Virus record (IMG/VR): IMGVR_UViG_3300048930_000050
Span: 1-34,730 of that record
Source of the DNA: a virus
DNA: 34,730 nucleotides
Direction: 5' to 3' (one strand)
Below, piece by piece: positions 1 to 34,730 of the stretch (positions are counted from its first letter, which is position 1; each line of letters begins with the position of its first letter). A program made the position numbers and the translations under genes. The notes below the pieces were generated by a model. It was not told where the DNA came from. It saw only the letters and a list, made by a program, of their open reading frames with translations, and ran no database searches.

Positions 1-61
1 CTTTTTAATACTATAACTAGTCTAAGTGCTTATTCTCTTACACATGTGTACTACTAGAACT
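1..61. promoter_or_regulatory. AT-rich leader with a 12-bp palindrome
   Basis: This stretch is about one third G+C by hand count, far below the rest of the window. It precedes the first gene and contains a perfect 12-bp palindrome, TACACATGTGTA, at 39-50. It may hold a promoter or operator. A TATAAC hexamer lies at 12-17, but any -35 element would be outside the window, so no promoter can be asserted. Confidence 0.3.
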
Positions 62-259
62 ATGGAAATACATTCTGGACCTACTAACAAGAACAGAGCT
101 GTAGCTGGGACTCTAGGTCTTTCTGTGGCTACCATTGCTCTGTGGGCACTCTCCGCATTCTCAGGCGCAGAGCTACCACCTGAGGTAGCTGGTGCCTTCG
201 GCGTAGTGATCTCGCAATTCGTGAATGCTGCGTGGTCAAAGCTTGGCGGCGTGAACTAA
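62..259 (+). CDS. Small membrane protein, possible holin
   Basis: 65 residues from the ATG at 62; a GTG at 26 would add 12 residues but has no Shine-Dalgarno sequence. A polar N-terminus is followed by a hydrophobic segment at about residues 14-33 and a second, weaker one at about 40-57 around VAGAFGVVISQF. One or two membrane spans in a very short protein fit a holin, and the position upstream of the packaging genes is where lysis genes are often found. No family signature is recognised and no endolysin is adjacent, so holin is only an inference. The gene is clearly lower in GC than the structural genes (roughly half G+C), with many CTA, TCT and ACT codons, which suggests a different origin from the main genome. 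Confidence 0.5.
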   Translation: MEIHSGPTNKNRAVAGTLGLSVATIALWALSAFSGAELPPEVAGAFGVVISQFVNAAWSKLGGVN

Positions 260-276
260 GATCTTCGATCCCTACA

Positions 277-654
277 ATGATTAAATACTCGCTAGCAGTC
301 CTCCTCCTCACGCTCTCCTCCGTGGCTCTTGCAGGGGGACAGATCCCCCTTTCGTGGCTGATGCCTACCCAGACCACCGACGGGCAACAGATCCCCTCTG
401 AGAGCTACGGATCCCTCGCGTACACCACGATCGAGTACGGCCCCTGCACAGCAGACGGGAAGGTCCCCGCTCAACACGTGAACTACCTCGTCCCGTACCC
501 CACCACCTCTGTGGTGATCACTGGCGTGATCCCCGGGGTGGAGTACTGCTTCCAAGCTAAAGCTACGAACTCTCTCGAAGAGACCTCCGCTCCGAGTAAC
601 ATCGTCAGGAAGAAAGCGATCTCCCTGACCCCTAAAGAAATCAAGATTAACTAA
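277..654 (+). CDS. Exported protein with an Fn3-like domain
   Basis: 125 residues from the ATG at 277. Residues 1-19 form a classic Sec signal peptide: MIKY, a Leu/Val core, then ALA before the cleavage site. The mature part resembles one fibronectin type III module: an LSW strand early, a YGPC segment near the middle, and the typical Fn3 ending GVEYCFQAKATN followed by S-x-PSN. Two cysteines could form a disulfide outside the cytoplasm. It overlaps the next gene by one base (TAATG), so the two exported proteins are probably co-translated. The product would be sent to the periplasm of the infected cell or associate with the virion; its ligand is unknown. GC content is intermediate between the left edge and the structural genes. 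Confidence 0.6.
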   Translation: MIKYSLAVLLLTLSSVALAGGQIPLSWLMPTQTTDGQQIPSESYGSLAYTTIEYGPCTADGKVPAQHVNYLVPYPTTSVVITGVIPGVEYCFQAKATNSLEETSAPSNIVRKKAISLTPKEIKIN

Positions 655-2240
655 TGATCAAATTCTTAGCATCTCTCCTGCTCCTGCTCCTGCTGCCGCT
701 CGGTGCGAGCGCGGCATCGCTGGTCGATTGCTGGGACGGCACCCGCTGGACTACGGGCACCTGCCCGCCGCAGCTCGACATCGTTTCGACGGACTCCACC
801 GCGACCAGCGTCAGCGTGACGTACACGCTCGCAGCCGACGCCGAGAAAGTTTACTTCTACGTCAACGCTCCGACCTCTGGGCAGTGCGTTCGTCCTGCGA
901 TCAGCGTCATCAAGTCAGGAGCTGGCGCTCTGTACCATGACGAATTCACGCAAGGCGTCGATACCGAAGCAGACCAAGGCACACATACCGTAACTGCTGG
1001 TAGTGATCCTGACATCGCGGCAGACGGAAATTATTGCCCGCACCTCTTTGCCGAGAACGCGGACGGCATCCCTCCCGAGACTCTGAGCGTCGCTGCGCGT
1101 GAGCGGTACAGCAAGACGACAGCATCGCCTGTGTATACGCCTGCTGTGCCTACCGGACTCGTGAAGTGGAATCCCGGCCACTACATGATGGCGAAGGCCA
1201 ATCGTACCTGGGTCCAGCGCCAATCCGACTACGATGCGATCACGAACAGCACGGCGATCAAGGGCGTCGTTTCTTACGCCTACTGGGGCCAGCTTGAGCC
1301 GACGCAGGACAATTTCGTCTGGACGTCGATCCAGCAAGACCTCGACTACGTGAAGGCACTAAACGTTCCGAAGCGGCTGTTCATCCGCATCTTGGACAAG
1401 CGCGAATCCTCTGATGGATGCTCAAACCGGACCTACTATCCGGCATGGCTTGACGCTGCGGGTCTGTGCGTCCAGACAGACACGAGCAAGTTCACGTACA
1501 AATGGTGGGATTCGACGCTAGAGGCTGAATACATCGAACTGCTTCAGGCAATGGCTGCCGAGTTTGATGACGACCCCTATTTCGAGGGCGTGGTTCTGCT
1601 TCGCGAGACTGGGCTTGGCGGGCAAACAACGTCTGCGCCTGGATACAACAAAGCGGCTTATGTGCAGAACCTCAAGGACATCGCATCCGCTGCGCAAACC
1701 GCGTTCGTCAAAAGCAACGTGATCCTGTACACCAACTTCGTGAACGGCGGCGGCACCAGCGACATCGAGGGATTGCTGGCATGGCAGAACACAGAGGGCA
1801 TCGGGCAGGGGAGCCCGGACGTTGCGCCTGATTGCGTGACGATAAACCTGTATTGCACCGATGGCTGGCGTGACCCGCAGCGGACATCAGGTGAAGGCGG
1901 GCCGCGAGGCACTCCTGCAGCCGCGTACAACTACGTGAACGACAACCTGATCGGGCAGGTTCCGATTGCGTGGTCGGTTGAGACCAGCCAGTTGGGCTCT
2001 AACGCGGTAGGTCAGCACGGAGGTTATGCGCCCGAGTTCCTGCGCCAGTTTGCTGATCAGTATCTCGGCATCACGCATATGTTCTGGATGCGCAACGACT
2101 TCGCCGGGGCAAGCATCCAGCAATGGGCTCCGACCGGCGGCATTGAGGACATCATTGAGGCTAACCCGACCTTGACCAACACGACATGCCCTGCTTCGCA
2201 CACCGCGCGCGGCGGATGTCTGACTGGCGGCACTGAGTAA
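654..2240 (+). CDS. Exported glycoside hydrolase-like protein
   Basis: 528 residues. Residues 1-20 are a strong signal peptide (a run of eight or more Leu, then GASA). Residues about 40-160 look like an Fn3/Ig-like beta domain with paired cysteines. From about 165 the sequence resembles a clan GH-A type TIM barrel: WNPGHYMM at the start, AYWGQLEP with an aromatic-rich strand, and RLFIRILDKR. There are two well-placed glutamates, E318 in LRETG and E443 in WSVETS, spaced like the acid/base and nucleophile residues of retaining glycosidases. The assignment to this fold and to catalytic residues is inference from pattern; the substrate is unknown. It overlaps both neighbours by one base (TAATG). 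It may attack host surface glycans from outside or be a virion-associated depolymerase, although a cleavable signal peptide is unusual for a virion protein. Confidence 0.55.
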   Translation: MIKFLASLLLLLLLPLGASAASLVDCWDGTRWTTGTCPPQLDIVSTDSTATSVSVTYTLAADAEKVYFYVNAPTSGQCVRPAISVIKSGAGALYHDEFTQGVDTEADQGTHTVTAGSDPDIAADGNYCPHLFAENADGIPPETLSVAARERYSKTTASPVYTPAVPTGLVKWNPGHYMMAKANRTWVQRQSDYDAITNSTAIKGVVSYAYWGQLEPTQDNFVWTSIQQDLDYVKALNVPKRLFIRILDKRESSDGCSNRTYYPAWLDAAGLCVQTDTSKFTYKWWDSTLEAEYIELLQAMAAEFDDDPYFEGVVLLRETGLGGQTTSAPGYNKAAYVQNLKDIASAAQTAFVKSNVILYTNFVNGGGTSDIEGLLAWQNTEGIGQGSPDVAPDCVTINLYCTDGWRDPQRTSGEGGPRGTPAAAYNYVNDNLIGQVPIAWSVETSQLGSNAVGQHGGYAPEFLRQFADQYLGITHMFWMRNDFAGASIQQWAPTGGIEDIIEANPTLTNTTCPASHTARGGCLTGGTE

Positions 2241-3961
2241 TGGCCGACTACAAGGGCAGAATAGACTGGGCGCAGGGGACGGGAACGCCGCTCACGGTCA
2301 CGGTTGATCTAGGGGCCGAGAACACGGCGTGGGCGGCTGGCGACTATGCCGTCATTCAGCTTTACGTCCACGCCACGGCTGCACGCACCTGGCAGGCAAA
2401 GACCGGCACGAATGGCTGGACCGCGCTTGCGCAGAACACGGCTAACAGCGGCTCTGCGTACTGGACCACGCGCATATTCTGGAAGAAGCTTGGCGCGTCC
2501 GAACCTGATCCCGTGTTCGAGCTGGCTGGCGGGCTTGGCGCGAACAACGGCGGCGGGTACGGCGTAATCCTTGGTGGCGTAGACGCCACGACGTTCGCAG
2601 ATTCGGCCGAGGCTCGCAACACTGGAACCAGCACAACGACCGCGACTGCGCCAACAGCAACGACGGCGACAGACCTTGCGCTGGTCCTGCGGTTCTGGAC
2701 GTGGACCGACAACGGAAACGCGGAGGCTGGGTACGACAAGGCTGCGGTAGGGTCATACTCTGAAGGCACCGAGGCGTTCGAATACGTCAACATCGAAGGC
2801 GGCGGCTCGACGCACGCCGTTTCGTATTCGACCAAGACCACGGCCGGCGCAGTCGGCACGGCAACAGCGGTTGCGTCTGGTGGCTCGATTGGCGCAGCGG
2901 ATTACTGGCTCACCGACACGATACCGGTGCGTCCTGCTGCGACCACGTTTGCTCTCACGCTCGGCTCCGACACTGTAGAGGCTGGCGGCACGGTATCCGC
3001 TTCGGTAAGCCCGGCGTTTAGCGGAGCGATCACTGCCGCAACCCTTGAGGGTGGCGATTCCGCCGCTGTCTCTGCTGCTGACACAGATTCCGCGACGCTG
3101 ACGATCCCTGCGATCACTCAATTCCGTTCTGGTGGAACGGCGGACACGACCGAGCTTGGCGCTGCAATCGACGTCACTGTCACTGACGGCACGGACACCA
3201 GCGAAGTCGATACCCTGACCATCACGGCCCCGACTGGATGGTATCTGGTCACGGTCAGCGCGAACTACGCAGACCTGTCAACGAACGCGAAAGCCTGGGC
3301 GAATGCGTCCACGGTGATCGGTGACAAGTATCTCATCACCGGCACAAACGTCGTCGGCGTAACGACCGATCTTGAGATCGGGTTCGGTCCCGGTACTACC
3401 GAGTTCACACACGTTCGCTGGGACGGTTCGGCGTGGGGTACGGCTGGGACGCACGACTTCGACGAGGACGTAGAGCAAGTCCTTACAACCGATGCGGTCG
3501 AGTACGTGGCAGGCGGCACCATAGCCTGCACGATTGCGCCTGCGACTGCGGCAACACCAGCGAGCGCGACGCTTGGCGGCGTGTCTGTATCGGTCGGCGG
3601 CGCGACTACGACCGCCTGCGACGTGGCGATCCCGGCAATTGCCGAGTTCCTCCCTACCGGCGACATGGAAGCCGTGCCTTTCGGCAGCTTCGTGGAACTG
3701 GTCGTGACGATGAGCGACGCATCTACCCTAAGCGCGTTCGTGCTGCTCGCGCCGAGCGCGGATGTGAACACGGCAGGAGAAGCGTATTGGACTGGTGCAG
3801 TGAGCGAATCACAAGCCGGACAGGGCGTGTTCGCGAACTTCATCGAGGGCGACGGCTACCTTTTCGTGGTCGAGCAAGGCGCAATCACAGGAATAACTGA
3901 CGAAGGTGTTATCACATACGATACGTACTACGGCGGTAAGATGTATAGGTTCGAAGCATGA
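2240..3961 (+). CDS. Ig-like repeat appendage protein
   Basis: 573 residues, rich in Thr, Ala, Gly and Ser and poor in Lys, as expected for phage fibre or adhesin proteins. The N-terminal part (about 1-230) is a beta-rich domain beginning with a sugar- or lectin-like pattern (IDWAQGTGTPLTVTVDLG). Two related Ig-like modules follow, at about 240-330 and 425-515. Each starts with VEAGG or VEYVAGG and ends in a V-T-V-T-D or VTMSDAST strand after an A-I-x-x-F motif. A short module of about 60 residues closes the protein. There is no signal peptide. It is linked by TAATG to the gene before and ATGA to the gene after. It is probably a virion decoration or tail appendage; no specific family is recognised. 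Confidence 0.45.
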   Translation: MADYKGRIDWAQGTGTPLTVTVDLGAENTAWAAGDYAVIQLYVHATAARTWQAKTGTNGWTALAQNTANSGSAYWTTRIFWKKLGASEPDPVFELAGGLGANNGGGYGVILGGVDATTFADSAEARNTGTSTTTATAPTATTATDLALVLRFWTWTDNGNAEAGYDKAAVGSYSEGTEAFEYVNIEGGGSTHAVSYSTKTTAGAVGTATAVASGGSIGAADYWLTDTIPVRPAATTFALTLGSDTVEAGGTVSASVSPAFSGAITAATLEGGDSAAVSAADTDSATLTIPAITQFRSGGTADTTELGAAIDVTVTDGTDTSEVDTLTITAPTGWYLVTVSANYADLSTNAKAWANASTVIGDKYLITGTNVVGVTTDLEIGFGPGTTEFTHVRWDGSAWGTAGTHDFDEDVEQVLTTDAVEYVAGGTIACTIAPATAATPASATLGGVSVSVGGATTTACDVAIPAIAEFLPTGDMEAVPFGSFVELVVTMSDASTLSAFVLLAPSADVNTAGEAYWTGAVSESQAGQGVFANFIEGDGYLFVVEQGAITGITDEGVITYDTYYGGKMYRFEA

Positions 3962-4428
3962 GCAAACTAGTCAACGTCTGGGCCAGCGTCCCCCTGGTGG
4001 CCGTCGAGGAGGCCAAGCAGGCGCGCGAGGCTGTGTCGCTGGAGCCTGTGAAGGGCGAAGTCGTGAAGGGCGAGCCGGTGAAAGAGGCGCTTTCCGCCGA
4101 GCGCGTGAAGGTGCTGTCTGCCGAGGTTGCGTCCACCGATCTGCGCAAGACCGCCGTGGTGAAGCAGGCAGAGCGCCGTTTGCTCGACCTGTACTTCAGC
4201 GAGGACGAGTTCGACCAGGCCGTGGCCGAGATTCAGAAAGACCCGGAGATTGAGATTCTCGGTGTATGGGGATGGGATGGCAGCGTGCGTGAGGGGTTCG
4301 TGATCGACAAAGAAGCCATCAAGGCGTTCATGCCGGCCCGCTATGACGAGGAAGGCAACGAGATCGCAGACGACACGCCGCGCGATGTCGTGCTTATGTA
4401 CGGGCAGCGTCCGAGGGAGTTCGCGTAA
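3958..4428 (+). CDS. Hypothetical acidic protein
   Basis: 156 residues. The N-terminal 60 residues contain a charged run with repeated VKGE units (EPVKGEVVKGEPVKEA), probably helical. The C-terminal half (about 70-156) is an acidic alpha/beta domain with LYFSEDEFDQAVAEI and VWGWDGSVREGFVIDKE. It is not recognised. It is translationally coupled on both sides (ATGA and TAATG) between two appendage-like proteins, so it may be an assembly factor or chaperone for them. That role rests on position only. Confidence 0.5.
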   Translation: MSKLVNVWASVPLVAVEEAKQAREAVSLEPVKGEVVKGEPVKEALSAERVKVLSAEVASTDLRKTAVVKQAERRLLDLYFSEDEFDQAVAEIQKDPEIEILGVWGWDGSVREGFVIDKEAIKAFMPARYDEEGNEIADDTPRDVVLMYGQRPREFA

Positions 4429-5711
4429 TGGCTTGGGAACTCGACGGCGAGCTATTCAGCGAGGGCGCGTATTCTGCGACGTTCCGGGGGCGCACGATGC
4501 CGAGCACCCTGTCGCCCTATTTCGTGCGGAACAGCGACGGCACCGACATCTCGAAAAGCGGCACCCTGACAACCAAGGGCACGAATCCGCTCACTTGGGA
4601 TACGGACACTTCGGCATACGACCAGCCGTGCTACGACGGCGGGGATGGGCTGATTCTGGAGGCGTCGGCGACGAATCTGCTGCTGCATTCCGGCGATTTC
4701 AGTCAGGCAGCATGGGTCGCCACGAACATCACGAAAGAGACGACCAGCATCGTCAATCCGTTCGGCGCGACTGTGACGACTGGGCGGCTGACGGCGACGG
4801 CGGCGAACGGGACGCTATTGCAGGCGGTGACTAGCGCATCGGCGACTCGCGCATTTTCGATTTACATGCGCCGCGTTACCGGGGCCGGCAACATCGACAT
4901 GACCGTCAATGGCGGCACGAACTGGACAACCAAAACGCTCACCGCGAACTGGCAGCGGTTCGACATCTCTGCGGCTGCAATCACGAATCCGAGCGTAGGC
5001 GTCCGTATCGTAGCCAGCGGCGATGTTATCGACGTTGCTATGGCGCAACTTGAGAACAACTCGTTCCCGACATCGCCGGTTCCGACAGTCGGCAGCGCAG
5101 TCACCCGCGCCGCCGCCTACATCGGCAACGTGCCGCTGGCGGATTTGAACCTGACGAGCAAGACGAACGACTACAGCTTTCACGTTGCGGTGAAGATGCC
5201 GTATTCGAGCGCGGTCACGCCCGCTAGCCTGCCGCAAGTGCTTCTCGCGGTGGGCGACGGCACTTCGACAGAGTATTTCCATGTGGCCGTTTCGGCTGCT
5301 GGCACTATCACTTTCCTAAAGGTGTCCGCGCTAGGCTCTACGACGCTAAGTGCATCCGGCCTTACATGGGCGGCTGGCGATGTGCTCAACATCCGCGGGG
5401 CCATAGGTGCCGCAGATGGCGGAATTCTCCGCGTGAACGCAGAGTCGCCCCTAACCGCGACCGGCACGAACGGAAAAAACGGGTTCGCCACACCCCTGAC
5501 TGGGGCATATCTCGGGTCGAGGCAGTACGCAGTTGAAAAATTCGCCAATGCAACGCTCCTCGGCTGCACCATCTACGACCACGCCCTCTCCGACGCAGAA
5601 CTCGCGGCGCTGGATGTGTCGGCGTTTGATGCGCCGGGCGGCAGGCGCCTGATCTCTTCACCGATTCGCAGTTTGATCCGGCCTCTCATCCGGCCGCTCA
5701 TCATCGCATAG
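4428..5711 (+). CDS. Lectin-like virion appendage protein
   Basis: 427 residues. The region around residues 75-200 (LEASATNLLLHSGDFSQAAW, then a beta-sandwich pattern with an xNWQRFDIS strand) matches the carbohydrate-binding-like domain often seen in phage head-spike and fibre proteins. Residues about 235-400 resemble a concanavalin A/LamG sandwich, ending in IYDHALSDAELAAL, a typical last strand of such domains. The C-terminus is a basic hydrophobic repeat, LIRPLIRPLIIA. It probably binds host or environmental glycans as part of the particle. It shares an operon with the preceding Ig-like protein; its stop overlaps the Shine-Dalgarno sequence of the next gene. Function is inferred from the fold pattern only. 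Confidence 0.5.
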   Translation: MAWELDGELFSEGAYSATFRGRTMPSTLSPYFVRNSDGTDISKSGTLTTKGTNPLTWDTDTSAYDQPCYDGGDGLILEASATNLLLHSGDFSQAAWVATNITKETTSIVNPFGATVTTGRLTATAANGTLLQAVTSASATRAFSIYMRRVTGAGNIDMTVNGGTNWTTKTLTANWQRFDISAAAITNPSVGVRIVASGDVIDVAMAQLENNSFPTSPVPTVGSAVTRAAAYIGNVPLADLNLTSKTNDYSFHVAVKMPYSSAVTPASLPQVLLAVGDGTSTEYFHVAVSAAGTITFLKVSALGSTTLSASGLTWAAGDVLNIRGAIGAADGGILRVNAESPLTATGTNGKNGFATPLTGAYLGSRQYAVEKFANATLLGCTIYDHALSDAELAALDVSAFDAPGGRRLISSPIRSLIRPLIRPLIIA

Positions 5712-5719
5712 GAGCCCAT

Positions 5720-6013
5720 ATGGCCAGCGGAACACTCACAGACAACGGGAGCACGGACTGGGTGCTGGTACGGCGCGGCAGCGCAGCGATCAAGGTGCGC
5801 GGAACGTGGTCCAGCGGATCCATTCAGCCGGAGATCAGGACAGCCACCGGCGAGGCTATCGCCATCGGTGACGAGATGACCGAGGACTCAGCCGTGGCGT
5901 TCGACTCCCAGACCAGCGAGTACGTGCGGCTTACGCTGACTGGCGCCGGCAGCCCGTCTCTGGAATGGGAGATCAACCCAGAGATGACTTCGCGCGCCTA
6001 CCGCTCGAGCTGA
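5720..6013 (+). CDS. Small beta-rich hypothetical protein
   Basis: 97 residues with a clear Shine-Dalgarno sequence (AGGAG at 5710-5714) placed well before the ATG. The sequence alternates short polar beta strands (DWVLVRRGSAAIKVRGTW, EYVRLTLTG) and ends in a Ser-rich tail. It resembles small single-domain proteins found beside phage fibre genes, perhaps a decoration or capping domain. There is no membrane segment or signal peptide. No family is recognised. Confidence 0.5.
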   Translation: MASGTLTDNGSTDWVLVRRGSAAIKVRGTWSSGSIQPEIRTATGEAIAIGDEMTEDSAVAFDSQTSEYVRLTLTGAGSPSLEWEINPEMTSRAYRSS

Positions 6014-6028
6014 TGGCGTGCCCAGGCT

Positions 6029-6241
6029 GTGAGCGACGCAGAGCATGGATCAGGAAGTGGGCACGTATCGCAGCAGAGCGCGCAGGACTTCGCCGCGCTC
6101 GCGAGCGCGCTGCTCGCTCAGGCCAAGGCGATCGACAGACTGGCGAGTAGCGTCGCTGCCCTGGCTGCTGCGGTGGCCGACACCGTCGACGACGAGCCAG
6201 AGCTCGGCAGCCGCACCTACCTGGACGGCCGGCCACTCTGA
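6029..6241 (+). CDS. Small helical hypothetical protein
   Basis: 70 residues from a GTG at 6029. The middle (about 17-52) is a heptad-like Ala/Leu helix (FAALASALLAQAKAIDRLAS) that could form a coiled coil, followed by an acidic tail. Its TGA overlaps the ATG of the HNH gene (TGATG). Short genes of this kind often sit just before the HNH-terminase block in HK97-like phages. The function is unknown, and the start is uncertain because no strong ribosome binding site is visible. Confidence 0.45.
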   Translation: MSDAEHGSGSGHVSQQSAQDFAALASALLAQAKAIDRLASSVAALAAAVADTVDDEPELGSRTYLDGRPL

Positions 6242-6564
6242 TGCCGAGCAGGCCGAAGACCCACAAGCCGATGCGCCGCCTGACCGAGCGGCACCAGGTG
6301 GCCAATCCGTCCGACGATTGGCGGAAGTGGTACACACACGCGAGATGGTCGAGGCTTAGGCGCGGATTCCTGGCGCGCAACGGGCTGTGCGTCTACTGCG
6401 AGCGCGAGGGCAGGATCAAGGTCGCAACCATCGTTGACCACGTGATCCCGCATCGTGGCGACCGCGCGCTGTTCTGGGATGAGTCGAACTGGCAGCCGCT
6501 CTGCAAGCGACACCACGACTCGACGAAGGCGATAGAGGAAGGCAAGAACAAGCGGGCCCGGTAG
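6241..6564 (+). CDS. HNH endonuclease next to the terminase genes
   Basis: 107 residues, the usual size for the packaging-associated HNH proteins of HK97-like phages. Motifs are seen in order: C50-x2-C53 (CVYC), the D66-H67 metal-binding pair in VDHVIPHRGD, N83 in the ESNWQPLC stretch, C88, and the final histidines H91-H92 in CKRHHDSTK. The four cysteine/histidine positions suggest a structural zinc as well as the catalytic metal. In HK97 and related phages, the HNH protein beside the terminase is needed for specific DNA cleavage during packaging; that role is likely here. A second, different HNH gene separates it from the small terminase. Confidence 0.85.
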   Translation: MPSRPKTHKPMRRLTERHQVANPSDDWRKWYTHARWSRLRRGFLARNGLCVYCEREGRIKVATIVDHVIPHRGDRALFWDESNWQPLCKRHHDSTKAIEEGKNKRAR

Positions 6565-6587
6565 GTGTTGACGCACCGCCCGGGCCC
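6554..6587 (+). other. GC hairpin at the end of the HNH gene
   Basis: A perfect 8-bp inverted repeat, GGGCCCGG at 6554-6561 and CCGGGCCC at 6580-6587, spans the stop codon with an 18-nt loop. There is no T tract, so it is unlikely to be a simple intrinsic terminator. It could slow polymerase, stabilise mRNA or separate expression of the two HNH genes. Confidence 0.35.
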
Positions 6588-6616
6588 TGACCACGACTGA
6601 CCGTAGGAGGATCAGC

Positions 6617-7432
6617 ATGGCTGTATCGCAGTGTATTCGCGTTTGCGCCAGATGTGGCGTGGAATTCAGACGGACGGCCAAGGGGCAGTCTGTCCGGTAC
6701 TGCTCGGATGATTGTCGGCGCGAGTCGGCGAATGATCTGATGCGAAAGGCCGACAGGGCCAAGAACGGACGGGTCTCATGGGCCGAATATGTGGCCAAAG
6801 TAAGAATCCCGCAGCCTAACTGCAAAGGGTGTGGGCGCCAGTTCAGGCCATCTAAGCGGACACAGTCCAGCTACTGCACTAGGTCTTGCTATCAGCGCAC
6901 TCGCAACCTCATGAGTCGTGTGCGGGTGCTGCGAAAAGAGGTCGCCTCGATACGCAAGGGCTACGAGTTGCTGCTGAGCAGGATCGACAAGTTCGAGCGG
7001 CGTGATAATTCGTTCAGAGACCGCCCGTGTACGCAATGTGGTGCGCCATTCCGCCCGCCCAAAACGGGAGGCGGTCGCGCAAGAATCTGCTCTGAAGAAA
7101 GCAGAAAGGCCGCGCGATGGATTGCGTCAAGGCGCGGCAGGAAGAATGCGAAGGCTAAAAGGCGTGCGGTCGAGAGGGGGGCGCGCGCGGAACGAATCGA
7201 CGTGCTGAAGGTGTTCGATCGAGATAGGTGGCGCTGCCACATTTGTGGAATCAAGACGATGAAGTCGAAGCGCGGCACCTGTCACCCAAAGGCCCCTGAG
7301 CTAGACCACATCGTTACGCTGGCCGATGGCGGGTCGCACACCTGGGGCAACGTCGCCTGCGCATGCAGGTCATGCAACCAGGCCAAGGGCGCGCGGTCGT
7401 TCGGGCAGCTCGGGCTCGGGGTGGCCGCGTGA
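6617..7432 (+). CDS. HNH endonuclease with zinc-finger repeats
   Basis: 271 residues with a strong Shine-Dalgarno sequence (AGGAGG at 6606-6611). Three similar zinc-finger-like units precede the nuclease: C10-C13-C29-C33, C69-C72-C87-C91, and C138-C141-C158, where the fourth cysteine is missing (Glu/Ser instead). Two basic helical stretches lie between and after them. The C-terminal HNH domain has C207-C210, the D230-H231 pair in ELDHIVTLADGG, N245 and C250-C253, then NQAKG. This layout (DNA-binding fingers plus HNH) suits a free-standing homing-type endonuclease. It has its own ribosome binding site, is flanked by gaps of about 50 and 108 bases in an otherwise overlapping operon, and uses more AGA/AGG codons than neighbours, all consistent with an inserted selfish gene. 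A packaging role is the alternative. Confidence 0.75.
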   Translation: MAVSQCIRVCARCGVEFRRTAKGQSVRYCSDDCRRESANDLMRKADRAKNGRVSWAEYVAKVRIPQPNCKGCGRQFRPSKRTQSSYCTRSCYQRTRNLMSRVRVLRKEVASIRKGYELLLSRIDKFERRDNSFRDRPCTQCGAPFRPPKTGGGRARICSEESRKAARWIASRRGRKNAKAKRRAVERGARAERIDVLKVFDRDRWRCHICGIKTMKSKRGTCHPKAPELDHIVTLADGGSHTWGNVACACRSCNQAKGARSFGQLGLGVAA

Positions 7433-7540
7433 GGGCCCCGGGGGTGGCATGGAAGTCGATGGAACTGGGGGTACGATCCGCGCCCCTAGGTAAATTTTCG
7501 CGCAGCAGAAATTGGCATCTGGAAAATTGGAACCCGTGAA
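7433..7540 (+). promoter_or_regulatory. Intergenic region before terminase; candidate cos or terminase-binding site
   Basis: 108 bases without a gene. The left half is G-rich, with GGGG and CCCC blocks around a 12-base core at about 7468-7487. The right half is an AT-rich island containing a 7-bp inverted repeat, AATTTTC at 7493-7499 and GAAAATT at 7522-7528. In HNH/terminase phages the cohesive-end or terminase recognition site is commonly close to the small terminase gene, so this gap is the best candidate in the window. A promoter for the head operon is another possibility. No cleavage position can be read from the sequence. Confidence 0.3.
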
Positions 7541-7957
7541 ATGGCCCGAGGCAGGAAACCGACACCGCCGAACCTAAAGGTGTTGGCGGGCACGACGCGC
7601 CAGAGCCAAGAGGTGCCGAACGTTCCAGAGTTCGACCTGGTCACGGAGTTCCCGGATGCCCCGCAGCACTTGAACGTGGACGGCTGCGCCATGTGGAGCG
7701 AACTCGGTCCTCAGCTCGTGGCGGCCAAGGTGCTGCAGATGGTCGACCTATACCACCTGGAGCAGCTCTGCTATGCGTGGCAGCGGTTCAGGGCGAAGGC
7801 CAAGGCAGGCATGGACATCACGGCCGCCGAGGACCAGGCGCTGAAGGCGCTGTTCAGCGAGTTCGGCATGACGCCGGCGGCGCGGCGCAAGGTGGCCTCT
7901 GCAGGCGAGAAGCCTGCCGGGAACAAGTTCGCGGATCTTAAGAAGCCGCGTGCGTGA
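7541..7957 (+). CDS. terS: Terminase small subunit, P27 family
   Basis: 138 residues, normal length for the P27 family. It opens with the family's hallmark, MARGRKPTPPNLKVLAGTTR, followed by a Pro-rich PNVPEF stretch. The helical core has DGCAMWSELGPQLVAAKVLQ and LYHLEQLCYAWQRF, and the family ending has FGMTPAARRKV. It recognises the phage packaging site and loads the large subunit. No good Shine-Dalgarno sequence is visible before the ATG. Its end overlaps the GTG start of the large subunit by 8 bases. Confidence 0.9.
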   Translation: MARGRKPTPPNLKVLAGTTRQSQEVPNVPEFDLVTEFPDAPQHLNVDGCAMWSELGPQLVAAKVLQMVDLYHLEQLCYAWQRFRAKAKAGMDITAAEDQALKALFSEFGMTPAARRKVASAGEKPAGNKFADLKKPRA

Positions 7958-9644
7958 CCACGTCCAGATCGCTCTCGAGTACGCGAAGGCCGCGGTCAAG
8001 GACAAGAAGGGACGCAGGCACGGGAGGCTGATCCGCCAGGCGGCGCAGCGGTTCCTGGACGACCTGAAGCGGGCGAGGCGCAAGGGCTGCGCGTTCCGGT
8101 TCGACCCGGCCGAGGCGTCCATGGCGTGCGTGTTCATCGAGCTGCTGCCGCACGTCGAGGGCGTGTGGGATCACCCGACCATCATTCTGCACCCGGCGCA
8201 GTGCTTCTTCGTCGTGCAGTTGTTCGGGTTCCGGCTGCGCGCGACCGGAGGGCGGCGGTTCACCTCTGCTCTGTACGCCACGGCGCGGAAGTCCGGCAAG
8301 TCGACGCTGGCCGCTGCGATCCTGCTCTATTGCGAGTGCTGCGAGGACGAGCCCGGGGCCCAGGTGATCTCGGCGGCGACCACATACCCGCAGGCGGCCA
8401 TCATCTTCAACGTCGCGAAGCGGATGGTCGAGCGCGAGCCGGATCTGCGTGATGCGTTCGGCCTGCAGGTCTGGGCGAAGGCGATCAGCCGGTTCGAGGC
8501 CGGGTCGACGTTCAAGCCGATCCACGCGAAGGCATCGACCCAGGACGGCCTGAACCCGTCGCACGTCGGGCTGGACGAGATCCACGCGCACAAGACGCCT
8601 GACCTGTTGAACGTCCTGACGTCGGCGGCCGGGGCGCGCGGGAATCCGCTGTGGCTCTACACGACCACCGAGGGTTACATCAACGCCGGGCCGTGGGGCG
8701 AGTTGCGGCACTTCGCGCGCCAGTTGCTCGACGGGGTATTCGGCGACGACGCCGATCACTTTCTGGCGCTGATCTTCGCGATCGACAAGGACGACGGCGA
8801 CTTCGACGAGTCGGCATGGGTGAAGGCGAACCCGCTCATCGACGTGAACCCGCACCTGCTGACGGCGATCCGGAAGGAGGCGACGGAGGCCAAGGCCATG
8901 CCGTCGAAGCTGGCCGAGTTCCAGATCAAGCGCCTGAACCGGCCGGCGTCGTCCGCGAGCGGCTGGATCGTCATGCCGCGCTGGCAGCAATGCGACGGGC
9001 CGGTCGACCTCGATGCGCTGAGGACGGTCCCCTGCCACATGGGTATCGACCTCGCGAGCACGGGCGACCTGACTTCGATGCGGCTGGTCTGGCGGATGGG
9101 CGACCAGGTCTACACCTGGGGCCGGCGCTGGGTCCCGGAGGGCGCGGTGCGGCAGCGCACGGAGCGCGGCACGGTGCCCTATGCCGGGTGGGTGGCTGCG
9201 GGATACCTGGAGCAGACAGAGGGCGACGTCACCGACTACGGGGTGATCGAGGATGCGGTCGTCGACGCATTCGAGCAGTTCAACATCGTGCAGATCGCCT
9301 ACGACCGCTGGAACGCGACGGACCTGGTGAACCGCCTGGTCGAGCGCGACCTGCCGATGATCGAGTTCGTGCAGGGGACCAAGAGCTACCACCCTGCCAT
9401 GCAGGAACTCGAGCGCCTCTACATGGCTGGGAAGCTATCGCACGGCGGGGACCCGGTGCTGACCTGGTGCGCCGCGAACATCGTGGCCAGGCGCGACCAG
9501 AACTTGAACATGGCGCCGGACAAGAAGCGGTCCGCGGACAAGATCGACGACATGGCCGCGCTGCTGATGGCGCTCGGCGTCGGGATGACCGCCGAGACCG
9601 AAGACGACATCACTGATTTCCTACGGAGCCCGCTGATCGCATGA
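7950..9644 (+). CDS. terL: Terminase large subunit
   Basis: 564 residues from a GTG at 7950. The N-terminal ATPase has Walker A TARKSGKST (about 111-119) and Walker B VGLDEIHAH (about 206-214, D209-E210), followed by a coupling-type LTSAAGARGNP stretch. The C-terminal RNase H-like nuclease has its first acidic residue in MGIDLAST (about 363-370), a YDRWNA segment, and a final acidic pair in DKIDDMAALLMALG. This is the packaging motor that translocates DNA into the prohead and cuts it at each end. It is of the phage 'Terminase_1' type that usually travels with P27 small subunits and HK97 portals. ATGA overlap couples it to the portal gene. Confidence 0.95.
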   Translation: MRDHVQIALEYAKAAVKDKKGRRHGRLIRQAAQRFLDDLKRARRKGCAFRFDPAEASMACVFIELLPHVEGVWDHPTIILHPAQCFFVVQLFGFRLRATGGRRFTSALYATARKSGKSTLAAAILLYCECCEDEPGAQVISAATTYPQAAIIFNVAKRMVEREPDLRDAFGLQVWAKAISRFEAGSTFKPIHAKASTQDGLNPSHVGLDEIHAHKTPDLLNVLTSAAGARGNPLWLYTTTEGYINAGPWGELRHFARQLLDGVFGDDADHFLALIFAIDKDDGDFDESAWVKANPLIDVNPHLLTAIRKEATEAKAMPSKLAEFQIKRLNRPASSASGWIVMPRWQQCDGPVDLDALRTVPCHMGIDLASTGDLTSMRLVWRMGDQVYTWGRRWVPEGAVRQRTERGTVPYAGWVAAGYLEQTEGDVTDYGVIEDAVVDAFEQFNIVQIAYDRWNATDLVNRLVERDLPMIEFVQGTKSYHPAMQELERLYMAGKLSHGGDPVLTWCAANIVARRDQNLNMAPDKKRSADKIDDMAALLMALGVGMTAETEDDITDFLRSPLIA

Positions 9645-10939
9645 GCAAACGACCAGGACAACCCGGCCGGCTGCGGTCCGCAGTGCTTTCGTGGCTCGGG
9701 CTCACGCCGGAGTTCATCGAGGAGTGGGGCACCCTCTCGAGCCGGATCGGCACCACGTCGACGTCTGGCAACACCGTCACCGACGACGTGATGCTGTCGC
9801 TGTCGGCGGTCTGGGCCTGCACGCGGCTGGTATCCGAGACGATCGCGACGCTTCCTCTCGGCATGTACGAGCGGGTCGGGACCGGCAAGCGCTACGCGCC
9901 GCAGCACCCGCTGCACTCGATCATTCACGACATACCGAACCCTGGCACCACCGCGGCAGTGCACTGGGAATCGACGGTCGCGGCGATGCTGCTGCGCGGC
10001 AATGGCCGCGCCGAGAAGTTGATGGTCAATGGCAGGCTGGTCGGGCTCAACTTCCTGAACCCGCGCTACCTGACCGTGCATCGCAGCCCCACCGGCGCGA
10101 AGGAGTACCGCTACACGGACGACGCCGGCCGGCAGCGGATCATCCCGGAGTCGAGCATCTGGACCGTGCCTGGCTTCAGCCTGAACGGGTACGACGGCGT
10201 CTCGGTGATCTACTACGGGGCGAACGTGTTCGGCGCGGCACGCGCGGCAGAGGACGCAGCGGCCTCGACGTTCAAGAACGGTCTGCTCCCGACTACCTAC
10301 TTCAAGATGGCGCAGGTGCTGAAGCCCGAGCAGCGCGCGGAGTTCCGCTCGAACCTCGAGGCCATCAGCGGCGCGCTCAACGCCGGCAAGTCGCCGCTGC
10401 TCGAAGGCGGGATGGAGGTCGGCAACGTCGGCATCAACCCGGATGACGCGCAGTTGCTGGAGTCGCGCGCATTCAGCGTGGAGGAGGTTTGCCGCTGGTT
10501 CCGCGTCCCGCCGTTCATGGTCGGCCATAGCGAGAAGTCGACGAGCTGGGGCACCGGGATCGAGCAGCAGATGATCGGGTTCCTGACTTTCACGCTGGCG
10601 CCCTGGCTGCGCCGGATCGAGCAGGCGATCAGCAAGGACCTCATGAGCCCGGCGGATCGCCAGCGGTTCTACCCGAAGTTCAGCGTGGAGGGCCTGCTGC
10701 GCGCGGACAGCACGGCTCGCGGCTCGTTCTACGCCTCCATGGTGAACAACGGCATCCTGACCCGGGACGAGGTCCGCGAGCTCGAGGACCGCGAGCCGAT
10801 GGGCGGCAACGCTGCAGTGCTCACGGTCCAGTCGGCCATGGCGCCGCTCGACGCGCTCGGCCAGCAACCGGACGCCCAACTCCGCGCCACGATGCGCTCA
10901 CTCCTCGGCCTCGAGGACAACGTAGGGAACGAACGATGA
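9641..10939 (+). CDS. Portal protein, HK97 family
   Basis: 432 residues, typical length. Family features: SLSAVWACTRLVSETIATLPLG near the N-terminus, YRYTDD and the wing region, SVIYYGANVFGAARAAEDAA, and the stem/clip region FSVEEVCRWFRVPPFMVGH. After this comes LTFTLAPWLRRIEQAI. The C-terminal tail is a Gln/Ala-rich helix. It forms the dodecameric ring at the capsid vertex through which DNA passes and to which the tail attaches. ATGA overlaps lie on both sides (with terminase and protease). Confidence 0.95.
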   Translation: MSKRPGQPGRLRSAVLSWLGLTPEFIEEWGTLSSRIGTTSTSGNTVTDDVMLSLSAVWACTRLVSETIATLPLGMYERVGTGKRYAPQHPLHSIIHDIPNPGTTAAVHWESTVAAMLLRGNGRAEKLMVNGRLVGLNFLNPRYLTVHRSPTGAKEYRYTDDAGRQRIIPESSIWTVPGFSLNGYDGVSVIYYGANVFGAARAAEDAAASTFKNGLLPTTYFKMAQVLKPEQRAEFRSNLEAISGALNAGKSPLLEGGMEVGNVGINPDDAQLLESRAFSVEEVCRWFRVPPFMVGHSEKSTSWGTGIEQQMIGFLTFTLAPWLRRIEQAISKDLMSPADRQRFYPKFSVEGLLRADSTARGSFYASMVNNGILTRDEVRELEDREPMGGNAAVLTVQSAMAPLDALGQQPDAQLRATMRSLLGLEDNVGNER

Positions 10940-11778
10940 AGCGAGTATTCAGCCGCGCGCCTGAAGGGCTGCGCAGCGAGGTTTCGCAGGGCGCGCTGGG
11001 CCGCTGGAACCCCGCGATCCAAGCCGCCGAGAAGGACGACGACCGCACCATCAGCATGTACGACGTCATCGGCCAGGACTGGTGGACTGGCGAGGGCGTG
11101 ACCGCGAAGCGGGTCGCCGGCGCGCTGCGGTCGCTCGGCAAGGGCCCGGTCACGGTGAACCTGAACAGCCCGGGCGGCGACATGTTCGAGGGGATCGCGA
11201 TCTACAACCTGCTGAAGGAACACCCCGGCGACGTCACCGTGAGGGTGCTCGGCATCGCGGCCTCCGCGGCCTCGGTGATCGCCATGGCGGGAGACCGGGT
11301 GCAGGTCGGGCGCGGCGCGTTCCTGATGATCCACAACGCCTCGGTGATGGCGGCCGGCAACCGCAACGACCTGGTGGAAATCGCCGACTGGCTGGAGCCG
11401 TTCGACGCCGCGATGGCCGAGATCTACGCCGAGCGCACCGGCATGGACGCCAAGCGCGTCGCCAAGCTGATGGACGCCGAAACCTACATGAACGCATCGG
11501 CCGCGGTCGAGGACGGGTTCGCCGACGAGGTGCTCGGCGACGAAGCGGTCAAGGAGGGCGAGAAGGCCACGGCGAGCGCCGTGCGCCGGGTCGAGGCCGC
11601 TCTGCGCGGCGCTGGCCTGCCGCGATCCGAGGCCATGCGGATCCTTTCCGAAATCAAGTCCGGCCTGAGCGATTCGGCCGGCGGCGGCGGCGAGCCGCGA
11701 CGCATCCTGAGCGACTCGGGTGCATGGCAGACCCTGGCGGCCAGAGCCGCCGCGATGACCCTGACAGTACCCAAGTAA
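10936..11778 (+). CDS. Prohead protease, ClpP-like S14 type
   Basis: 280 residues. The ClpP fold is clear: VTVNLNSPGGDMFEGIAIYN (about 72-91) and the nucleophile Ser110 in LGIAASAASVIAMAG, equivalent to the GxAAS of ClpP. His133 is in FLMIHNAS, and a YMNASAAVEDGFADEV tail is the usual end of the protease core. About 80 further residues rich in Arg and Ala may act as an internal scaffold or delta-like domain. In HK97-like phages this enzyme matures the capsid by cutting the major capsid protein N-terminus and then itself. It lies between portal and capsid, as expected, with a short gap containing the capsid Shine-Dalgarno sequence. Confidence 0.93.
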   Translation: MKRVFSRAPEGLRSEVSQGALGRWNPAIQAAEKDDDRTISMYDVIGQDWWTGEGVTAKRVAGALRSLGKGPVTVNLNSPGGDMFEGIAIYNLLKEHPGDVTVRVLGIAASAASVIAMAGDRVQVGRGAFLMIHNASVMAAGNRNDLVEIADWLEPFDAAMAEIYAERTGMDAKRVAKLMDAETYMNASAAVEDGFADEVLGDEAVKEGEKATASAVRRVEAALRGAGLPRSEAMRILSEIKSGLSDSAGGGGEPRRILSDSGAWQTLAARAAAMTLTVPK

Positions 11779-11790
11779 GGAGGTCCAGAA

Positions 11791-12978
11791 ATGGAACCCA
11801 TCGAGAAGATCCAGGCGAGCCTGGACAAAGTGGACGCACAGATCAAGGAGTTCGGCGAGTTCGCCCGGGCCGAGATCGACAAGCACGGCAAGCTCAGCGC
11901 CGAGACGCGAGAGCGTGTCGACGCGCTCCTGACCACGCAGGGCGAGCTGATGGCCCGTCTGCAGACTGCAGAGCAGCTCGTTGCCACCCTGAACCAGGGC
12001 GGCATGGGCGCGGGCCGCCCGCTGTCCGTCGGCGAACAGGTGGCGATGGCTGAGGAATATCGGGCCTTCGCCGCGAACCCGCGCGGCACGTTCCGGATGC
12101 CCGTGCAGGCGGCGGTCACGTCCGGCTCCGGCTCCGGCGCAGACCTGATCGTCCCGCAGCGGCTGCCCGGGATCATTGCGCCCGGCCTGCAGCGCCTGAC
12201 CGTCCGCGACCTGCTGAGCTGGGGTCGCACGGCGAGCAACAGCGTCGAGTTCGCGCGCGAGCTGGTTTACACCAACGCCGCGGACGTGGTGTCGGAGAAC
12301 CCGTCGAGCTACAAGCCGGAATCGAACATCACGTTCGAGGCGGCCAGCGCGCCGGTCGCCACCATCGCCCACTGGGTGCCGGCCTCCCGGCAGGTGCTGG
12401 CCGACGTGCCGATGCTGACCTCGTACATCGACGGTCGGCTGCGGTACGGCCTGAAGCTGGTCGAGGAAGACCAACTGCTGAACGGCAGCGGCGTCGGCCT
12501 CAACATCGACGGACTGGTCACGCAGGCGACGTCCTACAGCAACCCGGGCGTGGTGGTCGATGACGAGACCCGCATCGACCGACTGCGTCTGGCGCTGTTG
12601 CAGGTGGAGCTGGCGGAATACTTCGCCGACGGGATCGTGCTGTCGCCGATCGACTGGGCAGCCATCGAGCTGCTCAAGACCAGCGACAACGCCTACCTGT
12701 TCGCGAACCCGCGGGCCATGACCACGCCGACCCTCTGGGGTCGCAACGTGGTTCCCACGCAGTCCATGTCGGCCGGCGACTTCCTGGTCGGCTCGTTCGC
12801 CATGGGCGCGCAGGGATGGGATCGCGAGGACGCGAGCGTGATGATCTCGCTCGAGGACCGCGACAACTTCGTGAAGAACATGGTCACGATCCTCTGCGAG
12901 GAGCGCGTCGCGCTGACGGTCTACCGTCCGGCGGCGTTCGTGACCGGGGACTTCGACGACCTCGACGCTTCGGCGTGA
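11791..12978 (+). CDS. Major capsid protein, HK97 gp5 family
   Basis: 395 residues with an excellent Shine-Dalgarno sequence (AAGGAGG) before the ATG. Residues 1-70 form the charged coiled-coil delta domain (IEKIQASLDKVDAQIKEFGE) that acts as built-in scaffold; no separate scaffold gene is present. The cut by the prohead protease probably falls near 100-115, around RGTFRMPVQAAVTSG. The HK97 fold follows, with GADLIVPQRLPGI, AHWVPASRQVLADVP and LNGSG, plus LFANPRAMTTPTLWGRNVV in the axial domain. The C-terminus ends VTGDFDDLDASA. A strong hairpin follows the stop. Confidence 0.95.
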   Translation: MEPIEKIQASLDKVDAQIKEFGEFARAEIDKHGKLSAETRERVDALLTTQGELMARLQTAEQLVATLNQGGMGAGRPLSVGEQVAMAEEYRAFAANPRGTFRMPVQAAVTSGSGSGADLIVPQRLPGIIAPGLQRLTVRDLLSWGRTASNSVEFARELVYTNAADVVSENPSSYKPESNITFEAASAPVATIAHWVPASRQVLADVPMLTSYIDGRLRYGLKLVEEDQLLNGSGVGLNIDGLVTQATSYSNPGVVVDDETRIDRLRLALLQVELAEYFADGIVLSPIDWAAIELLKTSDNAYLFANPRAMTTPTLWGRNVVPTQSMSAGDFLVGSFAMGAQGWDREDASVMISLEDRDNFVKNMVTILCEERVALTVYRPAAFVTGDFDDLDASA

Positions 12979-12984
12979 TGAGGA

Positions 12985-13013
12985 CCGGGAGGGCTTCGGC
13001 CCTCCCGGCACTT
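12985..13013 (+). terminator. UUCG-loop hairpin after the capsid gene
   Basis: A perfect 10-bp stem, CCGGGAGGGC (12985-12994) and GCCCTCCCGG (12999-13008), closes a TTCG tetraloop. It is followed by CACTTT, a weak T tract. The very stable hairpin right after the capsid stop suggests partial termination or protection of the capsid mRNA 3' end, so that capsid is made in excess over the downstream connector and tail genes. Full termination is unlikely because the operon continues. Confidence 0.7.
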
Positions 13014-13024
13014 TCGGGGGTGCC

Positions 13025-13282
13025 ATGTTCGAAGTTCGAGCGATCAAGTCTTTCGCGCACAACGGCGGCAAGCGCCGGGGTGACAGGTTTCGGGTATCGG
13101 CCCGCGACGCGCTGGATCTGGAGCGCAAGGGGCTGGTGGAAGTGATCAGGGACATGGAAGTCCCTCGGGTGGCCGTTGGCGCGAAGTCGTCTGCATCGCC
13201 AGCGGACCCAGTCTCACCGCAGACGACTGCCGAGCCGTCCAAGCGTGGCGGGCGGCGGAAGAAGATCGAGGAGTCGTCGTAA
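13025..13282 (+). CDS. Small hypothetical protein after the capsid gene
   Basis: 85 residues from the ATG at 13025, with a GGGGG tract just upstream. The first 45 residues (KSFAHNGGKRRGDRF, then LERKGLVEVI) follow a pattern common in small proteins after HK97-type capsid genes, an SH3-like start ending in 'KGLVE'. The last 35 residues are low-complexity (Ser, Pro, Lys) and overlap, in another frame, a region that looks conserved for the next gene. The true functional part is therefore probably the first 45-50 residues. The role is unknown, perhaps capsid or connector related. Confidence 0.6.
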   Translation: MFEVRAIKSFAHNGGKRRGDRFRVSARDALDLERKGLVEVIRDMEVPRVAVGAKSSASPADPVSPQTTAEPSKRGGRRKKIEESS

Positions 13283-13317
13283 CCAACACGACGTTCCGTG
13301 CCGCCCCCTGGGCGGAC

Positions 13318-13764
13318 GTGCTCTACGCGATGGACCGGCAATGGTGGAAGGTCTACCACGCCGAGGCCGCGCGCGAGTTCCAGGGGCAGATGGTTGCCCC
13401 CGTCAAGATCGATTACCCCGGCGTGCAGTCGCTGAAGTTCCGGCCGTGCAGGAACAGCGGCGAGGGCGCAATCGCGCTGGCGGCGCACATGGGCGCTCGC
13501 TCGATCGTGCTGCTCGGGTACGACTGCCAGCACACTGGCGGGCGGGCGCACTGGCACCCGGACCATCCGGGGCTTGGCAACGCGAAGGGCTGCGAGAAGT
13601 GGCCCGAGCAGTTCCGCAAGCTGGCCCACTTTCTCGGGCCGGGCATTCGAGTGGTCAACGCGACGCGCATCACGGCGCTGCACGTCTGGCCGCGCATCAG
13701 TCTCGAGGAGGCGCTGAGTGATCGAACTGGAAGTGGTGAAGGATCGCTTGCACGTTGTGCATGA
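13318..13764 (+). CDS. GPSL-motif protein, 5' end without a start codon
   Basis: From the first available start (GTG at 13318) the product is 148 residues. However, the same frame is open back to 13084, and the part just upstream reads VVCIASGPSLTADDC and then RGVVVTNTTFRAAPWADV. This looks like the real N-terminus: a GPSL motif as in DUF115-type and related phage proteins. No ATG, GTG, TTG or CTG exists between 13084 and 13318, so the start is unresolved (-1 frameshift from the preceding gene, a rare codon such as ATC, or a sequence indel). The visible part has a Rossmann-like ARSIVLLGYDCQH, a WHPDHPGLGN loop and a C-terminal NATRITALHVWPRISLEEAL. The function is unknown; a nucleotide-sugar-related role is a guess. 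It overlaps the next gene by 47 bases. Confidence 0.55.
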   Translation: MLYAMDRQWWKVYHAEAAREFQGQMVAPVKIDYPGVQSLKFRPCRNSGEGAIALAAHMGARSIVLLGYDCQHTGGRAHWHPDHPGLGNAKGCEKWPEQFRKLAHFLGPGIRVVNATRITALHVWPRISLEEALSDRTGSGEGSLARCA

Positions 13765-14047
13765 CGCCGACGACGAGATGATCCAGCGCCTGCTGGACGC
13801 CGCGGAGGATGAGGCGCTGCGGTTCCTGAATCGGGCCTATCTGCCGACGCTGCCGCAGGACTGGCCGACGTCCGAGGGCGACGAGGATGTGCCGTCGTCA
13901 GACGACCCGGTGGCGCCGGTAGTCGTCGAGGCTGTCTGCCTGCTGGTGATGGCTGGCTATGGAGCGATGACCGCGGACGAGATGACCAAGCTGCGGGACG
14001 TGGCCTTCGCGAAGCTGCACCCGTACCGCGTGGGGCTCGGGGTATGA
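13718..14047 (+). CDS. Head-tail connector protein, gp6-like
   Basis: 109 residues from a GTG at 13718, supported by GAGGAG at 13705-13710. The all-helical pattern (DEMIQRLLDAAEDEALRFLN, later VVVEAVCLLVMAGYGAM) fits the HK97 gp6/'phage gp6-like connector' family. In this family an N-terminal helical bundle is followed by an LHPYR-type end: here AKLHPYRVGLGV. It would bind under the portal as the first connector ring. Its start lies 47 bases inside the preceding gene, and ATGA couples it to the next one. Confidence 0.8.
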   Translation: MIELEVVKDRLHVVHDADDEMIQRLLDAAEDEALRFLNRAYLPTLPQDWPTSEGDEDVPSSDDPVAPVVVEAVCLLVMAGYGAMTADEMTKLRDVAFAKLHPYRVGLGV

Positions 14048-14403
14048 CGATACTGGGCCAGCGCCTGCGGCACCGCATCACGTTCGAGGAGCAGGTCGAG
14101 GAGCAGGACAGCGAGGGGAACACCACGATCGGGTGGGACACCGCGCTGCTGAACTCGGCGATGCCGCTGGAGGACATCCCTGCCGAGGTGCTGACCGGGC
14201 CGGGCCGCGAGGTGATCGCGGCCGACTCGAAGCGTGGCGAAGTGGTGGCGCGGATCAATCTGCGCTGGTTCCCAGGCCTCGACCATTCCTGGCGGATCGT
14301 CCACGGCGAGACGATCTACAACATCGAAAGCATAGAGACGGACGCCACCGGCCGGATGGAATACCGGCTGCGGTGCTCCGCGGGGGTAAATGATGGCCAA
14401 TAG
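14044..14403 (+). CDS. Head-tail joining protein (head closure)
   Basis: 119 residues. It has the 'Phage_H_T_join' pattern: LGQRLRHRITFEEQVEEQDS at the start, a W-DT strand, then a basic AADSKRGEVVARINLRWFPG core and HSWRIVHGETIYNIESIE towards the end. This SPP1 gp16/lambda gpFII-like beta barrel closes the connector and binds the tail. It is coupled by ATGA to the connector gene and overlaps the next small gene by 14 bases. Confidence 0.85.
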   Translation: MTILGQRLRHRITFEEQVEEQDSEGNTTIGWDTALLNSAMPLEDIPAEVLTGPGREVIAADSKRGEVVARINLRWFPGLDHSWRIVHGETIYNIESIETDATGRMEYRLRCSAGVNDGQ

Positions 14404-14596
14404 CAAACTGGTTGTGCGGCGGAATGCGGCATGGCTGCTCGCTCTGCACGATGCCGAAACGGGCGAGATGCTCCCTGCGCAGGCGGACCTTCGCATTGAG
14501 CAGGATCCGCGTGATCTCACCAAAGTTGTCGTCACGTTCTACGCGTCACCTCTGGTCGGCCAGGCGGTGGCGATCGAAGTGGACGATCTGGCGTGA
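14390..14596 (+). CDS. Small hypothetical protein
   Basis: 68 residues; two adjacent ATGs (14390 and 14393) follow a GGGGG tract, and the second has better spacing. The sequence is a short beta-rich domain (KLVVRRNAAWLLALHDAETG, then a LTKVVVTFY strand). It is at the border between the core connector genes and the accessory enzymes, overlapping genes on both sides. It is not recognised. Confidence 0.55.
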   Translation: MMANSKLVVRRNAAWLLALHDAETGEMLPAQADLRIEQDPRDLTKVVVTFYASPLVGQAVAIEVDDLA

Positions 14597-15480
14597 CCAA
14601 TCTTTTCGTTCTCGATGAGCGGCAGGTCTGGTGGCAGGCCATCATCGAAGCCGGCGCCCGCCACGGCTACACCGGCAAGCGGATCATGCGCGGCCGCGAG
14701 ACGCAGGGGCAGAGCGGGATCGGGTTCATCCGTCCGCACGCGGACCCACGCCGTCTGCCGTTCAACCGGACCGACTACGTCGAGATGGCGCAAGGCCTGA
14801 CGATGATTCAGGACGTCGATCAGGTGTGGTGCTATGAGGACAAGAGCCGCCAGTTCTTCCAGTGGGGGCGCTGGATGCCCGAAACGGTGGTGCTGACCCA
14901 CGCGGCCAAGGCCATCGACTACGTGCGCCGCTCGGCGTATCCCCTCGTCAGCAAGGCCGACCAGGGCGCGTCGAGCGTCAACGTGCGCATCCTGAAGGAC
15001 CGGCGCGAAGCGGAGCGCCATGTGCGGCAGGCGTTCGGGCCGGGCATCGTCGTGGACTGCTGTTCAGGCGGCGCGAAGGTGAAGCAGAAGGGCTACGTGT
15101 ACCTGCAGCGGTTCATCCCGCACCAGGTGACTTGGCGCGTCAACGCGATCGGCAACGGTCGGGCGATCTTCAAGCGGTACTGCTACAAGGACCGGCCGGT
15201 GGCGCAGACCGGCAACGTCGAGCCGGTGATGGAACTGGACGACCAGACCGAATCGCTGCTCGAGTTCGCCGACTCGATCTTCGCGGCGCTCGGAACCAAG
15301 TGGTGCGCGCTGGACATTCTACGGGACGGGGACCAATGGAAGCTGCTGGAAACAAGCCTGGCGTGGCCGTGGCCATCGCCGGGGCGATGCAACGACGCGC
15401 CGATATTCAGGACGGGCCGGAAGTGGATCGAGATATTCGACGCGATGTTCGAGGAGATCGAGAGCGGGACGTGGGATTGA
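14593..15480 (+). CDS. ATP-grasp family ligase
   Basis: 295 residues from a GTG at 14593, overlapping the previous stop. The order of motifs is that of RimK-like ATP-grasp enzymes: an N-terminal alpha/beta domain; YPLVSKADQGASSVNV with the ATP-binding K121 and the G-A-S-S loop (125-128); and KGYVYLQRFIPHQVTWRV with the adenine-contacting strand and R182. The metal-binding end follows, with D241 in CALDILRDG and E253 in KLLETS; the Asn that usually follows is Ser here. Such enzymes join a carboxylate to an amine or amino acid using ATP. The substrate is unknown. It sits inside the head-tail operon together with a membrane protein and a glycosyltransferase, suggesting a small modification pathway. 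Confidence 0.75.
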   Translation: MTNLFVLDERQVWWQAIIEAGARHGYTGKRIMRGRETQGQSGIGFIRPHADPRRLPFNRTDYVEMAQGLTMIQDVDQVWCYEDKSRQFFQWGRWMPETVVLTHAAKAIDYVRRSAYPLVSKADQGASSVNVRILKDRREAERHVRQAFGPGIVVDCCSGGAKVKQKGYVYLQRFIPHQVTWRVNAIGNGRAIFKRYCYKDRPVAQTGNVEPVMELDDQTESLLEFADSIFAALGTKWCALDILRDGDQWKLLETSLAWPWPSPGRCNDAPIFRTGRKWIEIFDAMFEEIESGTWD

Positions 15481-15746
15481 TCTTGCTGGCGAGGGTCTGC
15501 GCCCTGGTTATCGCGGTGAACATGCTGGTCGCGGCGATCCTGTTCATGCCATGGATCCGCCGGCGCGAGACCTTCTCGGGACTGATGGGGCGATGGTTCG
15601 CGACCGAAACCGGCGCGAAGGGCCGCATTGCCGGCGCGCTGATCCCGCTGATCGACACCGTCGTATTCTGGGAGCGCAACCACTGCGCCAAGACGTACCG
15701 GGAGGAGCGGCAGGCTCGGGCCGTTCTGTACGGGGAGACCGAGTAG
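15477..15746 (+). CDS. Small membrane protein between ATP-grasp and glycosyltransferase
   Basis: 89 residues from a TTG at 15477 that overlaps the preceding stop (TTGA); GTG at 15516 and ATG at 15522 are later alternatives. A hydrophobic segment at about residues 2-24 (ILLARVCALVIAVNMLVAA) is followed by a basic loop (PWIRRRE), so one membrane span with a cytoplasmic basic end is likely. A second amphipathic stretch, AGALIPLIDTVVFW, lies at about 54-67. The C-terminus is charged (REERQARAVLYG). Its stop overlaps the next GTG start. It may anchor or cooperate with the enzymes on either side. Confidence 0.65.
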   Translation: MILLARVCALVIAVNMLVAAILFMPWIRRRETFSGLMGRWFATETGAKGRIAGALIPLIDTVVFWERNHCAKTYREERQARAVLYGETE

Positions 15747-16465
15747 TGCTCATCGATTCGGTCGTTTGCTGGAAGTGGTCGAAGCCCGGGTATCGGTCCA
15801 AGTTCACCGCGCATCACGTCAACACGCTGCGCCGGATGGTCGAGCGGCACTATCCGCACCCGCATCGATTCATCTGCATCACCGACGACGCCGATGGGCT
15901 CGATCCGCAGGTCGAGGCGGTGCCGATCTGGGACGAGTGGGCGAACATCCCGAATCCGACCTGGCCGGGCCAGGGGCCGAGCTGCTACCGGCGGCTGCGC
16001 GCATTCTCGCCTGAGTTCGAATCGATCGCCGGGAAGCGGTTCGTTTCGATCGACCTCGACGTCGTGATCGTCGGCGACCTCTCGCCGCTGTGGGTCCGCG
16101 ACGAGGACTTCCTGATCTGGGACCCGCTGATGACCGGCTACCGGTACAACGGCAGCATGTGGCTGATGACCACGGGCAGCCGGCCACAGGTCTACCAGAC
16201 GTTCGACCCGTTGAGGTCGCCGAAGCTGTCGAACGCGAACAAGCACTTCGGCAGCGACCAGGCATGGGTCCAGTACGTGCTGGGTCCGGACGAGCAGGTC
16301 TGGAACGCCCACGACGGCGTGCTGGGCTACAAGCGCGACTGCGTGACGAAGAATCGCGGCCGGCTGCCGGCCGGCGCTCGCATCGTCGTGTTCCACGGGA
16401 AACCGGACCCGTGGGACCTCGTCGCGCATCGGCGCAGCCCGTGGATCAAGGAGCACTACCGATGA
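15746..16465 (+). CDS. Glycosyltransferase-like protein (DxD motif)
   Basis: 239 residues from the GTG at 15746, which overlaps the TAG of the previous gene; the same frame is open further upstream but there it is the shadow of the membrane protein. The fold is GT-A-like: an N-terminal VVCWKW strand, FICITDDADG, and SCYRRLRAF. The metal/nucleotide-sugar motif DLD is at 103-105 in FVSIDLDVVIVGDLSPLW, with GYRYNGSMWL further on and HGKPDPWD near the end, as in GT8-like transferases. The acceptor is unknown: host envelope, phage particle or a small molecule. Linked to the ATP-grasp and membrane genes by overlaps. Confidence 0.75.
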   Translation: MLIDSVVCWKWSKPGYRSKFTAHHVNTLRRMVERHYPHPHRFICITDDADGLDPQVEAVPIWDEWANIPNPTWPGQGPSCYRRLRAFSPEFESIAGKRFVSIDLDVVIVGDLSPLWVRDEDFLIWDPLMTGYRYNGSMWLMTTGSRPQVYQTFDPLRSPKLSNANKHFGSDQAWVQYVLGPDEQVWNAHDGVLGYKRDCVTKNRGRLPAGARIVVFHGKPDPWDLVAHRRSPWIKEHYR

Positions 16466-17013
16466 GCGAATCGGTCAAGTTCGAGCTGCGCGGCGTCAAT
16501 GAGATCGTCGCCAAGTTCGCCGCGATCACTGACGAGACGCGACGCAAGGGCGGGCGGGCGGCGCTTCGGAAGGCGGCCAACCTGGTGCGCGATGCCGCGG
16601 TAGCGAACTCGAAGGAGATCGACGACCCAGATACTGCCGAGCAGATCTCCAAGAACATGACCGTGCGATGGTCATCCAAGCTGAACCGACAGACCGGTGA
16701 TCTCGGGTTCCGCGTCGGCGTTCTTGGTGGCGCTCGCTCGCAGTCGCGTGACGCGCAGCGCAGCGCGCGTCGACGGCGCAGGCAGGGGATCAAGTCGCTC
16801 GAGGAGCTTGGCGAGATCGCTGGCAAGGCATCTGGCAACCCGGGCGGCGATACCTGGTACTGGAGACTTGTCGAGTTCGGCACCAGTCGTTCGGGCGCGA
16901 AACCATTCATGCGGCCGGCTCTATCGAACAACGTAGGCGCCGCCACGGACACTTTCCTGCGCGAGTTCGACAAGGGCATCGATCGCGCTATCAAGCGGGC
17001 GAGCAAGCAATGA
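16462..17013 (+). CDS. HK97 gp10-like neck/tail protein
   Basis: 183 residues from the ATG at 16462 (ATGA with the glycosyltransferase). The family pattern is visible: FELRGVNEIVAKFAAI, then a helical KGGRAALRKAANLVRDAA, a variable Arg-rich segment (about 95-115), and the conserved end YWRLVEFGTSRSGAKPFMRPAL. This protein belongs to the head-tail adaptor/tail terminator region of HK97-like phages. It marks the return to standard morphogenesis genes after the enzyme insert. Confidence 0.88.
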   Translation: MSESVKFELRGVNEIVAKFAAITDETRRKGGRAALRKAANLVRDAAVANSKEIDDPDTAEQISKNMTVRWSSKLNRQTGDLGFRVGVLGGARSQSRDAQRSARRRRRQGIKSLEELGEIAGKASGNPGGDTWYWRLVEFGTSRSGAKPFMRPALSNNVGAATDTFLREFDKGIDRAIKRASKQ

Positions 17014-17375
17014 TCCCGCCGATCTTCGCGACCTGCATGGAAAGCTCGGAGGTCATCGACCTGCTGGGCTCCAGCCCGATGCGGGTGTACCAGTTCGGGC
17101 GGGCGCCGCAGAACGTCGTGCGACCCTATGCCGTGTGGCAGGTGGTCGGCGGCACGCCCGAGAACTACCTGGGCAACGTGCCGGACATCGACCGGTTTGC
17201 CACCCAGATCGACGTCTACGCCACCACGGCGTCAGACGCACGTGATGTTGCCCGCGCGATGCGGGATGCAATCGAGCCAGTCGCGCACATCGTGGGCTGG
17301 CGCGGTGAGGACCGGGAACCGGAGACGCAACTCTACCGGGTCTCGTTCGACGTTGACTGGTTCGTCCATCGCTGA
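17010..17375 (+). CDS. Tail completion/terminator protein, DUF3168-like
   Basis: 121 residues. Pattern: MIPPIFATCMESSEVIDLLG, then RVYQFGRAPQNVVRPYAVWQ, RFATQIDVYATTASDARDVA and a C-terminal YRVSFDVDWFVHR strand, as in the DUF3168/gp17-type proteins that cap the tail tube and join it to the head. ATGA couples it to the gp10-like gene. It is followed by a 53-base gap before the tail tube gene, in which a short GGCC hairpin and a Shine-Dalgarno sequence can be seen. Confidence 0.82.
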   Translation: MIPPIFATCMESSEVIDLLGSSPMRVYQFGRAPQNVVRPYAVWQVVGGTPENYLGNVPDIDRFATQIDVYATTASDARDVARAMRDAIEPVAHIVGWRGEDREPETQLYRVSFDVDWFVHR

Positions 17376-17428
17376 CGACTTCCCCGGCCCTCGGGCCTTC
17401 GTTTCCCCAATGACCAAGGAGTGATGCT

Positions 17429-17911
17429 ATGGCCATTCTGGCTCAAGGCACCGAGATCTATTTCATCGACCCGAATTACGACAGCTCCGGCGCCGGCATC
17501 CGGGCGGTCGAGTGTGCGACGACCTTCACCCCGGGCGGCGCGCCGGCGGACCAGATCGAGACGACCTGCCTCGAGGAGACCAGCCGGTCCTACATGCCTG
17601 GCCTGCGAACGCCCGGGCAGGCGACCATGACGATCAACGCGGACCCGTCCTACGAGACCCACATCCGCATGCACGAGATGAGCGAGACGGACCCGTCCCC
17701 CACGGTGAAGTGGGCGGTCGGATGGTCGGACGGTGTGAGCCCTCCGACGCTTGATTCGTCCGACGACTTCGTGCTGCCGACCGACCGCACCTGGTTCGTG
17801 TTCGAGGGGTACATCTCCGACTTCCCCTTCGACTTCAGCCAGAACACGGTGGTCACGACGCAGATCACGATTCAGCGTAGCGGCGGCAGCCAGTGGGTGC
17901 CGAAGGCGTGA
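17429..17911 (+). CDS. Major tail tube protein
   Basis: 160 residues with a good Shine-Dalgarno sequence (AAGGAG) before the ATG. The sequence starts MAILAQGTEIYFIDP, has an ATTFTPGGAPADQIETTCLEE core and SRSYMPGLRTPGQATMTI, and ends in paired strands FVFEGYISDFPFDF and VVTTQITIQRSG. This is the lambda gpV/N-type tube fold, which polymerises into the tail tube around the tape measure. It is shorter than lambda gpV (no extra C-terminal Ig domain). Its stop overlaps the GTG of the chaperone gene (GTGA). Confidence 0.88.
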   Translation: MAILAQGTEIYFIDPNYDSSGAGIRAVECATTFTPGGAPADQIETTCLEETSRSYMPGLRTPGQATMTINADPSYETHIRMHEMSETDPSPTVKWAVGWSDGVSPPTLDSSDDFVLPTDRTWFVFEGYISDFPFDFSQNTVVTTQITIQRSGGSQWVPKA

Positions 17912-18258
17912 AGCTCTCGATCGACTCTCTCAAGGCGGCCGGTGCGTTCACCGGTCGGCCTGTCGAGCGCGAGGTGGTCTGGAAGCAGGGCGAGGAGGAG
18001 TTGCGGGCCACGGTCTACGTGCGCCCGCTGTCCTACCAGTCAGCGGTCTCGGATCTCACGGCAATGGTCGGCAAGCAGGACGCCGTCGCTGGTCGTATCG
18101 CGGCCAGCATCTGCGACGAGGATGGCCAGCCGATTTTCACTGCGGCGGACATCACTGGCGAGGCAGATCCGGAGCGTGGGCCGCTCGACGGCAACCTGAC
18201 CATGGCGTTGCTGGGCGTGATCGCCGAGGTGAACAGCGCGGGAAAGCCGAAGAGCTGA
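17908..18258 (+). CDS. Tail assembly chaperone (gpG-like)
   Basis: 116 residues from the GTG at 17908 overlapping the tail-tube stop; a GTG at 17893 would add five residues. It has a DUF1789-like/lambda gpG-type alpha/beta pattern: REVVWKQGEEELRATVYVRP, a helix RIAASICDEDGQPIF and TMALLGVIAEVNSAGK. It binds the tape measure during tail assembly and is absent from the mature tail. The last codons carry the slippery heptamer for the -1 extension. It lies between tail tube and tape measure genes, as expected. Confidence 0.85.
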   Translation: MKLSIDSLKAAGAFTGRPVEREVVWKQGEEELRATVYVRPLSYQSAVSDLTAMVGKQDAVAGRIAASICDEDGQPIFTAADITGEADPERGPLDGNLTMALLGVIAEVNSAGKPKS

Positions 18259-18548
18259 CGCAGGAGGCAGAGCTCTGGCACGAGCTGGTGCTCTGCGGGA
18301 TCGGCGGCCGGACCATCGCCGAGGCCAAGGAGCGCGTCAGCTTCGCGGAGTTCATGTCGTGGGCGCGGTATCGCAACCGCCGCGGCTCGCTGAATCTTGG
18401 CATGCGCATCGAGCGTGGCACCGCGATGCTGGCCGCCATGTACGCGAACGCGCACAGCAAGGACGGCGGTTTCAAGTTCCACGATTTCGCACCGCACCAT
18501 GACGCCCCACCGATCTCACTGGAACAGGCAATGAAGGACTGGCACTGA
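17908..18548 (+). CDS. Tail assembly chaperone frameshift fusion (gpGT-like)
   Basis: The product of -1 slippage at 18240-18246 is about 213 residues: 113 from the G-like frame and 100 from the second frame. The extension reads AEELTQEAELWHELVLCGIG, FAEFMSWARYRNRRGSLNLG, then HHDAPPISLEQAMKDW. It has no convincing start of its own near the overlap, as expected for a T domain made only by frameshifting. In lambda a small fraction of ribosomes make GT, which links the tape measure to tail tube subunits. The final TGA overlaps the tape measure ATG (TGATG). Confidence 0.85.
18240..18246 (+). promoter_or_regulatory. -1 ribosomal frameshift site GGGAAAG
   Basis: The heptamer is in the correct phase, G GGA AAG, four codons before the zero-frame stop at 18256-18258. 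It is the same slippery sequence used in the lambda G/T genes. After slipping to GGG AAA, translation continues in the frame ending at 18548. Confidence 0.88.
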
Positions 18549-20701
18549 TGAGTCGCAGCCTCGGCACGCTCACTCTCGATCTGGTTGCCAAGATCGGCGG
18601 TTTCACGGGTCCAATGGACAAGGCGTCCAGAACGACCAAGAAGACCGCAACCGACATCGCGAAAGGCGCTGCGGTGATCGGCACTGCGTTCGCTGCCGCC
18701 GGCGCCGCTGCTGCTGCCGGGCTGGTCGCGATCGTCAACAAGCAGCGTGAGCTGATCGACACCCAGTCGAAGGCCGCGCAGATGCTCGGCACGACCTACA
18801 CCAGCCTGCAGAACCTCGCGCGTGCCGGTGATCTCGGCGGCGTATCGATGGAGAAGATCGAGGCTGCCAGCCGGCAGCTCACGCTGAACATCGGCAAGGC
18901 CATCCAAGGCGTCGACGCGCAGGCGCATGCCTTCGACCGGCTCGGCCTGAGCGCGCAGGAGCTGTCCGAACTGCCGCTCGACCAGCGCATCGCCAAGATC
19001 AACACGGCGTTGCGCGACAACGTCCAGGCGTCCGAGCGCGCCGCCGTGGCCGCCGACATTTTCGGCGCCAAGAACGGCCTTGCGATCCAACTGCTTGACC
19101 CGGACACCATCGCCGAGGCCGCGCGTCAGGTGGAGCTGTTCGGGCTGAATCTGTCAGAGATCGACGCCAACCTCGTCGAGCAGGCGAACGACTCGCTATC
19201 TACGTTCGGTCTGTTGGCCGATGGCATCGGAAAGCAGCTCACCGTCCAGCTTGCGCCGATCCTGAACCAGATCGGCGTCGAGTTCATGGAGGCCGCCGAA
19301 GAGGCCGGCGGGCTCGGAAACGTCGTCGAGGACGTGTTCGAGGGCATGATCGACTGGATCGGCAAGGTCCTCGATGCGATCGAGGGGATGAAGCGCGGCT
19401 TCCAGTTGATCGCGCAGTACGCCTACATCGCTGACGCTCAGATCGGGATGATCCGGCCGGAGTTCCTGGGCGGTTTCAGCGACGAGCAGGGCCAGTCGAT
19501 CATTGCGAAGGCGCAGCGCGAGATTACCCGCATCAACAGCGCGCTTATGCCGTCGGACGAACTGAAGGCGTGGGTCACGGAGGCCCAGAACGCCGCCGTG
19601 GCCGCCGCTGAGGTGGCGATCGCAAACCGCGAACTCGGCACGACGACCGGCGAGGCTGGCGTCACCGCCGCGGTTGCTGCCGAATCCGAGCGCGAGCGCG
19701 TCGCGGTCCTGAAGGAACTGGAGCGCACTGCGCTCGCCGCGGAGAAGGCGCTCGAGCGCGCCCGCGAGACCGAGGCCCGGTGGCAGCAGAGCACCAACAT
19801 GGCCGCGCAGGGCATCCGCGACAGCCTGCGCACCGAAGAGGAGGCGATCCTCGAAAGCTACGAGCGCCGCCGGCAGATCATCCTCGACAACACGCTCTAC
19901 ACAGGCGAGGCACAGGCAGAGCTGCTGCGCCGGCTGGAGGATCAGCGCAACGAGGAACTGCTCGAGATCACCGGCAGTTTCTGGGAGCGGTACCTTGCGG
20001 CCGCCGAGGACAACCTGACCACCCTCGACCAGGTCACCGCGGACCTGCTCGACAACGTATCGAGCCAGTTCGGCAACGCCTTCGAGTCCATGATCTTCGA
20101 TGCCGAGAGCCTGGGCGACGCGATGCGCGGCCTGGCCGAGGACATGCTGCGAACGGTCGTCAACGCGATCGGCCAGATGATCGCCCAGTGGCTCGCCATG
20201 CAGGCGGTGCAGATGCTGATCGGCCGGACGACCGAGGCGGCCGCGATTGCCGGCGCCACGGCGACTGGTGCGGCTGTGGCGGCGGCCTACGCGCCCGCGG
20301 CTGCCATGGCATCGCTCGCGAGCTTTGGCGCCAACGCGGCGCCCGCCATTGCGGGCATGGCAGCGACTGCAGCGACCGCGCAGGGGCTCGCCCTGGTTGG
20401 CATGGCGCACGACGGGATCGACCGCGTCCCGAAGACGGGCACGTGGCTGCTGGAGAAGGGCGAGCGCGTCATGACCTCCGGCACGTCCGCGCGGCTCGAC
20501 GCCGCGATCTCGCGCATGAACGGCGGCGGGGCACCGGTGGTGAACATCCAGAACGCGCCACCCGGGAACCACATCGCCAACACCCGACGAGGACCTGACG
20601 GCCAGATGATCATCGACGTGCTGCTCGCCGACCTGAACAGTGATGGCCCGGCGTCGCGCGCGATCTCGGGCAGCTACGGGCTGCGCAGGAGGGGGCGCTG
20701 A
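18548..20701 (+). CDS. Tail tape measure protein
   Basis: 717 residues. The N-terminal SLGTLTLDLVAKIGGF stretch followed by a membrane-like AAVIGTAFAAAGAAAAAG segment (about 39-58) is typical of short siphophage tape measures. Long helical regions follow, with coiled-coil stretches (about 375-420, RVAVLKELERTALAAEKALE). A second hydrophobic Ala-rich region (about 545-620) precedes a short C-terminal domain with HDGIDRVPKTGTWLLEKGE, seen at the end of many such proteins. The length predicts a tail of roughly 100 nm by the usual 0.15 nm per residue relation. It is coupled to the chaperone and the following minor tail gene. Confidence 0.93.
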   Translation: MSRSLGTLTLDLVAKIGGFTGPMDKASRTTKKTATDIAKGAAVIGTAFAAAGAAAAAGLVAIVNKQRELIDTQSKAAQMLGTTYTSLQNLARAGDLGGVSMEKIEAASRQLTLNIGKAIQGVDAQAHAFDRLGLSAQELSELPLDQRIAKINTALRDNVQASERAAVAADIFGAKNGLAIQLLDPDTIAEAARQVELFGLNLSEIDANLVEQANDSLSTFGLLADGIGKQLTVQLAPILNQIGVEFMEAAEEAGGLGNVVEDVFEGMIDWIGKVLDAIEGMKRGFQLIAQYAYIADAQIGMIRPEFLGGFSDEQGQSIIAKAQREITRINSALMPSDELKAWVTEAQNAAVAAAEVAIANRELGTTTGEAGVTAAVAAESERERVAVLKELERTALAAEKALERARETEARWQQSTNMAAQGIRDSLRTEEEAILESYERRRQIILDNTLYTGEAQAELLRRLEDQRNEELLEITGSFWERYLAAAEDNLTTLDQVTADLLDNVSSQFGNAFESMIFDAESLGDAMRGLAEDMLRTVVNAIGQMIAQWLAMQAVQMLIGRTTEAAAIAGATATGAAVAAAYAPAAAMASLASFGANAAPAIAGMAATAATAQGLALVGMAHDGIDRVPKTGTWLLEKGERVMTSGTSARLDAAISRMNGGGAPVVNIQNAPPGNHIANTRRGPDGQMIIDVLLADLNSDGPASRAISGSYGLRRRGR

Positions 20702-21153
20702 TGGCCGACTATCCCGCAGGACTGCCGCGGCCGCTGCAGAACGGCTATGCGCTGCAGACCGTCAGCCCGCTGCTGCGCACTGAGATGGCAAGCGGCCGCG
20801 CTCGGCAGCGGCGACTGTTCACGTCAGTGCCGACCGTCGCGAGCTGCTCCTGGTTCCTGTCCCGCGTGCAGGCGCAGGCGTTCGAGGCCTGGTTCCGCAA
20901 TGGCATCCTCGATGGCGCCGAGTGGTTCGACGTCGAGATCGAGACGCCGCTCGGGATCTACGAGTACAACGCGCGGTTCACGGGCATGTACTCCGGCCCG
21001 CGGCTGGTCGGCGGCAAATACTGGGAGATCAGCGGCGACCTCGAGCTGCGCGAGCGGCCTGTGCTCGGCCCGGCATGGGGCGAGGTCGGCGTCGACATGA
21101 TCCTGAATCAGGACATCCTCGACATCGCGATGAATCAGGAGTGGGCTGAGTGA
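20701..21153 (+). CDS. Minor tail protein
   Basis: 150 residues. The ATG overlaps the tape measure stop. It is a beta-rich protein with LQTVSPLLRTEMASGRARQR, then RVQAQAFEAWFRNGILDGAEW and a C-terminal YEYNARFTGMYSGPRLVGG/WEISGDLELRERP pattern. This matches the small protein that commonly follows the tape measure in Proteobacteria siphophages and acts at the tail tip (gpM-like position). The exact family is not certain. Confidence 0.7.
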   Translation: MADYPAGLPRPLQNGYALQTVSPLLRTEMASGRARQRRLFTSVPTVASCSWFLSRVQAQAFEAWFRNGILDGAEWFDVEIETPLGIYEYNARFTGMYSGPRLVGGKYWEISGDLELRERPVLGPAWGEVGVDMILNQDILDIAMNQEWAE

Positions 21154-21635
21154 CCATTCTTGCGATGGTCTACGCCAGCGCGCCGGCCGGGGAAGTGATC
21201 ATCCCGACGCTGGAAATCTCGCACCCGGCGATCACCACCATCCGCATCTGCGCCGGGTTCGAGGACCACGACCTGACCCTTGAGACCGGCGAGCAGGTGA
21301 CCTTCGAGGCCGCCGGCATCGACATCTCCCTGCCGAAGCGCGACACCAGCGGGCAGCAGACCCTCAGCTTCGCCATCGACAACGTGACCGGCATCGCCCA
21401 GCAGCGCATCGACGCCGCGCTCGAGGCGGGCGGCGAGGTGTCGATCGTGTTCCGCGAGTACCTGGCGTCCGATCCTTCCGCGCCGGCCGACGTGCCGATC
21501 CGCATGACGCTGATCGGCGGCCGGTTCGAGGGCGGCGTCGTCGCGCTTGAGGCCGCCTATCACGACCTGCTCAACTACGGCTGGCCGCGTGAGCGGTACA
21601 CGGCGGCATTCAGTCCCGGCCTGAAGTACCTGTGA
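21150..21635 (+). CDS. Tail tip protein, DUF1833-like
   Basis: 161 residues. The sequence starts with YASAPAGEVIIPTLEISHP and has LPKRDTSGQQTLSFAIDNV, then RIDAALEAGG and a SIVFREYLASDPSAPAD stretch, ending YHDLLNYGWPRERYTAAF. This is the DUF1833 pattern. These proteins occupy the lambda gpL position at the tail tip. ATGA overlaps connect it with genes on both sides. Confidence 0.82.
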   Translation: MTILAMVYASAPAGEVIIPTLEISHPAITTIRICAGFEDHDLTLETGEQVTFEAAGIDISLPKRDTSGQQTLSFAIDNVTGIAQQRIDAALEAGGEVSIVFREYLASDPSAPADVPIRMTLIGGRFEGGVVALEAAYHDLLNYGWPRERYTAAFSPGLKYL

Positions 21636-22021
21636 TCGACCGCTATCTGCGCGATGTCGTCTGGACCCCGGACGGCATGGACTACCCGCGCCTGAACTGC
21701 TGGGGCCTGGTGCGCCACGCGCGCCACGAGCTGTACGGGCTGCCGCTGCTGCCGGCCTACGGCATCCACGCCGCCGACAAGCACGCCCAGACGCGCGCCG
21801 CGCGCCGGGTAATCCGGTCCTGCCTGGTCGAGTCAGCCCCGGCCGCTGGCGCCGTGGCGGCGGTCTGGCGCGGCCGCATCTGTACCCACGTCGCGCTGGT
21901 CGTCGAGATCGAGCGCCGACTGGCCATCCTCGAGGCCGACAACGGCATCGGCTGCCGCTGGTCATGGCTGCCAGCCTGGGAACGACTTCAGACCGGAGTG
22001 ACCTACTACCGTGACCATTAG
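21632..22021 (+). CDS. NlpC/P60-type tail peptidase
   Basis: 129 residues. The catalytic cysteine is C23 in YPRLNCWGLVRHARHELYG and the catalytic histidine is H86 in CTHVALVVE, with a third polar residue likely near D103-N104 (EADNG). This is the NlpC/P60 arrangement without the extra metallopeptidase domain found in lambda gpK, so it is a single-domain version. It probably opens peptidoglycan during DNA entry or trims the tail tip. It is coupled to the preceding gene and overlaps the J-like gene by 11 bases. Confidence 0.82.
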   Translation: MIDRYLRDVVWTPDGMDYPRLNCWGLVRHARHELYGLPLLPAYGIHAADKHAQTRAARRVIRSCLVESAPAAGAVAAVWRGRICTHVALVVEIERRLAILEADNGIGCRWSWLPAWERLQTGVTYYRDH

Positions 22022-24668
22022 CGTCTACCCGTCAATGTTGCCCGGCGAGCCGCTGGAGCGTCACGAGGCCACGGGGTCGTTCGGCGCGTGGATGCGCGCG
22101 CATGTGCCAGGCTACGGATTGGCCGAGCGTCACCCGGTCGTCGTCACCGCGAACGGCGCCGAGGTGCCGCCGGAAGACTGGGATGCGCTCGACGCCGCCG
22201 GCGACATCGAGGTACGCGTCAAGGCGCAGGGCGACGTGCTCGGGTTCTTCACGGGCTTGCTGCAGAACGTCTTCGGGTTCCTCGTGCCGAACGCGCCGAA
22301 GATCCGAACGCCGGTCCCGGGCCAGGAACTGCTGCCCGCCGAAGCGACCGCGAACGAGGCGCGGCTCGGCCAGGTCATTCCGGAGATCGCGGGCCGCTAC
22401 AAGCGGTTCCCTGACTACCTGCTCCCGCCCCATCGCTACTTCGTCGACGAGCGCGAGCAGTGGCTGGAGCTGCTGCTGTGCGTCGGCAAGGGCCGGTATT
22501 CCATCGCGGCCAGCGCGGTTCGAGTGGGCGACACGCCGCTGATCAGTCTGGGCGACGACGCCGAGTTCACGCTCTACGAACCCGGCGACGACCTGTCTGG
22601 CGACGACTGCGCGGTCTGGTGGCACACCGCCCCGGAGGTCGGCAGCAGTTCGAAGGGAACCGCCGGCCTGGAGCTCAAGGCCACGTTCACGGTCGAGCAG
22701 GCCACCACCGCGACCGCGTTCCAGTTCGACGGCTACGACGTCACGATCCCGAGCGGGGCCGGCGCGTTCCCGGATGGGTGGACGTCCGGGATGATCGCCC
22801 GCATCGAGCAGTACCGTGACTATCAGGTGACGGACGGCGGCAGCGGCGCGGACATCATCAGCGGCGATCTCGAGGACCTCGAGCTGTTCGTCGGCATGGT
22901 GATCGAGATCGCGGGCGACAACGCCGGCACCTACGTCGTCGACTCATACGACCCGGGCGACAGCATCACGCCGCCGTCGATGACGCTGGCCTACGAGGGT
23001 TCCGGCGGCCTACCGGTAACGTCGCTCGCGACCGGATCGCGCCGCATGGCGATCGGCTACGACGGCCTGCGCTACCGTCTCACCGCCGCGGGCACCGCGT
23101 CCATCTCGGTCGAGCGCCTGGACGACACCGGCGACACGGCGACCTGGTCGGGCTGGACCTACTTCGACACCACCGACGCCGACATCCGCCTGGATCCGAC
23201 CACGACCGAGGGCGATTGGGCGGGGCCGTTCTCTGCATGCCCGGTTGGCGAGGTCACGGACGCGCTCGAGTGGGACGTCTTCTTCCCGCAAGGCCTCGCC
23301 TACATCACCGACAAGGGCAAGGTCTGGGCGGCAAGCGTCGAGGTCGAACTGCAGTATCGCGATGCCGATACCGCTGGAGCCTGGACCAGCGTGCTGCGCA
23401 CCTACAACGCGGCGACGCGCGACCAGATCGGCTACACGGAGATGATCACCCTGCCGTCTGCCATGCGGGCCGAGGTGCGCATGCGCCGCACCGTCGCGCC
23501 CACCGGGGACGCGAAGAACATCGAGGAGGTCCAGTGGTACGGGCTACGCGCCAGGCTGGACGCGCCGACCTCCTACGATGGCGTCACCGTCCTGTCCGTG
23601 CGCCTTCGGGGTGGCGAACGGCTCGCGGCCCAGGCCGAGAACCTGGTCAGCGTCGAGTGTACCCGCCTGCTGCCGGTGCTCGACAACGGCGCGTTCGGCG
23701 AGACCGAGGAAGCGACCCGATCCATCGCGGCATGGGTGCGGCACGTTGCAAGCACGATCGGCTACACCGACGACCAGATCGACCTGGACGAACTCGCACG
23801 GCTCGACGCCATCTGGGCCGAGCGGGGCGACTACTACGACTATGTCCATGGCGAGACTACCGTCCGCGACGTGATCAACCAGGCCCTGCGCGCAGGGTTC
23901 GCGGAGATGACCGTCGACGCGGGCCGGATCCGCCCTGTGCGCGACGAGCCGCGCGAGCAGTTCGAGCACCTCTACACCCCGCAGAACATGACCGCCCCGC
24001 TGCGCCGCTCGTTCGAAGCCGTGCGGCCGGACGACCCGGACGGCGTCACCGTCGAGTACGTCGACGAGGACACCTGGGCGGACTCGGTCGTCGAGTGCCG
24101 ACTGCCGGGTGATGCCGGAATCAAGTCCGACAAGCTGAAGCTGGAAGGCGTCACTGGGCGCACACAGGCGTGGCGCATCGGGATGCGTGCGCGGCGCGCG
24201 GCGCGCTATCGGCGCTGGGCCTACGAGTGGCAGACCGAACTCGACGCCCTCAACAGCCGCTACCTGAGCTACTGCGCGGTGGCCGACGACGTGCCCGGGT
24301 ACGGGAAGTCGTCGGTCCTCATCGCCTGCGAGGCGACCGACACCGGCGCAGCGCTCACCCTGTCCGAGCCGATGGAATGGGGCGAGGGCTCGCACGTAGT
24401 GGCGGTCCGGGCGGCAGACGGATCCATGCTCGGGCCGTTCGCAGCCTCGCGCGGCGCCACGGACTTCGACGTGCTGGCCGAGGGCATGGACCCGATCCAG
24501 ATCGACCCGCAGCGCGAGCCGCCGCACGTCCTGTTCGGCACGACCGAGACCTGGTCCTTCCCGGTGCTCGTGACATCGATCAACCCCAACGGATTCGAGG
24601 CGGTCACCGTGTCCGCCGTCAACTACGACGCCCGCGTCTACGCGGACGACGACAACTCGCCAAGCTGA
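22011..24668 (+). CDS. Central tail tip protein (lambda gpJ-like)
   Basis: 885 residues, shorter than lambda J. The N-terminus has a ubiquitin-like fold (about 1-75; HPVVVTANGAEVPPEDW, IEVRVKAQ). A hydrophobic linker follows (FFTGLLQNVFGFLVP, about 79-93), then LPAEATANEARLGQVIPEIAGRYKRFPDYL, a strong marker of the J/tail hub family. The later region has ECRLPGDAGIKSDKLKLEG, RQARRAARYRRW-type basic helices and a hub-like DTGAALTLSEPMEW. It assembles the tail tip hub and probably carries receptor contacts. It is followed by the tail spike. Confidence 0.88.
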   Translation: MTISVYPSMLPGEPLERHEATGSFGAWMRAHVPGYGLAERHPVVVTANGAEVPPEDWDALDAAGDIEVRVKAQGDVLGFFTGLLQNVFGFLVPNAPKIRTPVPGQELLPAEATANEARLGQVIPEIAGRYKRFPDYLLPPHRYFVDEREQWLELLLCVGKGRYSIAASAVRVGDTPLISLGDDAEFTLYEPGDDLSGDDCAVWWHTAPEVGSSSKGTAGLELKATFTVEQATTATAFQFDGYDVTIPSGAGAFPDGWTSGMIARIEQYRDYQVTDGGSGADIISGDLEDLELFVGMVIEIAGDNAGTYVVDSYDPGDSITPPSMTLAYEGSGGLPVTSLATGSRRMAIGYDGLRYRLTAAGTASISVERLDDTGDTATWSGWTYFDTTDADIRLDPTTTEGDWAGPFSACPVGEVTDALEWDVFFPQGLAYITDKGKVWAASVEVELQYRDADTAGAWTSVLRTYNAATRDQIGYTEMITLPSAMRAEVRMRRTVAPTGDAKNIEEVQWYGLRARLDAPTSYDGVTVLSVRLRGGERLAAQAENLVSVECTRLLPVLDNGAFGETEEATRSIAAWVRHVASTIGYTDDQIDLDELARLDAIWAERGDYYDYVHGETTVRDVINQALRAGFAEMTVDAGRIRPVRDEPREQFEHLYTPQNMTAPLRRSFEAVRPDDPDGVTVEYVDEDTWADSVVECRLPGDAGIKSDKLKLEGVTGRTQAWRIGMRARRAARYRRWAYEWQTELDALNSRYLSYCAVADDVPGYGKSSVLIACEATDTGAALTLSEPMEWGEGSHVVAVRAADGSMLGPFAASRGATDFDVLAEGMDPIQIDPQREPPHVLFGTTETWSFPVLVTSINPNGFEAVTVSAVNYDARVYADDDNSPS

Positions 24669-24675
24669 GGAAATC

Positions 24676-26778
24676 ATGGCCTACAACACCGGCAACCCGA
24701 TCGGCTCGACCGACGCGCGCGACCTGTACGACAACGCCGCGAACCTAGACCAAGCCATGAACTCCACCGGCCAGCGATGGACGGACCGGTTCGGCATATC
24801 GCGCCCGACGTGGGCGTCCGCCGGCGGCTACTTCTTCCTCGGCGACTACGAGGCGGCCATCGAGATCACCGGCTACAACCAGGTGGTCCGGCAGGACGGC
24901 GAATACTGGAAGCTCGAGACCGGCCAGACCCTGCCCTACACCACGACCGGCGACTGGTCGACCGATGGCGTGGACTTCGTGAGCGTCGGCGATGCGGTGC
25001 TGAGACAGGACCTCGCCAATTCGACACCCGGGATGGGCGCGGACCTGGTCGCGATCCCGACCACGCAGGCAGAGACCGATGCGGGCGCGACGATCGCCGA
25101 TCACATGAAACCGTTCCCGAGCATAGAGCGGTACGGCGCAGACGGCGCTGGCGACGACACTGCCGCGTTCGAGGAGGCGGTGTCGGTGGGCGCGGTGCAT
25201 GTGCCGGCCGGTAGCTGGACGCAGACCGCCGTGGACGTGACGCGCTCGGTGCGGATCAGTGGCGAGGGCGGCCAGTCGATCATCGACCAAGGCTTCGTGG
25301 TTCCTGTCGAGGAAACCGGCGACCTGCTGCTCGAGGTGCACGACCTCGCCGCCAATCCCGGCTCGGGCGGCGGCGGGGCGATTCTCTCGGCAGAGACCGG
25401 CTCGCCCGCGAACGTCGATGTGCGCGCGGACAACGTGCACAGCGAGAACGGCGATTCGATCATCAACCTGCCGGTGGCGGGCGAGCTGCGCGGGATCATC
25501 CGAGGCTTCAGCGGCAAGGATCTTGGTGGCGTCGGCGTCCGCCTCGGCTACAACGACGAGAACGCCCAGGCGAACTGGGGGCCAGTCATCATCACTGGCG
25601 GGATCGTGGACGGCCTTTTCCCGCCGGACTCGGCCAGCCACTATGCCCTGATTTCCTACGTGCCGAACAGCGTGATCAGCTCCTACGTGGCCCGGAACGT
25701 GGGGAACACGGGCGGGGGTGCTGGCACCGAGGCCGTCTACACCAAGGCGAAGGGCTCCGTGATCGCCAACGGCGTGCATGTCGACGGCGGCCTGGACGAA
25801 GGCGCCATGAACATCAAGGGCGGCACGAAGGGCGCCACCGACAACCCGCTCGGCTACAACGTCGTTGCGGTAGGGCACGTCTTCGAGTGGACGGACGCCT
25901 ACATCGCGGCCGATGGCGATCCGACGACCCTCACCGGCGTCAACCTCGCCAACGACAACCTGTTGTTCGGGGCGGCGCTGTTCTTCAACGGTTCCGGTCG
26001 GGCGATCCACACGGCGTCGGCCGAGCTGGACTCGGTCGGCATCTTCGACGTCGCCATTCTGGACGGGGCCTACGCCGACGGCGGGATCTACCACCAGTCC
26101 AGCGGGCGAGGCCACACCGTCCGGGGCGCGACGATCCGCAACATCGACGGGCCGGGGATCAAGACCCGCGGCGCAGAAACTGACTCGACCTTCGACTACT
26201 CGGACATTCTGGTCGACGACGCCCTCTATGGCTGGGTGATCAGGCCATCGGCTGACAATATCGCGGACTACACGCTGCGGAACTCGACCATCCGCGCCAC
26301 GACCGGCGCGGCCATACTGTTCGACGGCCCGTTCAAGCCCCGCTCGGTCACGATTGAGAACGTCAACGTCGGCGACTTCCGATCCCGGGCGACGTTCAAC
26401 TACGACGCCACGGCGATCGTGCCTACCCGGTGGCGTATCCGCGACCTCAACGGCCACGGACAGACGACCGACGCGACGCTGCGGAACTTCGCGTCGCTGA
26501 AGGTGCCGCAGGGCAAGATGATGTCGATCACAGTGCGCGCCACGGCGAACAACGGCACCACGGCATCGCTCGTCACCGAGAAGCGGGCATGCTTCAAGAA
26601 CACCGCAGGCACCGTGACCCAGTACGGCACTACCCAGACGGTCGGCGCGATCAACCCGGACTCCGTGACCTGGGACGTAACCTTCGGGATCAGCGGCGAG
26701 CTGGTCGTTGTTTATGTCAACGGCGCCGCCGCCACGACGGTCGAGTGGGCGGTCAGTCTGGACGCCGACTGCCCGTGA
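24676..26778 (+). CDS. Tail spike with pectate lyase-like beta helix
   Basis: 700 residues with AGGAAA before the ATG. Residues about 1-115 form the virion-attachment domain (NTGNPIGSTDARDLYDNAAN, TW-x-G-x-F pattern). Residues about 145-165 carry the pectate lyase superfamily entry ERYGADGAGDDTAAFEEA, followed by many short repeats of a right-handed beta helix (for example DNVHSENGDSIINLP, HTVRGATIRNIDGPGI and RNSTIRATTGAAI). The last 100 residues form a compact beta domain ending in VVVYVNGAAATTVEWAVSL. It probably binds and cleaves a host surface polysaccharide; the enzyme activity cannot be fixed. It is the last gene of the rightward operon. Confidence 0.85.
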   Translation: MAYNTGNPIGSTDARDLYDNAANLDQAMNSTGQRWTDRFGISRPTWASAGGYFFLGDYEAAIEITGYNQVVRQDGEYWKLETGQTLPYTTTGDWSTDGVDFVSVGDAVLRQDLANSTPGMGADLVAIPTTQAETDAGATIADHMKPFPSIERYGADGAGDDTAAFEEAVSVGAVHVPAGSWTQTAVDVTRSVRISGEGGQSIIDQGFVVPVEETGDLLLEVHDLAANPGSGGGGAILSAETGSPANVDVRADNVHSENGDSIINLPVAGELRGIIRGFSGKDLGGVGVRLGYNDENAQANWGPVIITGGIVDGLFPPDSASHYALISYVPNSVISSYVARNVGNTGGGAGTEAVYTKAKGSVIANGVHVDGGLDEGAMNIKGGTKGATDNPLGYNVVAVGHVFEWTDAYIAADGDPTTLTGVNLANDNLLFGAALFFNGSGRAIHTASAELDSVGIFDVAILDGAYADGGIYHQSSGRGHTVRGATIRNIDGPGIKTRGAETDSTFDYSDILVDDALYGWVIRPSADNIADYTLRNSTIRATTGAAILFDGPFKPRSVTIENVNVGDFRSRATFNYDATAIVPTRWRIRDLNGHGQTTDATLRNFASLKVPQGKMMSITVRATANNGTTASLVTEKRACFKNTAGTVTQYGTTQTVGAINPDSVTWDVTFGISGELVVVYVNGAAATTVEWAVSLDADCP

Positions 26779-26804
26779 TGCTCTCGTGGGCGCGCGCCGC
26801 AGGC

Positions 26805-26862
26805 GTGGGAGGCTTGCGGGAAAGTGGGAGAGGCTTGCCGGAGATTCCGCGTAAGCCTTTGA
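26805..26862. repeat. Short repeats beside the attachment core
   Basis: GTGGGAGGCTTGCGGG at 26805-26820 and GTGGGAGAGGCTTGCCGG at 26824-26841 are near-direct repeats. A third, inverted copy of the AGGCTTRCG element is present at about 26850-26858 (CGTAAGCCT). They abut the tRNA-like core and could be arm-type integrase sites. Confidence 0.4.
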
Positions 26863-26865
26863 ATT

Positions 26866-26905
26866 TGGTCGGGGCGGCCGGATTTGAACCGACGACCACT
26901 TGATC
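26866..26905 (-). other. attP: tRNA-derived attachment core (attP candidate)
   Basis: Read on the minus strand, this 40-base stretch is the 3' half of a tRNA: an anticodon-stem 3' side TCAAG, variable loop TGGTC, a perfect T arm (GTCGG, loop TTCAAAT, CCGGC), acceptor strand CGCCCCG, discriminator A and the encoded CCA. The acceptor and T arm look like a tRNA-Pro. The 5' half is missing and the anticodon loop is not valid, so it is not a functional tRNA gene. Phages that integrate into tRNA genes carry just such a 3' fragment to restore the host gene. It lies between convergent operons, with no integrase gene in the window. Confidence 0.75.
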
Positions 26906-26922
26906 CCTGGTCAGGCACAGGC

Positions 26923-27351
26923 TCACCCCTCCCGCTCCTCCATCAGCGCCCGTATCGCGTCGGCGATCTTCTCCGCGCTTTCCTCTGTGCTAGCGAACAT
27001 CATGACGACTTCTTCGCACCGCTCAATCGTCGCCCGCTCGATGGCGTCGCGCTCTGCCGTCAGCCGCTCGACATCAGCGCGGAGGCGGGTGATTTCTTCC
27101 TGGCTTTCCGCCGCACCACCAAGTAGGGGGTCATAGTTTTCTTTGAAATCGGCCGCGCGGACCGGATAAATAGCGCCACCATCTTCGATTATTATCCAGT
27201 CGCCCGCTCCCGCAAAATAGATTCCGACGCTGGTATCAATCCGCGTTGTCTCGGTACACTGTCGCGCGGTTACGATCATGGGTCGTCGTCTTGCGTACAT
27301 TCCCACCAGCGGTTTGTTTTCAACCACCAGATACTCGTCTTCGTCGCTCAT
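26923..27351 (-). CDS. PGDYG-like protein with coiled coil
   Basis: 142 residues from the ATG at 27351, chosen because it has AGGAG and GGGGA just upstream and overlaps the previous stop (ATGA); a longer start is only a shadow. The N-terminal 75 residues (MYARRRPMIVTARQC, then GDWIIIEDGGAIYPV and FKENYDPL) follow the pattern of small PGDYG-type phage proteins. The C-terminal half (about 80-140) is a coiled coil (EITRLRADVERLTAERDAIE). The function is unknown. It is the last gene of the leftward early operon. Confidence 0.6.
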   Translation of the reverse strand: MSDEDEYLVVENKPLVGMYARRRPMIVTARQCTETTRIDTSVGIYFAGAGDWIIIEDGGAIYPVRAADFKENYDPLLGGAAESQEEITRLRADVERLTAERDAIERATIERCEEVVMMFASTEESAEKIADAIRALMEEREG

Positions 27352-27644
27352 TCCCCTTTCTCCTGTCGTTCGTGCCATGCGAGCACGCGGCGGATTAGCC
27401 GCCACGGATCAAGCGGTCTGTCATAGTCAGCGCAAAGCCGCATCTCGGAAACCAGATCATCCGACAGCCGCGCAAGGTCGGCGCGGCGGTTCCACGATTC
27501 CCATGCGAGCTGAGTTCTTACGTCCACATACTGCCCAGGCCATCCGTACACCGTTTCGTCGTCTGGAAATCTTCTTACATCCATTTCAAACGGCAGCCCA
27601 GAAAAGAACGACTCAAACTCTTTCCGTTCCGGCGCATCACTCAT
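27348..27644 (-). CDS. Small hypothetical early protein
   Basis: 98 residues from the ATG at 27644 (TGATG with the gene upstream); two GTGs just before are possible starts. It has an aromatic-rich N-terminus (FESFFSGLPFEMDVRRF) and the VRTQLAWESWNRRADLA helix that is common in small early phage proteins. It has no membrane segment. It is not recognised further. Confidence 0.55.
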   Translation of the reverse strand: MSDAPERKEFESFFSGLPFEMDVRRFPDDETVYGWPGQYVDVRTQLAWESWNRRADLARLSDDLVSEMRLCADYDRPLDPWRLIRRVLAWHERQEKGE

Positions 27645-27763
27645 CACCACGCCACCCCCGCCACATATCCGATTGCAGCCCCGATCACAAAAACCCCAGC
27701 CAGCAGAGCGATCACCGCGATGACAGCGCCGTTGTCGATGTGCGCAAAATCGTCCGGGTCCAT
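27644..27763 (-). CDS. 39-residue membrane peptide
   Basis: ATG at 27763, one base after the stop of the pentapeptide gene (TGACATG) and overlapping the next start. An acidic N-terminus (MDPDDFAHIDNG) is followed by one long hydrophobic span, VIAVIALLAGVFVIGAAIG. It is probably a single-pass inner membrane peptide. Function unknown; superinfection exclusion or host-membrane effects are possible for such early peptides but unsupported here. Confidence 0.55.
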   Translation of the reverse strand: MDPDDFAHIDNGAVIAVIALLAGVFVIGAAIGYVAGVAW

Positions 27764-27764
27764 G

Positions 27765-28238
27765 TCACGCTCCAATTTTCCGCTCAAGCCAATCAATCGC
27801 GTGCAGGTACATATCCCCCTGCTCTCTATCGCCTGTGTAGTTCTCGCCCCAATGCTTCCGCGCCTCCTGAATGCTGAAGTCCCGACACCCTGCCCGGATG
27901 CGCCACTCTGTCCCGAATAATGTTGCGTGGGCGAATGAGTACCCGCGCATGTCGCAGACAGGGAGCAAATAAAATCCAAAAGCTTCGCGCAGTTTGGCCT
28001 CGCGCAGGTCGGCCCGGCGCAGGTCGGCCCCACACAGGCTGGCCCGGCGCAGGTCGGCCCCGCTCAGATTGGCCCGGCGCAGGTTGGCCCCGCTCAGGTC
28101 GGCCCCGCGCAGGTCGGCCCCGCGCAGGTCGGCCCCGCTCAGGTAGGCCCGGCGCAGGTCGGCCCCGCTCAGGTCGGCCCATCGCGCAGTCCCGCCATTG
28201 CACATCAAAATGACGATCACTGAGTCAATTGGTGTCAT
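27765..28238 (-). CDS. Pentapeptide repeat protein with AGCR-EARKHW domain
   Basis: 157 residues. Residues about 21-87 are some thirteen pentapeptides of the A(D/N)Lxx type ([15 protein letters not shown]), which fold as a right-handed quadrilateral beta helix. Residues 96-157 form a separate domain with [15 protein letters not shown] and a terminal [10 protein letters not shown] helix. The same domain, at the same residue positions, ends the hexapeptide-repeat protein at 31462-31950. Some pentapeptide proteins (MfpA, Qnr) mimic DNA and bind gyrase, but this one is short and Arg-rich, so that role is not implied. The arrangement TGACATG at both ends shows a tightly packed operon. Confidence 0.8.
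27978..28178 (-). repeat. 15-bp period tandem repeat coding for pentapeptides
   Basis: The DNA repeats with a 15-base period; on the plus strand units read like GCGCAGGTCGGCCCC or GCTCAGGTCGGCCCC. Copies are nearly identical at the DNA level, suggesting recent expansion by slippage or recombination. It is fully inside the coding sequence. Confidence 0.85.
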
Positions 28239-28239
28239 G

Positions 28240-28506
28240 TCACTCTCCCCACGTCTCGCCGTCAGCCGGTATCCGATCTATGCACGCCCACCCACACCGA
28301 TCCGCGCCAGGATTCGGGTGATCCGCCCATTGCGACCGCTCGATGCGGTCCAGTTCCTCGACAGTGATTCCCATGCGATCCGCGCGGATGTCGTCTCCGC
28401 GCAACGCTATCCAGCCCATTGCGAGCATGAACAGCGTCATGGTGCAGACGATCGTTACCCACTCGCCGATTCTGGTTGCGCGCTCTGCCGCTTCTATCCT
28501 GCTCAT
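28240..28506 (-). CDS. Small membrane protein
   Basis: 88 residues. A short charged N-terminus ([14 protein letters not shown]) precedes one hydrophobic span at about 16-35 ([20 protein letters not shown]). The C-terminal half is soluble and Cys/Asp rich ([30 protein letters not shown]). The start overlaps the preceding stop (ATGA). The function is unknown. Confidence 0.55.
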
Positions 28507-28958
28507 GCCGCATCTCCGATTTCCAGAACCACGCCGTATTCCGCCGCCAGGCGCAGGAGCGTTTCGATAAGCGCCGAGTACGTCTCGCGGTCCCTCGCCC
28601 TGCCTTCGGCATCCTTGCTAGACCGTTCAGCCGGCACCGGCCAGGCGTACTGCTTGCCGCGCGTCCTTATTTCTCTTGTTCCGCGAGTCCCGAAAGCCTC
28701 GGCCAGCACAACGTTGTGCAGCAGCATTTCTGATTCCGCCGCGCTGTAGCCGAGCGCATCACCGAAGCGATGCAGAGCAGACCAGTAGGCGGCTCTCTGC
28801 GGCTCTGTATGCCGCGAGCGAAGCGGGGTAATATCAATGGATACCCCGAGCACACACTTGCCCCTGATCACTTCCAGTTCGGCCCTGCGCGATGGCATCC
28901 AGCGGATCAGCTGCGCGAAAACGTCGTCCAGATGCCGCGTCCCCAATTGGAACTTCAT
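28503..28958 (-). CDS. Possible NinB-like recombination protein
   Basis: 151 residues from the ATG at 28958 (ATGA with the exonuclease); the longer start seen in the same frame is inside the exonuclease gene and unlikely. The pattern RSRHTEPQRAAYWSALHRFG, then SAAESEMLLHNVVLAEAFG, and later AEGRARDRETYSALIETLLR followed by LAAEYGVVLE, recalls NinB/Orf-type phage recombination mediators. These share the R-T-x-x-Q-x-x-Y-W start, a short KSS-like segment and a last 'AAEyGi' helix. Its place in the ERF/YqaJ cluster supports a recombination role. The family assignment is tentative. Confidence 0.5.
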   Translation of the reverse strand: MKFQLGTRHLDDVFAQLIRWMPSRRAELEVIRGKCVLGVSIDITPLRSRHTEPQRAAYWSALHRFGDALGYSAAESEMLLHNVVLAEAFGTRGTREIRTRGKQYAWPVPAERSSKDAEGRARDRETYSALIETLLRLAAEYGVVLEIGDAA

Positions 28959-29572
28959 GCCGCTGCGCTCCTGATGATTTCGAGCAACCGATCCCGCTCC
29001 GCGCAAACCGCCTTGATTCCTCGAAGAAGCTCGGCAATGTACGACTCATCGCGCGTTACACGAACCGTTATGCCGGGCAGATCAGGATGGAAAAACGACA
29101 GGTCGCACCATTCGCGCTCGCAGATCAGCAGTTGACCGTATACCTGCGGCAAGTACCCTGGCGGGCATGTCTTGTTCTTCGCGTAGTAGGCTAGCGTTTG
29201 GACGTGGCCCTTTGCCATCTGGCACTTAATTTCGTGGAGCCCGTCGCTTCCGACCAGCCCATCCGGCGAGCATCCCGCGCCGTGGTTGACGATGAATCCG
29301 ACCGTTTCCACCTCGACGCCGCGCTCAAACTGGTAGGCGAATCGCGCCTGCGGCTCAATCTCGTGGCCGCGTTCTGTCGCCTCATTCCCGCCCCAGCGTT
29401 CCAGCGGCTTGCCGGCGAACATATCGGCAGCGAGTTCCGCCGCGTAGTCCGTCAACTGCGACGACGCCTTTCCTGTCCCGGTAACAATCCGCGAAAAGCT
29501 CGATGCGGTAGGGATGCCGACGCGCGCGGCATACCATTCGTCGGTGCCTTGTTCTACGTTGAAGATTTCCAT
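28955..29572 (-). CDS. YqaJ-family viral exonuclease
   Basis: 205 residues. The lambda Exo/YqaJ fold is clear: VEQGTDEWYAARVGIPTASS at the N-terminus, E72 in RGHEIEPQARFAY, and the catalytic core with D104 in CSPDGLVG followed by E114-x-K116 in LHEIKCQM. H123 and Q125 (HVQTLAYY) and YLPQVYGQLLICEREW complete the pattern. It digests one strand of double-stranded DNA ends to provide single strands for the ERF annealase two genes upstream. It overlaps neighbours on both sides. Confidence 0.92.
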   Translation of the reverse strand: MEIFNVEQGTDEWYAARVGIPTASSFSRIVTGTGKASSQLTDYAAELAADMFAGKPLERWGGNEATERGHEIEPQARFAYQFERGVEVETVGFIVNHGAGCSPDGLVGSDGLHEIKCQMAKGHVQTLAYYAKNKTCPPGYLPQVYGQLLICEREWCDLSFFHPDLPGITVRVTRDESYIAELLRGIKAVCAERDRLLEIIRSAAA

Positions 29573-30540
29573 TAGAACGCGATGCTCACTGCCGGGATGC
29601 GCTTTTGCGCGATAAGTTCGACAGCCAGTTTTGCCTGCGCGTCGTCCATTCCTCCGGCTACCAGAGCCTTGATTGCGGAAGTCATCACGGCTGCGGCATG
29701 GCGCTTGTTGGATTCGCGCCTTCTGGCGTCTTCGGCTTCGCGTTCGGCACGCTCCTTGGCTTCGCGCTCGGCGTTTTCCTTGGCCGCCTGTTCTGCTCGC
29801 TCTGCCCTCAGTTCGGCATCTGCCTTTGCGCGCTCTGCACGCTCGCGTTCAAGCAGCAAATCCTGCTCGCGGCGCTCGGCGGCTTCACGCTCCGCGATGG
29901 CGCGCTGTTCTGCGGCCTTCTTCTCGCGCTCTGCGGCCTCTGCCGCGATGCGCGCGTCACGCTCGGCCTGTTCGCGTTCTGCCTGTTCGCGGCGCAGGCG
30001 TGCAAGCTCTGCCTGCTCGGCTTCGTACTTCTCGCGCTTTTCGATTGCGTCAACAAGCGCGGCCCTGGCGGCATCTTTCGTGCGAGCCGCGCCAACCTCA
30101 AATTCCTCCCAGTGCGGCCCGATCGCGTAGGACTCGAGCGTTTCGAGGCGCGCGCGAAGATCTGCGGCGCTGATATCCTCGTTGCCAACTGCCGCAAGTT
30201 CGCCCATTTCCGCAAGACGCCGTTCGTGCGCCGCTTTCCTGGCCGTCTCGCGCTGCTCGATTTCTTCAAGCGGGCGCTGGTGAACGGCGATCATTTCCTC
30301 GATTTCGGAGATGATCGCTTTGGCTTCGGAATCAACGCGCCGCCCGTATTCAAGGCTGGCGGCCTTCTCGGCTGCGCGAGCCTTGTCTACTGCGGATTTC
30401 GTCTGGCGCAGTTTGTAGATGTGGCTGCGAGCCTCCTTGTTGCCGGCCGGCGATTCGTAGTCGAAAACAACCGCGCTGTTGTGCGACTTCAGGTCGGCCA
30501 ACTGCGCGCGAAATTCGTTGTATACCGCGATGCTTTTCAT
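29572..30540 (-). CDS. Long coiled-coil protein of the recombination operon
   Basis: 322 residues. The N-terminal part (about 1-60) has VYNEFRAQLADLKSHN and KEARSHIYKLRQTKSAVDKA, a pattern also seen in DUF1351-type proteins that sit beside phage annealases. Residues about 165-285 are a highly charged Ala/Glu/Arg coiled coil with many AER, EREA and ERAE units. A compact C-terminal segment (IKALVAGGMDDAQAKLAVELIAQKRIPAV) follows. Its fixed place between ERF and YqaJ suggests that it bridges or supports the annealase-exonuclease pair. That role is inferred. Confidence 0.7.
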   Translation of the reverse strand: MKSIAVYNEFRAQLADLKSHNSAVVFDYESPAGNKEARSHIYKLRQTKSAVDKARAAEKAASLEYGRRVDSEAKAIISEIEEMIAVHQRPLEEIEQRETARKAAHERRLAEMGELAAVGNEDISAADLRARLETLESYAIGPHWEEFEVGAARTKDAARAALVDAIEKREKYEAEQAELARLRREQAEREQAERDARIAAEAAEREKKAAEQRAIAEREAAERREQDLLLERERAERAKADAELRAERAEQAAKENAEREAKERAEREAEDARRRESNKRHAAAVMTSAIKALVAGGMDDAQAKLAVELIAQKRIPAVSIAF

Positions 30541-31271
30541 TTTCCTGCCCTATTTGCTGATGCTTTCTTGAACCTCGCGACCGCCTCTGCGAACTTCGCC
30601 GCCGGCAATTCCTCTACCGATCCGATCCGGTATGCCCCGAGAAACGATTTCGCAATGTCAGGCATTGCTTCCAGGTATTCTCGGATGGTCGCAGCCTGCT
30701 CGTCAGTGATCGTCGCCAGCGCCTTTGATACCGGGCCGTTGCCGTCGTTGTCGTCCTCGCCAATTGCGACGTTGAAGATCATCTTGAGCAGGTAGCGCAT
30801 CCCGTAGGACATGGCCGCGCCGGTCGCGTGGGTCTTGGTCATCACGTCGCCGCCCTTCGCGCCTTTGCCATCGGCCGGCATGTCTACGTGGTACTCGCGC
30901 GAGAAACCTCCGCGATGCGACACCCGGCAGATCACGCGCAACATGCCCTCGGCTGCGTCGCCAGTGTCGAACGACAGCGCAAAGCCGTGCGCCGTGTAGA
31001 CCGGACGCAGGATCGAATCTAGCTTGCCGTAGGTGGCATACCGGCTCCGCGTCTGCGGGTTCGTGGCGTCTGCGGAAATCCTGCCCATCTCGGACTGCGC
31101 GCCGGTCATCGAAGCGTTGAAGTCGGTTTCCGCCTGGCGCATCTGGATGCGCTCGTGCATTTCTAGCAGGCGCTCCATCTTCTCGATGTCAACCTCCGGG
31201 TTGATCGCAGCGCGCTCGATCATGCTTATCAGCGCCGTGCTGTTGTCCTGTGCTTTCACTATCTCGCTCAT
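30537..31271 (-). CDS. erf: ERF-family single-strand annealing protein
   Basis: 244 residues. ERF pattern: a helical N-terminus, ETDFNASMTGAQSEMGRISA, then ATYGKLDSILRPVYTAHGFALSF (the conserved Y-a-dL..v..vl.khGl segment). Later come GGFSREYHVDMPADGKGAKGG and the core TKTHATGAAMSYGMRYLLKM. Residues after 175 form the usual variable tail with a small helical domain (YLEAMPDIAKSFLGAYRIGS). It anneals complementary single strands made by the exonuclease, for recombination and genome circularisation. ATGA overlaps on both sides. Confidence 0.93.
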   Translation of the reverse strand: MSEIVKAQDNSTALISMIERAAINPEVDIEKMERLLEMHERIQMRQAETDFNASMTGAQSEMGRISADATNPQTRSRYATYGKLDSILRPVYTAHGFALSFDTGDAAEGMLRVICRVSHRGGFSREYHVDMPADGKGAKGGDVMTKTHATGAAMSYGMRYLLKMIFNVAIGEDDNDGNGPVSKALATITDEQAATIREYLEAMPDIAKSFLGAYRIGSVEELPAAKFAEAVARFKKASANRAGK

Positions 31272-31465
31272 TTCGACCCCCCGTACAAACCCTTGTAGAT
31301 TTCCTTGCCCTTGTCGTATCCGTGGTCCCAGCCGCGCGTATAGGCGTTGACCAGCATCATCTGGATGAACGGCACCAGATGCGGACTGATCGCGTCCTTT
31401 TCAGCCAGTGCCGCAATCTCCTGCTTGATGTCCTCGATCGGGCTGACGAACTCTTGCTCGCTCAT
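31268..31465 (-). CDS. Small hypothetical early protein
   Basis: 65 residues. An acidic helical N-terminus (EFVSPIEDIKQEIAALAEK) is followed by LVPFIQMMLVNAYTRGWDHGYDKGKEIYKG. The GWDHGYxxGKE type end is common in short early phage proteins of unknown role. It is coupled by ATGA on both sides, upstream of ERF. Confidence 0.55.
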   Translation of the reverse strand: MSEQEFVSPIEDIKQEIAALAEKDAISPHLVPFIQMMLVNAYTRGWDHGYDKGKEIYKGLYGGSK

Positions 31466-31950
31466 ACCGCGCCTCCGTCTCTCGCTTTGCTTATCGCCTC
31501 AAGCGCGTCGAGTATTGCCATCGTCTCGCGGCCAAGCTGCGTGCCTCCGCGAGTAGCCTCCCAATGCTTTCTCGCCTCGCCCATGGTGAAGTATCGGCAG
31601 CCTGCAATCACTCGCATCGGCCCGTCATCACACTGGACATAGATGAATGTATATCCATCGCTGCGGGTGATGCCGTACACCTGCGCGTTGCCGCCCACCC
31701 GCGCGTCGTCGCACACCCGCGCGTTGCCGCACACCTGCGCGTTGCCGTACACCTGCGCGTTGTCGCAAACCCACGCGTCGCCGCACACCTGCGCGTTGTC
31801 GCAAACCCACGCGTCGCCGTACACCCGCGCGCGATCCCCAACAAACGCCGACGCATCAACGCTTGCGGTATCTGCAACCCAGCCGCGACCGTTTTCATGG
31901 CGATGAGCGGGAACCGGGCCATTTCCGTCGTTAAAGTCAAACGTGCTCAT
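31462..31950 (-). CDS. Hexapeptide repeat protein with AGCR-EARKHW domain
   Basis: 162 residues. Residues about 30-92 are hexapeptides of the type A-x-V-x-x-(D/N) (DARVGG, NAQVYG, DAWVCD), as in left-handed beta helices or bactofilin-like folds; many turns carry Cys (WVCDNAQVCG), stacking as a ladder. Residues about 98-155 (FIYVQCDDGPMRVIAGCRYF, EARKHW, then MAILDALEAI) are a domain shared with the pentapeptide protein at 27765-28238. The function is unknown. It overlaps both neighbouring genes (ATGA). Confidence 0.75.
   Translation of the reverse strand: MSTFDFNDGNGPVPAHRHENGRGWVADTASVDASAFVGDRARVYGDAWVCDNAQVCGDAWVCDNAQVYGNAQVCGNARVCDDARVGGNAQVYGITRSDGYTFIYVQCDDGPMRVIAGCRYFTMGEARKHWEATRGGTQLGRETMAILDALEAISKARDGGAV
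31675..31863 (-). repeat. 18/36-bp tandem repeat coding for hexapeptides
   Basis: The hexapeptide-coding DNA has an 18-base period. Within it a 36-bp unit is duplicated at 31754-31789 and 31790-31825 with a single C/T difference, showing recent duplication. It is all inside the coding frame. Confidence 0.8.
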
Positions 31951-32189
31951 CGCTCCCCCGCCATTTCCAGCAGTTCGTTTTCGATGCTTTCGGCCTGACG
32001 TTCGATCTCAGCGCGGACTAGCGCGCCGATCTGTTCGTCGGTCATGTCGATCTCCCATTCGATTTCCTCCGGGTCAGCCGGATAGCCCGGATCGCCATTG
32101 TGCAGGTACATCACCGCCGGGAGACCAGGCGTGTAGTGCGTGACGCGGATTTTTACCGGAATCTCTACGTAAACTTCGTGGTGGCTCAT
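31947..32189 (-). CDS. Small hypothetical early protein
   Basis: 80 residues from the ATG at 32189, preferred because GGAGCGGG lies just upstream; an ATG at 32246 would add 19 residues without a Shine-Dalgarno sequence. It begins MSHHEVYVEIPVKIRVTHYT, a beta-hairpin pattern seen in short early phage proteins, and has an acidic middle (DPGYPADPEEIEWEIDMTD). It ends in an amphipathic helix (AEIERQAESIENELLEM). It is the first gene of the leftward early operon. The function is unknown. Confidence 0.55.
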   Translation of the reverse strand: MSHHEVYVEIPVKIRVTHYTPGLPAVMYLHNGDPGYPADPEEIEWEIDMTDEQIGALVRAEIERQAESIENELLEMAGER

Positions 32190-32246
32190 CTTTTCCCGCT
32201 CCGTTTCGATGGGCTCATCTTGCCAATCGGCAAAGCGCCGCGCCAT

Positions 32247-32327
32247 TTGATTGTCTGAATCGAACCTGCGCGATCAATAGGAACAATCTATTGGATAGCC
32301 AAGGCCGCACGTGGCAATGTTTGCTAC
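32247..32327. promoter_or_regulatory. Divergent switch region with operator-like palindromes
   Basis: The 81-base gap between the leftward early operon and the rightward HTH gene is AT-richer. It contains CAATAG and CTATTG arms with a 7-base spacer (about 32275-32293) and GTGGCAATGTTTGCTAC (32311-32327), an imperfect palindrome with 7-bp arms and one mismatch. The second ends immediately before the ATG of the HTH gene. These are likely operators of the Cro-like protein, flanking divergent promoters; no promoter hexamers can be assigned confidently. Confidence 0.5.
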
Positions 32328-32543
32328 ATGGCAAGCGAAGTAAATTTCAGGCAGGTGGCGCAGGAACTGGTGGACGCCTACGGGACCGATGAGGCCGTGG
32401 CGAAACTGGTAGGCTGCAATCTCACAACGATCTGGCGGATGCGGGTTGGCCGTCTCATTACCCCTAATTGGGTGATGGGCGACAAGCTGCTGAAGCTGCA
32501 TGCCGATCGTCCGAATCTGAAGCGTAAGACGACGGCTGCATGA
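32328..32543 (+). CDS. Cro-like helix-turn-helix regulator
   Basis: 71 residues. A helix-turn-helix is visible at about 20-43 (TDEAVAKLVGCNLTTIWRMR), followed by VGRLITPNWVMGDKLLKLH, the usual pattern of short Cro/CI-like phage regulators. It probably binds the palindromes in the upstream intergenic region and controls the leftward operon and itself. No Shine-Dalgarno sequence precedes the ATG, and a palindrome touches it, so translation may be weak or leaderless. A strong terminator follows the gene. Confidence 0.75.
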   Translation: MASEVNFRQVAQELVDAYGTDEAVAKLVGCNLTTIWRMRVGRLITPNWVMGDKLLKLHADRPNLKRKTTAA

Positions 32544-32553
32544 TGATGTTCCC

Positions 32554-32607
32554 AGCCCACCCGGCACATCCCTCAAATGTCAGCTTCCCTGGCCGGGTGG
32601 GCTTTTT
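32554..32607 (+). terminator. Intrinsic terminator after the Cro-like gene
   Basis: A perfect 12-bp stem, AGCCCACCCGGC (32554-32565) and GCCGGGTGGGCT (32592-32603), is followed by T5 (32603-32607). The 26-base loop contains a small inner hairpin, ACAT and ATGT. This is a strong intrinsic terminator, and the only gene-separating one in the rightward early operon. It may be a control point for antitermination. Confidence 0.9.
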
Positions 32608-32621
32608 CAATTGAGGCCCGC

Positions 32622-33410
32622 ATGAAGCACGTTCGCCACCACCTATCCGCGATCTTCGGCGACATGGAAGAGCCGGCGCTTATCGCGTTGGCCGAAGACA
32701 TCAAGGCGAAGGGCATCCTAGATCCCGTCGTCATGTACGAGGGCCAAGTGCTCGACGGCTGGCACCGCTGCAAGGCTGGCCAGATCGCGGGCGTTGAGAT
32801 CCCCTACACCGAATACCAAGGCGACGACCCGGGTGGGTTCGTCATCTCGAAGAACCTTCACCGCCGGCAGCGTCCGCTAACGGCGACCCAGCGCGCCGCG
32901 TTGGTTCTTCAGATCCATGAATGGCGGCCTGCTGGCCGACCCGAAAAAACCTCCGTACCAGTACGGACATTTTCTAACCGAGAACTCGCCGCAGAGGCCG
33001 AGGTTTCGGAAAAGACGATCGAGCAAGCCAAGGTCGCGCATCGCGCCGGGTTGAGCGATCAGATGGCGCGCGGCGAGCTTTCCGCAAAGGCCGCTGCCGA
33101 GAAGGCGCGAGAGGCGAAGGACGAACCGCCGAAGCCGAAGCCGCTGACAGAATCCGAAAAGCTCAAGGCGCGCATCGCGGAGCTTGAAGAGAAGGTCGCC
33201 GAGCAGCGGGAGATCATTGACGACCTGACAGACGGACTGGAAAGCCAGGAAGACGCGAAGCGTGACGAGGAATCGCAGCAGGTCAAGTTCGCGCAACTTC
33301 GCGAGCAGATCAGGGCGCTGAACTCGCAGGTACGCGAGTGGCAGAACGTGGCGAATCAGTGGAAGCGCGAATGTCTCGCCCTGCGTCGCAGGGTCGGAGA
33401 GGCAGCGTGA
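32622..33410 (+). CDS. ParB/Srx-like DNA-binding protein
   Basis: 262 residues from the ATG at 32622 (TTGAGG upstream); an ATG at 32577 is inside the terminator and unlikely. The ParB-N/sulfiredoxin-like core is KGILDPVVMYEGQVLDGWHR with YTEYQGDDPGGFVISKNLHR. A helical HTH region follows, with RELAAEAEVSEKTIEQAKVA (about 130-150). Residues about 175-260 are a charged coiled coil (KLKARIAELEEKVAEQREII). Phage proteins of this type act in regulation or replication rather than plasmid partition. It overlaps the helicase GTG by 4 bases. Confidence 0.75.
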   Translation: MKHVRHHLSAIFGDMEEPALIALAEDIKAKGILDPVVMYEGQVLDGWHRCKAGQIAGVEIPYTEYQGDDPGGFVISKNLHRRQRPLTATQRAALVLQIHEWRPAGRPEKTSVPVRTFSNRELAAEAEVSEKTIEQAKVAHRAGLSDQMARGELSAKAAAEKAREAKDEPPKPKPLTESEKLKARIAELEEKVAEQREIIDDLTDGLESQEDAKRDEESQQVKFAQLREQIRALNSQVREWQNVANQWKRECLALRRRVGEAA

Positions 33411-34730
33411 CTATCAACCTGCGCGAGTACCAGCAGCAAAGCGTCCAGGCGCTGCGCGACGGTATTCGCTCGGGGCATCGCGCGCAAATCCTGTGCAGCC
33501 CGACCGGATCTGGCAAGACGGTCATCGGCGCGTATCTGCTGCAAGAAGTGCAGGCGAAGGGAACGCGCGCCGCATTCGTGGTGGATCGCGTGTCCCTATG
33601 CGATCAGACCAGTCGAACCCTGTGGGACTACGGCATTCGTCACGGCGTCGCGCAAGGCTCCAACACCTTCGGGCGCGACGAACCGATCCAGGTATGCAGC
33701 GCGCAGACCATCGAGAAGCGCGGGTTCCTGCCGAGCATGGATCTGCTGATTGTTGATGAGTGCTTCCCTGGACACACATTGATTTCGACGCCGCTGGGCG
33801 AGCGTCGGATAGATTCACTTGGCGCCGGCGATCTCGTGCATAGCGCGGACGGCCCGGCGTTCATCGATTCCGTTTATTGCGCGCGCGCGCGCACCCTGGT
33901 CAGAGTGAGGCTTTCAGATGGGCGAACAATCGACTGCACGCCAGACCACCCGATCTTCACTTCAAGGGGATGGGTCGCCGCGGGTTCCCTGGGCCGGGGT
34001 GAGGTGCTATTCGACCGTGAGGCCGTGCGAACGCTGCGGCGCGGAGATGAGGCCATACATGTTCCGCTCGGGCACGCCGCAGGAGTACCCGGAGTCAGAA
34101 ACCCTGTTCATCAAGCGTCGCTTCTGCGGGAAATCCTGCGCGAAGAAAGCCGAGAACCCGACGAGGTTGCGTGCCACGCGAGAGAAGATTTCTTCGCGGA
34201 TGAGGGAGATCGGTCATCGGCCATCGGTGCGTGGCGGCAACGGGAGTGGCCCGACGGAGCCGCAGAGGTTGATGGCCGAAACGCTAGGCTCGCCGTGGGA
34301 AATGGAGTTCATCTTGCGGACTGGCAAGCGCCACGCAGATGGCTACCCGCATCACTACAAACTCGACCTGGCTCACGAGGCGCTGGCAATCTGCATCGAG
34401 ATCGATGGCGGGAGCCACTGCACGATCGAGCGCCAGCAGCAGGACGCGAAGAAGGACGAGTTGCTGCGTTCCCGCGGGTGGAGAGTGTTGAGAATATCGA
34501 ACTCGGAAGCGGTGCGTTTGTGTACAACCTCCGAGTCGATCGACACCCGTCGTATTTCGCAAATGGCGTCCTAGTCCACAACTGCCATACCCAGCGGCAG
34601 TTAATCACCGACTTCATCACCGGATTCCGAAAGCCTGTCATTGGGCTGACCGCAACGCCATTCAGCGCCGGCCTTGGAAAGACCTACAGCAACGTGGTCA
34701 ACGTCACGACCACGAACAAGCTAATCGCCG
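33407..34730 (+). CDS. SF2 DEAD/DEAH-type helicase, intein-interrupted, cut by window end
   Basis: Starts at GTG 33407 overlapping the ParB stop (GTGA) and stays open to the end of the window. Before the intein (118 residues): LREYQQQSVQALRDGIRSG (Q-motif-like), Walker A SPTGSGKT (31-38), RAAFVVDRVSLCDQT (motif Ia) and LLIVDE (113-118). After the intein: CHTQRQLITDFITGF, completing motif II as VDECH, then PVIGLTATPFSAGLGKTYSN, which carries motif III (TAT). The C-terminal helicase half lies outside. This is a phage replication or recombination helicase of the SF2 superfamily. The intein splits motif II precisely, so no helicase activity is expected without protein splicing. Confidence 0.85.
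   Translation, partial: MTINLREYQQQSVQALRDGIRSGHRAQILCSPTGSGKTVIGAYLLQEVQAKGTRAAFVVDRVSLCDQTSRTLWDYGIRHGVAQGSNTFGRDEPIQVCSAQTIEKRGFLPSMDLLIVDECFPGHTLISTPLGERRIDSLGAGDLVHSADGPAFIDSVYCARARTLVRVRLSDGRTIDCTPDHPIFTSRGWVAAGSLGRGEVLFDREAVRTLRRGDEAIHVPLGHAAGVPGVRNPVHQASLLREILREESREPDEVACHAREDFFADEGDRSSAIGAWRQREWPDGAAEVDGRNARLAVGNGVHLADWQAPRRWLPASLQTRPGSRGAGNLHRDRWREPLHDRAPAAGREEGRVAAFPRVESVENIELGSGAFVYNLRVDRHPSYFANGVLVHNCHTQRQLITDFITGFRKPVIGLTATPFSAGLGKTYSNVVNVTTTNKLIA
34001..34006 (+). promoter_or_regulatory. Shine-Dalgarno sequence for the nested endonuclease
   Basis: GAGGTG lies 10 bases before GTG 34017. It is formed by intein block B codons (for G80, E81 and V82), so the ribosome binding site of the inner gene is written inside the outer gene. 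Confidence 0.5.
34017..34574 (+). CDS. Vsr/DUF559-like homing endonuclease nested out of frame in the intein
   Basis: 185 residues from GTG 34017; the frame is open back to an ATG at 33918, but that part overlaps intein block B and looks like shadow. A zinc-finger-like pair opens the protein: C4-x2-C7 (PCERCGAEM) and C37-x3-C41 (RRFCGKSCAKK). A basic helix follows (about 50-66). The nuclease domain has SPWEMEFILRTGKRHADGYP, then YKLDLAH with D117 and AICIEIDGGSHC with E128, D130 and H134. QQDAKKDELLRSRGWRVLRI, ending ISNSE, completes the DUF559/Vsr (PD-(D/E)XK-like) pattern. It is in the +1 frame relative to the intein and ends at TAG 34572-34574, inside the intein. It probably cuts intein-free helicase genes and drives intein homing. 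Product and start are predicted from sequence only. Confidence 0.8.
   Translation: MRPCERCGAEMRPYMFRSGTPQEYPESETLFIKRRFCGKSCAKKAENPTRLRATREKISSRMREIGHRPSVRGGNGSGPTEPQRLMAETLGSPWEMEFILRTGKRHADGYPHHYKLDLAHEALAICIEIDGGSHCTIERQQQDAKKDELLRSRGWRVLRISNSEAVRLCTTSESIDTRRISQMAS

What the first reader, a model, noticed from the sequence alone, without database searches (positions are those of the whole stretch)
33761..34582. Intein whose homing endonuclease is encoded in a different reading frame
Seen: the helicase/intein frame is open from 33407 to the window end, and intein blocks A, B, F and G are all in it. At the place where inteins normally carry an in-frame endonuclease (after block B), the +1 frame instead encodes a 185-residue zinc-finger plus Vsr/DUF559-like nuclease (34017-34574), with its own GTG start and GAGGTG ribosome binding site. 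It stops inside the intein's last codons. Known: intein endonucleases are usually in frame (LAGLIDADG or HNH), and Vsr-like nucleases occur as free-standing homing enzymes. Inference: here intein and nuclease form one mobile unit as nested overlapping genes, with the nuclease made separately rather than as part of the spliced protein. I know of no description of this arrangement but could not search.
Basis: partly seen in the sequence, partly recalled or inferred. Interest (0 to 1): 0.95.

Follow-up and report, generated by a model that had tools for sequence, protein, structure and literature searches.

The report
Intein hiding nuclease in second frame
A phage helicase gene contains a self-splicing insert (intein) whose DNA, read one base out of step, also encodes a separate gene-copying nuclease; the same double-coded element is conserved in well over a hundred phages, so one stretch of DNA makes both the part that removes the insert from the protein and the enzyme that probably spreads it.

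Summary
The helicase frame (33407 to window end) carries a complete intein (33761-34582), and the +1 frame encodes a zinc-finger/DUF559 Vsr-fold nuclease. The start is most likely ATG 33918, not GTG 34017. It is not a sequencing error: in a nuclease-seeded search 146 distinct loci, including complete isolate genomes (Vibrio CP-T1, Corynebacterium phi673, Pseudomonas MR14), have the same arrangement, always +1, nearly all at the DE|C...HN|C site of helicase motif II. In the overlap the nuclease frame is under purifying selection (dN/dS about 0.26). The intein frame is free in sequence but never has a stop (0 observed, about 1,400 expected); at intein blocks F/G it is constrained again. Nuclease starts carry strong Shine-Dalgarno signals. 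Near-identical phages lack the insert precisely (phi673/phi674). Relatives form a series: free-standing nuclease beside an intein-less helicase, nested, and split ("fractured") inteins. An intein-seeded search found off-frame LAGLIDADG and HNH nucleases in the +2 frame of other inteins, so the design arose repeatedly. Closest precedent found: the out-of-frame HNH "ShiLan" insertion, not an intein. One preprint on "non-canonical" phage inteins could not be read. Splicing, separate translation and cleavage are inferred, not shown.

The parts
33407..33760 (+). N-extein of a superfamily 2 DEAD/ResIII-type phage helicase, ending in motif II residues DE
   Evidence: Pfam ResIII 3e-15, DEAD 5e-6; PHROG_16 helicase 7e-26
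33761..34582 (+). Intein, 274 aa, class-1 signature: Cys1, TxxH, His273-Asn274, then Cys+1
   Evidence: Pfam Intein_splicing 2e-9, TIGR01445 and TIGR01443; invariant residues in alignment A2; AlphaFold/Foldseek match gp41-1 intein 6qaz, E 2e-7, TM 0.87 by target
33938..33949 (+). Intein block B core TPDH (Thr60 to His63)
   Evidence: invariant Thr and His in A2
34520..34582 (+). Intein blocks F and G (VYNLRVDRHPSYFANGVLVHN); overlaps the nuclease C-terminus
   Evidence: A2 alignment; intein-frame dN/dS 0.27 over the last 36 intein codons of the family
33906..33910 (+). Shine-Dalgarno-like TGAGG; its TGA is also the last +1-frame stop before the nuclease ORF
   Evidence: duplex energy -8.2 kcal/mol; RAGG-type motif at this position in most close relatives
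33918..34574 (+). Nested +1-frame nuclease gene, 218 aa, ATG to TAG, ending 8 nt before the intein end
34017..34019 (+).
   Evidence: own SD -6.9 kcal/mol, but GTG kept in only 2 of 11 subfamily members
34026..34139 (+). Four-cysteine zinc finger of the nuclease (C37, C40, C70, C74)
   Evidence: C37, C70, C74 invariant and C40 at least 90% in A9
34248..34571 (+). Vsr-fold catalytic domain; conserved D150, E161, D163, H167, D176
   Evidence: Pfam DUF559 3e-8; VIA-align Z 9.6 to 3hrl, 9.1 to I-Bth0305I 3r3p, 8.6 to Vsr 1cw0; invariant columns in A9
34583..34730 (+). C-extein of the helicase (CHTQRQ...), cut by the contig end

Best explanation
A mobile intein at helicase motif II (DE|CH) carries its homing endonuclease gene nested in the +1 frame instead of in frame. 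The helicase-intein precursor is translated through; the Hint domain (blocks A/B and F/G) splices the 274 residues out, with the nuclease-overlapping middle read as a disordered linker. A second ribosome start inside the intein (ATG 33918, TGAGG) makes a free zinc-finger/Vsr-fold nuclease. The nuclease most likely cuts intein-less helicase alleles at the motif II codons, and recombination copies intein and nuclease together. Selection keeps the nuclease sequence, keeps blocks A, B, F and G, and removes only stop codons from the intein frame between them. Shown: both frames, conservation, selection pattern, start signals, empty alleles in relatives. Inferred: splicing, internal initiation, cleavage, homing.
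For: Same architecture in 146 distinct loci, always +1, and 51 records from an intein-seeded scan, partly the same loci. Selection: overlap core nuclease dN/dS 0.26 (0.24-0.28), intein frame 0.92 (0.83-1.01); last 36 intein codons intein 0.27 (0.19-0.38), nuclease 0.41 (0.29-0.57). Stop avoidance: T never ends a codon before a stop-making codon in nested loci (0/5,542; 31% elsewhere), but does in fractured (40%) and free-standing (36%) relatives; the third frame holds 2,016 stops. Internal starts: SD energy median -6.6 versus -2.1 kcal/mol in controls; 79% versus 19% at or below -4. Folds: nuclease confident and Vsr-like, intein frame gives Hint plus a disordered linker over the same DNA. Precise empty sites; in three of four pairs the residue after the site changes from V or A to C, and in phi673/phi674 differences cluster in the first 60 nt of the C side.
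Against: No biochemistry: splicing, the nuclease protein and its cut site are untested. Loci were called 'nested' because the ORF is open, so the zero stop count is partly definitional, although only 6 of 152 intein-bearing loci were broken. About 21% of loci lack a strong SD. Distances of intein, nuclease and helicase correlate only moderately and give no clear sign that intein and nuclease travel apart from the helicase.
Confidence: 0.85

Rival explanations
1. The nuclease is made by programmed +1 frameshifting from the helicase-intein reading frame, giving an extein-intein-N-nuclease fusion, rather than by an internal start.
For: The register is always the same and the +1 frame is open around the overlap start; translation was not observed, so this remains possible.
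Against: Start codons with strong SD lie just after the last +1-frame stop, far above control; the ATG is fixed in 11 of 11 subfamily members. A fusion would tie the nuclease to a truncated helicase. No shift-site search was made.
Confidence: 0.07
2. A decayed in-frame intein endonuclease or a sequencing/assembly frameshift: two indels moved the nuclease out of frame in this copy.
For: Most described inteins carry endonucleases in frame (general knowledge).
Against: 146 distinct loci share the register, including complete isolate genomes; none is in frame; both frames are under selection.
Confidence: 0.01
3. The nuclease is real, but the intein no longer splices: the insertion is tolerated as a loop, as proposed for the ShiLan methylase insertion.
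For: Splicing was not tested; the linker is long and predicted disordered.
Against: Catalytic Cys1, TxxH, His-Asn and Cys+1 are kept; blocks F/G are under purifying selection (0.27); the insertion lies inside helicase motif II, where an unspliced insert should destroy ATPase activity; most empty alleles lack Cys+1.
Confidence: 0.05
4. The nested nuclease no longer drives homing and has another role (for example DNA repair or superinfection exclusion).
For: DUF559/Vsr-like nucleases have varied roles; cleavage was not tested.
Against: Nested in a mobile element, with precise empty alleles in near-identical phages, and the same family free-standing beside uninterrupted target helicases.
Confidence: 0.06

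Closest known systems
ShiLan out-of-frame HNH insertion in mycobacteriophage methylases (Arsenault, Gosselin, Gogarten 2025, PMC11855218)
   Same: Phage insertion open in the host frame and encoding a homing-type nuclease in another frame, with patchy distribution.
   Different: That paper finds no splicing domain and no RBS; here a complete intein surrounds the nuclease, SD signals are strong, the nuclease family differs (DUF559/Vsr), and the frame is +1 rather than the third frame.
Fractured genes: split inteins with a Vsr-like endonuclease between the halves (Dassa et al. 2009, NAR gkp095; not held, described from memory)
   Same: Vsr-like nuclease associated with inteins; six relatives here (L171, L172, L174, L176, L177, L178) have stops in the intein frame and look like this type.
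   Different: In the window and 145 other loci the intein is not split: one continuous ORF runs over the nuclease gene.
Bifunctional inteins with in-frame LAGLIDADG or HNH endonuclease
   Same: Same Hint blocks; L279 has an apparent in-frame LAGLIDADG at the same helicase site (by eye).
   Different: Here the nuclease is off-frame, a separate protein with its own start, and of another fold.
I-Bth0305I and other Vsr-fold homing endonucleases
   Same: Catalytic domain fold (VIA Z 9.1) with the DNA-binding part N-terminal.
   Different: I-Bth0305I is a mobile-intron enzyme (general knowledge); sequence similarity is very weak (hmmsearch E 0.49).

Membership tests
Intein (class 1) | Cys1, block B TxxH, penultimate His, C-terminal Asn, Cys/Ser/Thr +1 | tested here: met
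   C1, T60..H63, H273, N274, C+1 in the window; invariant in A2
Intein (class 1) | Hint fold and curated intein profiles | tested here: met
   Pfam PF14890 and TIGR01443/01445 above cut-off; Foldseek to gp41-1 intein E 2e-7
Intein (class 1) | Protein splicing activity | not testable with these tools
   needs expression
Bifunctional intein with in-frame endonuclease | Endonuclease domain in the intein reading frame | tested here: not met
   nuclease in +1 frame; frame 0 over the same DNA is a predicted disordered linker
Fractured gene / split intein (Dassa 2009) | Host gene and intein split into separate ORFs around the nuclease gene | tested here: not met
   frame 0 is open throughout 33407-34730; met only by L171, L172, L174, L176, L177, L178
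ShiLan-type hidden endonuclease insertion | Out-of-frame nuclease in a host-frame-open insertion | tested here: met
ShiLan-type hidden endonuclease insertion | No self-splicing domain in the insertion | tested here: not met
   complete intein present
Vsr-fold (DUF559) nuclease | Sequence profile and fold | tested here: met
   PF04480 E 3e-8, above gathering score; Z 8.6-9.6 to Vsr, I-Bth0305I and 3hrl, although Foldseek E-values are only 0.05-0.4
Homing endonuclease | Located in a precise insertion with intein-less alleles in close relatives | tested here: met
   for family members phi673/phi674, CP-T1/138, 104E43.1/142E35-1 and 1.194.O/234P10; not tested for the window's own phage
Homing endonuclease | Site-specific cleavage of the empty allele and copying | not testable with these tools
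   needs purified nuclease and phage crosses

The most novel reading that the evidence does not exclude
Off-frame nesting of homing endonucleases inside inteins is a general, repeatedly evolved way of building mobile inteins in phages (DUF559/Vsr in +1, LAGLIDADG and HNH in +2, in helicases and terminases), missed because annotation shows one long host gene. Free-standing, nested and fractured arrangements are states of one evolutionary series, where GC content and stop codons decide between nested cis-splicing and split trans-splicing inteins.
Probability: 0.6. Interest if true: 0.9.

Novelty: new variant of a known kind. Interest (0 to 1): 0.82.

Why it matters
It shows how a mobile intein can carry a nuclease without fusing to it: the same DNA codes a splicing protein and an independent enzyme, with selection on one frame reduced to avoiding stops. 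That is a clean natural case of overlapping genes with measurable, partitioned constraint. It gives a plausible bridge between free-standing endonucleases, inteins and fractured genes/split inteins (the source of useful split inteins). And it implies that many phage helicase and terminase records hide an unannotated nuclease gene. The phi673/phi674 pair makes homing by this element directly testable.

Tried and rejected
Single-protein search of IMG/VR with the window nuclease found nothing; alignments were needed. PDB sequence search with the single nuclease gave no hits; the A1 profile found 3hrl at E 9e-8 and I-Bth0305I only at 0.49. Foldseek of the nuclease gave no E below 0.001; VIA-align supported the Vsr fold. 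Distance-matrix congruence of intein, nuclease and helicase was inconclusive (the script ended in an error after the main numbers). Rfam: no RNA family in the window, so no known intron signal. A motif scan for an SD built into the intein block-B tail (GAGGTN; 21 GAG to 5 GAA in 26 inteins that fitted the pattern) is suggestive but covers few loci. L259 looks like an unrelated DUF559 protein. L345 was called nested on a short partial match and is not relied on. Literature: 10 searches found no off-frame nuclease inside an intein in the held library; Dassa 2009, Gorbalenya 1998 and Gosselin 2025 were not held, so priority is unsettled.

Full report
Observation. The window is a whole 34,730-base IMG/VR phage record. 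At its right end a helicase gene is open from GTG 33407 to the contig end. It is interrupted by an intein at 33761-34582 (274 codons) between DE and CH of helicase motif II. Frame 0 matches ResIII/DEAD, Intein_splicing (E 2e-9) and both TIGR intein end models; the +1 frame matches DUF559 (E 3e-8). One correction: in the 11 subfamily members examined (window included) the nuclease start that is always present is the ATG at +157 of the intein (33918 here), preceded by TGAGG in the window, whereas GTG 34017 has a counterpart in only two.

Conservation. tblastn against named phages found the nuclease, unannotated, inside genes deposited as one long helicase or hypothetical protein: Vibrio CP-T1, 104E43.1, 159E43-1b, K391 and the 10N.286.54 group, Corynebacterium phi673, Pseudomonas MR14. 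All are in the +1 frame. Profile-guided scans of IMG/VR and GTDB genomes seeded by the nuclease gave, after removing duplicates, 146 loci with nuclease +1 and an uninterrupted intein ORF, 6 with the intein frame interrupted, 4 without a detected intein and 1 cut by a contig end. None was in frame. The insertion site is DE|C...HN|C in nearly all of the loci inspected, and the nuclease stop lies 8-50 nt before the intein end.

Two frames, two kinds of selection. In the overlap, stops in the intein frame arise only when a nuclease codon ending in T precedes one starting AA, AG or GA. In nested loci this never happens (0 of 5,542), against 31% T elsewhere; extein codon usage predicts about 1,400 stops, and the third frame contains 2,016. 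Fractured and free-standing relatives use T there at 40% and 36%. The nested set was selected for openness, so the zero is partly definitional; the signal is that only 6 of 152 intein-bearing loci are broken, and the five of those listed have 15-35 stops. Pairwise substitution classes in 34 pairs gave nuclease dN/dS 0.26 and intein-frame 0.92 in the overlap core, but intein 0.27 and nuclease 0.41 in the last 36 intein codons. The pairs are not all independent and the method is a simplified OLGenie-style count.

Structure. AlphaFold with 36 relatives gives a confident zinc-finger plus nuclease (mean pLDDT 80; residues 1-28 poor). VIA-align places residues 111-218 with Vsr-fold enzymes: 3hrl Z 9.6, I-Bth0305I Z 9.1, Vsr Z 8.6. 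The same DNA read in the intein frame gives a confident Hint fold at both ends and a disordered middle (residues about 100-236), matching gp41-1 and DnaB inteins. Putative catalytic residues D150, E161, D163, H167 and D176 are invariant in 36 sequences.

How the nuclease is made. In 144 of 146 nested loci a start codon precedes the zinc finger; 121 of the chosen starts are ATG. The chosen starts have median anti-SD energy -6.6 kcal/mol against -2.1 for same-frame ATG/GTG codons in the exteins; 79% against 19% reach -4, or 36% when controls get the same number of choices. Internal initiation is therefore the preferred route; frameshifting is not excluded.

Mobility. Corynebacterium phi673 carries the element and phi674 does not, with helicase identity 377/378 before and 1211/1227 after the site. 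The residue after the site is Cys in the occupied and Val in the empty allele, and differences cluster in the first 60 nt downstream, as co-conversion would leave. CP-T1/vB_VchM-138 and 104E43.1/142E35-1 show the same precise absence with Ala in place of Cys; 1.194.O/234P10 shows precise absence with Cys already present.

Evolutionary series. In L250 and L200 the same nuclease family is a free gene directly upstream of, and slightly overlapping, a helicase with intact motif II. In L171, L172, L174, L176, L177 and L178, AT-rich genomes with a slightly shifted site, the intein is split into N and C ORFs around the nuclease, still in the +1 register: the fractured-gene arrangement. This suggests free-standing, then nested, with fractured as a sister or derived state; the direction is inferred.

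Not one family only. An intein-seeded scan gave 51 DUF559 +1 inteins and 13 without DUF559; ten of those hold long ORFs, all in +2, matching LAGLIDADG_2 (FoX3, L268, L269, L275; helicases) or HNH_3 (L270, L277, L291, L293, L316, L336; terminase-like genes). In those ten the intein frame has no stops where 2-11 are expected (joint log10 P about -29). Isolates Acinetobacter phage Highwayman and Tetrasphaera phage TJE1 have the HNH version hidden in terminase, and BP10 has a related HNH gene free-standing just before the terminase genes, with an uninterrupted-length large subunit.

Novelty. The published precedent found is ShiLan, an off-frame HNH insertion without splicing domains (PMC11855218). 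Fractured genes (Dassa 2009) are the other near relative. Neither describes a continuous intein with an off-frame nuclease, as far as could be read (Dassa from memory). A 2025 preprint on 'non-canonical architecture' of actinobacteriophage inteins was not available and may overlap. I file this as a new variant of mobile inteins.

Noticed in passing
L265 2917-3714 (Xanthomonas phage FoX3): LAGLIDADG_2 endonuclease (E 1e-21) in the +2 frame inside a helicase intein; independent case of off-frame nesting.
   Followed up: yes
L347 2468-3145 (Acinetobacter phage Highwayman), L348 2228-3145 (Tetrasphaera phage TJE1): HNH nuclease hidden in the +2 frame of an intein in the terminase large subunit; phage BP10 (L349 2486-3127) has a related HNH gene free-standing upstream of the terminase genes.
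   Followed up: partly
L171, L172, L174, L176, L177, L178: Same nuclease family with the intein split into two ORFs (many stops in the intein frame) but the +1 register kept: apparent fractured-gene form.
   Followed up: partly
L250 3968-4579 and L200 2959-3600: Free-standing relatives of the nuclease directly upstream of intein-less helicases with intact motif II.
   Followed up: partly
L002 1855-5229: Helicase with two inteins: one at the P-loop whose sequence looks like an in-frame LAGLIDADG type, one at motif II with the off-frame DUF559 nuclease.
   Followed up: no
window 6617-7429 and 6241-6561: HNH ORF (107 aa) and a longer HNH ORF with several CxxC pairs (271 aa), side by side upstream of the terminase genes; the second may be another homing endonuclease.
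   Followed up: no
window 28955-31271 (minus): YqaJ-type exonuclease and ERF-type annealing protein: the phage's own recombination genes, which could serve homing.
   Followed up: no
window 27765-28238 and 31462-31950 (minus): Pentapeptide-repeat protein and YdcK-like beta-solenoid/hexapeptide protein of unknown role.
   Followed up: no
L264 2332-3216 (Pseudoalteromonas phage pYD6-A): Distant relative of the nuclease lying within an interrupted ribonucleotide reductase gene annotated as joined from two pieces, probably intron-encoded.
   Followed up: no
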